Shown here: in pieces, positions 1-64,000 of the stretch
How the letters are laid out: each line of letters starts with the position of its first letter
Position numbering within the stretch: position 1 is the first letter of the stretch
Source: Actinomyces sp. HPA0247
GTDB taxonomy: Bacteria > Actinomycetota > Actinomycetes > Actinomycetales > Actinomycetaceae
Assembly (NCBI GenBank): GCA_000411415.1
Contig: KE150452.1
Location: 36,069-100,068 of the forward strand
DNA: 64,000 nucleotides
Reading direction: 5' to 3'
Translations under genes and position numbers: made by a program
The notes under the pieces: generated by a model
Databases searched by the model: none
Told to the model about the DNA's origin: nothing
What the model saw: the letters and a program-made list of their open reading frames with translations, nothing else

Positions 1-85
1 GCAGGAGCAGCGGGAGCGGCCGGGGCTGCAGGAGCAGCGGGAGCGGCCGGGGCTGCAGGAGCAGCGGGAGCTGCAGGAGCAGCGG
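1..85. repeat. 27-bp tandem repeat encoding an Ala/Pro linker
   Basis: Two identical 27-bp units (1-27 and 28-54) are followed by shortened copies of the same unit to about position 85. On the minus strand they encode the flexible Ala/Pro linker after the second lipoyl domain of the E2 gene. The unit is a multiple of three, so copy-number changes keep the frame. The array may continue beyond the window start. Confidence 0.85.
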
Positions 86-704
86 CTTCGGCGGCCGGAG
101 TGGCGGCGGGAGCCGACGACGAGATGATCGCGACGACCGTGCCGACCTCAACGGTCTCGTCCTCGGGAACACGAATCTCCGCGAGGAAGCCAGCGACGGG
201 GGAGGGGACCTCGGAGTCGACCTTATCCGTGGAGACCTCGAGCAGCGGCTCATCGGCATCGACGGCGTCGCCCACGGACTTCAGCCACGTGGTGACGGTG
301 CCCTCGGTGACGGACTCACCCAGAGCGGGCATACGCACCTCGGTGCCCTGAGCGGGAGACGCAGCAGGGGCAGCAGCAGGTGCCGGGGCTGCAGGTGCGG
401 CCGCGGGAGCAGCGGGAGCCTCAACGGGAGCGGCGGCAGGGGTAGCGGGGGCGGCCGAGGCCTCGGATGCGTCACCGATGCGCGCGATCTCGGTACCGAC
501 CTCAACGGTCTCATCCTCGGGGACCAGGATCTCCAGCAGAACGCCGGCGACGGGGGAGGGGACCTCGGAGTCGACCTTATCCGTGGACACCTCAACGATG
601 GGCTCATCGAGCTCGACGGTGTCGCCGACCTGCTTCAGCCACGTGGTGACGGTGCCCTCGGTGACGGATTCGCCCAGAGCGGGCATGGTCACTGAAGTTG
701 CCAT
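1..704 (-). CDS. sucB: Dihydrolipoamide acyltransferase (E2) with two lipoyl domains, 5' part only
   Basis: E2 core of a 2-oxoacid dehydrogenase complex; it carries acyl groups on lipoyl-lysine to CoA. The visible N-terminal part starts at ATG 704-702 behind AGGAGAA. It holds two lipoyl domains, each with the lipoylation motif [12 protein letters not shown] (first lysine is residue 43), joined by Ala/Pro-rich linkers. The second linker runs off the window edge, so the peripheral-subunit-binding and catalytic domains are not seen. The two lipoyl domains are nearly identical in DNA as well as protein, which points to recent duplication or gene conversion. lpdA (E3) lies immediately upstream in the same direction with a 27-nt gap. 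Whether this E2 serves pyruvate or 2-oxoglutarate dehydrogenase cannot be decided here. Confidence 0.88.
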
Positions 705-731
705 TGTGTGTTCTCCTATAAAAAATTTCGG

Positions 732-2105
732 TCAGTTGTGGACGTGGAGCGGCTTACCGGCCAGTGCCATAGCCGCTTCGCCAATCGACTCATTCTGGCT
801 GGGGTGCGCGTGGATGAGGGAAGCGACGTCAGAGGGGTACGCCTCCCAGTTCACCATGAGCTCGCCCTCACCAATCTGTTCGCCGATGCGCGCGCCGATG
901 CCGTGGAAGCCCACGATCGGACCGCCCTCAACCGAGACCAGCTTGATGATGCCCGACGTGGCCAGGATAGACGACTTTCCGTTACCAGCGAGGTTGTACT
1001 CGACCGTACGCACCTGATCGCCAAACTTTTCACGTGCCTGCTTTTCAGTCATGCCGACAGAGGCGATCTCCGGCTCGCAGAAGGTCACGCGCGGGATGTT
1101 GATATCCGCCTGCATCGTCGGGTTCAGGCCAGCAATCTCTTCGGCGACGAAGATACCCTGCATGAAGCCGCGGTGAGCGAGCTGGAGGCCGGGGACGATG
1201 TCGCCAACCGCGTAGATGTTGCCAACACCGGTGTGCAGGCGGTCGTTGGTGATCACGAAGCCACGGTCCAGCGTGATTCCGGCCTGCTCGTAGCCCAGGC
1301 CTTCGGTGACCGGGCCGCGGCCGACGGCAACCAGGAGGACGTCAGCATCGAAAGCCTTGCCATCCTCGGTTTGGACGTGCACGCCCTGCTCGTTTTGCGT
1401 AGCCGAGGCGAAGCGGGTGTTCGTGTGGAACTTGATGCCGCGCTTGCGGTAGGCGCGCTCGAGCTGCTTGGAGATCGCCTCATCCTCGTTGTTGGCAAGG
1501 TGGGGCAGGGCTTCGATGATCGTGACCTCAGCGCCGAAGCTACGCCACACGGAGGCAAACTCGAGGCCGATGACGCCGCCGCCGAGAATCACGACGGAGG
1601 AGGGAACCCAATCCATCTGGAGCGCCTGATCGGAAGAGATCACGCGGCCGCCGATTTCGAGGCCGGGGATCGAGCGCGAGTAGGAGCCGGTCGCCAGAAC
1701 GATGTTACGGCCCGTGATGCGCTGGCCGTTCACCTCGATGGTGTTTGCGTCGGCCAGGCGGCCCCAGCCGGAGATAACCTCGACGTTGCGGGACTTGAGC
1801 AGGCCCTGCAGGCCCTTGTAGAGGCCCGAGATGACCGAGTCGCGGTACTTGCCGACCTGAGCCATGTCGATACCGTTAAAGGTGGAGGAAACGCCGAACT
1901 TGGCGGACTCGCGCACAGCCTCGGCCGTCTCTGCGGCGTGCAGGTACGCCTTCGTGGGAATGCAACCGCGATGCAGGCAGGTGCCGCCCACCTTATCGCC
2001 GTCGATGAGGGCGACCTTCATTCCGAGCTGCGCAGCGCGCAGGGCGGTCGCATAGCCGCCGGAACCCGCACCCAGAATGACGATGTCGTAGGTCGATTCG
2101 CTCAA
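732..2105 (-). CDS. lpdA: Dihydrolipoyl dehydrogenase (E3)
   Basis: Flavoprotein that reoxidises dihydrolipoamide with NAD+ as the shared E3 of 2-oxoacid dehydrogenase complexes. The 457 residues match the family length. FAD-binding GxGxxG lies at residues 12-17, the redox disulfide motif GGTCLHRGCIP has Cys43 and Cys48, a second NAD-binding GGGVIGLEFA is central, and the catalytic His-Glu motif HPSQNE is near the C terminus. The start is a TTG at 2105-2103 behind GAGGAG, nine bases away; no ATG or GTG fits the conserved N terminus better. It is followed after 27 nt by the lipoyl E2 gene, so the two are probably co-transcribed. Confidence 0.95.
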   Translation of the reverse strand: MSESTYDIVILGAGSGGYATALRAAQLGMKVALIDGDKVGGTCLHRGCIPTKAYLHAAETAEAVRESAKFGVSSTFNGIDMAQVGKYRDSVISGLYKGLQGLLKSRNVEVISGWGRLADANTIEVNGQRITGRNIVLATGSYSRSIPGLEIGGRVISSDQALQMDWVPSSVVILGGGVIGLEFASVWRSFGAEVTIIEALPHLANNEDEAISKQLERAYRKRGIKFHTNTRFASATQNEQGVHVQTEDGKAFDADVLLVAVGRGPVTEGLGYEQAGITLDRGFVITNDRLHTGVGNIYAVGDIVPGLQLAHRGFMQGIFVAEEIAGLNPTMQADINIPRVTFCEPEIASVGMTEKQAREKFGDQVRTVEYNLAGNGKSSILATSGIIKLVSVEGGPIVGFHGIGARIGEQIGEGELMVNWEAYPSDVASLIHAHPSQNESIGEAAMALAGKPLHVHN

Positions 2106-2304
2106 GGTTTAAAACTCCTCGTTGATGAGCCGGAGCTCAGATGGTTGTTTTCATGGCGGGCCTCACGGTCCTTATAGGCCTATTGTCCCACGTTTGTGCA
2201 ATGCTGTCTTGAAGCTCGGTGTTTCATCCCGGTGTATCAGGCCACATGACACCCTCTTGTTGAGGGCGCTTTGTTGATGCGATGCGGGGTGTGCGCGGCC
2301 TCGG

Positions 2305-2310
2305 TAGGAT
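2305..2310 (+). promoter_or_regulatory. -10 box of a leaderless promoter
   Basis: TAGGAT, then 7 nt, then GTG 2318. The spacing places the transcription start at the start codon itself. No Shine-Dalgarno sequence precedes this GTG. Confidence 0.55.
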
Positions 2311-2317
2311 CGATAAC

Positions 2318-2809
2318 GTGCATGAACATGACGCAACGAACGAGGCTGTCGGTGCGCGCGATCAGCGCCCGCCGTCGCTTGGACTTGGCCGCATTATTAT
2401 CGCTTTGTTCTGGCTCTTGGGAGCTTGGATTTTTGTGACGGCTATCCTCGATCTCTTTCATGCCCAGGGCCAGCCCTGGGGGCCGCGGATCGTTGCACTC
2501 CTCGCTGGCGTCGACTACCTCATTGCAGCGACGGCTTTGACACACAATGGGCGACGCATGCGTCTGGTTGGCTGGGTGACAATTACGCTGTCGATTGCTA
2601 TCCCTATTATTTTGTGGGTCGCCTCCCTCGGCCTTGACGAACTGAATTCGGCCCGTTCTGCATGGACCGGTTTTGGCGTGGATTTCTATTACGTGCCCCT
2701 CATCGTCTCGGTTATCGGCCTGGTGTGGATGTGGCGTTCAAATCCGCGCAGGATTGTCTCCCTCGCGGAGCAGGTGGAGCGTCCTTCTACTCCGTGGAAG
2801 GCTGGCTGA
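2318..2809 (+). CDS. Small integral membrane protein, function unknown
   Basis: A 163-residue protein with about four hydrophobic helices: one near the N terminus (IIIALFWLLGAWIFV), two central ones and one near the C terminus, with a charged tail. I recognise no enzymatic motif. The GTG start is chosen because a TAGGAT -10 box ends 7 nt upstream, the leaderless arrangement seen repeatedly in this window; an in-frame upstream ATG at 2282 lacks support. It is transcribed divergently from lpdA and followed by a strong bidirectional terminator facing trmL. It may belong to the uncharacterised actinobacterial membrane proteins of the DUF308 or DUF7144 kind, but this is a guess. Confidence 0.65.
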   Translation: MHEHDATNEAVGARDQRPPSLGLGRIIIALFWLLGAWIFVTAILDLFHAQGQPWGPRIVALLAGVDYLIAATALTHNGRRMRLVGWVTITLSIAIPIILWVASLGLDELNSARSAWTGFGVDFYYVPLIVSVIGLVWMWRSNPRRIVSLAEQVERPSTPWKAG

Positions 2810-2839
2810 GCTCAGGCCTCACTGAGAGTGTCCTGTAGC

Positions 2840-2879
2840 AAGCGAGGCCCGGCGGATTCATCCGACCTGGGCCTCGCTT
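2840..2879. terminator. Bidirectional hairpin terminator
   Basis: Perfect 11-bp stem AAGCGAGGCCC (2840-2850) pairing with GGGCCTCGCTT (2869-2879), with an 18-nt loop. It lies between the convergent membrane-protein gene and trmL and can serve both strands. Confidence 0.8.
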
Positions 2880-2898
2880 CTTTGATGTCTGGCGAGGG

Positions 2899-3360
2899 CT
2901 AGATGCCACCCGGAAAGCCGAGCTGACGCCACGCCTCGTACAGGACGATGGACGCGGAGTTTGCCAGGTTGAGAGAGCGCACGCCGTCAACCATCTGGAT
3001 GCGCACGCGATCCTCGACGCGGGAATGATTCATTGCCTCCTCAGAGAGCCCGACTGACTCGCGACCAAAGAGGAGGCCGTCGCCATCGGCGTAGGAGATA
3101 TCGGCGTACATGGTGGTGGCGTGGCCTGTGAGCGCCCAGATGCGTCCCGGCACCTGAGCGAGGGCGTCATCCAGACTCTCGTGCACCATGACGTGCGCGA
3201 GGTCATGGTAATCCAAGCCGGCACGGCGAAGCTTCGCGTCGTCCATATCAAAGCCCAGCGGCTTGACCAGGTGCAGCATGGACCCGGTACATGCCGACAG
3301 ACGGATCGCAGCACCCGTATTCCCGGGGATTTCCGGCTCCCAAAAAATAATGTGCAGCAT
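2899..3360 (-). CDS. trmL: tRNA (cytidine(34)-2'-O)-methyltransferase, TrmL type
   Basis: SPOUT-class methyltransferase that 2'-O-methylates the wobble base of certain tRNA-Leu species using S-adenosylmethionine. The 153-residue length is that of single-domain TrmL. Family signatures are the N-terminal PEIPGNTGAAIRL, a central LFGRESVGL (trefoil-knot SAM loop) and the C-terminal RSLNLANSASIVLYEA. ATG 3360 is preceded by GAGG and begins 5 nt after the stop of the YbhB-like gene, so the two form a minus-strand pair. A tRNA-Leu gene lies elsewhere in the window, but there is no sign of a functional link beyond the family's substrate. Confidence 0.93.
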   Translation of the reverse strand: MLHIIFWEPEIPGNTGAAIRLSACTGSMLHLVKPLGFDMDDAKLRRAGLDYHDLAHVMVHESLDDALAQVPGRIWALTGHATTMYADISYADGDGLLFGRESVGLSEEAMNHSRVEDRVRIQMVDGVRSLNLANSASIVLYEAWRQLGFPGGI

Positions 3361-3365
3361 AATCC

Positions 3366-3893
3366 TCAGGCCTGGTGAGTAACGGTCAGGGTCGCGCGCG
3401 CGATGATGTGCTCAAGCGCTACGAACGAGGCCATGGCTGGAGTCGCATCGTCATCGAGCCCGAGAGTATCCGTATTCAGGGCGTGCACAGCGAACACGTA
3501 GCGGTGCGGGCGGTCGCCAGGTGGGGGAGCGGCCCCGAAGTAGGAGGCCTCGCCCGCGTCGCCGCGCAGGTGGAAAGCGGGGCCGTCCAGCATGAGATCG
3601 GACGCTCCGGCCCCCGCCTCTAGGTGAGTCATCGATGCGGGGATGTCGAGGATTGCCCAGTGCCACCATCCCGAGGGGATCGGTGCGTCAGGGTCGAAGC
3701 AGGTCAGCATGAAGCTTGCTGTTTCCTCCGGGAAGCCATGCCATGCGAGATCCGGAGAAAGGGAACCTGCGTCGGCTGTCGCCGACTTCGGCATCGGCGC
3801 GCCGTCGGTGAGAACGGTCGATGACAGTGTGAACGTGGGGACATTCAGGCCGTCGTAGGGGCTGGGGGCGAGTGGGCGCTGGTCGATATTCAT
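3366..3893 (-). CDS. YbhB/YbcL (PEBP, Raf-kinase-inhibitor-like) family protein
   Basis: A 175-residue phosphatidylethanolamine-binding-protein fold. The family hallmarks are visible: SPDLAWHGFPEET near residue 50, LTCFDPDAPIPSGWWHWAILDIP, and a later PPPGDRPHRYVFAVHAL that forms the anion-binding pocket with the DPDAP loop. No signal peptide is seen, so it is probably cytoplasmic. Bacterial members have no settled biochemical role. ATG 3893 is chosen because AGGAGA lies 7 nt upstream; an in-frame ATG at 3920 has no ribosome-binding site. It is the first gene of a pair with trmL and is divergent from imuA'. Confidence 0.88.
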   Translation of the reverse strand: MNIDQRPLAPSPYDGLNVPTFTLSSTVLTDGAPMPKSATADAGSLSPDLAWHGFPEETASFMLTCFDPDAPIPSGWWHWAILDIPASMTHLEAGAGASDLMLDGPAFHLRGDAGEASYFGAAPPPGDRPHRYVFAVHALNTDTLGLDDDATPAMASFVALEHIIARATLTVTHQA

Positions 3894-3988
3894 GCCTTCT
3901 CCTTTTCGCGATGCCTCCATTGTGACCTATTCGCGCTCGATCGGCGTTCGGGACGCAGATGTGTGAGCGTGGTTCTACACTTCCCATG

Positions 3989-4004
3989 TCGAACACATGT
4001 TCTA
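3989..4004. promoter_or_regulatory. LexA/SOS box upstream of imuA'
   Basis: TCGAACACATGTTCTA fits the actinobacterial LexA operator TCGAAC-N4-GTTCGA with one mismatch at position 15. It begins about 8 nt downstream of a TACACT -10-like sequence (3976-3981), so LexA would cover the transcription start. imuA' begins 18 nt further on. Confidence 0.82.
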
Positions 4005-4021
4005 TTTGTGGGAGGGGAGCC

Positions 4022-4507
4022 ATGACCGATGCGCACGCGCGTCTGCTCGCGGCGCGTGACGTGCTGAACCGTGCCGAACGGGCTGTCGGGCTGCGCGCGC
4101 GCGACGACATTGAGCACGGGTCCACTGGTGCTTCTCCCATCCTCCTGGGACCGACGAGCAGGTCCGAACTCATCCGTCTACTCATTGATGTGTGCCCCAC
4201 CGGTGGGTGGATCGGTGTGTGTGGAGTTGGTGATATCGGCTGGGAGTGGGCAGCTCAACAGGGGATGGACCTCGACCGTGTTCTCGTTTTAAACGCTGAG
4301 AAAGATTCCCCGCTGGTCGATCTGTGTGCCCTTCTCGTGGACGCTTGCGATGTCATCTGCCTCGATATTCCTGAACTGTCCGGTGCACACCAGCGGATCC
4401 TGGCGGCGCGAGCTCGCTCCATGGGACGCACCATCGTGACGCTTTCTTCCTGGCAGGGGCTTTCGCGTGTCCCCGCTCCACGTCCGCGAATGCGGCTGGT
4501 GATATAG
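4022..4507 (+). CDS. imuA': ImuA'-like mutasome accessory protein
   Basis: A 161-residue protein with a degenerate RecA/SulA-like fold, encoded directly before imuB. In mycobacteria ImuA', ImuB and DnaE2 act together in damage-induced mutagenesis. Sequence identity cannot be judged here; the call rests on size, on position (its stop codon directly abuts the imuB start), on the upstream LexA box, and on a RecA-like strand pattern (GGWIGVCGVGDIGWEWAAQQGMD, then DACDVICLDIP, then GRTIVTLSSWQGL) that lacks a Walker A motif. ATG 4022 follows a GGGAGGGGAG ribosome-binding site; the longer frame from 3959 would run through the LexA box and is rejected. Confidence 0.75.
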   Translation: MTDAHARLLAARDVLNRAERAVGLRARDDIEHGSTGASPILLGPTSRSELIRLLIDVCPTGGWIGVCGVGDIGWEWAAQQGMDLDRVLVLNAEKDSPLVDLCALLVDACDVICLDIPELSGAHQRILAARARSMGRTIVTLSSWQGLSRVPAPRPRMRLVI

Positions 4508-6070
4508 GTGCGTGACATGGTGGTGTGGGTGCCCGACTGGCCGGTCCACTGCCTCGTGGTTGACCTGCCTCCGGGTGGGGTCGGGGCCGTCGTGCATGCT
4601 GACCGCATCGAGGTAGCTAGCGCGGCGGCTCGGCGCGCAGGCGTCAGGAGCGGCATGAGCGTGCGGGAGGCAACGTTTTTATGCCCCGATCTTCTCTGTA
4701 TGCCGCGCGACCCCGATCGCGAGGCCAGAGCTTTTAGCGCGGTCGTCGACGCCTTCGACTCGGTGGCGGCTGGGGTTCAGTGCATGCGCCCGGGCTTGGC
4801 CAGGTGCCGGGTACGAGGCCCGGCTCGTTGGCATGGGAGCGAGGAGGCCGCCGCCTCGGCTCTGGTGTCGGCGATCGAGGAGGCTGTTGGAGTCGAATGT
4901 TTCGTGGGAATTGCAGACGGTCCAGTCGCCTCTGTGAAAGCGGCGCGCGAGGGACGTATAGTTCCCTCCGCAGAGACCCAATCATTCCTGGGGCGTATCT
5001 CATTGTGCGAGGTTCTGAGTTCTGTTCCTCCCGCAATGGTTGACAGAGCGTCTGAGGCGGTCGAACTCTTGCGGGGCCTGGGTATCCGCACCTGTGCGGA
5101 TTTTCTTGGCCTTGGTCGCGGTCGCGTGTGCGAGCGTTTCGGGGATGTCGGTGACGCGCTCTGGATCCTCGCATCCGGTGGAGATGGCAACGTTGCGCCG
5201 ACTGATCGTATCCAACCTGACATTGCGGTGGAGTGCAGTATCGACGCCGGTGGAGAATCCATCGACACAATGATGGTTCCCATTGTGCGCCTTGCTCGAG
5301 ATCTGGCGCTGAAGTTGGCGCAGGGTGGGCTTGTCTCGCAGACGCTGCGCATTGACGTAGAAGACGCAGGGGGCGGGCAACGCACTCGCACGTGGAGCGG
5401 ATGCAATCTGTGGGCTCCCGATGATGTCGCGCTGCGCGTTCGCTGGACGCTGGCAGGATGGACGTCTGGCGTCAATGGTCCCAGTGGTGCCGTAGCCAGC
5501 ATCCGCGTCACCGCATGCGATCCCCGGGAGGGGCATGGGACGACTGCGCTGTGGGGACGAGGAGACCGCGAGCGCGATGTGTTGCGAAGTGTCGTGCGTA
5601 TCCAGGGTATGGCGGGGCCGGATGCGCTCCTCGTTCCGCGGGTGCAGGGTGGTTATGATCCGCGTAGTCGCGTGGTGATGGCCAGATGGGGCAGCGAGTC
5701 TCGCCTGCGTTCGTGTGAGGGGGCGTGGGAGGGGCGTATTGCTCAGCCTCCAGCGACGCTTTTTGACGAGCCAGTGCGGGTGAGGATCGTGGGCGAATCG
5801 GGCATCTTCGATGATGTGCGTGTCGACCATCGAGGAGCCTTGAGTGCAGTGCCCGCCTATTTCATAGACCCCCATGACACAACGCGATCCACGTCCGGGA
5901 GGGGGCGACGCGTCGCGATCACACGCGTGGAGGGCCCCTGGCCGGTGGGGGGACGCTGGTGGGCCAAGGAACGCCCGCGCGCCTACATGAGGGTGTTGCT
6001 TGAGGATGGTCGGGATGTGTTCCTTGTCTGGCAGGGAGGGGAGTGGGCGATGGAGGGGCTGACCCAGTGA
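4508..6070 (+). CDS. imuB: ImuB-type catalytically inactive Y-family polymerase
   Basis: 520 residues with the Y-family layout: N-terminal palm (VWVPDWPVHCLVV), helix-hairpin-helix around LRGLGIRTCADFLGLGRGRVCERFG (about 190-215), then little-finger and C-terminal regions. The acidic metal-binding motif SxDE of active DinB polymerases is absent at the expected place, as in mycobacterial ImuB, so it probably works as a scaffold that brings DnaE2 to the sliding clamp. A TALWGRGD segment near residue 345 resembles the QLPLWG clamp-binding motif only partly. GTG 4508 starts directly after the imuA' stop; ATG 4517 is an alternative. Expected to be co-induced with imuA' by DNA damage. Confidence 0.9.
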   Translation: MRDMVVWVPDWPVHCLVVDLPPGGVGAVVHADRIEVASAAARRAGVRSGMSVREATFLCPDLLCMPRDPDREARAFSAVVDAFDSVAAGVQCMRPGLARCRVRGPARWHGSEEAAASALVSAIEEAVGVECFVGIADGPVASVKAAREGRIVPSAETQSFLGRISLCEVLSSVPPAMVDRASEAVELLRGLGIRTCADFLGLGRGRVCERFGDVGDALWILASGGDGNVAPTDRIQPDIAVECSIDAGGESIDTMMVPIVRLARDLALKLAQGGLVSQTLRIDVEDAGGGQRTRTWSGCNLWAPDDVALRVRWTLAGWTSGVNGPSGAVASIRVTACDPREGHGTTALWGRGDRERDVLRSVVRIQGMAGPDALLVPRVQGGYDPRSRVVMARWGSESRLRSCEGAWEGRIAQPPATLFDEPVRVRIVGESGIFDDVRVDHRGALSAVPAYFIDPHDTTRSTSGRGRRVAITRVEGPWPVGGRWWAKERPRAYMRVLLEDGRDVFLVWQGGEWAMEGLTQ

Positions 6071-6097
6071 CCCGGTGACGGGCGCTGGTGCGTGCCG

Positions 6098-6103
6098 TAG
6101 ACT
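6098..6103 (+). promoter_or_regulatory. -10 box of a leaderless promoter
   Basis: TAGACT followed by 6 nt and ATG 6110. The SNF2 ATPase therefore seems to have its own promoter rather than depending on the SOS promoter of imuA'B. Confidence 0.55.
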
Positions 6104-6109
6104 GAAAGG

Positions 6110-9100
6110 ATGGTATCTCTGTCGCTGAGTGAAACGCTGGCCTCGCTGTCGGATGACGATGTGATGGCCCTCGTCGGCCCGGCGACGTGGGCAAACGGTC
6201 TGCGTTTGGCGCGCAGCGGTGCGGTGCGCGAATTCTCCTGGGACGAGGTCGGCGAACGAGCTGAGGCGCGCGTGAAAGAGGGAGGACTCACGTATCGTGT
6301 GCGTGTCGAGCAGGGTGCGCTGCGCCCATCGCTTTCATGCGCGTGCCCGCTGCGCGGTGACTGTCCGCATGCGGTTGCCATGCTTATCGTCGGACGCGAG
6401 GATGCTCGCGAGAAGCGTCGCGCCGTGCCCGAATGGAGCCGGATTCTCGAGCAGATGCTGGGTGGGGATCGCGACCATCTAGGTGATCCCTTGGCCCTCG
6501 TTGTTGATGCCCATGATCCCGGCGTCGAGCCGTCTCTCGTTCCTCTTCGCCGTGGCTCCTCGTCGGCGTGGACGACGAAGCGCGCCTCGTGGCTTGATCT
6601 GACGGCAACCCAGTGGGCGTCGGTGACCGATGGTCTTGATCCGACGCATGTCTCGCTGATGCGCGAGGGTTATCGCTTGTCTCGAGAGTCGCGTTCGTGG
6701 CATTCGCGTACGGAAGTGACGCTTAGCTCGCTGGGTGAGCATGCGTACGCGTGGCTTGCGCGCCTTGTGAGGGCCGGGGTGGAGCTGTATGCCTCGCCTG
6801 AGGCGCGCGACCGGGTGGTGCTGTCTCATACGACGTGGGATGCGGACATTGATGTGCGTGCCGGTGATGATGGCCTTGACGTCAGAGTTGTTGCGCGTAA
6901 CGGAGATGACGTGGTGGTAAGGCCTCGTATCGACCGCGACGCGGGTGTTCTGTTGCTGGATGGGGGGCGTACCATCGCGCGCATCGAGGGGCTGGCGACG
7001 CTGGACGGTTTTCCTCTCGACCGTGCCCTGCATATTCCCTCGGCGGACATCGCTGAGTTTCGAGGAACGTGGTTGCCGGCGCTTCTGCGGCGTTTTTCGA
7101 TGGCGTCCTCCGATGGGAGTTTCGATCCCCAGGCGCGGCCCGACGTTTCTCTCGTGGGAACGGTGCGCCGCGATGGAGAGTCGGTCGTCGTGCGTTGGTG
7201 GGCGGAGTATGAGCAGGGCGAGTCGCGCTCGCGCACCCCCGTGGCGCACTGCGTGGGCGACGAGGCTGTGGCGCAGATTGTGCGGCGCGTGGAGTCGTGG
7301 GGGCACGCGCTGGACGCGGATCTGTGGACACCGCCGCCGCGAACTGGGCGCCTGTCGCCATGGCGTGTTCCTACGTTCTTGGAACAGGTTGTCGACATCG
7401 AGGGGCCGGACGGTCTCGTGTGGGATGTTGCGGACGATGTACGCGCGATTGATGTGCGCGAAGACGGCTGTGACATTGACCTGAGCGTCGATCCTGCCCA
7501 GCGCGACTGGTTCGATCTGAATGTGCGGCTGCGCCTGGGCACCGTCACGATCAGCGTGCGCGAGGCGCTTGAGGCGCTAGCCAGCGGTCAGGACTATGTC
7601 GAGGTGGGTGGCGTGTGGGTGCGCCTGGACGGGGAACGCATTCGTTCTTTGGCCACCCTCTTGGAGGAAGCACGGACGCTGTCGGGCTGGGATGGTGAGG
7701 ACATGAGGCTCACTCCCATGCAAGTCGGCATGGTCGATCTGGTCGCCGCCGCATCCGACCACGTGAGGTTGAGCGACGCCTGGAGAACACGCATCGCTCC
7801 GCTGCGCGGTGGCTCTGGGGACGATGGGTTGCCTCCGGTGCCGAGCCTGAGCAAGATCCTGCGCCCGTACCAGCGGCGTGGGCACACGTGGTTGACGGCA
7901 CGGCTGGCGCGGGGAATCGGTGGAATCCTGGCCGATGATATGGGCCTGGGCAAGACCGTTCAGATCCTCTCGGCCGTGGCCGCCCTTCATGTGCAGGAGC
8001 CTGCGGGTGAAAGAGCCCCAGTGCTTGTCGTCGCGCCGACGTCCGTTGTCGGCGTCTGGACCGATCAGGCCCGCACTTTTACGCCGCATCTGCGTGTGCG
8101 CGCCGTGAATGAAACGGCCGCGCGCCGAGGAACGACGATTGCGCAGGAGGTCGAAAACGCCGACGTCGTTGTCACCTCCTACACGCTGGCGCGCTTGGAG
8201 GGTGAACAATGGAAGGACGTGCGTCTCGGTGGTGTCATCATCGATGAGGCGCAGGCAGTGAAGAACCCCCGCACCGCGACGTACCGCGTCCTTCGCGACC
8301 TCGAGGCACCCTGGAAGCTGGCGGTGTCTGGCACCCCGATTGAGAATTCGCTGTCAGACCTGTGGTCATTGCTCTCTTTGACGTGCCCAGGGCTCTTGCC
8401 TCCGTGGGAGACATTCCAGCAGCGGGTGCGTAAGCCCATTGAAAATGGTGCGGATCCGGCACTGCTCACGCGTTTGACGGCCTATGTTTCCCCCTTTGTT
8501 CTACGTCGTACGAAGGAGGAAGTTGCACCCGATCTGCCCGACAAGATCGTCGACATCGTGCGCGTTGACCTGGGTAAGGAGCACCGTCATATCTACGACC
8601 AATACCTGGCCCGCGAGCGCGCGCGGATCCTTGACCTCTTGCGCGATGTGGATGCGAACAGGATGAGCGTGTTGGCGTCGATCACGAGGCTGCGTCAGCT
8701 TGCGCTCGACCCGGCCCTCGTTGAGTCCTCGTACGCGCACGTTGGGTCGGCGAAAATTGAATACCTGGCTGATCGCCTGGACGAGATCGTGCCGTTGGGC
8801 CATCAGGCGCTCGTGTTTAGCCAGTTCACCTCATTCCTGGAACGTATTCGCCACGTGCTGGAGCGTCGTGGAATCTCCGTCGTACAGCTTGATGGATCGA
8901 CGCGTGGTCGCGCTGAGGTCATCGAGCAGTTCCGCTCGGGGCGCGCCCAGGTCTTCCTGATTTCACTCAAGGCTGGCGGCTCGGGCTTGACCCTCACCGA
9001 AGCCGACTATGTGTACGTCATGGATCCGTGGTGGAACCCAGCCGCAGAGGAGCAGGCGATTGATCGTGCGCACCGCATCGGCCAGACGAAGAAAGTGAAT

Positions 9101-9247
9101 GTCTATCGGATGGTTGCGACGGACACGATTGAGGCGAAGGTCGTGGAGCTTCAGGATCGCAAACGTCAGTTGATTTCCTCGGTGATGAACGGGACAGGTA
9201 CGGGCGCTCGCCTGAGCGAGGCGGACCTTCGCGGCCTTCTTGATTAA
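6110..9247 (+). CDS. SNF2-family DEAD/DEAH-box ATPase with SWIM zinc finger
   Basis: 1045-residue HepA-like DNA translocase. An N-terminal SWIM zinc finger (CACPLRGDCPHAVAM, about residues 81-96) is followed by a long family-specific middle region. The two-lobed SNF2 motor holds motif I DDMGLGKT (about 609-616), motif II DEAQ (about 712), motif III SGTPIENSLSDLWSL, motif IV LVFSQFTSFLERI, motif V SLKAGGSGLTLT and motif VI QAIDRAHRIGQ. All ATPase motifs are intact. Bacterial members are linked to transcription recycling or DNA repair; the exact role of this type is not established. It lies between imuB and dnaE2 but appears to have its own promoter. The stop overlaps the convergent dehydrogenase gene. 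Confidence 0.93.
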   Translation: MVSLSLSETLASLSDDDVMALVGPATWANGLRLARSGAVREFSWDEVGERAEARVKEGGLTYRVRVEQGALRPSLSCACPLRGDCPHAVAMLIVGREDAREKRRAVPEWSRILEQMLGGDRDHLGDPLALVVDAHDPGVEPSLVPLRRGSSSAWTTKRASWLDLTATQWASVTDGLDPTHVSLMREGYRLSRESRSWHSRTEVTLSSLGEHAYAWLARLVRAGVELYASPEARDRVVLSHTTWDADIDVRAGDDGLDVRVVARNGDDVVVRPRIDRDAGVLLLDGGRTIARIEGLATLDGFPLDRALHIPSADIAEFRGTWLPALLRRFSMASSDGSFDPQARPDVSLVGTVRRDGESVVVRWWAEYEQGESRSRTPVAHCVGDEAVAQIVRRVESWGHALDADLWTPPPRTGRLSPWRVPTFLEQVVDIEGPDGLVWDVADDVRAIDVREDGCDIDLSVDPAQRDWFDLNVRLRLGTVTISVREALEALASGQDYVEVGGVWVRLDGERIRSLATLLEEARTLSGWDGEDMRLTPMQVGMVDLVAAASDHVRLSDAWRTRIAPLRGGSGDDGLPPVPSLSKILRPYQRRGHTWLTARLARGIGGILADDMGLGKTVQILSAVAALHVQEPAGERAPVLVVAPTSVVGVWTDQARTFTPHLRVRAVNETAARRGTTIAQEVENADVVVTSYTLARLEGEQWKDVRLGGVIIDEAQAVKNPRTATYRVLRDLEAPWKLAVSGTPIENSLSDLWSLLSLTCPGLLPPWETFQQRVRKPIENGADPALLTRLTAYVSPFVLRRTKEEVAPDLPDKIVDIVRVDLGKEHRHIYDQYLARERARILDLLRDVDANRMSVLASITRLRQLALDPALVESSYAHVGSAKIEYLADRLDEIVPLGHQALVFSQFTSFLERIRHVLERRGISVVQLDGSTRGRAEVIEQFRSGRAQVFLISLKAGGSGLTLTEADYVYVMDPWWNPAAEEQAIDRAHRIGQTKKVNVYRMVATDTIEAKVVELQDRKRQLISSVMNGTGTGARLSEADLRGLLD

Positions 9248-10308
9248 CGGCCGACCATACCGTCCGGGCGTACGGCGATCTTCAGTCCGGCGCGTGTACG
9301 CACTGCGTCGAGGGCCGAACTCACGTCGGACAGTGCAAACTCGTGCGTGAGGAGCTGTGAGAGGTCGATGCTCCCGGTGGAGAGCATGTCGACGGCACTC
9401 GCGTAATCGTCAAGGGTCGCGTTGGCGCTGCCGCTGAGAGTCAGTTCGCGATAGTGCACGAGGTTCGGATCGACCTGTGCCGTGGCCCCGGCGGGGAAGC
9501 CAGCGAAGAATGACACATGTCCGCCGATGCGCGCGCACTGGATGGCAACGGGGACGAGGCCGGGGTCGCCGACGGCGATGATCACGACGTCTGCTCCCAC
9601 GCCGCCCGTCCATTCCTGGACGTTGGCCACGAGGTCGTCGCCTTGAGACGTCGTCGTGGTCTCGGCGCCCATCGTACGGGCCGGTTCGAGGCGCGCCGCT
9701 CGGCCGCACGCCATCACGCGGGCTCCGGCGAAGGCCGCGAGCGCGCAGTGGATGAGGCCGATCGGACCGGTTCCCAGCACGAGAACGCGGGAGTCGGGGC
9801 CGATTGGCAGACGCCTGGTGGCGCGCAGGCAGCATGAGAGCGGCTCTGCCAGCGCCAGGAGGGGCGGGGTGATCTCGCGAGCGACGGAAGTAATGCAGCT
9901 AAGGGCCTCCTGGGGAACAAGGATGAAGTCTGCGAGCCCTCCGTCCACGCCCGTTCCGAAGAGGCGCATGCGCGCACACACGTTGGACCGGCCACTGACA
10001 CACGCGTCGCAGTGTCCGCACGCGATCTCGGGTGCGAGGCCGACCTGCGTGCCCGGAGCGGGAACGTCAACCCCTGCGGTCAGTTCGTCTCCGATGCGCC
10101 ATACGCGCGCGGCGATTTCATGCCCGAGAACGACGCCCGGGGTCACGCCGTTCGTTTTTTGTCCCGTTGCGATGCGCAGATCGGTGCCGCACAGGGTCGT
10201 TGCTTCCACGGCGAGAAGAGCGTCTTGGGGACCAAGCGCAGGGATAGGACGTTTCTCGAGAGTGAGTGCGCCAGGGGAGCGAAGCGACGCTGCGAGCATG
10301 GATTCCAT
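9244..10308 (-). CDS. Zinc-dependent alcohol/polyol dehydrogenase (MDR family)
   Basis: 354-residue medium-chain dehydrogenase/reductase. Visible are the catalytic-zinc region (TLCGTDLR, then LGHEIAARV), the structural-zinc cysteines CGHCDACVSGRSNVC, and a Rossmann motif LGTGPIGLIHCALAAFAGARV. It should oxidise an alcohol or polyol with NAD(P)+; the substrate cannot be read from sequence, though threonine- or sorbitol-dehydrogenase-like relatives are possible. ATG 10308 is chosen because TATGCT lies 6 nt upstream (leaderless type); an upstream in-frame start would overlap the dnaE2 promoter and LexA box. Neighbours give no metabolic context. Confidence 0.85.
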   Translation of the reverse strand: MESMLAASLRSPGALTLEKRPIPALGPQDALLAVEATTLCGTDLRIATGQKTNGVTPGVVLGHEIAARVWRIGDELTAGVDVPAPGTQVGLAPEIACGHCDACVSGRSNVCARMRLFGTGVDGGLADFILVPQEALSCITSVAREITPPLLALAEPLSCCLRATRRLPIGPDSRVLVLGTGPIGLIHCALAAFAGARVMACGRAARLEPARTMGAETTTTSQGDDLVANVQEWTGGVGADVVIIAVGDPGLVPVAIQCARIGGHVSFFAGFPAGATAQVDPNLVHYRELTLSGSANATLDDYASAVDMLSTGSIDLSQLLTHEFALSDVSSALDAVRTRAGLKIAVRPDGMVGR

Positions 10309-10314
10309 GGTCCC

Positions 10315-10320
10315 AGCATA
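10315..10320 (-). promoter_or_regulatory. -10 box of a leaderless promoter
   Basis: TATGCT on the minus strand, 6 nt before ATG 10308 of the dehydrogenase. Confidence 0.5.
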
Positions 10321-10394
10321 CGGTTTGTGACCACAAGCGTGGCCTCTCTTCGATACGCATGCGCACGTGTGCGGGTAGGCAGCCTCCCACTTCA

Positions 10395-10410
10395 TCGAAC
10401 ATTTGTTCGA
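10395..10410. promoter_or_regulatory. Perfect LexA/SOS box of dnaE2
   Basis: TCGAACATTTGTTCGA is an exact match to the palindromic actinobacterial LexA operator TCGAAC-N4-GTTCGA. It abuts the TATGAT -10 box at 10411-10416, so bound LexA would occlude RNA polymerase directly. Confidence 0.93.
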
Positions 10411-10416
10411 TATGAT
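10411..10416 (+). promoter_or_regulatory. -10 box of dnaE2
   Basis: TATGAT followed by 6 nt and GTG 10423. This supports leaderless translation and fixes the likely start codon. Confidence 0.65.
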
Positions 10417-10422
10417 GGGTGC

Positions 10423-13400
10423 GTGACCATGGAGCAACGCTACGCAGAACTGCACGCGCACAGCGCTTTCACCTTCCTGGACGGGACCGACGAACCCGCG
10501 CAGATGGTGGCCGAAGCTGCGCGTCTGGGCCTTGACGCCCTGGCGATTCTCGACGTTGATGGCATGTATTCGACGGTTCAGACGACCGTGGCAGCTCGCG
10601 ACGTCGGCCTGCCGATCGTGTATGGGGCCGAGCTGACGCTCACGCCAGACGCGCTCAGAGGAATCATTCCGGGCACGCAGGCGCCGGGATGGGGACTTGC
10701 CCCCGGCGCTGACGATCCGGGGATACGTCTGCCCGTATTGGCACAGAGCCCCGGCGGGTACGCCAACCTGGTGGGGGCCATGAGTGAGCGGGCGCTATCT
10801 GCGCCGGGGGAGCGAAACCCCTGCCACAGCCTCGTCGATCTGAGCGTGGCCGGAGGGGATCTCATCGTCCTCACGGGAGGCAGACGCGGTCCGCTCATGC
10901 GTGCTCTGCGAGCTGGAGGAACGGTGTCAGCACGCCGAGTCCTCGATGGACTCGTGGACACGTTTGGGCGCGACCAGGTTCTCGTCGAATGGCAGGCCGC
11001 GCGCGGGGATGAGGGTGAGGTTGGAGACACGCTTGCGGAGCTTGCGTGCGCCAGTGGAACACGGCTCGTTGCCACGACCGGCGCGCGCATGTCGACTCCC
11101 TCGAAGCAAGCACTCGGCGACATCCTTGCCGCTACCCGACTGGGCGCCTCCCTCGACGAGGCGCACGCGCACCTGGGTGCCCATCGTTCCTTCTTGCGCT
11201 CACCCGCCGAAATGGCTCGGCTGCACGGCGCCCACCCACATGCTCTTGATAACGCCTGCGACGTCGCAGCCTCCTGTGCTTTCGACCTGCGCCTCGTCGC
11301 TCCGCGATTGCCCCGTACCCGGGTTCCCGACGGGCATACACCGGATAGCTGGCTCGCACACTGTGCCTACGAGGGGGCCCGCGAGCGCTATGGGACGCGC
11401 GCACAACACCCTCGGGCATGGGAAACGATCGATCATGAACTGGGGATTATCGAACGGCTCGGCTTTGCGGGCTACTTCCTGATCGTCAAGGAGATCGTTG
11501 ACTTTTGTGAGCGCAGCGGCATCCTGTGCCAGGGGCGAGGGAGTGCCGCCAATTCAGCGGTGTGCTACTGCCTCGGAATCACGGCGGTAGACGCCGTGCG
11601 CCACAACCTGCTCTTCGAGAGGTTTTTGTCCGATGCGCGTTCAGGTCCCCCCGACATCGACGTCGACATCGAGGCATGCCGTCGCGAAGAGGTCATTCAG
11701 TACGTCTACGACACCTTTGGGAGGGATCGCGCGGCACAGGTTGCCAACGTCATCACGTATCGCCCGCGCTCGGCGATCCGCGACGTCGCCCGCGCTCTCG
11801 GGTACCCCGCCGGCACGGCTACGGCCTGGTCCCAGGGCAGGGGAGAACCACCAGCCCTTGTTGGTGACGCTGCTGCTGCGCTTGCACGTCTGCCCCGACA
11901 CATGGGGATCCACTCGGGAGGCATGGTGCTCACCGATCAGCCGGTCTCGCGCATCTGCCCGGTGGGGTGGGCAGCGATGCCGGGACGCACCGTCCTCCAG
12001 TGGGACAAAGAGGATTGTGCGGATGCGGGCCTCGTCAAGTTCGACCTGCTCTCGCTCGGCATGCTGACGGCGCTGCGCGTCGCCTTCGATGAGCTCCAGG
12101 CTGGCAACGCACGTACTGGAGAGGCAGCGAATAAGCTCCTGCGCGGCTGGGCGCCGCGAGTGGTGCATGGGCGCGGCGATAAGCCCCTGGGACTGCACAC
12201 TCTTCCGGAGGAGGATCCACGGGTCTACGACTTGCTGTGCGCAGCCGACACGGTTGGCGTCTTTCAGGTGGAGTCGCGCGCGCAGATGAACACGCTTCCC
12301 CGTCTCAAACCGCGGTGTTTCTACGACATCGTCGTGGAGGTTGCCCTCATACGCCCCGGCCCGATCCAGGGGAACTCGGTCAACCCCTACCTGCGGCGCC
12401 GAGCGGGACGCGAGGAGGTCACCTACCTGCACCCACTCCTCGAACCGGCTCTGCGTCAGACGCTCGGCGTGCCGCTCTTTCAGGAGCAGCTCATGCGCAT
12501 CGCGACGGATGCAGCAGGTTTTTCGGGTGCCCGAGCTGATCAGCTACGTCGTGCGATGGGGGCCAAACGCAGCCCTGAGCGCATGGAAGCCCTCAAAGGA
12601 GACCTGATGGCCGGCATGGAGGAACGGGGGATTGACGCCCCCACGCGCGAGCGCATCTTCGAACAGCTCAAGGGTTTCGCGGACTTTGGGTTCCCGGAGT
12701 CTCACTCCTTTTCGTTCGCGCACATTGTGTACGCCTCATCCTGGCTGAAGGTGCACGCGCCGGAGCACTTTTACGCCGCGATTCTGGCATCGCAGCCGAT
12801 GGGTTTCTATTCCCCTGCGACTCTTGTGCAGGACGCTCGCAGGCACGGCGTACGCGTCGTTGGCCCATCGGTGAATGATTCGCTCGTTGACGCCAGCGTG
12901 CAGCGCGTGGGGAAGCAAGCGGGGGAGGATTACCATGCGGGACGATCGGAGCGCCTTCCCTCTCGAGGCCTCGTTCCCCTCGATGTCGATAGCTCCCTCG
13001 CGGTACGCATCGGGCTCTCTCAGGTGCGAGGCCTGGGCGCGGCTGCTGCGCGCATCGTCGAAGCGAGGCACGAGGGCCCCTTCGCGAATCAGGCGGACCT
13101 GGCCCGGCGTGCCCATATGAGTGCCTCCGACATGGAAAAACTTGCGATGGCGGGAGCACTCGAGTGCCTGGGAGTGGGCAGACGAGAGGGGACGTGGGCA
13201 GCCGGAGCACTCGCCCAACCCACCGCACGGGCCGGCCAGTGGCAACCGTTTCTTCCCGGCACGGAGGTGGGTTCCGTCGTCCCCGATCTCCCTCCACTCT
13301 CAGAAGAGGGGCACATGCGCTTGGATGTCGCCTCGACGGGGCTGACTGTAGGGACGCATCCTTTCGCGTACGTGCGTTCCGCTTTGCCTGAAGGAGTCCT

Positions 13401-13707
13401 GCGGACGGGTGATCTCGGACATCACTTGGCTGGACGCATCGTCGACGTCGCAGGAATAGTCACCCACCGACAACGCCCTCACACGGGCGCAGGGGTCACG
13501 TTCCTCTCCCTTGAAGACGAGACCGGCCTCGTCAACGTCTCCGTGTCGGTGGGTGCGTGGAAAAAGTTCCGGCGCGTGTGCCTCGAGTCGAGTGCGCTGC
13601 TCGTACGTGGGACGCTCGAGTGGGGAGACGGCGCGATTAGCGTGCAAGCATTTAGGATCACGCCTGTCGGGCTTCCCGTCGACGTGAAGTCCCGGGACTT
13701 TCGTTAG
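10423..13707 (+). CDS. dnaE2: Error-prone DNA polymerase III alpha subunit, DnaE2
   Basis: 1094-residue C-family polymerase for damage-induced, mutagenic translesion synthesis. The N-terminal PHP domain opens with YAELHAHSAFTFLDGT. The catalytic palm carries PDIDVDIE near residues 410-417, and the fingers region contains GVFQVESRAQM and VALIRPGPIQGN. HhH and OB-fold regions follow (VRGLGAAAARIVEARH, then FLSLEDETGLVNVSV). Length and the missing C-terminal tau-binding region fit DnaE2 rather than DnaE1. The start is GTG 10423, 6 nt after TATGAT; ATG 10429 is the alternative. An exact LexA box sits just upstream, so it should be SOS-controlled together with the separate imuA'B pair. Confidence 0.95.
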   Translation: MTMEQRYAELHAHSAFTFLDGTDEPAQMVAEAARLGLDALAILDVDGMYSTVQTTVAARDVGLPIVYGAELTLTPDALRGIIPGTQAPGWGLAPGADDPGIRLPVLAQSPGGYANLVGAMSERALSAPGERNPCHSLVDLSVAGGDLIVLTGGRRGPLMRALRAGGTVSARRVLDGLVDTFGRDQVLVEWQAARGDEGEVGDTLAELACASGTRLVATTGARMSTPSKQALGDILAATRLGASLDEAHAHLGAHRSFLRSPAEMARLHGAHPHALDNACDVAASCAFDLRLVAPRLPRTRVPDGHTPDSWLAHCAYEGARERYGTRAQHPRAWETIDHELGIIERLGFAGYFLIVKEIVDFCERSGILCQGRGSAANSAVCYCLGITAVDAVRHNLLFERFLSDARSGPPDIDVDIEACRREEVIQYVYDTFGRDRAAQVANVITYRPRSAIRDVARALGYPAGTATAWSQGRGEPPALVGDAAAALARLPRHMGIHSGGMVLTDQPVSRICPVGWAAMPGRTVLQWDKEDCADAGLVKFDLLSLGMLTALRVAFDELQAGNARTGEAANKLLRGWAPRVVHGRGDKPLGLHTLPEEDPRVYDLLCAADTVGVFQVESRAQMNTLPRLKPRCFYDIVVEVALIRPGPIQGNSVNPYLRRRAGREEVTYLHPLLEPALRQTLGVPLFQEQLMRIATDAAGFSGARADQLRRAMGAKRSPERMEALKGDLMAGMEERGIDAPTRERIFEQLKGFADFGFPESHSFSFAHIVYASSWLKVHAPEHFYAAILASQPMGFYSPATLVQDARRHGVRVVGPSVNDSLVDASVQRVGKQAGEDYHAGRSERLPSRGLVPLDVDSSLAVRIGLSQVRGLGAAAARIVEARHEGPFANQADLARRAHMSASDMEKLAMAGALECLGVGRREGTWAAGALAQPTARAGQWQPFLPGTEVGSVVPDLPPLSEEGHMRLDVASTGLTVGTHPFAYVRSALPEGVLRTGDLGHHLAGRIVDVAGIVTHRQRPHTGAGVTFLSLEDETGLVNVSVSVGAWKKFRRVCLESSALLVRGTLEWGDGAISVQAFRITPVGLPVDVKSRDFR

Positions 13708-14384
13708 CGTCCGCTCTGGGACGCTGCCCTCGCTACCCCATCGAGGATGAATGCACGCAGGTCTTCGACCGTCTCGCACACGGCGTCCGCATCGTCGAGG
13801 CCATCCTCTGTCGCATATCCCCAGCCGACTCCAACCACTGGGATGCCAGCCTCCTGTGCGCCACGGACATCCCAGATGGAGTCTCCCACGATGACGGGGT
13901 GGGAGATATCAGCTCCCACCGCCTCCAGGCGCGTCAAGGCCTCACGAATGACCCTCGCCTTATTCGAAGACGGATCGGGTGTAGCTCCCGCGACCACGTC
14001 GAAGATGCTGGTCAGTCCCAGCTGTTCCATCTGCGCCACAGCCATCGGCGTCTGCTTCGACGTCGCGGTGGCCAAGGGGATACCCGCGTTGTGGAGATCA
14101 TGCAGCAGGTCGATGACTCCCGGGAAGGGCTCAGGATCGAGATAGTGAGCTTGGTATCGAGTGCGGTAGCGAGTCACGAGGCCAGCCAGAAGCTCTCCCT
14201 CGTACCCCAGGTCTGCGAACGAATACCACAGCGGCGGGCCAACATACGTACGTAGGCGCTGATCGTCGGGGATTGGCAAATCGTAGTCTGACAGTGCGTC
14301 ACGGAACGCGCTCATGACGGCCGGAGCGGAATCAACGAGCGTTCCATCGACGTCAAAAAGGACAACAGAAATGGATAAAGACAC
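13704..14384 (-). CDS. HAD-family phosphatase, phosphoglycolate-phosphatase-like
   Basis: 226-residue HAD hydrolase with motif I DVDGTLVDS near the N terminus, motif II TATSKQ, a motif III lysine in SSNKARVIREAL, and motif IV VGDSIWDVRGAQEAG. A small alpha-helical cap between motifs I and II makes it a Gph/PpaX-like subfamily member; the substrate is a small phosphomonoester, perhaps phosphoglycolate. GTG 14384 has GAGGGA five bases upstream. A further in-frame GTG at 14420 would lengthen the protein by 12 residues and overlap the promoter region shared with the divergent marR gene. The stop codon overlaps the dnaE2 stop. Confidence 0.88.
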   Translation of the reverse strand: MSLSISVVLFDVDGTLVDSAPAVMSAFRDALSDYDLPIPDDQRLRTYVGPPLWYSFADLGYEGELLAGLVTRYRTRYQAHYLDPEPFPGVIDLLHDLHNAGIPLATATSKQTPMAVAQMEQLGLTSIFDVVAGATPDPSSNKARVIREALTRLEAVGADISHPVIVGDSIWDVRGAQEAGIPVVGVGWGYATEDGLDDADAVCETVEDLRAFILDGVARAASQSGR

Positions 14385-14427
14385 GTGATTCCCTCGCGTT
14401 GTTGGTGCTTTCTTAGTCACTATGCCC

Positions 14428-14433
14428 TATTAT
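14428..14433 (+). promoter_or_regulatory. Likely -10 box of the marR gene
   Basis: TATTAT, about 40 nt upstream of ATG 14473, in the short region between the divergent HAD and MarR genes. No clear -35 is seen. Confidence 0.35.
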
Positions 14434-14472
14434 CCCGAGAGAAGCATCCGACACGACCACGAGGAGGGAGAC

Positions 14473-14961
14473 ATGGAGTCACGAGCACGACTCACGCCGA
14501 TCGTTCAGGCCAATAGTGCACGCGCCGCCGCATGGCGAGTCTTCTTCGAGGCGTCCGGGCGCCTACAGGGCATTCTCGAGACGCGTCTCAAGCGTACCTA
14601 CGGCGTCTCTATGCCGGACTACAACATTCTCCTGGCGCTATGGGAGGCCCCCGGCCACCGTCTGCGCATGGGGGAGCTCGCTGAGCGGGTCGTCTATTCT
14701 CCCTCGCGTGTCACCTACCTCGTGTCGAACCTGTCGCGTGACGGTTGGGTGGAGCGCATTCCGTCGCAGACGGACCGACGGGGATACGACGCGTGCCTGA
14801 CAACACAGGGCATTGAAACTGTGCTAGCTGCCACAGAACTGCATCAGCAGACCGTCAGCGAGTATCTTCTCGATGGCATGACGGACGAAGATATCGACGC
14901 GATTGCAAAGGTTTTCGCGACTCTCGACTCGCGTCTGCGGGGCGACGAAAAAGAATCCTAG
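14473..14961 (+). CDS. MarR-family transcriptional regulator
   Basis: 162-residue winged-helix regulator. The MarR core is visible: dimer helix (AWRVFFEASGRLQGILETRLKR cut at the end), recognition region (RMGELAERVVYSPSRVTYLVSNL) and the wing signature QTDRRGYDACLTTQG. ATG 14473 is preceded by GAGGAGGGAG; the frame upstream of it is unsupported. The effector and targets are unknown. It is divergent from the HAD phosphatase, which is a possible target by proximity only, and is followed by tRNA-Leu. Confidence 0.9.
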   Translation: MESRARLTPIVQANSARAAAWRVFFEASGRLQGILETRLKRTYGVSMPDYNILLALWEAPGHRLRMGELAERVVYSPSRVTYLVSNLSRDGWVERIPSQTDRRGYDACLTTQGIETVLAATELHQQTVSEYLLDGMTDEDIDAIAKVFATLDSRLRGDEKES

Positions 14962-15039
14962 TTTCGATTGGCGCATGTCGACCACATCGTGTTAAGCTTC
15001 TACTCGCTTGCGGATCGCAACGGTTCGCATCGCTCACCT

Positions 15040-15126
15040 GCGCGGGTGGCGGAATAGGCAGACGCGCTAGCTTGAGGTGCTAGTCCTCATTTTACGAGGG
15101 TGGGGGTTCAAGTCCCCCTCCGCGCA
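15040..15126 (+). tRNA. tRNA-Leu (anticodon GAG)
   Basis: An 87-nt cloverleaf. Acceptor GCGCGGG pairs with TCCGCGC (one G-T pair), with discriminator A at 15126. The anticodon stem CTAGC/GCTAG encloses loop TTGAGGT, giving anticodon GAG. A long variable arm with a CCTC/GAGG stem is as expected for leucine. The T-arm is GGGGG-TTCAAGT-CCCCC. CCA is not encoded. It decodes CUC and CUU. Confidence 0.96.
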
Positions 15127-15133
15127 CGAGATG

Positions 15134-15161
15134 CCCCGGGGCCGAAAGGCTCCGGGGTTTT
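15134..15161 (+). terminator. Intrinsic terminator after tRNA-Leu
   Basis: CCCCGGGGCC, loop GAAA, GGCTCCGGGG, then TTTT. It starts 8 nt after the tRNA 3' end. Confidence 0.85.
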
Positions 15162-15185
15162 CCATATCACCGACGAGGAGGCGCC

Positions 15186-15869
15186 GTGCGTATTGACATG
15201 TGGCTCGACACCTGCGATCCCTGGAGTTACTTGGGGCTGCGACACCTTCGCGCAGCTCTCGAGCAATTCGGCCGCCGTGACGAGGTTGAGGTCTACCTGC
15301 ACGCATTTCTTCTCGATCCCGATCTCGACGCGCCCATTGATAAGCCACGAGTCGTTGCCCTCGTCGAATCCGGCACCGCAACCCTCGAAGAGGTGCGTGA
15401 ATCGGACGAACGCATGCGTGCACTCGGCGCTCGCGAGGGCATTCGTTTTGACTTCGACAATCTGATCATTGCCCCAACGTCACGCGCGCACCGCGTGATA
15501 GCTGCAGCCCATGACGCGGATATTGACGAGGATACGGTGGCGGGCCCGTCCTCGTGCCAGCTCAAGGTCGCCGAGGCAATTATGCGTGCCCACTTCGAAA
15601 TGGGACTCGACATCTCCCACCCGGACGTCCTGATCGGGTGTGCCCAGGACGTTGGCATGCCGGCAGACCTAGCGGCACTGGCCATCGAAGACGAAGAATG
15701 GGCTTCCAGCGTCTATTCGGACTTCCAAATGGCGATGCACATGGGCGTCACCGCCGTCCCCACCTACGTCTTCGACGCCCAGTTCCTCGTCGACGGGCAT
15801 CAGACCACGACCGCATTCACGAACATCCTGGCCACCGCCTGGGAACAGTCTCGAAAGGACCACGCATGA
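15186..15869 (+). CDS. DsbA-family (FrnE-like) thioredoxin-fold protein without a CxxC site
   Basis: 227 residues with the DsbA/FrnE layout: N-terminal strand MRIDMWLD, an inserted helical domain, and a C-terminal cis-proline loop TAVPTYVFDAQFLVDGHQ. Where FrnE-type proteins have CPWC this one has DPWS, with a single cysteine one position earlier (TCDPWSYLG), so classical dithiol oxidoreductase activity is unlikely; an isomerase, glutathione-S-transferase-like or binding role is possible. No signal peptide, so cytoplasmic. GTG 15186 follows GAGGAGG. It overlaps the next gene by ATGA, implying translational coupling. Confidence 0.85.
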   Translation: MRIDMWLDTCDPWSYLGLRHLRAALEQFGRRDEVEVYLHAFLLDPDLDAPIDKPRVVALVESGTATLEEVRESDERMRALGAREGIRFDFDNLIIAPTSRAHRVIAAAHDADIDEDTVAGPSSCQLKVAEAIMRAHFEMGLDISHPDVLIGCAQDVGMPADLAALAIEDEEWASSVYSDFQMAMHMGVTAVPTYVFDAQFLVDGHQTTTAFTNILATAWEQSRKDHA

Positions 15870-16357
15870 GCGAGAAGACCACCACCGCCTCGAACACGAC
15901 TGGGGGAGCGCCCAGCCCGATGGATCTCGTGATGGAGTTCCACCGCACCTACTCGGTCCCGATTCGTCCTTTCGACGATCCGACGCTGTCCTACGAGCGC
16001 CTCGATCTGCGCATGAGCCTCATTGCCGAAGAGTTCGCTGAGCTCGTCGGAGCGGTGTACGGCAAGCGCGCCCGCGCCATCATCGAGGCCGCCACCGCTG
16101 AGGCCGCAGCTGCTGATGACGGAGAGCGCGATGTTATCGAGGCTGCGGATGCCCTTGCGGATCTCGTCTACGTTATTTTCGGGATGGCGATCGAATCAGG
16201 AATGGATCTGGATTCGGTGCTCGCTGAGGTCCAGGCCTCGAACCTGTCGAAGCTGATGCCCGATGGTTCTGTCAAGCTCCGCGAGGACGGGAAGGTACTC
16301 AAGGGCCCCAACTTCTTCCCGCCGAATGTTGCCCGTGGCCTCGGGATCGACGAATAG
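15866..16357 (+). CDS. MazG-like nucleotide pyrophosphohydrolase-fold protein
   Basis: 163 residues. All-alpha NTP-pyrophosphatase signatures are present: EEFAELVGAV (metal-binding ExxE helix), then DVIEAADALADLVYVIFG, the second acidic helix typical of MazG/HisE/dUTPase-like enzymes. The C-terminal KLMPDGSVKLREDGKVLKGP matches a subfamily seen in phosphoribosyl-ATP pyrophosphohydrolase-like phage and bacterial proteins. It probably hydrolyses a (d)NTP to the monophosphate; the substrate is unknown. The first ~20 residues are low-complexity. ATG 15866 overlaps the stop of the DsbA-like gene. Confidence 0.85.
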   Translation: MSEKTTTASNTTGGAPSPMDLVMEFHRTYSVPIRPFDDPTLSYERLDLRMSLIAEEFAELVGAVYGKRARAIIEAATAEAAAADDGERDVIEAADALADLVYVIFGMAIESGMDLDSVLAEVQASNLSKLMPDGSVKLREDGKVLKGPNFFPPNVARGLGIDE

Positions 16358-16452
16358 GAGAACTCGTCCGACTCGGACTAAAGTCCCTAGCACGCGCGTT
16401 CGTGCCCGTCAGGTGACACAATAGACGCGGTCCACTCATAAGGAGGAAAGAC

Positions 16453-17550
16453 ATGGCACGCGTCGCAGTCATTGGCGGAGGATACGGAGGCGTCACGGTC
16501 GCTAAGGGACTTGATCCCCTCGCGGACGTCGTTCTCATCGAACAGAAGGACCAGTTCGTCCACCACGCAGCGGCCCTGCGCGCCGCTGTCGATACGGTGT
16601 GGGAGCATGCAATCTTCATGCCCTACACGAATCTCCTGAGCCGCGGCGAGGTCGTGCGTGGCACGGTTTCGCGCGTCGACGGCACGACAGTCCACGTCTT
16701 CGGGCACGATCCGATCGAAGCCGACTACGTTGTCTTCGCCACCGGATCCACCTACCCCTTCCCGGCGAAGTACTCCTCGTACCGTTCCTCCGTTGCCAAG
16801 GCGCGCCTCGAGCAGCTGCACGAGAACCTGAGCCGAGCCCGCTCCGTCATGATCGTTGGCGGCGGCACCGTCGGCATCGAGCTGACCGGCGAGCTCGCCA
16901 ACGCCTTCCCGGGCCTCGACATCACCATCGTCGAGTCCTCGGACCAGATTCTGGGCACCCCCGGCTACACAGACGCGCTCCGCGAAGAGATCAGCGAGCA
17001 GCTGGCCACGCTCGGCGTACGCGTCGTGACCGGTTCCGAGCTCGCTTACCTGCCACCGCAGAACGTCGGCGACCTGGGACACTTCATGGTGCAGACTAAG
17101 AATGGCGAGGTTGTCGAAGCGGACCTGTGGTTCCAGTGCTACGGTGCACGCGCTAACACCGGCTTCCTGATTGGCTCCGAGTATGAGTCCGTCATGAACC
17201 CGAACGGCACGATTCGCGTCGACGGCACCATGCAGGTCGTTGACCACCCGAATGTCTACGCCGTGGGTGACCTGACCGACGTGCGTGAATCCAAGCGTGC
17301 TGATGCGGCACGCCAGCAGGCACGCGTCGTCATCGCCAACATCACGGCGCAGATCGAGGGCGAGACACCTGACGCCCTGTATGAGCCCACCAAGGAATGG
17401 GTCATCCTGCCTCTCGGACCGAACATGGGTGCTTCCCAGTTGCTCGACGCAGACGGCCAGACCCGCATCTTGGGCGCCGATCAGACCGCCGAGATCAAGG
17501 GAACCGATCTCATGGTGTCCGTTATTCGTTCGCAGCTCAACCTTCCCTGA
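16453..17550 (+). CDS. FAD-dependent NAD(P)H oxidoreductase (NDH-2/FSP1-like)
   Basis: 365-residue two-dinucleotide-fold flavoprotein. FAD site VAVIGGGYGGVTVAKGL is at the N terminus, the NAD(P) site VMIVGGGTVGIELTGELA is around residues 134-151, and the second FAD motif VYAVGDLTDV is around 270. The layout fits type II NADH dehydrogenase or AIF/FSP1-like quinone reductases. There is no CxxC redox disulfide and no membrane helix. It probably passes electrons from NAD(P)H to a quinone, but the acceptor is inferred. The start has a strong AAGGAGG. It stands alone between the MazG-like gene and the acidic-tail protein. Confidence 0.85.
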   Translation: MARVAVIGGGYGGVTVAKGLDPLADVVLIEQKDQFVHHAAALRAAVDTVWEHAIFMPYTNLLSRGEVVRGTVSRVDGTTVHVFGHDPIEADYVVFATGSTYPFPAKYSSYRSSVAKARLEQLHENLSRARSVMIVGGGTVGIELTGELANAFPGLDITIVESSDQILGTPGYTDALREEISEQLATLGVRVVTGSELAYLPPQNVGDLGHFMVQTKNGEVVEADLWFQCYGARANTGFLIGSEYESVMNPNGTIRVDGTMQVVDHPNVYAVGDLTDVRESKRADAARQQARVVIANITAQIEGETPDALYEPTKEWVILPLGPNMGASQLLDADGQTRILGADQTAEIKGTDLMVSVIRSQLNLP

Positions 17551-17570
17551 TAAAGTGCGCCGTCTCACGG

Positions 17571-17576
17571 TAGAAT
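17571..17576 (+). promoter_or_regulatory. -10 box of a leaderless promoter
   Basis: TAGAAT followed by 7 nt and ATG 17584; this favours 17584 over the in-frame ATG at 17575, which overlaps the -10 box. Confidence 0.55.
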
Positions 17577-17583
17577 GAATGCC

Positions 17584-17901
17584 ATGACTGGAGATCCTCG
17601 CCGCGCGCTGACGCGCCTGCTGAACGCCTTCGAGAACCACTTCGACATCGCCCGCGATGGAGACGAGGCCGATGATGCCGCGCTCGAAGCAGCCGAGTTG
17701 GCGCTGCGTGACGCGTTCTTCACCTATGACGACATTCTGTTCACCCAGCTCGGGGTCGAGTTGCCGTTCGACATCCTCGACGACTCCGAAGAGGATGATG
17801 AGGACGATGACTCGGATTACGAGGACGACGACTCCGACTTCGAGGATGACGAAGCAACCGATGAGGATGACGACGACGATTTCATCGAAGTTGACGACTG
17901 A
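17584..17901 (+). CDS. Small protein with a very acidic C-terminal tail
   Basis: 105 residues. The first ~60 form a helical domain (ALTRLLNAFENHFDIA, then ALEAAELALRDAFFTYDD). The last ~45 are almost entirely Asp and Glu with a few Ser, Tyr and Phe. Similar actinobacterial proteins are sometimes labelled primosomal protein, a label I cannot support from the sequence. The polyanionic tail could mimic nucleic acid or bind basic proteins or cations (inference). Leaderless start; a strong terminator follows. Confidence 0.75.
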   Translation: MTGDPRRALTRLLNAFENHFDIARDGDEADDAALEAAELALRDAFFTYDDILFTQLGVELPFDILDDSEEDDEDDDSDYEDDDSDFEDDEATDEDDDDDFIEVDD

Positions 17902-17925
17902 GTCGTCCCAGATGCTCAGATAGAG

Positions 17926-17961
17926 GGGTGGGGCCCGAACCATGCGGTTCGGGCCCCACCC
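17926..17961. terminator. Bidirectional terminator
   Basis: Perfect 15-bp stem GGGTGGGGCCCGAAC / GTTCGGGCCCCACCC with loop CATGCG, between the convergent acidic-tail and aldo/keto-reductase-like genes. Confidence 0.88.
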
Positions 17962-17983
17962 GTCTGTTCAGGTCAGCTGCCGC

Positions 17984-18934
17984 TCAGCGCGCCACGCACG
18001 ACGGACCAGCAACCTCAGCGAGGACTTGGCGGATCGGAGCCGGCAGCGGCTCCGAATAACCGAGAAGAGTGTCGAGCTGACGGCGGGTGCGTGGCCCGAT
18101 CAGTGCGGCGCTCACGCCGGGGAAGTCACGCACCCATGCCAGCGCGACGTCACCGGTCGACCGTTCCAAACCGGCCGCAGCACGAGAGGTGGCCTCAATG
18201 ACGGTCCTCGGGTGACCCTCCAGGTAGGGTTCGACCATGTGTCGCAGATGTGGCGATGCGGCGCGCGAATCTGCGGGGGTCGTGTGACGATACTTGCCCG
18301 TCAGCGCACCCCCGGCCAATGCAGAGGCCGCGATGACACCGACACCTCGGCCCGACAGCTCGGCAATGGTCTGGGCTGCTGAGGCATTCGCCAACGAAAA
18401 GGGGGCTTCGACAACGGTGATTGGCGCGCATGCACCCAATATCCCGCGTGTCACGGCCTCTGCAAGTTCCCAGTGGGATGCCCGCGACAATCCGACATAG
18501 TGGGCGCGGCCGGAGCGCTGCGCAAGCGTCGCGGCCTCGAGAGTCTCCTCAAGCGGAACCTCCGGACGTGGCTCGACGAGCCATACGTCGACGTAATCTG
18601 TGTCGAGCCTGGCCAGGGCATCGTCGAGGCTGCGCAGCAGATCGCCGCGGCCCGCAGCGGTGACCCACGTGCCCTCTCCGGCACGTCGAACCGCGCCCCG
18701 CCAGACGAGTGCGACGCGGTGTCGGCCGATACTCGACAGTCCCTCTGATAGGACATCAACGGACATCCCGTCGCCGTGTGCAGGGGAGCACTCGACGAGA
18801 TTGCCGCCGGCATCGACGAAAGCCTTGAGCATGTCGTGGGCCTCGGGTCCATCGGTGTCGCGCCCCCACGTGAGGGTGCCCAAACCGAGTGCGGACAGAT
18901 AGAGCCCGCTACGTCCGCATTGCTTCAGTTCCAT
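17984..18934 (-). CDS. Aldo/keto-reductase-fold protein lacking the catalytic tetrad
   Basis: 316 residues with a clear AKR TIM-barrel pattern: MELKQCGRSGLYLSALGLGT at the start, VDVWLVEP, YVGLSRAS and the C-terminal cofactor region DVALAWVRDFPGVSAALIGPRT. The catalytic Asp-Tyr-Lys-His of active AKRs is not conserved: the DTAxxYG segment reads ECSPAHGDG, the lysine region VALVWRG has no lysine, and the histidine position in the VDxxxxH motif is Glu (VDVWLVEP). It may be an inactive or repurposed member that still binds NADP(H). ATG 18934 has a TAGGCT box 6 nt upstream, overlapping the end of the preceding nuclease gene. Confidence 0.82.
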   Translation of the reverse strand: MELKQCGRSGLYLSALGLGTLTWGRDTDGPEAHDMLKAFVDAGGNLVECSPAHGDGMSVDVLSEGLSSIGRHRVALVWRGAVRRAGEGTWVTAAGRGDLLRSLDDALARLDTDYVDVWLVEPRPEVPLEETLEAATLAQRSGRAHYVGLSRASHWELAEAVTRGILGACAPITVVEAPFSLANASAAQTIAELSGRGVGVIAASALAGGALTGKYRHTTPADSRAASPHLRHMVEPYLEGHPRTVIEATSRAAAGLERSTGDVALAWVRDFPGVSAALIGPRTRRQLDTLLGYSEPLPAPIRQVLAEVAGPSCVAR

Positions 18935-18938
18935 GCCT

Positions 18939-19793
18939 CTAGCCTAGCCGAGTCCGCGCTAGCCACTGCGCGTGTTGGCGCGGCGTTGGGGGAGTGGTTC
19001 CGCCGAATAATGGACACAGTGAGCGCACGCCACACCAGTTGCACAGCGGATTCTTGCGGGGCGTGAAGGAATCGTGCTCAATATCGTGTTCGATGCGGTC
19101 CCAGAGCTGATCGATGTGGCGCTCAAAATCGTGGATTTCGTCTGCCGTGGGATCCAGCGTGATCACCTGCCCGGCACGCAGGTACACGAGCTGCATGCGG
19201 GAGGGGAGAACCTGTGTGCGTGCAAGCAGGAGCGCGTAGAAACGCATCTGGTAGAGTGCCTCTCCCACATAGCGCGGTCCGGGTGCCTTACCGGTCTTGT
19301 AGTCGACGACGCGCAGGCGTCCGTCCGGAGCTTGATCGACCCGGTCGATGAAGCCGAGCAGGCGCACGCCACGCTCGGTCGTCGTGGTCACCCTCTGCTC
19401 GCGCGCCGCTGGAGCGATCCACTGGGGAGCCTCGATCGCGAAGTAGCCGTCGATGAGCGAGCGGGCATCGTCGAGCCACGCCTCTCGGTCAGCGTCGTTG
19501 GCGAACAGGGCGGCAATCTCGGGGTTCTTCGCCGCGAACGCCTCGTATTGGGGCACGACCTGCGCGCGTGCGTTCTGGGGTGTGCGCTCGGATGGATCGA
19601 GGGCGAAGAGCTCCTCAAGCACCGCGTGGACGACCGTCCCCAAGGCTTTCGCGCGCGTTTCCGGCTCCCGGTACCCATCAAGGACATGGAGCCGGTACTG
19701 CAGCGGACAACGCTCGTACTCTTTCGCACGCGATGCGGAAAGCGCGGGTTCCCACGTGCGGGGTTCGGGCGAGGGGGCAATCAGGTCTGTCAT
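18939..19793 (-). CDS. RecB-family PD-(D/E)XK exonuclease with Fe-S cluster cysteines
   Basis: 284-residue stand-alone nuclease module of the Cas4/AddB type. Motif features: ALSASRAKEYERCPLQYRLHVL at the N terminus, split here as SRAKEYERCPLQYR; GTVVHAVLEEL; LLGFIDRVDQ, then RVVDYKTGKAPGP with the catalytic D..D-x-K; and YQMRFYALLL. One N-terminal cysteine (YERCPLQ) and three C-terminal ones (CNWCGVRSLC) form the pattern of a 4Fe-4S nuclease cluster. It likely acts in DNA repair or end processing. ATG 19793 is set by TAGCGT 7 nt upstream; an in-frame upstream codon at 19823 is unsupported. Divergent from trmI. Confidence 0.9.
   Translation of the reverse strand: MTDLIAPSPEPRTWEPALSASRAKEYERCPLQYRLHVLDGYREPETRAKALGTVVHAVLEELFALDPSERTPQNARAQVVPQYEAFAAKNPEIAALFANDADREAWLDDARSLIDGYFAIEAPQWIAPAAREQRVTTTTERGVRLLGFIDRVDQAPDGRLRVVDYKTGKAPGPRYVGEALYQMRFYALLLARTQVLPSRMQLVYLRAGQVITLDPTADEIHDFERHIDQLWDRIEHDIEHDSFTPRKNPLCNWCGVRSLCPLFGGTTPPTPRQHAQWLARTRLG
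18941..18946 (-). promoter_or_regulatory. -10 box of the AKR-like gene
   Basis: TAGGCT, then 6 nt, then ATG 18934 on the minus strand. It shares a base with the TAG stop codon of the nuclease gene. Confidence 0.5.
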
Positions 19794-19800
19794 GAATACC

Positions 19801-19806
19801 ACGCTA
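19801..19806 (-). promoter_or_regulatory. -10 box of the RecB-type nuclease gene
   Basis: TAGCGT, 7 nt, ATG 19793, minus strand; leaderless arrangement. Confidence 0.5.
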
Positions 19807-19859
19807 ACCCCTGCCGCCTTCATCTGTGTCCTGCCATGGGCGCAGCAGGTCGTACGCGG

Positions 19860-19865
19860 TATCCT
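19860..19865 (+). promoter_or_regulatory. -10 box of trmI and the Pup operon
   Basis: TATCCT followed by 7 nt and ATG 19873. It probably drives the overlapping series trmI-mpa-dop-pup-pafA-FKBP. Confidence 0.6.
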
Positions 19866-19872
19866 TTACGTA

Positions 19873-20922
19873 ATGTCTATTCAGCGTAATACTTCGATAT
19901 CGGCCACCGATTTTGGCCAGCCCACCCGCCGAGGCCCGCTTGCCGAGGGCGACCGCGTTCAGGTTCGTGATCCCAAGGGACGCTTCCACCAGGTAATCCT
20001 CGTCAGCGGTGGACGTTTCCAGTCCAACCGCGGTGGCTTTGACCATAACGACGTTATTGGCCGCCCCGACGGTCAGGTGATGATCACGGAAGAAGGCCGC
20101 CAGTTCCAGATTCTGCGCCCTCTCCAGGTCGACTACGTGATGTCCATGCCCCGTGGTGCTGCCGTCGTCTATCCGAAGGATGCCGGCGTGATCACCCACA
20201 TGGGCGACATTTTCCCGGGCGCGACGGTTATCGAGGCTGGTGCGGGTTCTGGTGCCCTGTCGATGGCTCTCCTTGACGCAGTCGGCCCGCAGGGACGCCT
20301 CATCTCCGTGGAGCGTCGCCAGGACTTCGCCGACATTGCAGCCGCCAACGTCGACCTCTGGTTCGGTCGACGCCACCCGGCATGGGATCTGCGTGTTGGA
20401 GACGTCGATGAGGTCCTCTGGTCGGCTGAAGCTGGCAGCGTTGACCGCATCGTGCTCGATATGTTGGCGCCCTGGGAGAACATTGAGGCCATCACGCACG
20501 CCCTTATCCCGGGCGGCGTCCTCGTGTGCTACGTTGCGACCGTGACGCAGATGTCCCGTCTCGTCGAGGATCTGCGTGCATCCGAGCGTTTCACCGATCC
20601 GATCGCGTGGGAGGACATGCGCCGCGAGTGGCACCTTGATGGCCTTGCCGTGCGCCCGGAACACCGCATGGTCGCCCACACCGGGTTCCTTGTCATCGCC
20701 CGCCTTCTCGCCCCCGGCATCACCCCGCAAGAACGTTCGACGCGGCCCGCAAAGGCTGCTGAAGGCCAGGGCGGCGCGTGGGACGACGAGGAGGACTGGA
20801 GCCTCGAGAAAGTCGGCCAGCGCGTGAACTCTGAGAAAAAGGTGCGCAAGGTCCGCCGCGACGTCGTCGCACAGGCGGACACGTGGGCGTCAGAAGGACG
20901 CGAGGCGGCTAGCGATGAGTGA
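19873..20922 (+). CDS. trmI: tRNA (adenine(58)-N1)-methyltransferase
   Basis: 349 residues. A Rossmann methyltransferase domain carries the SAM motif VIEAGAGSGALSMALL and later DMLAPWENIEAI, as in M. tuberculosis TrmI, which methylates A58 in the tRNA T-loop. An N-terminal small domain precedes it and a charged, low-complexity extension follows after about residue 285. ATG 19873 is fixed by the leaderless promoter; the much longer open frame upstream is antisense to the nuclease gene. The 3' end overlaps mpa by 8 nt. In many actinobacteria trmI stands next to the proteasome ATPase, as here. Confidence 0.93.
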   Translation: MSIQRNTSISATDFGQPTRRGPLAEGDRVQVRDPKGRFHQVILVSGGRFQSNRGGFDHNDVIGRPDGQVMITEEGRQFQILRPLQVDYVMSMPRGAAVVYPKDAGVITHMGDIFPGATVIEAGAGSGALSMALLDAVGPQGRLISVERRQDFADIAAANVDLWFGRRHPAWDLRVGDVDEVLWSAEAGSVDRIVLDMLAPWENIEAITHALIPGGVLVCYVATVTQMSRLVEDLRASERFTDPIAWEDMRREWHLDGLAVRPEHRMVAHTGFLVIARLLAPGITPQERSTRPAKAAEGQGGAWDDEEDWSLEKVGQRVNSEKKVRKVRRDVVAQADTWASEGREAASDE

Positions 20923-22459
20923 GGCTACTGATCGCGAGTCTTTGCAGCGACGTCTGATCTCCCTGGAAGAGAAGAACGGACGCCTGACGAGCGCGCTCAC
21001 AACAGCGCGCACCGAGCTAATCCGCCTGCAAGGGGAGCTGGCCGACGTATCGCGTCCCCCGCAGACGCTGGCGACTTTTGTGCGTGCTTTCCCATCGTCG
21101 CGTCAGATCGAGGTCGTGAGCGGTGGCAAGCGTATGCGTGTGGCGGTGTCGCCGAAGCTCGACGTGACGGATCTATCCTACGGACAGTGGGTGCGTCTCG
21201 ACGACACGTCGATCGCCGTCGCTGCCGATGACTTTCCCCGCAGTGGACAGGTTGTCTCCATCCTCGAATTGGTCGGCCAGGATCGTGTTCTCGTCGCCAC
21301 AGAGGGCGGCGCCGAAACTCTTCTTGAGCTTGCCGGCCCGCTGCGTCACGGCAACCTACGCCCCGGAGACTCCCTCGTCGTGGATGCACGTGCCGGGATC
21401 GCGTTTGAACGCATCGTGCGTGAGGATGTCGAGCAGCTGCTCACCCCCGAGGTTCCCGACGTCACGTACGAAGATATCGGTGGTCTCGACGATCAGATCG
21501 CGCAGGTGCGCGACTCGATCGAAATGCCTTTCAATCACCCCGAGCTCTATCGGCAGTTTGGGCTTCGTCCGCCCAAGGGCATTCTCCTGTACGGTCCTCC
21601 GGGATCTGGCAAGACCCTCATCGCGAAGGCAGTGGCCAACTCACTATCCAAGCGCGGAGGCGCCTCGACGTTCTTCCTGTCTATTAAGGGCCCCGAGCTT
21701 CTCAACAAGTTCGTCGGCGAAACCGAACGTCAGATTCGTGCGATTTTCGCTCGAGCGCGCACTCTCGCGGCCGGTGATACTCCCGTCGTCATCTTCTTCG
21801 ATGAGATGGAGGCGCTGTTCCGCACGCGTGGCACGGGCGTGTCCTCGGACGTTGAAACGATGATCGTACCGCAGCTTCTTGCGGAGATGGATGGCGTTGA
21901 GTCGCTTGATAACGTTGTGATTATCGGAGCCTCCAACCGTGCGGACATGATTGATCCCGCTGTTTTGCGCCCCGGCAGACTCGACGTGCGGATCCGCGTC
22001 GATCGTCCCGATCGCGCGGGAGCGCTCGATATCTTCTCGAAGTACCTGACCCCGCAGGTGCCCATCCATGCCTCCGAGATCGCACGCTTCGGCGGTATCG
22101 ACGAGGCCGTGGCTGGGATGAGCGAACGTGCCGTCGATGCCCTCTACGCCCGTAACGAGACAACCGCGCTCTTCCTCGCGACTCTTGTCAATGGCGATCA
22201 CAAGCGCATCTACCTCTCTGACCTCGTCTCCGGCGCTCTCATCGCAGGGATCGTCGAGCGTGCCAAGAAGTATGCGATCAAGGACGCATTGATGGGCGCG
22301 CCCTCCGGGCTGAGCATGGAGCACCTGCTGCGTGGTGTCCATGAAGAGATGAACGAGTCATTGGAGCTTGCCGCCACATCATCTCCGGAAGATTGGGCCC
22401 GCACGAGTGGCCTCGCTCCCGAAATCGTGAATGTGAAGCCGATTGGAACAGTGAAATGA
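20915..22459 (+). CDS. mpa: Pup-dependent AAA ATPase Mpa/ARC
   Basis: 514 residues. An N-terminal coiled coil (about 1-45) that in homologs captures Pup is followed by OB domains (about 60-160) and an AAA module with Walker A GPPGSGKT (about 226-233), Walker B VIFFDEMEALF and sensor GASNRADMIDPAVLRPGRLD. Homologs unfold pupylated proteins and feed them to the 20S proteasome through a C-terminal GQYL-type docking tail. Here the protein ends in IGTVK, so that docking motif is missing, in keeping with the absence of prcBA from the cluster. It may act as an unfoldase without a protease. The stop overlaps dop by ATGA. Confidence 0.95.
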   Translation: MSEATDRESLQRRLISLEEKNGRLTSALTTARTELIRLQGELADVSRPPQTLATFVRAFPSSRQIEVVSGGKRMRVAVSPKLDVTDLSYGQWVRLDDTSIAVAADDFPRSGQVVSILELVGQDRVLVATEGGAETLLELAGPLRHGNLRPGDSLVVDARAGIAFERIVREDVEQLLTPEVPDVTYEDIGGLDDQIAQVRDSIEMPFNHPELYRQFGLRPPKGILLYGPPGSGKTLIAKAVANSLSKRGGASTFFLSIKGPELLNKFVGETERQIRAIFARARTLAAGDTPVVIFFDEMEALFRTRGTGVSSDVETMIVPQLLAEMDGVESLDNVVIIGASNRADMIDPAVLRPGRLDVRIRVDRPDRAGALDIFSKYLTPQVPIHASEIARFGGIDEAVAGMSERAVDALYARNETTALFLATLVNGDHKRIYLSDLVSGALIAGIVERAKKYAIKDALMGAPSGLSMEHLLRGVHEEMNESLELAATSSPEDWARTSGLAPEIVNVKPIGTVK

Positions 22460-23976
22460 GCAGCGAACGCATTATCGGTACCGAAACCGAGTATGGCGTC
22501 TACCGTCCCGGCGACGCGTGGGCAAATCCGATTGCTCTGTCGACGAAGGTTGTGACGACCTACGGTGAGATCAGCCGCACGGGCACTCCCGCCCAGGGCG
22601 CAGGTGTTGTGCGGTGGGACTATACGGGTGAGGATCCCCTCAACGATCTGCGCGGCATGCGTATGTCGCGTGCGGCCGTTGATCCCTCGCTTCTCACTGA
22701 CGATCCGTACCACCTCGCACCATCGGGAGGCTCTGAGCGCGTTGCTCGTCCCACTGCTGAGGAGCTGGCGCTTCCGGCTGCCACTACCGCCGTCTTGACG
22801 AACGGTGCACGCCTGTACGTCGACCATGCTCACCCCGAGTACTCCGCCCCCGAGACGATCGGTGCACGCGATGCACTGCTGTGGGATCGCGCGGGCGAAG
22901 TGATCGCGCAGCGCGTGATGGCACGCCTGGAGCAACAGGGCGAGGAACCAATCGTCCTCGTCAAGAACAACACCGACGGTAAGGGCGCCGCCTACGGCAC
23001 CCACGAGAACTACCAGATGCCGCGTATTACCGACCTCGATGCGATCGTTCGCGGTCTCACGCCCTTTATGGTGACCCGTCCCGTCATCTGCGGCACCGGC
23101 CGCGTGGGACGCGGACAGAAGAGCGAAGTACCCGGTTTTCAGATGTCGCAGCGCGCGGACTTCGTCGAAAACGAGGTCGGCCTCGAGACGACCTTTAACC
23201 GTCCAATCGTTAATACGCGCGATGAGCCCCACGCGAACCCCGCGCAATTCCGCCGCCTCCACGTGATCGGCGGCGATGGCAACATGTTCGATGTGTCAGC
23301 CTTCCTCCGTTTTGGCACAACCTCCCTCGTCCTGTGGGCGATCGAGCAGGGCACTGATCTGCGCTGGGATTCGCTCGTCATGGACGATCCTGTCCAAGAG
23401 ACCTGGAACGTGTCCCACCACCCCGATCTCGACTACAAGGTTGGAACGGCTGGCGGCGCCTACACGGCAGCCGAACTTCAGCAGGTATACCTGGACCTCG
23501 TGCTGGATACCTTCGAGGAAACGGGAACGACGCCCACAGCCGCCGACCAGGAGATTCTCACCCTGTGGCAGTCGGTCCTCGATCGTATGCGCGCCGATCT
23601 TTTCTCCGTGGCCACCGAGGTCGAGTGGGTGGGTAAATACCAGCTCATCAAACGTCAGAAGGAACGCGCGAACCTCGACTGGAGCGATCCTCGTCTCGCT
23701 GCGATTGACCTGCAGTGGTCAGACCTGCGTCCCAGCCACGGCCTCGTCTATCGTCTGGCGAAGGCAGGCATGGTGACACGCCTTGTCACAGATGAGGAGG
23801 TCGAACGCGCTGCCGACGTCGCGCCAACCAACACGCGTGCCCACGTGCGAGGATGGGCAGTCGCCAACCGCGGCGATCTTGTAAAGGCCTCGTGGACTTC
23901 TCTTGTCTTTGACCCCGGTGAAGGGGACTTGGTCCGTTTCCCGATTGCAGATGCACGCGACACGTCCACCCGATAA
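22456..23976 (+). CDS. dop: Pup deamidase/depupylase Dop
   Basis: 506-residue carboxylate-amine-ligase-like enzyme. It converts the C-terminal Gln of Pup to Glu and can remove Pup from substrates. The N-terminal IIGTETEYGVY carries Mg/ATP-binding glutamates. The Dop-specific insertion lies around residues 55-110, followed by YVDHAHPEYSAPE and a nucleotide-binding region KNNTDGKGAAYGTHENY. Dop-type length and insertion separate it from pafA downstream. The pup gene in this cluster ends in Gln, so this deamidase step is required. Start ATG 22456 overlaps the mpa stop. Confidence 0.94.
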   Translation: MSSERIIGTETEYGVYRPGDAWANPIALSTKVVTTYGEISRTGTPAQGAGVVRWDYTGEDPLNDLRGMRMSRAAVDPSLLTDDPYHLAPSGGSERVARPTAEELALPAATTAVLTNGARLYVDHAHPEYSAPETIGARDALLWDRAGEVIAQRVMARLEQQGEEPIVLVKNNTDGKGAAYGTHENYQMPRITDLDAIVRGLTPFMVTRPVICGTGRVGRGQKSEVPGFQMSQRADFVENEVGLETTFNRPIVNTRDEPHANPAQFRRLHVIGGDGNMFDVSAFLRFGTTSLVLWAIEQGTDLRWDSLVMDDPVQETWNVSHHPDLDYKVGTAGGAYTAAELQQVYLDLVLDTFEETGTTPTAADQEILTLWQSVLDRMRADLFSVATEVEWVGKYQLIKRQKERANLDWSDPRLAAIDLQWSDLRPSHGLVYRLAKAGMVTRLVTDEEVERAADVAPTNTRAHVRGWAVANRGDLVKASWTSLVFDPGEGDLVRFPIADARDTSTR

Positions 23977-24001
23977 TTAACGAAAGAAAGAAGAACGAAC
24001 T

Positions 24002-24178
24002 ATGTCGAATCAGATTTTCGCAGGCGGTCCCACCCCCGAGGATGACGTGACCGAGGCCGCTGGCCAGATCCAGGCCCGTACTTCGTCGATCGACTCTCTC
24101 CTCGACGAAATCGACTCCGTTCTGGAAACAAACGCGGAAGCATTCGTTCAGGGCTTCGTCCAGAAGGGTGGCCAGTGA
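24002..24178 (+). CDS. pup: Prokaryotic ubiquitin-like protein Pup
   Basis: 58-residue small modifier, disordered and acidic. It has the Pup helix SIDSLLDEIDSVLETNAEAF and C terminus QKGGQ; the final Gln must be deamidated by Dop before PafA can join Pup to a substrate lysine. Too short for routine ORF thresholds, but it sits exactly between dop and pafA. ATG 24002 follows an A-rich, AAGAAAG-containing leader. In organisms with a proteasome, prcB and prcA usually come next; here pafA follows after one base. Confidence 0.97.
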   Translation: MSNQIFAGGPTPEDDVTEAAGQIQARTSSIDSLLDEIDSVLETNAEAFVQGFVQKGGQ

Positions 24179-24179
24179 G

Positions 24180-25565
24180 GTGAGGCGTCGAGTTTTCGGC
24201 ATCGAAACCGAGTACGGGCTCACCGCAGCATCGCCCAGCGGCGCCAAGCCGATGGACGCCGAGCACGCCGCACGCCAGCTGTTTGAGCCGCTCCTGCACC
24301 AGGGCCGTTCCTCGAATCTCTTCCTGCGCAATGGCGGCCGCCTGTACCTTGATGTCGGCGCGCACCCCGAGTATGCGACCGCCGAATGTGATCGGCTTGA
24401 GGATCTGCTCGAGCAGGATCGCGCGGGTTCTACCATGCTCGCAGACCTTGCAACGCAGGCTGACAGTGCTCTGTCCGAGCTCGGCACCGATCTGCGTCTG
24501 CATCTCTTCCGCAACAACCTAGACTCGCAGGGCAACTCTTACGGATGCCACGAAAACTACCTCTTGCACCGGCGACGCGACTTCCGCCAGGTCGCCGATG
24601 CGCTGGTCGCATTCTTCGTGACGCGTCAGATCCTGGTCGGAAACGGGTGGATCAACACGGGCGCGGCCACCCCGCGACTGCAGTTCTCCCAGCGTGCCGA
24701 TCAGATGTGGGATGCCGTCTCCTCCGCCACGACCCGTTCGCGCCCGATCATCAACACCCGTGACGAGGCGTTGGCTGATTCCGGTGCTTATCGCCGCATG
24801 CACGTGATCGTCGGCGACACGAACGTCGCAGAACCCACCACCGCCCTCAAGGTCGGTATGACCGAACTCCTGATCCATGCCATCGAGGACGGCCTCCAGA
24901 TCGAAGACCTGGCCCTCGCCGATCCGATGCGCGCTATTCGCGAGGTGAATGCCGACCTGAGCGGATCGGCAGCCATTGAGCTCGCAACCGGCAGGATGAC
25001 GAGCGCTGTCGCTATGCAGCGTGACATCCGTGAGCGTGTACTGTCCCGGATTCCGGTCTCCGAGCTGGACCCGATGCGCGCCTACATTGTCGATCTGTGG
25101 GGCAGGGGTCTCGATGCGATCGCCAGCGGAGACTGGAGTGGTATCGACACAGAGCTCGACATCGCAATTAAGCGCAAACTGCTGAGCTCCTACTGCGCAC
25201 GCAGCGGTGCCACGCTCGCAGATCCGCGTGTCGCGCGACTCGAACTGTCCTACTCCGAGATCACGGCGGATGGCCTACGCGACCGGATGGAGAGTGCAGG
25301 TCTCATGCGACGCCTGACAACCGCCGATGCCGTGCGTCGTGCTCAAACAATTGCGCCGGCGACGACGCGGGCGAGCCTGCGTGGACGTATTATTGCCGCC
25401 GCCGAGGATGCGCGAGCCGATTTGAGCGTCGACTGGGTGCACGTGCGCCTTGACGAATCCCAGACGATCCCGCTGTCCCTGCAGGACCCCCTCGCCACGG
25501 TCGATCCGCGCGTGGATGCTCTCATCGCGCAGATTGACGCCTCGTCTCCTACGATTCCCGCATGA
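24180..25565 (+). CDS. pafA: Pup-protein ligase PafA
   Basis: 461 residues. It joins the C-terminal glutamate of Pup to substrate lysines with ATP. Motifs: RRRVFGIETEYGL at the N terminus with catalytic/Mg glutamates, RLYLDVGAHPEYATAE, NNLDSQGNSYGCHENYL and SRPIINTRDEAL. It lacks the Dop insertion. GTG 24180, one base after the pup stop, gives the N terminus usual for PafA; GTG 24168, overlapping pup, is the alternative. It overlaps the FKBP-like gene by ATGA. Confidence 0.95.
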   Translation: MRRRVFGIETEYGLTAASPSGAKPMDAEHAARQLFEPLLHQGRSSNLFLRNGGRLYLDVGAHPEYATAECDRLEDLLEQDRAGSTMLADLATQADSALSELGTDLRLHLFRNNLDSQGNSYGCHENYLLHRRRDFRQVADALVAFFVTRQILVGNGWINTGAATPRLQFSQRADQMWDAVSSATTRSRPIINTRDEALADSGAYRRMHVIVGDTNVAEPTTALKVGMTELLIHAIEDGLQIEDLALADPMRAIREVNADLSGSAAIELATGRMTSAVAMQRDIRERVLSRIPVSELDPMRAYIVDLWGRGLDAIASGDWSGIDTELDIAIKRKLLSSYCARSGATLADPRVARLELSYSEITADGLRDRMESAGLMRRLTTADAVRRAQTIAPATTRASLRGRIIAAAEDARADLSVDWVHVRLDESQTIPLSLQDPLATVDPRVDALIAQIDASSPTIPA

Positions 25566-26602
25566 GCACCGAGCCGTCATCGCCCGATTCACCCTCCACG
25601 CACCGTGTGAAGGGCTCATCGCAGCGCGCCGCCGCGCGTGCTTCTCGGTCACAAGGTGCCTCGCGCGGTGGGCTGTTCCTCCGTATCGGCCTCACTCTCA
25701 CCCTGCTCATCGCGGGTGGTGGCCTCACGTGGTGGGCTTGCGTCCCCGCTCCGACCACGCAGACGACGCCAGGCGCCGACGCGACTGCCCAGTCAACGAC
25801 GCTTCCCTTGTTTGACCGCGTGACGGTCTCCGGACGAGTCGGCGCGACACCCACGATTGATATCAAGGCGCCGCTCGACGTTGATGGCTTCAAGGCTCGC
25901 GTCATCGAAGAAGGCACCGGTCGTGAGATTACGGAAGGTTCTCCCGTCCTCGTCTCAGTGACTGCCTTTGATGGGACGAGCGGGCGCATGCTCTCTGAGT
26001 CTGGCCGCCCGCAGATGAGCCTCGGGATCGTCGGCTCGGATCAGATCAGCTCGGACCTCGCCATGTTGGTCACCGGCAAGCATGAAGGGTCCCGTATCCT
26101 CGCGTTTCGTACTGTAGCCATGGGGGATGGCTCTCCCAACACCAGGGAAATTGACGTCGTCGACATCCTGCCGTCCATCGCCACAGGAACCTCGGTCGAT
26201 GCCACCGTCGGTCCGATGAGCGTCGAGATGAGCCCCGAGGGACCGCTTATCAGTCACATTGCGACGCTCCCTGGCGGAGTGACGACGCAGGTGCTCATCA
26301 AGGGTGACGGCGTTCAGGTTCACGAAGGTGATCGGGTTGTCGCCCAGTTCACCGTTCTCGGTTGGACTGACGGAGTCGTCCGCGTCAACACGTGGGAAAC
26401 AGGCGTGCCGGCCGTGGTGAATCTCAACACCGCGATGAAAGGCCTGACAAACGCGCTCGTCGATCAGAAGGTGGGCTCGCGCCTGGCGATCACAATTCCA
26501 CCGGACCTCGCTGCGGGTGATGACACGCTCTGCGTGGTCATCGATATCCTCGGTACCGAGCCCGGCACCTCGACAGCAGGGGATAGCGCACCTCAGTCCT
26601 GA
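25562..26602 (+). CDS. Membrane-anchored FKBP-like peptidyl-prolyl isomerase family protein
   Basis: 346 residues. A cytoplasmic Ser/Arg-rich tail of ~35 residues is followed by one transmembrane segment (LFLRIGLTLTLLIAGGGLTW, about 38-57), then two extracellular FKBP-like domains. The second has VHEGDRVVAQFTVLGW and LTNALVDQKVGSRLAITIPP, an FKBP pattern. A cysteine after the TM segment (WWACVP) does not form a convincing lipobox, so it looks like a signal anchor. An FKBP gene next to pafA is common in actinobacteria, but a role in pupylation is not established. Probably assists folding of exported proteins. Confidence 0.85.
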   Translation: MSTEPSSPDSPSTHRVKGSSQRAAARASRSQGASRGGLFLRIGLTLTLLIAGGGLTWWACVPAPTTQTTPGADATAQSTTLPLFDRVTVSGRVGATPTIDIKAPLDVDGFKARVIEEGTGREITEGSPVLVSVTAFDGTSGRMLSESGRPQMSLGIVGSDQISSDLAMLVTGKHEGSRILAFRTVAMGDGSPNTREIDVVDILPSIATGTSVDATVGPMSVEMSPEGPLISHIATLPGGVTTQVLIKGDGVQVHEGDRVVAQFTVLGWTDGVVRVNTWETGVPAVVNLNTAMKGLTNALVDQKVGSRLAITIPPDLAAGDDTLCVVIDILGTEPGTSTAGDSAPQS

Positions 26603-26662
26603 TCGCCCATCCCGTGAGAGCCGCCGGGCATGAGCATCGCGGCGTGTGGGACACTGGGAGAC

Positions 26663-27874
26663 ATGCTGAGATGGATGACCGCCGGAGAATCGCACGGCCC
26701 CGCACTGATCGCCACGATTGAGGGACTTCCCTCGGGCTTGCGTGTCACGACCGAGGACCTGCGACGAGGCCTCGCACGTCGCCGTCTCGGATATGGCCGC
26801 GGCGCGCGGCAGAAGTTCGAGGCCGACGAGGTATCAATCCTGGCCGGCGTCCGTCACGGCGTGACCACCGGCGCCCCTGTTGCCATCCGCATCGGTAATT
26901 CCGAGTGGCCCAAGTGGGAGACGGTGATGAGCGCGGATCCTGTGGATCCTTCCGCCCTGCTGATCGACGCTGGAACGGGCGACGAGCGTGAGATCGCTCG
27001 AAACCGACCGCTGACGAGGCCTCGTCCCGGTCACGCGGATCTTCCTGGCATGCTGTCCTACGACCTGCCCGAGGCGCGCCCTGTTCTTGAACGCGCGAGT
27101 GCCCGCGAGACTGCAGCGCGCGTTGCACTCGGTGTACTCGCTGAAGCTCTCCTGGAGCAGGTCGCCGGCGTTCGCCTCGTCTCCCACGTCGTTTCCGTCG
27201 GGTCACAGCGCGCCACGGCCTCATCGACTCCCACGCCTGCCGACGAAGCGGCGCTGTGCGAGGCATCGATGCGCACGCTTGATCCGGAGGATAACGCTCG
27301 CTTCGAGGCGGCAGTTGACGCAGCGAAACAGGCGGGCGACACGATCGGCGGTGTTGCAGAAGTCATTGCATACGACGTTCCGGTGGGCTTGGGCACTCAC
27401 GTGACCGCTCGCGAGCGCCTTGACGCGCGGCTGGCCGCCGCACTCATGTCGATCCAGTCGGTTAAGGGCGTGGAAATTGGCGACGGTTTCGCCCAGGCCG
27501 CACTGCTCGGCTCCGTGGCCCACGACGAGATCGTGCGAGGCGAGGATGGACACCTGAGGCGCACTTCCAACCACGCCGGAGGCATCGAAGGCGGCACGTC
27601 CAACGGCGCGCCAATCGTCGCGCGCGCTGCTTTCAAGCCGATCTCGACCGTTCCACACGCGCTGCGCAGCATCGACCTCGCAACGGGTGAGGAGGCCGTT
27701 GGCCTGCACCAGCGTTCCGATACGTGCCAGGTTGTACCCGGCGCTGTGATCGCTGAGGCCGAGGTGGCCCTGGTGCTCGCAGATGCCCTGTCGGACCACG
27801 CAGGTGGCCGGTCGGTGACCGAGATGCGCAGGAACCTGGCGTCCTACCTCGCCGCCGTGGGGGAACGCGCATGA
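26663..27874 (+). CDS. aroC: Chorismate synthase
   Basis: 403 residues; last step of the shikimate pathway, EPSP to chorismate, needing reduced FMN. Signatures: TAGESHGPAL at the N terminus, RPGHADLPGM, and NHAGGIEGGTSNG. RBS GGGAG precedes ATG 26663; an in-frame ATG at 26630 lacks one. First gene of an aroC-aroK-aroB series in which each gene overlaps the next by ATGA. Confidence 0.97.
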   Translation: MLRWMTAGESHGPALIATIEGLPSGLRVTTEDLRRGLARRRLGYGRGARQKFEADEVSILAGVRHGVTTGAPVAIRIGNSEWPKWETVMSADPVDPSALLIDAGTGDEREIARNRPLTRPRPGHADLPGMLSYDLPEARPVLERASARETAARVALGVLAEALLEQVAGVRLVSHVVSVGSQRATASSTPTPADEAALCEASMRTLDPEDNARFEAAVDAAKQAGDTIGGVAEVIAYDVPVGLGTHVTARERLDARLAAALMSIQSVKGVEIGDGFAQAALLGSVAHDEIVRGEDGHLRRTSNHAGGIEGGTSNGAPIVARAAFKPISTVPHALRSIDLATGEEAVGLHQRSDTCQVVPGAVIAEAEVALVLADALSDHAGGRSVTEMRRNLASYLAAVGERA

Positions 27875-28380
27875 GCGTGCGCGGTCCAATCGTTCTCGTC
27901 GGCCTGCCCGGCGCCGGCAAATCCAAGGTCGGGCGCCTCCTCGCCGGGCACTTGGGCATCGACCACATCGATACCGATGCACTCATCGTCGAACGCGCTG
28001 GCCGTCCGATTGCGGATATTTTTGCCACCGACGGCGAAGCAGCCTTTCGCGTGATGGAGACCGAAGCAGTCGCCGAGGCGCTCACGCACGAGGCCGTCGT
28101 GTCCCTGGGCGGGGGAGCGGCAGCAACTCCCGCCGTTCGGGAGCTCCTGTCTGGGCACACGGTCGTCTACATTGATGCTCCCCACGAAGAACTCGTTCGT
28201 CGCACCGCCTCGAAGACGCATCGGCCGCTGCTGGCTGAGGATCCGTCCGGGACGCTCGCGCGGCTGCGCACCGAGCGCGAACCTCATTACCGATCTGTCG
28301 CCACCATCGTCGTTGAGTCGGGGCCCGGCCCCGTCGATGACGTCGTCACCGCCATTGCACAGCAGTTGGAGCACTCATGA
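27871..28380 (+). CDS. aroK: Shikimate kinase
   Basis: 169 residues; phosphorylates shikimate at O3 using ATP. P-loop GLPGAGKSKVG, shikimate-binding DTDALIVER and FRVMETEAV, GGG motif VSLGGGA, LID arginine in HRPLLAEDP, and the adenine-binding R-E-P-H-Y segment are all present, so it should be the active kinase of the two in this operon. Confidence 0.96.
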   Translation: MSVRGPIVLVGLPGAGKSKVGRLLAGHLGIDHIDTDALIVERAGRPIADIFATDGEAAFRVMETEAVAEALTHEAVVSLGGGAAATPAVRELLSGHTVVYIDAPHEELVRRTASKTHRPLLAEDPSGTLARLRTEREPHYRSVATIVVESGPGPVDDVVTAIAQQLEHS

Positions 28381-29459
28381 GCACAACCATCCAGGTCACC
28401 GGGGAACACCCCTCGACGATCACTGTCGGACATGGGCTCGGCTTCGAGCCGATCCGTGAGGCCCTCGATGAGGCCGCGACCAAGGTGCTCATCGTTCACG
28501 CACGTCCTCTCGCTGCTCGTGCCGAGGCCCTGGCGCAGTATCTGAATGAACAGGGCATTGAGGCGTCAACCGCTGATCATCCCGATGCGGAAGCTGGCAA
28601 GTCGATTGAGGTCGTCGCGTCCCTGTGGGATGAGTGCGGACGCCTCCAACTCGGGCGCAAGGATGCCATCATCGCCATGGGTGGGGGAGCGACAACCGAT
28701 ATGGCGGGGTTCGTCGCCGCCACGTGGCTGCGAGGTATCACCCTCATCAACGTACCGACGACGCTACTCGCCATGGTTGATGCGGCCGTTGGCGGTAAGA
28801 CGGGAATCAACACGTCCGTTGGGAAGAACCTCGTCGGTTCGTTCTATCCGGCAACCGCCGTGGTTGCCGACATGGATCTCCTCGAGAGCCTTCCCGCGCC
28901 CGATCTGGCAGCGGGTGCCGCCGAGGTGATCAAGTGTGGATTTATCGCTGACCCTGAGATTCTGAGAATCGTCGAATCGACCGATCCGCAGGAGCTGCTC
29001 CGTGCCGACAGTCCACAACTTGCAGAAGTCACGACCCGAGCAATCGCAGTCAAGGCACGCGTCGTTTCAGCGGACCTGACGGAAGGTGGCCTGCGCGAGA
29101 TCCTGAACTACGGACACACCCTTGCTCACGCGATCGAGCGCGCGAACGACTACACGTGGAGACACGGTGACGCCGTGGCCGTCGGCTGCTGCTTCGCCGC
29201 GCGACTCGCTCATGCCCGTGGGCAGCTCAGCGCCAAGGATGTTGCCCGCCACGACGACCTCTTCTCCCGCGTCGGACTGCCCACGCGCTACGAGGGAAGC
29301 ACCCTCGATGAGCTCACACGCATCATGCTGTCGGACAAAAAGGTCCGCCGCGGTATCCTGCGTTTCGTCCTTCTTGACGGCATCGCGAACCCCGGGACGG
29401 TCTCCGTCGATCCGCAGGAGCTGCAGGCACCCGCGTCGCAGATCGGTATCGGCGCATGA
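28377..29459 (+). CDS. aroB: 3-dehydroquinate synthase
   Basis: 360 residues; cyclises DAHP to 3-dehydroquinate with NAD+ and a divalent metal. Visible: GGGATTDMAGFVAATWLRG, PTTLLAMVDAAVGGKTGIN, GFYP-like GSFYPATAVVAD, metal ligands in EVIKCGFI, NYGHTLAHAIE and WRHGDAVAVG. Overlaps aroK and the downstream kinase-like gene by 4 nt each, so strongly coupled. Confidence 0.97.
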   Translation: MSTTIQVTGEHPSTITVGHGLGFEPIREALDEAATKVLIVHARPLAARAEALAQYLNEQGIEASTADHPDAEAGKSIEVVASLWDECGRLQLGRKDAIIAMGGGATTDMAGFVAATWLRGITLINVPTTLLAMVDAAVGGKTGINTSVGKNLVGSFYPATAVVADMDLLESLPAPDLAAGAAEVIKCGFIADPEILRIVESTDPQELLRADSPQLAEVTTRAIAVKARVVSADLTEGGLREILNYGHTLAHAIERANDYTWRHGDAVAVGCCFAARLAHARGQLSAKDVARHDDLFSRVGLPTRYEGSTLDELTRIMLSDKKVRRGILRFVLLDGIANPGTVSVDPQELQAPASQIGIGA

Positions 29460-29980
29460 GCCTGATCGTCCTGATTGGGGTAACGGGATCGGGGAAATCC
29501 ACCGTCGCTCGGGAATTATCGGAGCGATATGGCCTCGCCCTCCTCGAAACCGACGCGGCTGTCGAAGCACGCCTCGGAGCATCCATGCACAGCCTCATTG
29601 TCCAGCGCGATCCGCGTCTGCCCGATACGGCGCGTGAGGAGGCCGACCGCCTCCTCAGCCTCGACGAGGGCATTGTCACGCTCGGCGCCTCTCAACCGCT
29701 CGACCCGGCCACTGCCTCGTCCATCGACCGAGCACGCGCAAACGGCGCGATCGTCGTCGAGCTGAGCGCCGATCTTTCCGCAGTATCGCGCCGAGAAGGC
29801 CTTGGGGCCCCTCGCTCCGTTGGCCTTGGTGCACCCCGCTCCGTGCTCACCCAGCTGATGAAGCAAGCACGGGAGGCATACGCCTCCGTGGCCGATGCAA
29901 CAGTCGATACGAGTGAGCGCACCCCGCAAGAAGTCGCGGAATTGGTAGCGCGCGCGTGTAAACTGGCCTCTGATTACTGA
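29456..29980 (+). CDS. Degenerate shikimate-kinase-like P-loop protein
   Basis: 174 residues; a second shikimate-kinase-type protein in the same operon. The P-loop GVTGSGKSTVAREL and the TDAAVEARLG segment align with AroK. However, the FRxxE shikimate arginine region and the GGG motif are lost (TLGASQP where AroK has SLGGGA). The LID segment holds a duplicated GLGAPRSV. The C-terminal LMKQAREAYASVADATVDTS still follows the AroK pattern. It may bind nucleotide without acting on shikimate, or use another substrate. It occupies the position where aroQ is often found in actinobacteria. Confidence 0.78.
   Translation: MSLIVLIGVTGSGKSTVARELSERYGLALLETDAAVEARLGASMHSLIVQRDPRLPDTAREEADRLLSLDEGIVTLGASQPLDPATASSIDRARANGAIVVELSADLSAVSRREGLGAPRSVGLGAPRSVLTQLMKQAREAYASVADATVDTSERTPQEVAELVARACKLASDY
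29798..29845 (+). repeat. 24-bp tandem duplication inside the kinase-like gene
   Basis: Two adjacent 24-bp units (29798-29821 and 29822-29845) differ at only a few, mostly synonymous, positions. Each encodes GLGAPRSV. The reading frame is kept. Confidence 0.9.
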
Positions 29981-30004
29981 TTCCTTCACAAGTGAGGTAC
30001 CCCT

Positions 30005-30568
30005 GTGGCAACGACCAATGATCTGAAGAACGGCCTGGTTATGGTCATCGACGGCCAGCTCTGGCAGGTTGTCGAATTCCAGCACGTCAAGCCCGGCAAG
30101 GGCCCGGCCTTCGTGCGTACCAAGATCAAGAACGTCCTGTCCGGCAAGACCGTCGACAAGACCTTCAACGCGGGCCTGAAGATCGAGACCGCGACCGTTG
30201 ACCGTCGCGACATGACCTACCTGTACCAGGACGGCACCGACTACGTCTTCATGGACCAGTCCACCTACGAGCAGATCAACGTTCCCGCCGAGACCGTGGG
30301 CGATGCCCGCAACTTCATGGTGGAGAACCAGGACGTCATCGTCTCCCAGCACGACGGCACCGTCCTCTTTGTCGAGCTGCCCGCGACCGTCGTCCTGACG
30401 ATCACCCACACCGAGCCCGGCCTGCAGGGCGACCGTTCCTCCGCCGGCACCAAGCCCGCGACCCTCGAGACCGGTTACGAGATCCAGGTCCCCCTCTTCA
30501 TGGAGGAAGGCACCCGCGTCAAGGTTGACACCCGCGACGGCTCGTACTCGGGTCGCGTGACCGAGTAA
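30005..30568 (+). CDS. efp: Elongation factor P
   Basis: 187 residues, the usual length; binds between the ribosomal P and E sites to relieve stalling at polyproline. Domain I has the [15 protein letters not shown] loop whose lysine (about 33) reaches the peptidyl-transferase centre; the PGKGPA form is typical of actinobacterial EF-P that works without lysine modification. C-terminal signature motif [12 protein letters not shown]. Start GTG 30005 has GAGG upstream. A TAAACT box at about 29957 within the previous gene could be its own promoter. Followed at once by nusB. Confidence 0.96.
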
Positions 30569-31188
30569 TGTCGAAGCAACACCGCTTCACCTCGCGCACC
30601 AAGGCCCGCAAGCGAGCGGCCGACGTTGTCTACGAGGCCGACCAGCGCGGCATGGGGTCCAACCCCGACGTGCTGCGCGACCTCTTGCGCGAGCGTCGCG
30701 TCATCACCGCGGCTCAGACTCCACTCCCGGAGTTCTCAATCCAGATCATCGCCGGTGTGGCGGACAATCTGCGTCGCATCGATTCGCTGATTTCGGCGCA
30801 CGCACGCGTACCCGGCCTTGATCGCATCGCCGCCGTCGACCTCGCGGTTATGCGTGTGGCGGTGTGGGAGATGCTCGAGAACGACGAGGTATCGCCGATC
30901 ATTGTTATCGACGAGGCAATCTCGATCGTCCGATCGATCTCGACCGACACGTCGCCGTCGTTTGTGAACGCGGTCCTCGACGCAATCCGCAAGGATCTCG
31001 CGTCACCCGCGTGGTCGCGTCGCAGCTCCGATGAGGAGGATGTGCGCGCCCCCGAGGAGACTGAGTCCTCATCTGACAATGAGCTGCCCGCGCAGGAAGC
31101 GCCCGCACGGTCTCTGCCTGCTGGTGCCAAGCCGCTCGATGGCGGCAGCGTCGAAGACGAGCTCGATGAACTCCTCGAGGAGTACTGA
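30568..31188 (+). CDS. nusB: Transcription antitermination factor NusB
   Basis: 206 residues; joins NusE (S10) on boxA RNA during rRNA transcription. The NusB helical domain is residues 1 to about 140, with TKARKRAADVVYEADQRG, LDRIAAVDLAVMRVAVWEM and VIDEAISIVRSISTDTSPSFVNAVLD. It is followed by an acidic, Ser/Glu-rich extension of some 60 residues ending in DELDELLEEY, longer than in typical NusB. The ATG shares its first base with the efp stop. Confidence 0.95.
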   Translation: MSKQHRFTSRTKARKRAADVVYEADQRGMGSNPDVLRDLLRERRVITAAQTPLPEFSIQIIAGVADNLRRIDSLISAHARVPGLDRIAAVDLAVMRVAVWEMLENDEVSPIIVIDEAISIVRSISTDTSPSFVNAVLDAIRKDLASPAWSRRSSDEEDVRAPEETESSSDNELPAQEAPARSLPAGAKPLDGGSVEDELDELLEEY

Positions 31189-31208
31189 GCGCTCGCTCAA
31201 CATGCCTG

Positions 31209-31247
31209 GTGGGGCCGACTCTCTCGCGAGAGTCGGCCCCACTTTTT
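31209..31247 (+). terminator. Intrinsic terminator of the aro-efp-nusB operon
   Basis: A self-complementary 34-nt hairpin (31209-31242) with stem GTGGGGCCGACTCT followed directly by TTTTT. Confidence 0.95.
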
Positions 31248-31322
31248 CCTTCAATGCCCGCGACGAGTGCAGATACTGCCGACTAGGATGGCCGTCTCGA
31301 TGGGATCTTGGGCATATCAGTT

Positions 31323-31351
31323 GGGGGCAGGATCGCCACGATCCTGCCCCC
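31323..31351. terminator. Hairpin at the 3' side of the DUF2249 gene
   Basis: Stem GGGGGCAGGATCG / CGATCCTGCCCCC with a 3-nt loop, lying 14 nt beyond the stop of the minus-strand gene. There is no long T-run on that strand, so termination efficiency is uncertain. Confidence 0.65.
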
Positions 31352-31365
31352 TTTACTGCTGGCTC

Positions 31366-31662
31366 TCAGAGAGCGAGACGCGTGGTTCGCACATCCCAGA
31401 ACTCGGGGCCGTCGACGATGACCTCGAAGGTCCACTCGCCGGGCAGCTGCGCGATCTGAGCGAGCAGCGGTCGGGGCAGGTGGGGAGCGCGGATGATGAA
31501 GGACTCGCCGGCGTTCATCGACTGGGCAGCGCCGAGGACGGCCGCATGACGCAGACGGTGGGGGATAGCGGTCGCATCAATGGTCGGCTCGGGGAGATCG
31601 TGCTCGCCGCAGCCGCAGCCGCCGCCGCGAACCTCGGGCTGGGGCAGTTGTTCGATGGTCAT
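31366..31662 (-). CDS. DUF2249 domain protein
   Basis: 98 residues. A Cys/Gly-rich N-terminal patch GGGCGCGEH is followed by the DUF2249 core DATAIPHRLRHAAVLGAAQSM and the closing HLPRPLLAQIAQLPGEW pattern. DUF2249 proteins often occur with redox or nitrogen-oxide genes, but their biochemical role is not known. The GCGCGEH patch could hold metal. ATG 31662 has AGAAAGG upstream; a GTG at 31683 would add seven residues. It lies alone on the minus strand, divergent from pyrR, with a large inverted repeat upstream. Confidence 0.75.
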   Translation of the reverse strand: MTIEQLPQPEVRGGGCGCGEHDLPEPTIDATAIPHRLRHAAVLGAAQSMNAGESFIIRAPHLPRPLLAQIAQLPGEWTFEVIVDGPEFWDVRTTRLAL

Positions 31663-31777
31663 GGGAGGCCTTTCTATCGTCACTATTCATAGGCGCCGAC
31701 GGCGCTCAATGAATTTTACCGGGATAACCCCTTTCATTGCAGTGCCAACGTCGGCACGTCTCGCACTGGAGCACACC

Positions 31778-31817
31778 ATACCTGGTAGGGGTATATCATC
31801 ATACCCCTACCAGGTAT
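31778..31817. promoter_or_regulatory. Perfect inverted pair of CsoR/CstR-like operator sequences
   Basis: Two 17-bp arms, ATACCTGGTAGGGGTAT and ATACCCCTACCAGGTAT, are perfect reverse complements separated by ATCATC. Each arm is itself nearly symmetric (ATACC...GGTAT with a G-tract in the middle), the look of operators bound by CsoR/CstR/RcnR-family repressors. It starts 116 bp upstream of the DUF2249 start and ends about 200 bp before pyrR. The function is inferred; a hairpin role in RNA is the alternative. Confidence 0.55.
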
Positions 31818-31958
31818 CATCCGAGTTCGAAGCCGATCAGCGAGCGTCCTTCCTGACAGCCCGCACAGACCAACCACCCCGCCGAACTGGCATCCATTCC
31901 TGCTTCCCACGTGGGGTTTCACACGTGGAGGGGTCACACCGGCACTTCACGAGGGGCG

Positions 31959-31964
31959 TAGGAT
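31959..31964 (+). promoter_or_regulatory. Likely -10 box of the pyr operon
   Basis: TAGGAT, predicting a leader of about 48 nt that contains the PyrR-binding sequence. No clear -35 element. Confidence 0.5.
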
Positions 31965-31989
31965 GGAAGCACGAGAAATCCTTTAATGA

Positions 31990-32005
31990 CCGTCCTGTGA
32001 GGCGG
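31990..32005 (+). promoter_or_regulatory. PyrR-binding RNA element in the pyr leader
   Basis: CCGTCCTGTGAGGCGG forms a short stem (CCG/CGG) with the loop core UCCnGUGAGG, the known PyrR recognition sequence. It ends just before the AAGGAG of pyrR, so UMP-bound PyrR probably blocks ribosome access, as proposed for mycobacteria, rather than acting through a terminator. Confidence 0.8.
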
Positions 32006-32018
32006 GGAAGGAGTAAGC

Positions 32019-32582
32019 GTGGCCGAAGTGCACGCAGATCGCGCATCGCGCGGCAAAGAAGTATTAGGAGTTGGCGACGTCGCACGCTCCCTGACACGCA
32101 TCGCTTATGAGATCGTTGAACGCAATGGCGGCAGCAACAATCTCGTCATCGCAGGTATCCCGACGCGGGGTGCGACTCTCGCGCGACGGCTTGTCAATCG
32201 AATCAAAGAGGTTTCCGGCACCTATGCCGAACTCGCAATCATCGACACGACGATGTACCGCGACGACCTCGCCTCGCAGCCGCTGAGGGCTCCGAAAGAG
32301 ACCCTGGTGCCTCGCACCGGTATTAACGGCAAGACCGTCGTCCTCGTCGACGACGTCCTGTACACGGGCCGCACCATTAAAGCGGCGCTTGATGCTCTCA
32401 CCCGTATCGGCCGACCTGCGGCCGTTCAGCTCGCCGTCCTCGTTGATCGGGGACACCGCGAGCTCCCCATTCGTCCGGATTACGTCGGCAAGAACTTGCC
32501 GACTTCCCGCGACGAGACCGTCACTATCCTGCTCGACGAAACAGATGGGCGCGACGGCGTCCTTCTCGGGAAAGGCCTGTAA
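32019..32582 (+). CDS. pyrR: Bifunctional pyr operon regulator / uracil phosphoribosyltransferase PyrR
   Basis: 187 residues. PRTase fold with PRPP motif VVLVDDVLYTGRTIKAALDAL and an N-terminal IAGIPTRGATLARRL. It senses UMP/UTP and binds the leader RNA of its own operon; homologs also have weak UPRTase activity. GTG 32019 follows AAGGAG. Four bases separate it from pyrB. Confidence 0.96.
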   Translation: MAEVHADRASRGKEVLGVGDVARSLTRIAYEIVERNGGSNNLVIAGIPTRGATLARRLVNRIKEVSGTYAELAIIDTTMYRDDLASQPLRAPKETLVPRTGINGKTVVLVDDVLYTGRTIKAALDALTRIGRPAAVQLAVLVDRGHRELPIRPDYVGKNLPTSRDETVTILLDETDGRDGVLLGKGL

Positions 32583-32585
32583 ACG

Positions 32586-33572
32586 ATGAGCTTGAATCAC
32601 CTCATTTCGATCCGCGATCTGACGCGCGAGGAGGCGATCCTCATCCTCGACACGGCGGAGCAGATGGCCGCAACGCAAAGTCACGGCGTGAAGAAGCTTC
32701 CCACGCTCCAGGGCAAGACGGTCGTCAACCTCTTTTTCGAGGATTCGACGCGCACCCGCATCTCCTTCGAGACGGCCGCGAAGCGCCTGAGCGCCGACGT
32801 CATCAATTTCCAGTCGCGTGGATCCTCCGTCTCGAAGGGCGAGTCACTCAAGGACACCGCCCTGACGCTCGAGGCCATGGGTGCGGACGCCGTCATTGTG
32901 CGTCATTCGTCCTCGGGCGCTGCTCACCGTCTCGCGCACGCCGGCTGGATGAATCTGCCGGTACTGAACGCTGGTGACGGCACCCACCAGCACCCGACGC
33001 AGGCACTTCTCGATGCCATGACGCTGCGCCGCCACTACGCTCCGTCGCTTGGTGAGGACGGCACCCCCACTCCCGGATCTGGCCTCGACGGCGCGCACGT
33101 CGTTATCGTCGGTGATGTCCTCCATTCGCGCGTCGCGCGATCCAACGTGGATCTTCTGACGCTCCTGGGTGCTCGCGTCACCCTTGTCGCACCCCCGACG
33201 CTCCTACCGATCGGCGTGGAGACCTGGAACTGCGACACTTCCTACAACTTTGACGAGGCCTTGGCCACCGGACCCGACGCTGTCATGATGCTGCGCGTGC
33301 AGCGCGAACGCATGTCGAGCGCGGGTGGGGGTTTCTTCCCGTCGCCTGGTGCCTACCACGCTGAGTACGGACTGACACCCGCACGTTTTGCCACGCTGGC
33401 ACCCAGCGCCGTCGTCATGCATCCCGGCCCCATGAACCGAGGCCTCGAAATCTGCGCTGAGGCCGCAGATTCAGACCAATCTGTCATCGTCGAACAGGTG
33501 TCCAACGGCGTGTGCATCCGCATGGCCGCTCTGTACCTGCTCCTCGCTTCGGAAGGACACAGCAATGACTGA
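32586..33572 (+). CDS. pyrB: Aspartate carbamoyltransferase catalytic subunit
   Basis: 328 residues; condenses carbamoyl phosphate with aspartate. Carbamoyl-phosphate motif [12 protein letters not shown], then [39 protein letters not shown] and the aspartate-binding [11 protein letters not shown] are all present. No pyrI regulatory subunit is nearby. It overlaps pyrC by 8 nt. Confidence 0.97.
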
Positions 33573-34884
33573 ACAGACCCGCGACATCCTGATCACCGGA
33601 GCGTCGCTCCTCGGCGGGGAACCCACCGATATCGCGCTGTCAGGTGGCACGATCGTTGCTATTGGCACTGATGCCCGCGACAGTGTGCGCGACCCTCGCG
33701 TGATCGACGCCGAGGGGCTCATCGCTCTGCCCGGCCTCGTTGACATCCACACCCACCTGCGCCAGCCCGGTGGCGAGGACGCCGAGACCGTCTTCACCGG
33801 CACCCGCGCCGCTGCGGTCGGCGGCTACACTGCCGTTCACGCAATGGCAAACACGACGCCCACGCAGGACACGGCTGCCATCGTCGACCAGGTGCTGCGC
33901 TTGGGCGAGGAGGCTGACTGGGTGGAGGTGCGCCCCGTCGGCGCAGTCACCAAGGGTCTGGAGGGCAAGCATCTAGCTTCCCTCGGCTCCATGGCCCGTT
34001 CGCGCTCGAAGGTTCGCGTCTTCTCCGACGACGGCAAGTGCGTCTCCGATCCCGTTCTCATGCGTCGCGCCCTGGAGTACGTCAAGGGCTTTGGCGGCGT
34101 CATCGCCCAGCACAGCCAGGATCCGGCCCTCACCGAGGGTGCACAGATGAACGAATCGGCACTGTCCGGTGAGCTCGGTCTTGCCGGTTGGCCCGCAGTC
34201 GCAGAGGAAGCGATCATCGCCCGCGACATCCTGCTCGCCAAGCACGTGGGCTCGCGCCTGCACGTGTGCCACCTGTCCACCGCGGGCTCGGTTGACCTCG
34301 TGCGCTGGGGCAAGGCGCAGGGCGTGGACATCACGGCCGAGGCCACGCCTCACCATCTGCTGCTCACCGAGCAGCTTGCCGCCACCTACGATCCGCTCTA
34401 CAAGGTGAATCCGCCACTGCGCCGCGCGGAGGATGTTGAGGCGGTGCGCGAAGGCCTCGCCGACGGCACCATCGACTGCATCGGCACCGACCACGCACCC
34501 CACCCGCTCGAGATGAAGGACTGCGAGTGGCAGGCCGGCGCCTTCGGCATGACCGGTCTGGAGACCGCACTGCCGATCCTTATCGAAACGATGGTGAACA
34601 CGGGACGCATGGACTGGGCGGACATCGCTCGCGTCATGTCGACGGTTCCCGCTCGCATCGGCCGCGTTGAGTCGCAGGGCCAGGGCCTCGTCGTCGGCGC
34701 GCCCGCGCACGTCACCCTCGTGGATGCGACCGTGCGCGTCACGGTCGATCCCGCCAAGCAGTGGACTCGCTCCACGAACTGCCCCTTCCGCGGTATGGAA
34801 CTGCCCGGACAGGTGCGCTACACGATTTATAACGGCGTCCCGACGGTCGTCGACGCCACCCCGATTGCCAAGGAGGACCGATGA
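33565..34884 (+). CDS. pyrC: Dihydroorotase
   Basis: 439 residues, class I amidohydrolase of the long bacterial type. Metal ligands in [10 protein letters not shown], later histidines in AQHSQDPA and [11 protein letters not shown], and the catalytic GTDHAPH. The [14 protein letters not shown] segment is typical. It closes carbamoyl aspartate to dihydroorotate. ATGA overlap with carA. Confidence 0.96.
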
Positions 34885-36067
34885 CCACGTCCGATATTGC
34901 CCTGCTCGTCCTGGAGGACGGCACAGTATTCAAGGGACGCGCATGGGGCGCGAGGGGCCGCACGCTCGGCGAGATCGTGTTCTCGACCGGCATGACCGGC
35001 TACCAGGAGACGCTGACCGACCCGTCGTACCACCGTCAGATCGTCGTGATGACGGCCCCGCACATCGGTAACACCGGCGTGAACGACGAGGATCCTGAGT
35101 CCTCGCGCATCTGGGTCGCTGGCTTCGTCGTGCGCGACGCGGCCCGCCGGGCCTCCAACTGGCGCGCACGCCGCGAACTGGAAGACGAGCTCGTCGCTCA
35201 GGGGATCGTCGGCATCGCCGACGTTGACACGCGTGCGATCACCCGCCACATCCGCGAGCGCGGCGCCATGCGCGCCGGCATCTTCTCGGGCGACGCATTG
35301 CCCGTGGGCGCGCAGTACCTGGGGGAGGAGGCCGTGGCCTCGCTCGTGCGTATCGTCGCCGATTCCCCCGCGATGAGCGGCCAAGCGCTGGCGGCCGAGG
35401 TGTCGACTGACGAGACCTACGTGGTGGAGCCCCTCGGTGACTTCGCAGGCAAGGAACCCATTGCGCGCGTTGTGGCCGTTGACCTTGGCATTAAGTCGCG
35501 TACGCCCTACCATCTGGCGGCGCGCGGCGTGCGCGTCTATGTGGTGCCCTCGACGGCGTCCTTCGCCGACATTGAGGCGCTGAAGCCGGATGGCGTGTTC
35601 TTCTCCAACGGTCCCGGTGACCCGTCCACGGCCGACCGTGAGATCGGCGTCCTGCGCGCCGTCCTGGATGCAGGTATCCCGTACTTCGGTATTTGCTTCG
35701 GCCACCAGCTGTTCGGCCGCGCCCTCGGCTACGGTACGTACAAGCTGGACTATGGTCACCGCGGCATCAACCAGCCGGTGAAGGACGTCGCCACGGGCCG
35801 CGTGGAGATCACTGCCCATAACCACGGCTTCGCGGTGGACGCCCCGGTGGGGGAGCCGTCGGTCGCCCCCTTCGATTCGGGTCGATACGGCCGCGTCGAG
35901 GTCTCTCACATCGGCCTCAACGACGGCGTCGTCGAGGGCCTGCGCGCCCTGGACATCCCCGCTTTCTCCGTCCAGTACCACCCCGAGGCAGCTGCCGGCC
36001 CGCACGACGGCGAGCTGCTGTTCGATCGATTCATTTCCCTGATGACTGCCGCTAAGGAGACCCACTG

Positions 36068-36068
<1 letters not shown>
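34881..36068 (+). CDS. carA: Carbamoyl-phosphate synthase small subunit
   Basis: 395 residues. The N-terminal CarA domain includes [14 protein letters not shown] and is followed by a class I glutamine amidotransferase domain with FSNGPGDP, nucleophile Cys in GICFGHQL, and the catalytic histidine in VQYHPEA. It supplies ammonia to CarB. Its stop shares a base with the carB start. Confidence 0.97.
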
Positions 36069-39363
<3,295 letters not shown>

Positions 39364-39367
<4 letters not shown>

Positions 39368-40230
39368 CTACGTCTGTCATTAAACCCGCATCTTCTCTCG
39401 GCTTCGGCGATCGTCTCTACACCGCCATGCGGACATATGGACCGGTGTGCGTGGGTATCGACCCTCATGCCGGCCTGCTGAAGGAATGGGGACTTGACGA
39501 CGACGCAAACGGTGTGCGAGAGTTCTCCCTCCGCGTCATCGAGGCCCTCGGGGGGCGCGTCGCTGCTTTCAAGCCCCAGGCTGCTTTCTTCGAACGGCAT
39601 GGCTCGCGTGGTGTTGCCGTTCTCGAAGAGGTCATTGCGGCCTGTCGCGAGGTCGGTACGCTCTGCATCGTGGACGCCAAACGCGGCGACATCGGTTCGA
39701 CGATGGATGGCTATGCGCACGCGTTCCTCTCCGATTCGTCACCGCTTGCCGGCGATGCGGTGACTCTGTCACCCTATCTGGGTGTGGGTTCTCTGACCCC
39801 CGCACTCGAGCTTGCGCGTCAGACTGGCAGGGGTGTGTTCGTCCTTGCACTCACTTCGAACCCCGAGGGAGCGTCCGTTCAGCATGCCCGTGGCGCTGAT
39901 GGAGTCAGCGTTGCCGGTCATGTCGTGTCCCAACTGGCGGACTTTAACAGTCAGTGTGATAAACAACACCTTGGCCCTGCTGGCATCGTCGTGGGAGCCA
40001 CCGTCGGCGATGCTGTCAAGCGATTGGGCATTGACCTAGCCGCCCTCAATGGCGCTTTTTTGGCGCCAGGAGTGGGCGCACAGGGCGCCGGTCCAGCGCA
40101 GGTCAGGGAGGTTTTCGCCGGAGCGACGGATGCTGTCCTTGCCTCATCCTCGCGCGCAATTCTGCGTTCGGGCCCCGCCATCACCGGCCTTCGAGACGCC
40201 TATCGTGCGACCGTCGATTCGCTGCAATAA
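39364..40230 (+). CDS. pyrF: Orotidine 5'-phosphate decarboxylase, type 2
   Basis: 288 residues; final step to UMP. Signatures of the type 2 (actinobacterial/myxobacterial) form: [15 protein letters not shown], catalytic [10 protein letters not shown] near residue 103, and [14 protein letters not shown] 39364 overlaps the carB stop by 4 nt. pyrD and pyrE are not in the window, so dihydroorotate dehydrogenase and orotate PRTase must be encoded elsewhere. Confidence 0.96.
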
Positions 40231-40331
40231 TCTGCTCCGTTACATAAGAAGCAGCGTTTTGGTCTGGCATTAATGGTCGGGAAGGTGACATAGTTTATTT
40301 ACCGAAGATCCCAACGGAGGAGATGATCAGA

Positions 40332-40643
40332 ATGGCACTACCTGATCTCACGCCAGAACAGAGGGCACAAGCTCTTGAGAAGGCAACGCAGGCACGGAGG
40401 CGTCGCGCCGAAGTGAAGAACGCGCTGAAGGCGCGCTCGATGAACCTGTCTGAGGTTTTGGAACTCGCTGATTCAGACGAGGCCGTGGCGAAGATGAAAG
40501 TCGTTTCGCTACTGGAGTCGCTGCCGCGCGTCGGCACGAATACGGCCGCTGTCCTGATGGACGAGTACAAGATCGCCCAGAGCAGGCGCGTGCGTGGCCT
40601 TGGCCCCGTCCAGCGGAAGGCGCTCGTCGAGCGTTTCGGGTGA
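40332..40643 (+). CDS. mihF: Actinobacterial integration host factor mIHF
   Basis: 103-residue nucleoid protein unrelated to E. coli IHF. The long N-terminal helix PDLTPEQRAQALEKATQARR is followed by the H2TH-like DNA-binding part LLESLPRVGTNTAAVLMDEY and GLGPVQRKALVERF. It bends DNA and is essential in mycobacteria. ATG 40332 is chosen over ATG 40323 because GGAGGAG lies 10 nt upstream of it. Linked to gmk and rpoZ as in most actinobacteria. Confidence 0.95.
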   Translation: MALPDLTPEQRAQALEKATQARRRRAEVKNALKARSMNLSEVLELADSDEAVAKMKVVSLLESLPRVGTNTAAVLMDEYKIAQSRRVRGLGPVQRKALVERFG

Positions 40644-40670
40644 CGCGTCCAAGCGTGGCACACTTGAGTC

Positions 40671-41228
40671 ATGACTAAGGCTCAACTGACTGTCCTCGCT
40701 GGACCCACGGCCGTTGGAAAGGGAACTGTTGTCGCTGCGCTGACGAAGCGCTACCCGGCACTGAAGGTGTCGGTCTCAGCAACGACTCGCGATCCTCGAC
40801 CCGGTGAACTGAGCGGCGTCCACTACTACTTTGTTTCCCCCCAAGAGTTCGATGCGATGATCGAACGGGGAGACATGTTGGAGTGGGCGCTTGTTCATGG
40901 GAAAAACAAGTATGGGACCCCTCGCGGCCCGGTCGACGAGGCTCTCAACGCCGGTCACCCCGTTCTCCTCGAGATCGACCTGGCGGGCGCCCGGCAGGTA
41001 CGAGCCAACAGGCCCGATGCCCAGTTTATTTTCCTTGCGCCTCCCTCGTGGGAGGAGCTTCAGCGCCGCCTCATCGGCCGCGGCACTGAAGGCCCGGAGG
41101 AGCAGGCGCGACGCCTGGCCACTGCTCGCGTCGAGCTGCAGGCTGCCTCGGAGTTCGATCATGTTGTGATCAACGACGATGTGGAGCGCGCGGTGGATGA
41201 GCTGGCCCGGCTCATTGGCCTGGAGTAA
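40671..41228 (+). CDS. gmk: Guanylate kinase
   Basis: 185 residues; GMP to GDP. P-loop GPTAVGKGTV, GMP-binding SATTRDPRPGELSGVHYYF, LVHGKNKYGTP and the LID arginines in RGTEGPEEQARRL. Start ATG 40671; a weak NANNNT box (CACACT) six bases upstream hints at leaderless expression, and no ribosome-binding site is visible. Confidence 0.96.
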   Translation: MTKAQLTVLAGPTAVGKGTVVAALTKRYPALKVSVSATTRDPRPGELSGVHYYFVSPQEFDAMIERGDMLEWALVHGKNKYGTPRGPVDEALNAGHPVLLEIDLAGARQVRANRPDAQFIFLAPPSWEELQRRLIGRGTEGPEEQARRLATARVELQAASEFDHVVINDDVERAVDELARLIGLE

Positions 41229-41264
41229 TATCTATCTGAATCCGCCACTGAGAGGAAAACACGC

Positions 41265-41531
41265 ATGTCCGGAATTGTTGCCCAGCCCGTCGGCATCACG
41301 TCCCCGCCCATTGACGATCTGCTGGAGCACGTCGATTCCAAGTACGCGCTGGTGATTTTCGCTGCGAAGCGCGCGCGCCAGATTAACTCCTACAATCTGC
41401 AGCTTCAGCAGAACATGATCCAGTTCGTGGGTCCGGTCGTCGACGTGCAGCCGGATGAGAAGCCGCTGGCGGTTTCCCTGCGAGAGATCAACGAAGGCCT
41501 CCTCTCTCTCGAAGCCAACCCCGAGGCCTGA
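41265..41531 (+). CDS. rpoZ: RNA polymerase omega subunit
   Basis: 88 residues; chaperones and stabilises the beta' subunit and takes part in ppGpp sensing in some bacteria. Core motif [18 protein letters not shown] and a short tail [22 protein letters not shown] precedes ATG 41265. One base separates it from coaBC. Confidence 0.95.
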
Positions 41532-41532
41532 C

Positions 41533-42762
41533 ATGGCAACTGTCGTCGTCGGAGTGACCGGCGGCGTTGCAGCTTTCAAAGCACCCATCGTGGTCCGCGA
41601 GTGTCAACGCGCGGGCCACGACGTGTATGTCGCTGCAACGCGCGCGTCATTAGAGTTCGTCGGCCGTTCGACCTGGGAGGGCATCACGTCGCGCCCTGTC
41701 GCCGTGGAGATCGCGGGCGAGGGGCGTGCCGAGCACGTGGAGCTCGCCCGCATTGCCGACCTCATTATTGTTGTGCCTGCGACCGCGAATTCCCTGGCGC
41801 GTCTTGCCGCTGGCTTCGCGGACGACATGGTGTCGCTGACGGTTCTCGCGTCCCATGCGCCCGTCGTCGTTGCCCCGGCGATGCACTCCAACATGTGGCT
41901 GGCGCCTGCCACGCAGGCCAACGTGCGCACGTTACGTGAGCGCGGCATCCATGTTATTGATCCTTCCTCTGGTGCACTTGGCTCGGGTGACAGCGGCATT
42001 GGTCGCCTTCCGGATCCTGAGGAGATCGCACACCAGGCTCTAGAGGTGCTCTCTGCCTACGAACAGGCATCCCACGCGCTTGCCGGTCGCACCGTCGTTG
42101 TCACGGCCGGTGGTACTCGCGAGCCGATTGATCCTGTTCGTTTCTTGGGAAATCAGTCGTCAGGTCGGCAGGGGCTGGCAATCGCATCGGCGGCAGCACG
42201 AGCTGGGGCTGCGGTCAGGGTCATTGCTGCCAATATCGAGTCGGCGCTCCTCGCCGGACTTCCGTCAGGCGTACAGGTCACTCGTGTGGGTAACGCCCTG
42301 CAAATGCGAGAAGCGACGGTCAACCAGGTCGCAGACGCCGATGCTCTCGTCATGACGGCCGCCGTCGCTGACTTCCGTCCCGAAGCCGCATCGCAGTCAA
42401 AGATCAAGAAAGACCCAACAAACGAGGAAGCACCCACTATTCGCCTGGTGCGCAACCCCGACATCCTCGCTGAAATCGGACACAGCAAGAAGCGCCCACC
42501 CCTCGTCATTGGTTTTGCGGCTGAAACCGGCACAGATGAGGAGATTCTCGCGTACGGTGCAGATAAGGCGACGCGTAAGGGAGCCGATTTCATCTGCCTG
42601 AACCGGGTGGGGGAGAGCGTCGGGTTCGGCGATGTTTCGAACGACATCCACATCCTCGATGCCAACGGTCACATCGTCGGCCGTTACGTCGGCTCGAAGG
42701 ATGAAGTAGCCGCAGGTCTCGTCGGCCATATGGCCTCATTCCTTGATAATCTAAAGCGGTGA
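41533..42762 (+). CDS. coaBC: Bifunctional phosphopantothenoylcysteine decarboxylase/synthetase
   Basis: 409 residues; two coenzyme A steps. The N-terminal CoaC half has the flavin fold [12 protein letters not shown], the [17 protein letters not shown] motif and PAMHSNMW. The lid that carries a catalytic cysteine in E. coli (ACGDxGxGR) reads GSGDSGIGR here, so the cysteine is Ser; mycobacterial enzymes also deviate at this place. The C-terminal CoaB half has [21 protein letters not shown] and the CTP region. Overlaps metK by 4 nt. Confidence 0.96.
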
Positions 42763-43946
42763 GTCAACAGCTTTTTTCTTCTGAGTCCGTTACCGAAGGT
42801 CACCCCGACAAGGTCTGTGATCGCATTTCCGATGCAATCCTTGACGAGCTGCTAGCGGCTGACCCCCGCTCGCGCGTCGCCGTCGAGACGATGGCAGCTA
42901 CCGGCCTCATTCACGTCGCCGGTGAGGTGACGACCGAGGCGTACGTTGAGATCCCTGAGATCGTGCGCCGCGAGATCCTCTCGATCGGGTACGACTCGTC
43001 GCGCGTTGGCTTCGATGGCGCGTCCTGCGGCGTCTCTGTGTCGCTTGATGGCCAGAGCCCTGACATCGCCGGTGGCGTCGACGAAGCCCTTGAGGTGCGC
43101 GGTACCCAGGGCGGCGATCCCCGTGACCGCCTCGGCGCAGGCGACCAGGGCATCATGTTCGGCTACGCTTCCTCCGACACCCCCGATCTCATGCCTGCCC
43201 CCATCTGGCTCGCTCACCGCCTTGCGAAGCGCCTGACCGACGTGCGCAAGCAGGGCATCGTTGAGGGGCTGCGACCCGACGGCAAGACTCAGGTGACTCT
43301 TGCCTATGAGAACGGCCGCCCGGTAGGCATCGACACAATCGTTGTGTCCACCCAGCACGACGAAGCCCTGTCTCAGTCGGCGATCTACGATGCCGTGCGT
43401 GACTACGTCATTACCCCCGTCGTTGAGGAGTCGGACCTCGCGCTTGCGACGGGTTCGATGAATACTCTCATTAATCCCTCGGGACGCTTCGTCCTGGGAG
43501 GCCCCGCGGCAGATGCCGGTCTCACTGGCCGCAAGATCATCGTCGACACCTACGGTGGCATGGCACGCCACGGAGGCGGCGCATTCTCCGGCAAGGATCC
43601 GTCAAAGGTCGACCGTTCCGCAACCTACGCTGCCCGCTGGGTCGCCAAGAACGTCGTGGCCGCAGGTATCGCCCAGCGCTGCGAGATTCAGCTGGCATAC
43701 GCGATCGGGCGTGCCCGCCCAATTGGCCTGTACGTCGATACCTTTGGAACCGCTTCGGTGCCCGAGGAACGCATCGCGGATGCCATCCGCGAGGTCTTCG
43801 ACCTGCGTCCCCTCGGCATGATTGAGGACCTCGATCTGCTGCGTCCGATCTACCGCGAGACTGCTGCCTACGGTCACTTTGGTCGCGGCCAGTTCCCGTG
43901 GGAGGCCACCGACCGCGTCGAGCAGCTCAAGGCCGCGCTCGCATGA
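42759..43946 (+). CDS. metK: S-adenosylmethionine synthetase
   Basis: 395 residues; makes SAM from methionine and [20 protein letters not shown] at the N terminus, [12 protein letters not shown], phosphate loop [16 protein letters not shown] and a C-terminal [15 protein letters not shown] start within the coaBC stop (GTGA). I see no SAM riboswitch; the gene depends on the upstream operon promoter. Confidence 0.97.
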
Positions 43947-44578
43947 GCGAGGCATGGGAAGCCGAGGACTACCTGCCCTCGTACGAGACCGAGGACGCTC
44001 GCCGGGCATGGCGTCGGCGCACAAGCCTGGAGATGATCATCTCTGGCTGCATTGGTCTCCTCACGTCTTTCGTTCTGTCGATCGAGGCGTGGCAGCTTGC
44101 CGCCGACTCATCGACGCGCTTCGGTTGTGACATTTCGTCCGTCCTGTCGTGTTCGACGGTTGCTCAGACGTGGCAGGCTCGTATCCTCGGCTTCCCGAAC
44201 GCCTTCCTTGGCATCTTTTTCGAGGCCGTTGTTCTCGCTATTTCGGTAGCGATTTTTTCCGGCGTGAAGTTTCCGCGTTGGTACATGCTGGGCACGAACC
44301 TGCTGTATACGGTCGCGTTGTTCTTCGCGTTCTGGCTCTTCGGACAGTCGTATTTCATCATTCAAGTGCTGTGCCCGTGGTGCCTGCTCATCACCCTGAC
44401 GACGACGCTCGTGTTTGGCGGCATTACCCGCATCAATATCCGTGACGGCGTCATCCAGGCGCCCGAGGGGCTGCGGCGCGCTGTCGCCCAGGGACTCGAC
44501 TGGGCCCTATGGGGTCTCATCGTGTTCGGTGTCCTCGCCATGGTGGTCGCGAAGTACGGCCTGAAGCTTCTCGGCTGA
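43943..44578 (+). CDS. Vitamin K epoxide reductase (VKOR) family membrane protein
   Basis: 211 residues with about five membrane helices. The redox core is complete: loop cysteines in [14 protein letters not shown], the FPNAFLG helix, and the quinone-side CPWC in [14 protein letters not shown] passes electrons from periplasmic-type thiol oxidases to quinone; in Actinomyces oris it reoxidises the pilin-folding oxidase MdbA. No MdbA-like partner is in the window. ATG overlaps the metK stop by 4 nt. Confidence 0.93.
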
Positions 44579-44620
44579 GCGCGGGACACAGATGAGTGCG
44601 GGCCGTGATTCACTAGGATC

Positions 44621-46603
44621 ATGACTTCCCAACAGGGCATGCTTGACGGTTTCGATCCGCCGCGCTCTCGCAGCGTGGAGATCGCACGCGTGCTCGTTGA
44701 CGTCGATCTGCCTCACATGGACCGGCCGCTCGACTACGTCGTCCCGGACACGTTGATCGACGAGGCCACGGTCGGGCAACTCGTTCGGGTGCGCTTCTCC
44801 GGCGCGCGCGTTGACGGCTGGATCGTTGAGCGCACCCAGCGCGAGATGCTCGACGATAGTGCCCATATTGAGTCCGTCGCCTCGTCGATACCGGTGTTGA
44901 CGCCCGCACTCTATGAGACTGCTCGGCGTATTGCCGGGCGTTTCCTTGCCACGACTTCGCAGGTTCTTTCTCTCGCGATTCCTCCGCGGCACGCACGGGC
45001 TGAAAAGCACGTATTGGAGCAAACACCCCCACCATGGCCTTCTCTGGAGGCTCCGTCAGTCTCCGCTGGCTGGGGAGCATACTCTGCTGGCCAGGCCCTG
45101 CTGAACCGGCTCTCGTCTGGTCAATCGCCTCGCGCGGTCGTGACCGCTCTGCGCCCTCTCATGCGCCGCTGTCTGTCGGATGCCGTTGCAGCGACGGTTT
45201 CGTCAGGTCGTAGCGTCATTATCGTCACGTCCACCGGTGAGGAAGCCTCACGATACGCCCGAAATCTCGAGGAGGACCTCGGCGTGCCTGTCGCGGTGAC
45301 GGGCGGCGAAGTCACGCCCGAAGAGCGTTACCGTATCCACGCAGCCGCAACACTCGGTCATGTTCCCATCGTCGTCGGTACGCGCTCCGCAGTGTGGGTC
45401 CCGTGCACGAAGCTCGGACTCATCATCATCTGCGATGATGGTGATGATCGACTACGTGAGCGGCGGTTCCCGCGCTGCGACAGCCTTGATGTTGCTGTGC
45501 AGCGCTGCGCTGTGGAGGGCGCGGGACTTCTCGTCACCTCGTACGCTCGTTCCGTCAAGGCCCAGGCCCTTGTTCGCTCCGGATGGGCGGTCAGCCTCGA
45601 TCCGTTCCCGCATGCGCTGCGCGACGCAACGCCACGCGTCCACCTGCACGGGGTGACCGAGGCTGCACGCGAGGGGGCGAGCGGCCATCTGCGTATCCCC
45701 CAGGCCGCCCTGCGCATTATCCGTCAGGGTCTGCGCGAAGGCCCCGTGCTCATCCAGGTCGCTGCATCTGGCTATTGGCCGACGGTTGTGTGCCGCCGCT
45801 GCGGCGAGCGCGCACGCTGCCGCCATTGCTCCGGCCCTCTCGCCGTGGTGCGCGGGGGAGAGGTGACCTGTTCGTGGTGTGCGCGCGCGTCCGTCTCGTG
45901 GCGCTGCCCGTACTGCTCCGGCACGGAGCTACGTGCAGCCCGTGTCGGCTCCACGCGCACAGCTGAGGAGATTGCACGCAACCTTCCCGATGCCTCCGTG
46001 CTCGAATCCTCTGCCGCGCATAGGATCAGCCGCCAGCTGCCGAAACGTCCGACGGTCGTCGTTGCGACACCGGGTGCTGAGCCAGACGTTGATGGGGGAT
46101 ACGCTGCCGCCATCATCCTTGATGCCCATGCCCTTGCCGGTCGTACCGAGCTATGGGCGCCGGAGGAGGCCGCTCGGCGCTGGCTCAACGCGCTGTCCCT
46201 CGTCCGGCCAGGTCACCCCGGCCTCGTCGTGGGGACGATTCCCGACGCATTGGGTCAGGCGCTCGTGCGCTGGGCTCCCACTGACTACGCTGACCGGCTC
46301 CTCGATGAGCGTGAGGCACTTGGCTTCTTCCCGGCCACGACGATGGTCGCTCTGGACGGACCGTCAGCTCAGGTACGCCAAGTTGCCGAGCAAGTTATTC
46401 GTGAGGGCGGCGCGGAACTGGTGGGTACGGTCGTGCGCCCGGCGACGCGCGAGGGCGAGGAGAACGAGGTGCGCACGCTCGTTCGTACCCCGTTGGCTGG
46501 AGCTCCGGCGATGCTAGCTGTTCTTGCCGATATTCGACGTTCCCGCAGCGCACGTAAGGTTCCGCTCGTCAAAATGAGCGTGAACCCACCGGAGCTCTTC
46601 TGA
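44621..46603 (+). CDS. priA: PriA-like primosomal protein N' without helicase motifs
   Basis: 660 residues. The N-terminal DNA-binding domain (DYVVPD, VGQLVRVRFSGARVDGWIV) and the zinc-binding insert (cysteines in CRRCGERARCRHCSG and CSWCARASVSWRCPYCSG, about residues 390-438) are intact. The Walker A region reads SSGRSVIIVTSTGEE without GKT, and the DEEH box is replaced by IICDDGDD. It therefore cannot be an ATP-driven helicase; actinobacterial PriA proteins are known for this loss. It may still mark forked DNA for replication restart. The start ATG 44621 has no good RBS. Confidence 0.9.
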   Translation: MTSQQGMLDGFDPPRSRSVEIARVLVDVDLPHMDRPLDYVVPDTLIDEATVGQLVRVRFSGARVDGWIVERTQREMLDDSAHIESVASSIPVLTPALYETARRIAGRFLATTSQVLSLAIPPRHARAEKHVLEQTPPPWPSLEAPSVSAGWGAYSAGQALLNRLSSGQSPRAVVTALRPLMRRCLSDAVAATVSSGRSVIIVTSTGEEASRYARNLEEDLGVPVAVTGGEVTPEERYRIHAAATLGHVPIVVGTRSAVWVPCTKLGLIIICDDGDDRLRERRFPRCDSLDVAVQRCAVEGAGLLVTSYARSVKAQALVRSGWAVSLDPFPHALRDATPRVHLHGVTEAAREGASGHLRIPQAALRIIRQGLREGPVLIQVAASGYWPTVVCRRCGERARCRHCSGPLAVVRGGEVTCSWCARASVSWRCPYCSGTELRAARVGSTRTAEEIARNLPDASVLESSAAHRISRQLPKRPTVVVATPGAEPDVDGGYAAAIILDAHALAGRTELWAPEEAARRWLNALSLVRPGHPGLVVGTIPDALGQALVRWAPTDYADRLLDEREALGFFPATTMVALDGPSAQVRQVAEQVIREGGAELVGTVVRPATREGEENEVRTLVRTPLAGAPAMLAVLADIRRSRSARKVPLVKMSVNPPELF

Positions 46604-46624
46604 GTGAGGGCCTGCCCAGTGCCG

Positions 46625-46630
46625 TAAACT
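46625..46630 (+). promoter_or_regulatory. -10 box of fmt
   Basis: TAAACT, then 7 nt, then GTG 46638; leaderless arrangement. Confidence 0.55.
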
Positions 46631-46637
46631 GGCGGCC

Positions 46638-47582
46638 GTGCGCATTATTTTTGCTGGTACCCCGGAGGCCGCAGTCCCCACGCTGAAGGCCCTGTTGTCG
46701 TCGTCCCACGAGGTCGCTCTCGTTATTACGCGTCCGCCGGCTCGACGCGGTCGCGGAAAGACGATGTACCCCTCACCGGTGGCGGAAGTAGCCGCAGCGT
46801 GTGGCGTTGAACTGTTGGAGACAACCACGCTCAAGACTCCCGACATCGCGCGGCGCATCGAGGGCGTCCAGGCTGACCTCGGTGTCGTCGTCGCCTACGG
46901 CGGCCTCGTTCCTCCGAACGTGCTGGCGATGCCCACGCATGGCTGGGTAAACCTACATTTCTCGGACCTGCCGAGGTGGCGTGGTGCGGCGCCCGTCCAG
47001 TGGGCGATCCGCGAAGGTGATACGACGACCGCCTCGTGCGTCTTCAATCTCGAGGAGGGACTGGACACTGGCGACGTGTACTCACGCGTCGAAGTTCCGA
47101 TTGGACACGAGAGCGCGGGAGAGCTGCTCACATCGATGGCCGAGGCTGGAGCGCCCCAGGTGCTCAGTGTCGTCGATGCGCTCGCTGACGGCAGCGCAAC
47201 CGCTACTGCGCAGCGTTCGGAAGGTGTGACGCACGCGCGTCGCCTCGAGCACGTCGACGGTTATGTGTCGTTCACGCACGATGCCACGCACGAGGATCGT
47301 GTCATGCGTTCTGTGACTCCAAACCCCGGGGCCTACACGGTGCTGCCCGGTGGGGCCCGCATGAAGCTCGACAAGGCAACACCCGTGGACCGAGATGATC
47401 TGGCACCCGGGCAGCTTGAAGTCACGAAGAAGCAGGTCACCGTGGGGTGCACGAGCGGTGCTCTCGTGCTCGGCAAGGTGGCACCAGCCGGTAAGTCCTG
47501 GATGGACGCTGCCGCCTGGGCCAGGGGAGCGCGGCCTTCCGACGACGCGCGCCTCGGTGGAGACCTGGAGGATCAGCGATGA
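46638..47582 (+). CDS. fmt: Methionyl-tRNA formyltransferase
   Basis: 314 residues; formylates initiator Met-tRNA with 10-formyl-THF. N-terminal IIFAGTPEAAVPTLKAL, catalytic NLHFSDLPRWRGAAPVQWAI, and a C-terminal OB domain with VGCTSGALVL. GTG start set by the leaderless promoter. Overlaps rsmB by 4 nt. Confidence 0.96.
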   Translation: MRIIFAGTPEAAVPTLKALLSSSHEVALVITRPPARRGRGKTMYPSPVAEVAAACGVELLETTTLKTPDIARRIEGVQADLGVVVAYGGLVPPNVLAMPTHGWVNLHFSDLPRWRGAAPVQWAIREGDTTTASCVFNLEEGLDTGDVYSRVEVPIGHESAGELLTSMAEAGAPQVLSVVDALADGSATATAQRSEGVTHARRLEHVDGYVSFTHDATHEDRVMRSVTPNPGAYTVLPGGARMKLDKATPVDRDDLAPGQLEVTKKQVTVGCTSGALVLGKVAPAGKSWMDAAAWARGARPSDDARLGGDLEDQR

Positions 47583-49051
47583 GTGAGAGGCGCTACGCGG
47601 ACGGCTACCGCAAGCTACGCAAAGCCGACGAACCTCGTCGCATTGCCTACGAGGTTCTGCACGAGGTCGCGACGCAGGGTGCGTTCGCGAACATCATCTT
47701 GCCGAAGGCACTGCGCCAGGCCCGGCGCGACGGACATTTTTCTGACCGCGATGCCGCTTTCACCTCCGAGCTCGTCCACGGTACACTGCGCGCGATCGGG
47801 CGCCTCGATTGGGTGATTGCACGCCACATCGATCGTCCTCTTGCAGATCTCGATCCCCGCGCCCTCGTCATCCTGCGCATGGGTGCTCACCAGCTTCTCG
47901 ATATGCGTGTGCCCGACCACGCGGCTGTGTCGGCAACCGTGGATGTCGCGCGCGAACATCTGACGGACGGCCCTGTCCGTTTCGTCAATGCTGTGTTGCG
48001 CTCAATCACCCGCGAGGATCCTGGCGAGCGCGAGGCGGCCATGGATGCGATCGCCGACGAGGACGAGGCTCTCGGCGTGCGCTACTCACACCCGGCGTGG
48101 ATGGTCGCCGCGTTCCGCGACGCCCTCAAGGCCCACGGATATCCCGAGGAAGAGCTTATCGACGTCCTTGTGGCCGATAACGCGGTTCCCACGGTCACGT
48201 TGGTGGCCCGCCCGTCGCTGATGAGCGTTGACGAGCTCGCAGACGAGGCCGAGGATATCCTCGACACCCGCGTTGCCCTGGGCGCCGTGTCTCCGTACGC
48301 GGTCCTCCTCGAATCCGGCGACCCCGCGCGTCTGCCCTCGATTCGTGATGGACGCGCTGGCGCCCAGGATGAAGGCTCGCAGCTCGCGGCGCTTATCGCT
48401 GCATCCGCACCGCTGGAGGGCGGGTCTGACGAACGTTGGCTCGACCTGTGTGCGGGCCCCGGCGGCAAGGCCGCGCTTTTGGCTGGCCTCGCCTCCGGCG
48501 TGGGTGCGCGCGTGACCGCTAACGAAGTCCACCCGCACCGTGCCCGCCTCGTGGAGCGCACGACGCGCCAATTCGACTCCATCGAGGTCGTGAGCGGCGA
48601 CGGTCGTACTTTCGGCGGGGGTCGCAGCGCATGGCCGCTGGCGTCCTTCGACCGTGTCGTCGTCGACGCGCCCTGCTCGGGCATGGGATCCATGCGTCGC
48701 CGTCCGGAGTCCCGGTGGAATCGCACCCCTGCAGACGTCGAAGAACTAACGGTCCTCCAACGCGAACTGCTCGACCGGGCAGTCGCCCTGACGCGCCCCG
48801 GTGGCGTCCTCACCTACATCACGTGCTCGCCCCATGCAGCCGAGACACGTGACCAGGTCGCGCGTCTACTGGAAAGCGGTGAGGTCGAGCTGCTTGACAC
48901 CGTCGCGCTGGCTAACGAATGCGCACCCGAGGCGCTGGATGTACCGGCCTCTGCGGGTATCATCAAGGGCTACGACGGCCGTACGCTGCAGCTGTGGGAC
49001 CACCGTTTCGGTACGGATCTTATGTTTGTGGCTTGCCTGCGCAGGCGCTAG
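47579..49051 (+). CDS. rsmB: 16S rRNA (cytosine(967)-C5)-methyltransferase RsmB/Fmu
   Basis: 490 residues. N-terminal NusB-like RNA-binding domain ([19 protein letters not shown], about 20-150) and C-terminal SAM methyltransferase with [15 protein letters not shown] and catalytic [19 protein letters not shown]; the second cysteine is in ITCSPHAAE. The stop TAG doubles as the start of the rpe -10 box. Confidence 0.95.
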
Positions 49052-49054
49052 CAT
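49049..49054 (+). promoter_or_regulatory. -10 box of rpe, overlapping the rsmB stop codon
   Basis: TAGCAT, then 7 nt, then ATG 49062. The first three bases are the rsmB stop codon. Confidence 0.55.
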
Positions 49055-49061
49055 ATGCGTT

Positions 49062-49724
49062 ATGAACGCCACAATTAGCCCGTCGATCCTCAACTGCGAT
49101 ATCGCCAATCTGCGCGGTGAGCTCACCAAGATCGCAGGAGCGGATATCGCTCACGTCGACGTCATGGACAACCATTTCGTCCCCAACCTCTCGTGGGGTC
49201 TGCCCGTCGCGGAAGCCGTCGTAAAGTCCGGCATCCTGCCTGTTGACGCACACCTCATGATCGAGGATCCGGATCGCTGGGCGCCGCAGTACGCGGAGGT
49301 CGGCTGCGAGTCCGTCACCTTCCACGCTGAAGCAGCTGCGGCACCACTGCGCCTCGCGCGCGAGCTGCACCGCATCGGTGCGCGCGCCGGCCTTGCGCTG
49401 AAACCAGCAACCGATATCGCGCCTTTCGTGGACATCCTGAACGAATTCGACATGATTCTCATCATGACGGTTGAGCCTGGTTTCGGCGGACAGTCCTTCA
49501 TCGAACAGATGATTCCGAAGATTGAGCGAACGCGTGCGGCGATTAATGCCGCAGGGCTTCAGGTCTCGATCCAGGTCGACGGCGGCATTTCCCGCGCGAC
49601 CATTGAGCGAGCGGCCGAGGCCGGTGCCGACAACTTCGTCGCGGGCTCCGCAGTGTTCCGCGCGGAAGACGCGCACCACGAGGTTGAGGTGCTGCGTGAA
49701 CTCGCCAACGCGCATAGCCACTGA
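49062..49724 (+). CDS. rpe: Ribulose-phosphate 3-epimerase
   Basis: 220 residues; interconverts ribulose-5-P and xylulose-5-P. TIM barrel with SPSILNCD, metal ligands in [12 protein letters not shown] and [19 protein letters not shown] and the phosphate-binding [20 protein letters not shown] 49062 is set by the leaderless promoter. Confidence 0.96.
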
Positions 49725-49737
49725 CCGACAGCACTGT

Positions 49738-49780
49738 GCGGCCGGATGGGATGAGGTCCCATCCGGCCGCCTCTTTTCTT
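49738..49780 (+). terminator. Intrinsic terminator after rpe
   Basis: 14-bp stem GCGGCCGGATGGGA / TCCCATCCGGCCGC with loop TGAGG, followed by the T-rich CTCTTTTCTT. Confidence 0.93.
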
Positions 49781-49836
49781 CTCTAGCGGATACGCCTCGC
49801 GCGGTGCGCCCGGCGGTGGCACAATGACACACGAGT

Positions 49837-49956
49837 ACTCCGGGGTCGGTGAAAGTCCGAACCGGCGGTGATAGTCCGCGACCCGCCCTCACAGAACGAG
49901 GACGGTTGAGCCGGTGAAATTCCGGCACCGACGGTGAAAGTCCGGATGGGAGGAGT
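49837..49956 (+). promoter_or_regulatory. FMN riboswitch (RFN element)
   Basis: Closing stem ACTCC/GGAGT encloses the conserved RFN blocks: GGGGTCGGTGAAAGTCC, GAACCGGCGGTGATAGTCC, GAGCCGGTGAAATTCCGG, and ACCGACGGTGAAAGTCCGG followed by ATGGGAGGAG. It lies between the rpe terminator and an ABC permease gene. A CACAAT at 49820-49825 may be the promoter -10. FMN binding should lower expression of the transporter. Confidence 0.95.
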
Positions 49957-50017
49957 GCATGAGGCGCATTCGTGCGTCTGCTGTGCTGCGCGTACCCCCG
50001 GTGTCGGAAAGTAAGTC

Positions 50018-50791
50018 GTGGCAACTCGGAACAAGCCTCGCGGTACTCTCACCGTCGCGGCACCGATTATCTTCCTCGCCCTGTTGCTGGCGGGGTGGTG
50101 GCTGTCGACCGCGCTGACCGGCATCGAGGCCTGGCGCCTACCAAACCCCATGTCTGTCATCTCCAAGGGTTCGGTGATCCTGGCACTTCCGTCAACCTGG
50201 CATAAGGTCGCGGTGACGGGTGCCGAGGCCGTCGCCGGGTGTTTGCTCGGTTCGCTTGTCGCCTTGCCCTCCGCGTATGTGATCTATCGTTCGCGTCTTT
50301 TGGCCGCTGCCGTCGAGCCTTTCCTCGGGGCGACCCAGGCGTTGCCCGCGATCGCTATCGCGCCCATCTTGGTGCTGTGGGTCGGCTATGGATTCATGTC
50401 CATCGTCGTCTTGTGCGCTCTGATGGTTTTCTTTCCGATCCTCGTCTCGACGGTCGTTGGCTTGCGCCATATCGATCGTGAGCTTCTCGAAGCTGCTGCA
50501 CTGGACGGGGCCACGGGATGGACGATGGCGGTGTACATGGAGCTTCCCCTGGCGGCACCTGCGATCCTGGGTGGTCTGCGTAATGGCTTCGCCCTGTCGG
50601 TAACGGGCGCTGTTGTCGGGGAGATGGTCATGGGTGGCTCCGGGCTCGGGCAGGTACTCACTCAGATGAGAAACAACGTAGACACCGCCGGCATGTTCGT
50701 CATCATTATTATTTTGTGCTCGATGGCGACTCTCCTGTACGTGATCGTGTACAGGATCGAGCGGTCGAAGCGTTATGAGATCACGCAGTGA
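50018..50791 (+). CDS. ribX: ABC transporter permease, probable riboflavin uptake (RibX-like)
   Basis: 257 residues with about six membrane helices and a type I permease EAA loop (EAAALDGATGWTMAVYMELP). It is of the SsuC/TauC/ThiX family. The FMN riboswitch upstream and the NMT1/THI5-like lipoprotein downstream point to flavin import, as in the RibX-RibY pairs proposed from comparative genomics. No ATPase gene is present in the unit. GTG 50018 has only a weak upstream GGAAAG. Confidence 0.82.
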   Translation: MATRNKPRGTLTVAAPIIFLALLLAGWWLSTALTGIEAWRLPNPMSVISKGSVILALPSTWHKVAVTGAEAVAGCLLGSLVALPSAYVIYRSRLLAAAVEPFLGATQALPAIAIAPILVLWVGYGFMSIVVLCALMVFFPILVSTVVGLRHIDRELLEAAALDGATGWTMAVYMELPLAAPAILGGLRNGFALSVTGAVVGEMVMGGSGLGQVLTQMRNNVDTAGMFVIIIILCSMATLLYVIVYRIERSKRYEITQ

Positions 50792-50802
50792 AGGAGAATC
50801 TC

Positions 50803-51846
50803 TTGAAGCTTTCTACCATTGTTCGTGCCGCGGTCGTCGGCGCGTGTGCCTCGCTTGTCCTCGCGGCATGCACGCAGGGTGAGTCGGCCAACCAGTCTGG
50901 TACGTCTGGTCAATCGGACGTCACCATCGGCCTGACCTACATTCCCAACATCCAGTTCTCTCCCGTGTACGTTGCGGACGCACAGGGAACGTACGCGGAT
51001 AACGGTATCAGTGCGACGATTCGTCACCACGGATCCCACGAAGGCTTTTTCACGGCGCTCCTAGCTGGTGAGGAGGACGTCGTCATCGCCTCGGGCGACG
51101 AGGCAGCAGTCGCCGCTTCGCAGGGCCTCGATATCGTGTCGATTGGCCAGTATTACGCGTCTTATCCCGGCGCTGTTATCGTTCCGGCTGATTCCGACAT
51201 CAATTCTCTCGCTGATTTGAAGGGTAAGACGGTGGGCATCCCGGGCGAGCACGGCGCGAACTACTACGCGACGCGCGCCGCTATGCAGGAAGCTGGACTC
51301 AGTGAGTCGGACGTGACGATCTCGCCGATCGGCTACACGCAGCAGGCCGCCCTCGCTTCCGGCCAGGTCGATGCGGTTGTGGGCTTTACGAATAATGACG
51401 CCGTGCAGATGCGTCTTGCTGGCCTCGAGATCCGCGAAATCACGTTAAATCCCACGTCGACGCCGCTGGTGAGCGCCTCCTTCATCACGACGCACAAGTG
51501 GGCGCAGGAGCACCCGGATCAGGCTCGCGCAGTCGTTGCGGCGACGACCAAGGCGATGAACGATATCGCCGCGGATCCACAGATCGCCATCGAGGCGACG
51601 AAGCCGTGGGACACCTCGCTGACCGATGAGTCCACGTTGTCCGCAGCCAACGCTGTTCTGACCGCGACCGTTCCTCTCTGGCTGGGCGATACCGGCCGCG
51701 CGACGGGCAAGCAGGATCTCGCCACGTGGGCGCAGATGGTGTCCTTCCTTGCCTCCCTCGGTGAGCTCGAGGGGTCGGTGGATGCGACAGCCCTGGCGAC
51801 TAACGACTACGTGAGCGCCGACGATTCACCGTCGCCTCAGTCCTAA
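50803..51846 (+). CDS. ribY: Substrate-binding lipoprotein, NMT1/THI5-like (RibY-like)
   Basis: 347 residues. Signal peptide with lipobox LAAC (ASLVLAAC), then a Ser/Gln-rich linker and a periplasmic-binding fold: GLTYIPNIQFSPVYVADAQG, HGSHEGFFTALLAGEEDVVIASGDE, LKGKTVGIPGEHGANYYATR. This is the NMT1/THI5 pattern shared by pyrimidine- and riboflavin-binding proteins. TTG 50803 has AAGGAGA five bases upstream and gives a normal signal peptide; GTG 50788, overlapping the permease stop, is the alternative. Riboflavin as ligand is inferred from the riboswitch. Confidence 0.82.
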   Translation: MKLSTIVRAAVVGACASLVLAACTQGESANQSGTSGQSDVTIGLTYIPNIQFSPVYVADAQGTYADNGISATIRHHGSHEGFFTALLAGEEDVVIASGDEAAVAASQGLDIVSIGQYYASYPGAVIVPADSDINSLADLKGKTVGIPGEHGANYYATRAAMQEAGLSESDVTISPIGYTQQAALASGQVDAVVGFTNNDAVQMRLAGLEIREITLNPTSTPLVSASFITTHKWAQEHPDQARAVVAATTKAMNDIAADPQIAIEATKPWDTSLTDESTLSAANAVLTATVPLWLGDTGRATGKQDLATWAQMVSFLASLGELEGSVDATALATNDYVSADDSPSPQS

Positions 51847-51883
51847 CCGGTGCGCCGTATGCTCGGGACGCGCGCGTGTCACG

Positions 51884-51889
51884 TAGGGT
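51884..51889 (+). promoter_or_regulatory. -10 box of pafB
   Basis: TAGGGT, 6 nt, GTG 51896; leaderless arrangement. Confidence 0.55.
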
Positions 51890-51895
51890 AGGCAG

Positions 51896-52828
51896 GTGAG
51901 TACCGCCGTCAACGCCAACGTGCGCGTCCTTGAGCTTTTCGTGGAGCTCCTCGGCGCGCGTCCCGGGCGTACCAAGACACAGCTGCGGGCCCTTCCGGGC
52001 TATCAGGGACTTGCTGACGACGCGTTTGAGACCCAGTTCCAGCGCGATAAGGATGCGCTGCGCGACGCCGGCGCCCACATGACGATTCACGCGGGGGAGC
52101 GCTACTCCATTGCGTGGGACTCGTTCGCGCCCGGAATTGAAGTGACGAGCGCCGACCGTGCTCTCATGTCACTGGCCGCGCGCGCGTGGGATAGCAGCGA
52201 GTTTTTCGCCGACGCCATCGACGCAAAAGCTGCTGCTGCTTCCTCCGAAGATGTCTCCGCTCCCATGATTCGCCTTGGGCTCACTGGCCTCGGAGCTGCG
52301 ACCACTCTGTCGCAGGCCATCCGTGAACGCCGAGTGGTGTGCTTCGAGTACCCGGGGTCTGGGGAGCTGACGGAGCGTTCGGTGGACCCGTGGGCACTGT
52401 CGGTTCAGGGCCGAGCACTGTACCTGTGGGGCTGGGACCTCGACCGCAACGCCGAGCGTACGTTCCGCGTCTCACGCATCCGCTCACAGGTGTCCTTCGT
52501 GGGGGAGTCGGGGGACGCATCGCTTCCTCCCGAGGGGCGTACCCCTCCTCGTGTCTCTTCGTTCGTCTCTCCCGTCGTCGACGTACGCGCGGGCTGCCCC
52601 GCACGGACGATTCTTCACGGCTACGAGGCCGGGGGAGAGCCCGAGGAAGGGGGCTTGCCTCGGCGAGGCTGGGAGTGTGTCTGCCTGGAAGGCGCCGAGC
52701 TGGGCACGTGGATCGCTCGGATTCTCCCACTGGCTGCCGACGTCGTGGTCATTTCTCCACAGATTCTGCGCGAGGCCGTCTTCACGCGCCTGCACGCAGC
52801 CGCCGCGTGGGGGGACGACCATGCCTGA
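51896..52828 (+). CDS. pafB: WYL-domain transcriptional regulator PafB
   Basis: 310 residues. N-terminal winged-helix part (NANVRVLELFVELLGAR, then DAFETQFQRDKDALRDAG) and a WYL domain (IRERRVVCFEYPG, then RSVDPWALSVQGRALYLWGWD). In mycobacteria PafB and PafC form a complex that activates LexA-independent DNA-damage genes and is encoded next to pafA. Here the pair lies 26 kb from pafA. GTG start set by the leaderless promoter. Overlaps pafC by 8 nt. Confidence 0.9.
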   Translation: MSTAVNANVRVLELFVELLGARPGRTKTQLRALPGYQGLADDAFETQFQRDKDALRDAGAHMTIHAGERYSIAWDSFAPGIEVTSADRALMSLAARAWDSSEFFADAIDAKAAAASSEDVSAPMIRLGLTGLGAATTLSQAIRERRVVCFEYPGSGELTERSVDPWALSVQGRALYLWGWDLDRNAERTFRVSRIRSQVSFVGESGDASLPPEGRTPPRVSSFVSPVVDVRAGCPARTILHGYEAGGEPEEGGLPRRGWECVCLEGAELGTWIARILPLAADVVVISPQILREAVFTRLHAAAAWGDDHA

Positions 52829-53759
52829 GAACGTTCAGCTAGCAGTCGTCCGTCTGGCGTCGATGGTGGCCTGGATGAGCGAGCACTCCGGCTCGACCGT
52901 CGATGAGATCGCTGCGCACTTCCACCGCACCCGCCGACAGGTGCGTCGCGATGTCGAGTATCTCGCCTCCGTCGGCGATTCGCTGCCCGGCGCTTCCTTT
53001 GAGGTGGATTGGGAGCTCTACGAGCGAGAACAACGTGTGACGCTTCGCTCGACATTGGGTGCCTCAGCCCCGCTGCGCTTGTCCGCGATTGAGGCACAGG
53101 CTCTCCTGATCGGTCTGTCTGCGATGACACCGTTGTTGGGTGCCGATCTTGCCGCCCACGTCCCTCACGCCGCCCTCGTTGTCTGTGCTCTGGGCGGATT
53201 GAAGGAATCGGACGGGGAACAATACCTGGAAGCGATTTCCTCTCCCTCGTCGTCGAGTGCGAGCTTGGAGACCCTGCGTGATGCGCTCATGCGCGAAGAA
53301 CGCGTGTCTTTCACCTATGTGTCTGCCTCGGGCGTCCAGACGCGGCGCGTCGTGGATCCGTGGTCGCTCGAGGCGACCGCGACCGGATGGCTCTTGCGCG
53401 GCTGGTGTACGCGTGCTGGGCAGGCGCGTAGCTTCGCTGTCGCGTCGATCAGTGACGTGCGCGGGGAAGGTCGACGCGTTGAGGAGCCTCGTCGTGTGCG
53501 TCAAGAAGCACCGACCTGGACGCTCGAGGTTGATCGCGACGCACGCTGGATCGCCGATGAATATGACGGTCGCATCACGGCAGAGCTTACCAGTGGGGGA
53601 GCCCGCATCACCCTGCCTGTCTGGAATGAACAGTGGGGCCTGAGTCTCCTCATTGACATCGCCCCACACCTGCGCACTGTCACGCCGGATATGCGTTCGG
53701 CCGCCGCGCAGTACGCGCGCACCGTCTTGTCGCAGTGGACCCGAGAGGATGCATCGTGA
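52821..53759 (+). CDS. pafC: WYL-domain transcriptional regulator PafC
   Basis: 312 residues, paralogous to PafB. HTH region STVDEIAAHFHRTRRQVRRDVEYL and a WYL domain (MREERVSFTYVSAS, then RRVVDPWSLEATATGWLLRGWC), followed by a C-terminal WCX-like region. WYL domains are thought to sense single-stranded nucleic acid or nucleotides. ATG 52821 lies inside the pafB end. The longer open frame upstream is a shadow of pafB. Confidence 0.9.
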   Translation: MPENVQLAVVRLASMVAWMSEHSGSTVDEIAAHFHRTRRQVRRDVEYLASVGDSLPGASFEVDWELYEREQRVTLRSTLGASAPLRLSAIEAQALLIGLSAMTPLLGADLAAHVPHAALVVCALGGLKESDGEQYLEAISSPSSSSASLETLRDALMREERVSFTYVSASGVQTRRVVDPWSLEATATGWLLRGWCTRAGQARSFAVASISDVRGEGRRVEEPRRVRQEAPTWTLEVDRDARWIADEYDGRITAELTSGGARITLPVWNEQWGLSLLIDIAPHLRTVTPDMRSAAAQYARTVLSQWTREDAS

Positions 53760-56524
53760 GCCCGAAACGACGTCGACACCGTACCCGTGATACGCACAGC
53801 ATGGCACAGCGCGAGGAGGAAGTCGGCCTGGGGGTGGGCAGCGCAGCCCAGCGCTACGCCGCCTACAAAGCCGATGCTCAGGCGGCCGCCTCGCTGCGTG
53901 CCCGATGGGTGTCGACGCTCAGCTTCACTCCTGATCCATTCCAGGTTCAGGCATTGGATGCCGTCGAAGCCGGCAATTCGGTCCTCGTCGCCGCACCCAC
54001 CGGTGCAGGCAAGACCATCGTCGGGCAGTTCGGTGCATACGTCGCCCTCGAGCGGGGCATGCGCGCGTTCTACACGACTCCCATCAAGGCGCTGTCGAAC
54101 CAGAAGTACCTGGAGCTGTGCGACCTGTACGGTGCGGACAACGTCGGCCTCGCAACTGGTGATACGTCGGTGAACTCCAGTGCGCCGATCGTCGTCATGA
54201 CAACCGAGGTGCTACGCAACATGATTTATGCGGGCACGCCCCTCACCGACCTGGGCGTCGTCATCCTTGACGAGGTCCACTATCTAGCGGATAAGATGCG
54301 CGGCCCGGTGTGGGAGGAAGTGATCATCCACCTGCCCGCTCACGTCGCGATCATCGCGCTGTCGGCCACGGTGTCGAACGCCGAGGAGTTCGGCGCGTGG
54401 ATCCGTGAGGTTCGCTCCACCTGCGAGATCATCGTCTCGGAGAAGCGCCCCGTCCCGCTCTACCAGCACATGATCGTCGGCGAGGACATTTTTGACCTGT
54501 ACGCGCCCACCGGTAAAGGAAAGCTCAATCCCGAGCTCGTGGCGGCAACGCGAGACTCCGGGATGCGCGGCGGGCGCGGCTCACGCTCGTGGAACCGCGA
54601 GGTCCGGGTGCGTCGCGAGTCGCGCCCCTCGACCCTGATTTCGCTCGACCGTGCGCAGCTGCTGCCCGCCATCACGTTCATCTTCTCGCGGGCGGGATGC
54701 GAGGATGCCGTGCGCCAGATCCTCTCCACCCGCATCACCCTCACCACGCGTTCCGAGGCAGCTGAGATAGAGAGCTACGTCGACGAGGTCATTGCGTTGC
54801 TGCCGCCCGAGGATGCCATCGTGCTGGGAGCCGAGTCCTGGAAACGTGGTCTGATGCGTGGCATCGCAGCCCACCACGCCGGCATGCTGCCCCTCATGAA
54901 AGAGACCGTCGAACATTTGTTTTCGCGGGGCCTCGTCAAAATGGTGTACGCGACTGAGACGCTGGCGCTCGGCATCAACATGCCCGCCCGAACGGTCGTC
55001 ATCGAATCGCTGACGAAGTGGAACGGCTCGGCGCATGTCTCCCTGTCTGCCGGTGAATACACGCAGCTCTCCGGACGTGCGGGCCGCCGCGGCATCGACA
55101 CCGAAGGACACGCGGTCGTCTCGCACCGCGGGGGAGTGGCACCTGAGGAAGTCGCTGCCCTCGCTTCCAAGCGCACGTACCCCCTGATTTCTGCGTTCAC
55201 GCCGACCTACAACATGGTCGTCAATCTGCTCGCACGCTCAACGCGCGCCCAAACACGCAGAGTGTTGGAGTCGTCTTTCGCGCAGTATCAGGCGGATTCC
55301 GCCGTCGTTGCGCTCGCGTCGCGGCTGTCCGAGCTGGAGGCGCAGCGAGACGCGATGGTCGAGGACCTGTCGTGCACGCACGGTGACGTCCGCGAGTACC
55401 TCACCCTGCGTGACCAGCTCGGTCAGGCAGAAAAATCGGGGGCACGAGCGCGCAAGCGCGAGGCGCGCGACGAGTCTCGACGCGTCCTGTCCGGGGTGCG
55501 CCCGGGAGATGTTCTCGCCCTGACGCGAGGGCGCAAGTCCCGCCTGTGCGTTGTCGGCGCGAAGGCCACCAGCGCCTCGGGCCGTGTGGAAGTATCCGTC
55601 ATCGGTGAGGATTCCACGTGGCGCGCCCTTGCTCCCGAAGACGTGAGAGGGACGATTGTCGTCGTCGGCCACATGTCGATCCCGGGGGGCTCCGCGCTGC
55701 GCCGGACGAAGGAACGTACGCGTATCGCCGGTGAGCTGCGTTCCGGGTTGTCCAAGGGACTCTATGAGATCCCTACCGGTTCGCCGGATGCTTCTGATCC
55801 GGTGAGCGCGCTGCGCGCTGCGATGCGCCAGCATCCGGTCCACCGCTGCCCGCATCGTGAGGAACACGCTCGGGCGGGAGCCCAGTGGGCACGCGTGGCG
55901 CGCGAGATTGACCGTCTCCGCTCGTCCATCGACTCCCAGACAGGGTCGGTCGCAGCTCAGTTTGACCGCGTCTGCGGTGTACTCGAACGCCTCGGTTTCC
56001 TCACTGGCGACGAGGTCACCGATGCGGGCCAGCGCTTACGTCGGATTTTTGGCGAGCGTGACCTGGTGGTGGCCATGTCGATGAATGAGGGCACGTGGAA
56101 CGAGCTCGATGAGGCAGAGCTTGCCTCAATGGTGTCCGCGCTTGTCTACGATTCTCGCTCCGACGACGATGCTCAGCAGCTCGCACCCTCAGGGGTTGGC
56201 ATTCGCCTTCAGGAGGCTTGGCACGAGAGCCTCGCGATCCTTGAGCGCGTGCATCGTGTCGAGAAAGCATGCGGATGCGAGCTTACCCCGAGCCTGGACG
56301 CGGGTCTCATGGCGGCGACGCTCGCCTGGGCGCACGGGTCGACGCTGGCCACGGCGATCGATGCAACGCCGATTCAGGCCGGCGATTTCGTCCGTTGGAT
56401 GCGCCAGGTCATGGATTGTCTCGGGCAGATCGCGTCCGCCGCGTCGAGCAACGAACTGACGCGCAAGGCCGAGGCTGCGAAGGACCGTATCGGTCGCGGT
56501 ATCGTGGCCTGGTCGACTATCTAG
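53756..56524 (+). CDS. helY: Ski2/Mtr4-like DEVH-box helicase HelY
   Basis: 922 residues. RecA-like lobes with Q-like FTPDPFQVQALDAV, Walker A AAPTGAGKT (about 80-88), DEVH box (about 172), SAT motif LSATVSN, and motif VI QLSGRAGRRGID. A C-terminal DSHCT region (about 760-922) includes CGVLERLGFL and GRIFGERDLVVAM-like elements. Related to eukaryotic RNA-exosome helicases; M. tuberculosis HelY has RNA/DNA helicase activity. GTG 53756 overlaps the pafC stop by 4 nt. In M. tuberculosis tatA-tatC lie between pafC and helY; here they are absent. Confidence 0.93.
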   Translation: MSPKRRRHRTRDTHSMAQREEEVGLGVGSAAQRYAAYKADAQAAASLRARWVSTLSFTPDPFQVQALDAVEAGNSVLVAAPTGAGKTIVGQFGAYVALERGMRAFYTTPIKALSNQKYLELCDLYGADNVGLATGDTSVNSSAPIVVMTTEVLRNMIYAGTPLTDLGVVILDEVHYLADKMRGPVWEEVIIHLPAHVAIIALSATVSNAEEFGAWIREVRSTCEIIVSEKRPVPLYQHMIVGEDIFDLYAPTGKGKLNPELVAATRDSGMRGGRGSRSWNREVRVRRESRPSTLISLDRAQLLPAITFIFSRAGCEDAVRQILSTRITLTTRSEAAEIESYVDEVIALLPPEDAIVLGAESWKRGLMRGIAAHHAGMLPLMKETVEHLFSRGLVKMVYATETLALGINMPARTVVIESLTKWNGSAHVSLSAGEYTQLSGRAGRRGIDTEGHAVVSHRGGVAPEEVAALASKRTYPLISAFTPTYNMVVNLLARSTRAQTRRVLESSFAQYQADSAVVALASRLSELEAQRDAMVEDLSCTHGDVREYLTLRDQLGQAEKSGARARKREARDESRRVLSGVRPGDVLALTRGRKSRLCVVGAKATSASGRVEVSVIGEDSTWRALAPEDVRGTIVVVGHMSIPGGSALRRTKERTRIAGELRSGLSKGLYEIPTGSPDASDPVSALRAAMRQHPVHRCPHREEHARAGAQWARVAREIDRLRSSIDSQTGSVAAQFDRVCGVLERLGFLTGDEVTDAGQRLRRIFGERDLVVAMSMNEGTWNELDEAELASMVSALVYDSRSDDDAQQLAPSGVGIRLQEAWHESLAILERVHRVEKACGCELTPSLDAGLMAATLAWAHGSTLATAIDATPIQAGDFVRWMRQVMDCLGQIASAASSNELTRKAEAAKDRIGRGIVAWSTI

Positions 56525-56539
56525 AGAGCTGGAGGGCTT

Positions 56540-58159
56540 GTGGGGCATCACGATATCTTGCAGCGCGCCTCGTTTGCGCACGTGTGCGGTGACTCGCTCA
56601 TCGCTGCGGTCGCGGGCCTCGCGCTGTACGCGTCATTTGCGCCGGTGGGATGGTGGTGGCTGTCGGTACCCGCACTGGCGCTGTACATCTCGCGCATCGA
56701 CGAGGCCAGGGCACCACGGGCGTTGACGGTCACGTTTGTGTTCGGTATGAGTTTCTGGATTCCGCTCATCGACTGGATTCCGCTCGCCGTTGGTACGACG
56801 CCCCCGTGGTTTGTGCTTGCGTTTGTGCAGACGCTGTTCCTGATGGCCTGGGCGCTCTTCGCGAGGTGGACGCAGCTGTGGGCACGGGCGCGTGGTCCGA
56901 TCATCCAGGCATTGCTCTTTGCCCTCACGTGGGCCGGTGTCGATGCCGCGCGCTCCCGGTGGCCCTGGTCGGGCTTTCCCTGGGGCTCCGTGGCGCTGCC
57001 TCAGGTGGATTCCTCCCTCGGGCGCCTCGCCCCGTACGGCGGAACGACACTGATCACTGCGGTTGTCATCGCGCTCGCAGTTCTCGTTCGCCGCGCATTC
57101 GCGGCTCGCGATGCGTCACTGATTCGCGAGCACTGGTTTTCGCGTCCAGCACTCGCCGTTATCGTTGTGGCTGCATACGTCGCGCCCCTCGCTCTGACGC
57201 TGCCGAACCAGGCAGAGAACGGAATGCTACGGATCGGTGTCGTCCAAGGTGACATTGCGCTGCCGGGTGCACAGGCTTACAAGCGTGAGGGCGAGGTGAC
57301 CGGCAACAACATGCGCGCCTCCCTCGAGCTCGCGAGCTCCCCGGAGGTGGTTGAACACCCTCTCGACCTGGCGATCTGGGGCGAAGGTTCCGTCGACCGT
57401 GATCCGCTCGCGTTCCCTGCGATCGGACAGGCAGTCGATCGTGCAGCCACGGCGCTCGACGCACCTGTCTTGATCGGCTACACGAACCTCAATGAAAGTG
57501 ATCGCGTCAAAAATTGGCTCGCGATCTGGGAGCCCGGTCAGGGGCTGGAGGAATCGGCTCGATACTCGAAACACGTTCCCGTCCCCTTTGGTGAATTCAT
57601 TCCGTTCCGTGCATTCATCGCGTCCTTCGCGACCGAAGTCGCACAGTCAAGCCGAGACATGGAAGCGGGGGTGGAGCCACCCCTCATGACGGTGCACGCA
57701 CGCGATGGACGCGACGTCCCCCTCACGGTCGGCATCTGTTTCGAAGCGGCTTATCCCATGGTGATTGGCGACGGTGTCGCTCGCGGCGGCCAAGCCATCA
57801 TCGTCCCGTCAAACAACTATCATTTCCGGTCCTCAGGAGAGTCCGCGCAGCAGGGCCAGCTCCTACGCATGCGAGCGATGGAGTACTCGCGCAGCGCTAT
57901 TCAGGCATCGACGACGGGCCATTCCTACGTTATTCGTCCCGATGGTTCGATCCTGCAGCAAACCGGCACCGAGCAGGCGACAACACTCACCGCCGATATT
58001 CCACTTCGTACGTCGCTGACGTTGACCGCGCGAGCGGGGGAGAGGATCCCGAACATCGTCATGGCTGCCACACTGGTCATCTGTTTGTCCGCCCTTGGCA
58101 CGGTTGTCGGGCGACGTATCAGGGCCCGAGCGCGCGCCAGGCGTGCATCGCACGACTAA
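56540..58159 (+). CDS. lnt: Apolipoprotein N-acyltransferase
   Basis: 539 residues. About seven N-terminal membrane helices, a nitrilase-like domain with catalytic Glu in IWGEGS, Lys in YSKHVPVPFGEF and Cys in GICFEAAYP, then a final membrane helix. It adds the third acyl chain to lipoproteins. GTG 56540 follows GGAGGG. It is next to a polyprenol-P-mannose synthase gene, the same association that is fused as Ppm1 in M. tuberculosis. Confidence 0.94.
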   Translation: MGHHDILQRASFAHVCGDSLIAAVAGLALYASFAPVGWWWLSVPALALYISRIDEARAPRALTVTFVFGMSFWIPLIDWIPLAVGTTPPWFVLAFVQTLFLMAWALFARWTQLWARARGPIIQALLFALTWAGVDAARSRWPWSGFPWGSVALPQVDSSLGRLAPYGGTTLITAVVIALAVLVRRAFAARDASLIREHWFSRPALAVIVVAAYVAPLALTLPNQAENGMLRIGVVQGDIALPGAQAYKREGEVTGNNMRASLELASSPEVVEHPLDLAIWGEGSVDRDPLAFPAIGQAVDRAATALDAPVLIGYTNLNESDRVKNWLAIWEPGQGLEESARYSKHVPVPFGEFIPFRAFIASFATEVAQSSRDMEAGVEPPLMTVHARDGRDVPLTVGICFEAAYPMVIGDGVARGGQAIIVPSNNYHFRSSGESAQQGQLLRMRAMEYSRSAIQASTTGHSYVIRPDGSILQQTGTEQATTLTADIPLRTSLTLTARAGERIPNIVMAATLVICLSALGTVVGRRIRARARARRASHD

Positions 58160-58178
58160 GTTCGGCAAAATGTGACCC

Positions 58179-58961
58179 ATGACTGTTTCTGAGCGCCTTG
58201 TTCCTTCTCCGCAGGGGGACCACACCCTGATTGTGATCCCGACATACAACGAAATGGAGACGCTTCCAGGCATTCTGACGCAGATCTGGTCTCATGTGCC
58301 CCACGCGCACATCCTTATCGTCGATGACTCCTCGCCGGATGGGACGGGGGAGTGGGTTGACTCTCGCCGACAGAACGAGGACCGCCTACACATCCTCCAT
58401 CGACCTGCCAAATCCGGCCTCGCCACCGCCTACGTTGACGGTATGGGCTGGGGCATCAAGCACGAGTACCCGTTCATTCTCCAGATGGACGCGGACGGTT
58501 CACACCGGCCAGTGGATCTACCGAAGCTGCTGACGCGCATGGCCGGACCCGATCAACCGGACCTCGTCATCGGGTCACGATGGGTCCCGGGCGGACGTAT
58601 TAACGGTTGGTCTCACAAGCGCGTCGCGCTCTCAAAGGCGGGCAATTATTATGTCCGATTCTGCCTGGGTACACCGGTGAAGGACGCAACGGCAGGTCTG
58701 CGCCTGCACCGCGCCGCCTTCCTACAGGAGAACGAGGTCCTTGATCGGGTAGCGACCACCGGCTTTGGATTCCAGGTGGAAATGACCGAACTCGAACGAT
58801 CTCTGGGAGCGGTGATCGCCGAAGTGCCCATCACCTTCGACGAGCGCATCGCTGGCGAGTCGAAGCTGGATTCATCCATCTTCGTTGAGGAGCTCGTGAT
58901 GGTCACGAAAGGCGGCCTGGGTCGCGTGACCCAAGCCGCCCGTCGAGTGTTCTCGAAGTAA
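58179..58961 (+). CDS. ppm: Polyprenol monophosphomannose synthase
   Basis: 260-residue GT2 glycosyltransferase. VIPTYNEMETLPGIL, nucleotide-sugar acid VDDSSPDGTGEW, catalytic QMDADGSH, and RWVPGGRINGWS. It transfers mannose from GDP-mannose to polyprenol phosphate, the donor for lipoglycans and protein O-mannosylation. Start ATG 58179 has CAAAAT 7 nt upstream, a weak leaderless promoter. Its stop abuts the stop of the convergent rbpA without a gap. Confidence 0.93.
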   Translation: MTVSERLVPSPQGDHTLIVIPTYNEMETLPGILTQIWSHVPHAHILIVDDSSPDGTGEWVDSRRQNEDRLHILHRPAKSGLATAYVDGMGWGIKHEYPFILQMDADGSHRPVDLPKLLTRMAGPDQPDLVIGSRWVPGGRINGWSHKRVALSKAGNYYVRFCLGTPVKDATAGLRLHRAAFLQENEVLDRVATTGFGFQVEMTELERSLGAVIAEVPITFDERIAGESKLDSSIFVEELVMVTKGGLGRVTQAARRVFSK

Positions 58962-59327
58962 TCAGCCCTTCCGATAGGAGCCCTCGGGCCGCAGGCGGCC
59001 CTCACGGTAAGCGGTGAGCTGTTCGGAGAGAACGACCTCAAGCTCTTCGATGGAACGGCGCTCGAGCAGCATGTCCCAGTGGGTGCGCTGAGGCTTAACG
59101 GGCTTATTCTCCTCGTCCTCGACGGTCTCGCCGATCAGATCGGCCTGCTGGCCACACTTGCATTCCCAGGTTGCAGGGGCCGTCGCCTCGCTGGAGAGCG
59201 TGACCTCAAACTCATGACCGTTCGGGCACGCATAACGAACAATGAAACGGTCGGCGAAGACAACGCCGTCCTCGGATTCGAGGGACTTCGCACCGATCTG
59301 CATGCCACGCAGTGCGCGGTCAGCCAT
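58962..59327 (-). CDS. rbpA: RNA polymerase-binding protein RbpA
   Basis: 121 residues; actinobacterial transcription activator that binds beta' and the housekeeping sigma factor and helps open promoters. ADRALRGMQIGAKSLESE at the N terminus is the family signature. Zinc ligands Cys34, His38, Cys56 and Cys58 are visible. The C-terminal sigma-interaction helix is RTHWDMLLERRSIEELEVVL. ATG 59327 follows AGGAGG. An upstream open frame to 59474 is non-coding. Confidence 0.97.
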   Translation of the reverse strand: MADRALRGMQIGAKSLESEDGVVFADRFIVRYACPNGHEFEVTLSSEATAPATWECKCGQQADLIGETVEDEENKPVKPQRTHWDMLLERRSIEELEVVLSEQLTAYREGRLRPEGSYRKG

Positions 59328-59361
59328 AACAGCCTCCTGGACGTAGATAAGAAACGGAACC

Positions 59362-59367
59362 ATTCTA
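59362..59367 (-). promoter_or_regulatory. -10 box of rbpA
   Basis: TAGAAT on the minus strand, predicting a leader of about 28 nt that carries the AGGAGG ribosome-binding site. Confidence 0.5.
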
Positions 59368-59426
59368 TCTGACACGTCAAGCGGAATGCGCTCACGGCCT
59401 CGTCGCCGCCCCATCCCCACGATCCG

Positions 59427-59440
59427 ATAATGTACATTAT
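59427..59440. promoter_or_regulatory. Perfect 14-bp palindrome between rbpA and the PAP2 gene
   Basis: ATAATGTACATTAT, an A/T-rich perfect palindrome in a G+C-rich genome, about 100 bp upstream of rbpA and 51 bp upstream of the divergent membrane-protein gene. It looks like a dimeric repressor site; the regulator is unknown. Confidence 0.5.
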
Positions 59441-59478
59441 GTCCGTTTTTCTTTATCGACCCCTCTCCGAGCACGCGG

Positions 59479-59484
59479 TACAGT
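59479..59484 (+). promoter_or_regulatory. -10 box of the PAP2 gene
   Basis: TACAGT, 7 nt, ATG 59492; leaderless arrangement. Confidence 0.55.
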
Positions 59485-59491
59485 TGCTGTC

Positions 59492-60235
59492 ATGACGACG
59501 GACCGACAAGTACGCTCCCAGCACACCCCTGCTCTTCGTGAGGTCATCGCTCTCTCACTGGCGTGCCTTGCCTACTCCGTCCTCTCGTTCTTGGCTAAGG
59601 CTCCCGAGTCCGTCGCCATATCCCATGCGCATGACGTCGCCGCATTCGAGTCGCGCATCGGCCTTTTTATCGAATGTTCGGCCAACGCATGGCTGATCGC
59701 CCACCCGCTGCTCGCCTCGCTCGCATCTGCACAGTACGCGGTTTCGTTCCTTGCAATGACCGGCTTCGCACTGGTCGTCCTCTGGCGCAAGGCCCCCGCC
59801 TTTTACCGCCGGGCTCGTTGGACACTCGTCATCATGACGATCGGCGCGCTCATCACATACTGGACCTACCCCTTGGCTCCCCCACGCCTCGTCCCCGATC
59901 TCGGCTTCGTCGACGCCGTCGCCGCTCACACATCAGCCTATTCACAACTGTTCGGTACGCTCGCCAATCCCTACGGTGCGATGCCATCGATGCATACGGG
60001 TTGGTCCATATGGGTTGCCGTCATGCTCGGAACATATGTGTGGCGCTCATGGTGGGCGCGACTCCTTCTCGCTTTTCATCCCGCCATCACGATCGTGACA
60101 ATCGTCGCAACTGGCAATCATTATGTGGTTGACGCCATTGCAGGCTGCATGTACTTCCTGCTTGCCTGGCTCTTTGTCACCATTACGAACAGGGCGTTAC
60201 CCAGGAATGTGCGAACAACCGGCGAGACGTCCTAG
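59492..60235 (+). CDS. PAP2-superfamily membrane phosphatase/transferase
   Basis: 247 residues, about six membrane helices. PAP2-type motifs PYGAMPSMHTGWSIW (motif with catalytic His) and TGNHYVVDAIAG (second His and Asp) match the inositolphosphotransferase (Aur1/Ipt1-like) branch. It could dephosphorylate a lipid phosphate or make an inositol lipid; the substrate is unknown. Start set by the leaderless promoter. Confidence 0.87.
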   Translation: MTTDRQVRSQHTPALREVIALSLACLAYSVLSFLAKAPESVAISHAHDVAAFESRIGLFIECSANAWLIAHPLLASLASAQYAVSFLAMTGFALVVLWRKAPAFYRRARWTLVIMTIGALITYWTYPLAPPRLVPDLGFVDAVAAHTSAYSQLFGTLANPYGAMPSMHTGWSIWVAVMLGTYVWRSWWARLLLAFHPAITIVTIVATGNHYVVDAIAGCMYFLLAWLFVTITNRALPRNVRTTGETS

Positions 60236-60255
60236 GAGCGCCCCTCAATAAACGC

Positions 60256-60261
60256 TAGGGT
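60256..60261 (+). promoter_or_regulatory. -10 box of the Hsp70-like gene
   Basis: TAGGGT, 7 nt, ATG 60269; this favours 60269 over GTG 60260, which overlaps the box. Confidence 0.55.
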
Positions 60262-60268
60262 GGATGCC

Positions 60269-61783
60269 ATGAGACTCGGAGTTGATTTTGGCACCACGAC
60301 CACCGCGATCGCTATCGTTGACCGGGGAAACTATCCCATCGTCTCTTTTGTCAACAACAACGACGATACGGTCGATTTTGTTCCGTCAATTATCGCGCTT
60401 GACGGCGACCACCTGGTTTACGGCTTCGACGCAGAAGATGCAGCCCGCGAGGGCGCTCCTCACCTGCGTTCTTTCAAGCGCCTGCTCTCCGACCCGTCGG
60501 TGACTGACACATCCACTCTGCGCCTGGGCAACCACAGCATCTCGATCCTCGACGCGCTCACCGGTTTCCTCAGTTACGTCGCACGTCAGCTGCGCACCAA
60601 CTCTTCCGTTGCTTCCCTGCCTGCTTCCGAGCCACTTGAGGCTCTAGTCGGCGTCCCCGCACACGCATGGTCTGCGCAACGCTTCCTGACCCTCGAGGCC
60701 TTCCGACGCGCTGGCTGGGACGTCCTCGCAATGGTGAACGAGCCCTCCGCCGCAGGCTTTGAGTACACCCACCGTCACGCGGGAACGCTCAACTCGAAGC
60801 GCACCGCGATCCTCGTCTACGACCTGGGCGGCGGCACATTCGACGCATCGATCGTGTCGGCCACAGGAACCCTGCACGAGGTCATGGGATCGCGCGGACT
60901 TAACATGGTCGGTGGGGACGATTTCGATGTCGTGCTCGCTAACCGGCTCGCTGCGGCAGCTGGCACTGATTCCGGCAAGCTCGGCGACGAGGCGTGGGAA
61001 CGCCTCGTCGAGGACGCGCGCGATGCGAAGGAGACCCTCTCCCCCTCGACGAAGTTCATTACCGTCTCCGTTGACGGCGAGCCCGTCACTATCCCCGTCG
61101 CTGACTTCTACGAGGCTGCCACTCCCCTCGTCGACTCAACCGTCGCCGCCATGGAACCGCTCCTTGTTCCCGATGCTTCAGGCGTCGGTCAGCTGGGCGG
61201 AGACATCGCCGGTCTCTACGTTGTGGGCGGTGGCTCGCAGCTTCCGCTCGTGGCGCGCATCCTGCGGTCGCGTTTTGGGCGCCGTGTCCACCGGTCGCCA
61301 CACACCGCAGCATCGACAGCAATTGGACTTGCCATCGGTGCTGATCCCGAGGCCGCATACACCGTGCGCGAACAACTCTCGCGCGGCGTTGGCGTGTTCC
61401 GTGAGCGCGAGGCAGGAAGCTTCATCTCCTTCGATACCCTCCTGGAGCCCAACACAGAGCTAGCCCCGGGAGAAAAACTGACCATCAAGCGCCGCTACCG
61501 GGCGGCACACAACATCGGCTATTTCCGTTTCGTCGAGTACTCGTCGTTCGACGAGGCCGGGGTGCCGCGCGGCGACCTACAGCCCTACGGCGAGGTTATC
61601 GTTCCCTTCGATCGAGCGCTGCGTCGCGACGATATCGACCTCACCACGATCCCCGTCGTACGCACCGATGATGGGCCCCTCATCGAAGAGTCCTACATCG
61701 TCGATGAGAACGGTCTAGTCACCGTTGAGATCACCGACGTCGAGTCGTCGTACACAGTGAGCCGCCCGCTCGGGCGCCGCTAA
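60269..61783 (+). CDS. Hsp70-family protein lacking a C-terminal lid
   Basis: 504 residues. A full actin-like ATPase domain (MRLGVDFGTTTTAIAIVD, NEPSAAGFEY, YDLGGGTFDASIV, VVGGGSQLPLVARIL) is followed by a beta-rich segment of ~120 residues resembling a reduced substrate-binding domain. The helical lid and C-terminal tail of DnaK are missing. No dnaJ or grpE is adjacent. Its role is unknown; it may be a specialised chaperone. Monocistronic, with a bidirectional terminator downstream. Confidence 0.88.
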   Translation: MRLGVDFGTTTTAIAIVDRGNYPIVSFVNNNDDTVDFVPSIIALDGDHLVYGFDAEDAAREGAPHLRSFKRLLSDPSVTDTSTLRLGNHSISILDALTGFLSYVARQLRTNSSVASLPASEPLEALVGVPAHAWSAQRFLTLEAFRRAGWDVLAMVNEPSAAGFEYTHRHAGTLNSKRTAILVYDLGGGTFDASIVSATGTLHEVMGSRGLNMVGGDDFDVVLANRLAAAAGTDSGKLGDEAWERLVEDARDAKETLSPSTKFITVSVDGEPVTIPVADFYEAATPLVDSTVAAMEPLLVPDASGVGQLGGDIAGLYVVGGGSQLPLVARILRSRFGRRVHRSPHTAASTAIGLAIGADPEAAYTVREQLSRGVGVFREREAGSFISFDTLLEPNTELAPGEKLTIKRRYRAAHNIGYFRFVEYSSFDEAGVPRGDLQPYGEVIVPFDRALRRDDIDLTTIPVVRTDDGPLIEESYIVDENGLVTVEITDVESSYTVSRPLGRR

Positions 61784-61802
61784 TCCTCACCGACGCAAGA
61801 CA

Positions 61803-61841
61803 AAGGTGTGGGGGCCAGGCTGAGCATGGCCCCCACACCTT
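61803..61841. terminator. Bidirectional terminator
   Basis: 15-bp stem AAGGTGTGGGGGCCA / TGGCCCCCACACCTT with a 9-nt loop, between the convergent Hsp70-like and MerR genes. Confidence 0.88.
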
Positions 61842-61859
61842 ATCGTCGTTTCGGTCTCG

Positions 61860-62411
61860 TCAGGATGCAGAAAGCTTGGAGCGACGTCGCTCCGCCAGTT
61901 CGTCGACGAAAGCCGGTTCCGAACGCTCAAGCGGCAGCTCGGCAAGAGACCCCTCAACCTCGCGCCAGACACGACCCACGGCGATGCCGAAAACACCCTG
62001 GCCGCCCTGAAGGAGGTCAATCACCTCGTCCGTCGACGTGCATTCGTACACAGAGGCCCCATCGCTCATCAGGGTGATCGATGCGAGATCGTCGACTCCC
62101 CTGTTCTGCAGCGACGACACGGCGACGCGCACCTGCTGCAGCGACACGCCCGCATCGAGAAGCTTCTTCACGACCTTCAGAACGAGGATGTCACGGAAGG
62201 AATAGAGGCGCTGGGAGCCAGAACCGCGTGCAGCGCGGATAGACGGCTGGAGAAGGCCGGTGCGAGCCCAGTAGTCGAGCTGACGATAGGTGATACCAGC
62301 GGCGCTACATGCAACCGGGCCACGGTAGCCCATCTCGTCGGTATCAAGGCCTTCGAGCGGGTCGCCGAAAAGCATGCCTTGCCGGCTAACGGCGTTCGCT
62401 TCTGCGCTCAC
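61860..62411 (-). CDS. MerR-family regulator (Rv1830-like)
   Basis: 183 residues. MerR helix-turn-helix GITYRQLDYWARTGLLQPS and SQRLYSFRDILVLKVVKKLLDAGVSLQQVR, then a non-cysteine effector domain. Resembles the second MerR gene found with garA in mycobacteria (Rv1830 type), judged by order and architecture. GTG 62411 follows AAGGAG. It lies 112 nt after the FtsR-like gene. The DUF151 nuclease gene that separates the two MerR genes in mycobacteria is missing here. Confidence 0.88.
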   Translation of the reverse strand: MSAEANAVSRQGMLFGDPLEGLDTDEMGYRGPVACSAAGITYRQLDYWARTGLLQPSIRAARGSGSQRLYSFRDILVLKVVKKLLDAGVSLQQVRVAVSSLQNRGVDDLASITLMSDGASVYECTSTDEVIDLLQGGQGVFGIAVGRVWREVEGSLAELPLERSEPAFVDELAERRRSKLSAS

Positions 62412-62523
62412 TGTCGGGCTCCTTGCAGGTGGTACTTGATGAGAACAGGACTACGGTAGAGCACCGATGAACGGTGGTCAATGACCGAAGCGGCGAGTCT
62501 AACCTTCATGTTCAACATGAGAC

Positions 62524-63291
62524 TTAGTCACCATCGTCCGCGAGTGCTGACACAGCAACCGTCAACATTTCACGATGCAGCTCGGCGAACAGCTCTCCCA
62601 GCTCAACCGCCCGAGCACGCGCCCGTTCGCGGTCCGCGCCACGGCCTCGTCCCCGCTGCGAGGAAACGGTCTGATCGATAATGTCAGCGCTACGCTCGGC
62701 ACCCTGACGAACCGCACGCAGCACGCGCACGTCGACACCAGCGCACTCCAGCCGCGCAATTGCAGACACTGTCTGAACGCAGCGTGCAGGAAAGTATCCA
62801 GCCAGATCCGGCGTAATCAGCCCCAGGCGCGTGTAGCGTTCGAGCGTCTCCATATCGACGCCCGTCAAGTCAGCCAAGTCGGCAGCAGGGATAGCCCGAC
62901 GTCCGCCCAGCGACACGGTCTGTCCCTCAGACGAGACGACCTGGGCCACCCTGCGCTTGGCCGGTGTATGCCCAGCATCGAGAGCATCGAGCTGCGTGCG
63001 GATCACGCTGAGCGGAGTGAAAGAGTCACGCTGCTCCGTCAGCACGTAGCGCAACCGCTCCACATCAGCGGCCGAGTACTTGCGGTAGCCCGAACCCGTA
63101 CGCGCGGGCGTCACTAGCCCCTCGCTCTCCAGGTAGCGCACCTTAGACAGCGAGATCGCAGGAAACTCCTCCTTCAGCGCGTCGACAACGCGGCCGATCG
63201 ACAGCTCAGGGCTGTGATCGACGTCGTGCGGCCATGAGCGTGCCTCACGAGATGAGGGCACCGCCCGCGCATGCGCAACGGCTGCGGACAC
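62524..63291 (-). CDS. ftsR: MerR-family regulator FtsR (Rv1828-like)
   Basis: 255 residues. HTH LSIGRVVDALKEEFPAISLSKVRYLE, cut short here, with EGLVTPARTGSGYRKYSAADVERL; a second HTH-like region follows (IPAADLADLTGVDMETLERYTRLGLITPDL). In Corynebacterium the homolog FtsR activates ftsZ. GTG 63291 begins one base after the stop of the FHA gene, so the two are co-transcribed. Confidence 0.88.
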   Translation of the reverse strand: MSAAVAHARAVPSSREARSWPHDVDHSPELSIGRVVDALKEEFPAISLSKVRYLESEGLVTPARTGSGYRKYSAADVERLRYVLTEQRDSFTPLSVIRTQLDALDAGHTPAKRRVAQVVSSEGQTVSLGGRRAIPAADLADLTGVDMETLERYTRLGLITPDLAGYFPARCVQTVSAIARLECAGVDVRVLRAVRQGAERSADIIDQTVSSQRGRGRGADRERARARAVELGELFAELHREMLTVAVSALADDGD

Positions 63292-63292
63292 G

Positions 63293-63727
63293 TCAGGCCT
63301 GCTTGGTCGACGGCTGATAGGTCAAGCGGTACTTTCCGATCTGCACTTCATCACCGGCATGCAGCGCGATGGAATCGACGCGCTCACGGTTGACGTACGT
63401 GCCGTTGAGGGAACCCGAATCGCGCACGATGTGCCCGCCCTCGGATGCGATGAACTGGCAGTGCTTACGCGACACGGTGACATCATCAAGGAAGATGTCA
63501 GCCTTGGGAGAGCGACCGGCATTGGTCACTTCTGGATCAAGGAGGAAACGCGCACCCGTGTTCGGCCCGCGCTGAACAATGAGCAGCGCCGAGCCTGCAG
63601 GCAGCGCCTCCACTGCTTCGCGATCACGAGCGGACAGCGCAACGGGTGCCTCTTCGACCTCATCAACCACAGGCGCCAAGCCGAAAACTGAGGTTGCAGT
63701 CGGATCGAACGGCTGGTTGTCAGACAT
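63293..63727 (-). CDS. garA: FHA-domain metabolic regulator, GarA/OdhI-like
   Basis: 144 residues. An N-terminal tail with PTATSVFGL (Thr10, Thr12) is followed by a linker and an FHA domain: AGRSPKADIFLDDVTVSRKHC (split as GRSPKADIFL and VSRKHCQF), and SLNGTYVNRERV. In relatives, unphosphorylated protein binds and inhibits 2-oxoglutarate dehydrogenase E1, and PknG/PknB phosphorylation of the ETTSVF motif releases it. Here the motif is TATSVF, with Ala between the two Thr. ATG 63727 has GGAG 7 nt upstream. Confidence 0.92.
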   Translation of the reverse strand: MSDNQPFDPTATSVFGLAPVVDEVEEAPVALSARDREAVEALPAGSALLIVQRGPNTGARFLLDPEVTNAGRSPKADIFLDDVTVSRKHCQFIASEGGHIVRDSGSLNGTYVNRERVDSIALHAGDEVQIGKYRLTYQPSTKQA

Positions 63728-63763
63728 TGTGCGCTCCAATAAGTAAGAAGATGGACTCTGATA

Positions 63764-63769
63764 AGTGTA
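63764..63769 (-). promoter_or_regulatory. -10 box of garA
   Basis: TACACT on the minus strand, predicting a leader of about 30 nt. Confidence 0.45.
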
Positions 63770-63828
63770 AACGTTTGCCTTGTATCAGGCGCGGGAACGC
63801 CAGGGTGAAACGCCCACAACCAACGTCC

Positions 63829-64000
63829 TCATCCGTAGGTAGCAAACTGCGGGGGCTTCGGAGTGGCGGTCGACGAAATCGATAGATCATCAACAGGCGT
63901 GATCGTCACCGTCGCCCCCTTGGCGCGCATTTGCGCCGCTGAGCCCGCTTGAATATCGAGTGCCGTCGCGATCGTCTGACCATCGCCGATCACCTTCCAC
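63829..64000 (-). CDS. C-terminal end of a possible DUF881-family protein (partial)
   Basis: The last 56 codons of a minus-strand gene entering from beyond the window, stop at 63831-63829. The readable part includes VIGDGQTIATALDIQAGSAAQMRAKGATVTITPVDDL (split here by VIGDGQTIATALDIQ and MRAKGATVTITPV) and ends PPQFATYG. The ending resembles DUF881 proteins, membrane-anchored extracytoplasmic proteins often found near garA in actinobacteria. Too little is present to be certain. Confidence 0.6.
   Translation of the reverse strand, partial: WKVIGDGQTIATALDIQAGSAAQMRAKGATVTITPVDDLSISSTATPKPPQFATYG

Follow-up and report, generated by a model that had tools for sequence, protein, structure and literature searches.

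Organization of the pupylation locus

The window analysed here, a stretch of 64,000 nucleotides, comes from a genome of 2.43 Mb in 3 contigs with a completeness score of 100%. PafA is 90% identical to that of Schaalia odontolytica (L005), the closest named relative by this protein, and the source organism is a Schaalia-type member of the Actinomycetaceae. Four genes lie on the + strand between positions 20915 and 25565, in the order mpa, dop, pup, pafA, and all four products score above the curated cut-off of their equivalog models (4/4). The Pup-binding AAA ATPase Mpa, or ARC (20915..22459, 514 aa), matches TIGR03689 with 688.9 bits (cut-off 504.75), the Pup deamidase/depupylase Dop (22456..23976, 506 aa) matches TIGR03688 with 544.4 bits, Pup (24002..24178, 58 aa, C-terminus GFVQKGGQ) matches PF05639 and TIGR03687 with 65.8 and 73.0 bits, and the Pup ligase PafA (24180..25565) matches TIGR03686 with 564.4 bits, its GTG start being at 24180 or, in frame, at 24168. 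Upstream lies the 3' portion of a GCD14-type tRNA methyltransferase gene (20134..20922, + strand; PF08704, 74.6 bits on the scanned 20134-20919), which overlaps mpa by 8 bases, and pafA is adjoined downstream by the gene of an FKBP-type peptidyl-prolyl isomerase (25562..26602, + strand; PF00254, 27.7 bits). A passage of PMC2588565 places FKBP genes near pup in some actinobacteria.

Coordinates and equivalog matches agree that the four genes are contiguous, as the preliminary description of this DNA had stated; its further statement that they overlap applies to mpa and dop, which share 4 bases with the mpa stop inside the overlap with the dop start, but not to dop and pup, which are 25 bases apart. 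At the site where 20S-bearing relatives carry prcB-prcA, a pafA start at GTG 24180 leaves only the single base that had been described between pup and pafA (24179..24179), and with a start at GTG 24168 the two genes share 11 bases. Either arrangement leaves no room for prcBA, whose absence after pup had been correctly noted. In a comparison of 80 named loci, a pup-pafA gap below 30 bases with no prc was seen in six, all of the Actinomycetaceae type (L005-L010); another 13 lacked a pup gene at the locus, and in the remaining 61 the gap measured at least 1496 bases and prcB and prcA were present at the locus.

Integrity and distribution of the pupylation enzymes

A domain scan places OB and AAA domains in Mpa, and residues 4-508 align to the solved mycobacterial-type Mpa 7ljf with conservation of GPPGxGKT, FFDEM and KGPELLNKFVGE, which we take to be the Walker A motif, the Walker B motif and the pore loop, respectively. 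Among solved structures Dop is best matched by 9cku (412.3 bits), which shares the identical stretch LYVDHAHPEYSAPE, and PafA by 4b0t (385.4 bits), with LYLDVG.HPEYATAECD conserved; the related PafA entry 4bjr has N in place of the D of this stretch. The residues of these PafA and Dop stretches presumably have a catalytic role, and judged by such sequence comparisons the pupylation enzymes look intact. Since Pup ends in GGQ, deamidation by Dop is needed, and the claim that the terminal glutamine and with it the Dop step are retained is consistent with both the QKGGQ end and the presence of dop.

Across the family, Mpa was found above cut-off in 187/200 Actinomycetaceae genomes, and Pup in 11 of the 11 Actinomycetaceae members of the order draw; the pathway is not universal, given that 13/200 genomes have no Mpa above cut-off. 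At least 28 of the 200 genomes carry two Mpa homologues above cut-off. Both loci were inspected in five of these: mpa, dop, pup and pafA are found at each locus of G150, G174, G244 and G304, and the second locus of G200 carries mpa, pup and pafA, with no dop match. The relevant part of PMC3511204 reports a duplicated system in Leptospirillum ferrooxidans and duplicated parts in Saccharopolyspora and Salinispora.

The 20S proteasome and its partners

The search of the genome for prcA and prcB, which the preliminary description had proposed as a check on its own reading, came back empty: even at E≤10 the PF00227 profile (20S or HslV) matched nothing. It did match 11 of 14 control genomes, 10 of them above cut-off, and found nothing in the C. 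glutamicum control genome. The order survey comprised 149 genomes, 138 of them with Mpa above cut-off, and a PF00227 match in 92/149 indicates that the search works on relatives. Separate contigs carry mpa and pup or prc in some of the surveyed genomes, namely G137, G098 and several that have 20S, and the lack of 20S in G098 is unsure because its completeness is only 90%. Within the Actinomycetaceae a 20S (E≤0.001) was found in 0/200 genomes and 0/36 genera, single-contig genomes among them; 20 chosen genomes had no 20S match above cut-off, sub-threshold matches occurring in 5 of the 20 with a best E of 0.009. With these counts, the absence of 20S is a trait of the sampled Actinomycetaceae and not of a single strain.

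A search of the genome under study for Bpa (PF10759) was likewise negative at E≤10. The 20S was present in 73/73 Bpa-bearing genomes of the order survey. The part of PMC4254994 that deals with Bpa describes it as occurring only with 20S and as 'conserved in all proteasome-harbouring actinobacteria', which is too strong, since 19/92 20S-bearing genomes have no Bpa match; the same source mentions Propionibacterium acnes as having 20S without ARC and Bpa. In the eight 20S-bearing genomes of f20 (completeness 89-96%), no Mpa ending in GxYL was seen and Bpa gave no match. In family f6 the 20S is kept and Mpa has no tail; as Bpa ends in GNYL in 10/10 genomes, Bpa may be the only partner that serves the 20S there. 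For the Cdc48-like Cpa (PMC6017811), whose absence would be expected in 20S-less pupylation of the Corynebacterium type, the Cdc48 model TIGR01243 gave nothing above cut-off in the genome under study, where 8 partial AAA matches are present.

The C-terminal end of Mpa

The translation of mpa ends in VNVKPIGTVK, confirming that an IGTVK end stands where a GQYL-like tail had been looked for. The caveat that the 3' end of mpa might hold a sequencing error was rejected because the Mpa of S. odontolytica (L005), G154 and G204 end in the same KPIGTVK; the mpa stop moreover overlaps the dop start, and the probability of such an error is negligible. Two members of the genus, G336 and G328, have the ends IGARE and REGER, likewise without YL.

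The preliminary description had treated the missing tail as evidence independent of the missing 20S genes, and this part needs qualification. In the order survey, where one Mpa end was read per genome in 138 genomes (in G030 at a partial copy, a full one being present), GxYL ends were found in 73/92 20S-bearing and 0/46 20S-less genomes. The raw Fisher p of about 1e-21 is too good because the genomes are related. Indeed, the Mpa tree holds few changes, 6 of the 20S state and 4 of the tail state, and an independent-pair sign test on it is not significant (median p 0.25), the tree itself being unsure from long branches and not recovering the Actinomycetaceae as one group; the tail as independent proof is weakened by this result. 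Moreover, exceptions exist in both directions. The 19 20S-bearing genomes without GxYL are the f6 family (10/10), the eight f20 genomes that have 20S, and G062. Conversely, 17 Actinomycetaceae keep a YL end (GYL 11, DYL 6), and 0/17 have a 20S match above cut-off; Mpa ends, one or more per genome, were read for 64 of the 200 family genomes, and the share of 17/64 is not a random estimate because 30 of the loci were chosen as best-scoring. The Mpa tail is a weak witness for the 20S state, and the rule found in a section of PMC3511204, that ATPases of organisms without proteasome genes have no C-terminal motif, has exceptions in these 17 genomes.

In a 74-row Mpa tree (leaving out 12 of the 30 top loci as duplicates or near-duplicates), 12/13 rows with these GYL or DYL ends fall in the branches nearest the outgroup, the altered ends GEFL, EDVL, SLI and GLI are found in other branches, and no YL or altered-YL end is left in Schaalia. 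This tree carries SH-aLRT support only, with some forks open, and its change count scores the single GEFL end with the YL ends.

Comparison with known pupylation systems

The locus resembles the Pup-proteasome system of mycobacteria and of 20S-bearing Actinomycetales in that mpa, dop, pup and pafA share one neighbourhood. It differs in that prcB-prcA lie between pup and pafA in 61/61 named loci with both genes outside L005-L010, and in that the 20S-bearing genomes of the order have a GxYL-ended Mpa in 73/92 cases and Bpa in 73/92. Of the features of a degradative system, both the 20S alpha and beta subunits and a GQYL-like Mpa tail are absent here. Five features of the Corynebacterium type are found: the four genes, no prcBA between pup and pafA, none elsewhere in the genome, no docking motif and no Bpa. 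As a defining feature of the 20S-less type the missing docking motif is nevertheless unsound, since 17 20S-less relatives keep YL. Corynebacterium belongs to a different order, and for this reason the 20S losses in Corynebacterium and in the Actinomycetaceae were probably separate.

The Corynebacterium parallel drawn in the preliminary description is right and published, as far as the consulted parts of PMC3511204, PMC8223512 and PMC12288473 go. C. glutamicum has the same four genes (ARC, Dop, Pup and PafA) and no prcBA, and in the relevant section of PMC3511204 corynebacterial pup immediately precedes pafA and the ATPase has no C-terminal motif, as is the case here. Pupylation without prcBA is put at 'about half' of sequenced actinobacterial organisms in a passage of PMC6466877. 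The arrangement is therefore already known in kind, and the Actinomycetaceae case adds a member to it; no description of pupylation in Actinomyces or the Actinomycetaceae was found in the open-access papers searched, which proves little.

The two cases differ in the candidate target. According to excerpts of PMC8223512 and PMC12288473, non-degradative pupylation in C. glutamicum acts on ferritin, for which a disassembly mechanism has been proposed. The genome under study has a single ferritin-fold match, fitted best by Dps models, below their cut-offs. Ferritin as the obvious target was rejected on this account, and the corynebacterial target is not directly transferable.

A proposed non-proteasomal Pup cycle

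Since the enzymes look intact and the 20S is absent, the best reading is that a complete pupylation operon runs a non-proteasomal Pup cycle which remodels or regulates proteins, and to this we give a probability of about 85%. In such a cycle Dop would deamidate the GGQ end of Pup to GGE, PafA would link Pup to lysines of target proteins, and Mpa would grip the Pup of tagged proteins and then unfold them or dismantle complexes; with no 20S as receiver, the target would end up unfolded or disassembled, and Dop would take Pup off again for recycling. The earlier claim that pupylation here is not proteasomal is supported by the gene content, with no PF00227 match at E≤10 and no Bpa match, and what would replace degradation is our inference. 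Gene content, intact enzyme families, the lack of a 20S-family or Bpa match and the lack of a docking tail were directly seen. Working proteins, the unfolding of tagged targets by Mpa, the choice of targets that matter and an ancestral loss of 20S are inferred.

Other explanations were weighed against this reading. Mpa might pass tagged proteins on to a different chambered protease, for example ClpP, in which case pupylation would still be degradative. This stays a rival because two adjacent ClpP genes are present in the genome, and the 17 20S-less relatives keep GYL- or DYL-ended Mpa as if a docking partner remained; however, the Mpa of the window has no such end and a link between Mpa and ClpP is not known to have been reported, so that we hold it to be quite improbable. 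Slightly lower still is our estimate for a decaying, functionless remnant: the long Mpa branches of the window and of some relatives, together with the lost tail, would fit decay, whereas four open frames above all equivalog cut-offs, conserved active-site stretches and the joint retention of the four genes in relatives speak for maintenance. A 20S might also be present but missed because it is strongly divergent or falls into an assembly gap, in favour of which stands the division of the genome into 3 contigs; however, the completeness score of 100%, the empty search, the count of 0/200 in a family sample with single-contig genomes and the lack of a Bpa match make this highly improbable; a hidden or divergent 20S was rejected, the genome under study being empty at E≤10 and the 20 chosen Actinomycetaceae above cut-off.

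A further elaboration, which we regard as unlikely, would have one basal loss of 20S, after which the GYL- or DYL-ended Mpa of early-branching members (genus codes g82, g70, g74 and g8) would dock another partner, and Schaalia would later have lost this second use, leaving Mpa alone. If true, this would mean two rewirings of Pup tagging in the absence of a proteasome.

With 20S in 0/200 genomes, the Actinomycetaceae add a further family to the proteasome-free pupylation seen in Corynebacterium. Since the genome under study has no plain ferritin, the best-described use of such pupylation should not be taken for granted here. As Mpa tail and 20S presence are not strictly tied, predicting proteasomal degradation from the tail calls for care. 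Tails without 20S, 20S with a tailed Bpa and an untailed Mpa, and genomes with two Pup loci are by-products of this analysis that may outweigh the window itself.

Docking tails of Mpa and the 20S core

A GYL or DYL end of Mpa is retained in 17 Actinomycetaceae without a 20S match over the cut-off (GYL in L224-L229, L236, L238, L239, L250 and L252; DYL in L234, L240, L242, L243, L245 and L293), which is contrary to the published rule that ATPases from organisms without proteasome genes lack the C-terminal motif (PMC3511204). Within the Mpa tree, 12 of the 13 GYL/DYL-ended proteins placed branch near the outgroup. Some 20S-less members harbor two separate pup loci, divergent in Pup, PafA and Mpa (L282/L283, L284/L285, L286/L287, L289/L290 and L291/L292), and among the matches listed at least 28 of the 200 Actinomycetaceae genomes have two Mpa homologues. 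As for the window's own genome, its sole ferritin-fold match is Dps-like (L223:1453-1923) rather than a plain ferritin.

Genome G062 (L221) bears the 20S core and yet groups with 20S-less relatives: prcBA is still present, Mpa is tailless and no Bpa match is found in the genome. This is perhaps an intermediate stage of loss.

In family f20, eight 20S-bearing genomes have neither a GxYL-ended Mpa (loci L204, L212 and L215-L220) nor a Bpa match, so that no known tail-bearing partner is left for the 20S core. A precedent is P. acnes, described in PMC4254994 as having 20S without ARC and without Bpa.

A distinct arrangement is observed in family f6, all ten sampled genomes of which combine the 20S core with a GNYL-ended Bpa (L254-L263), their Mpa ending in SDLV, SDLL, PDLL, SSLI or MSMF (L203, L205-L211, L213 and L214). 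From these termini, 20S and pupylation look uncoupled in f6, and Bpa may still be serving the 20S core.
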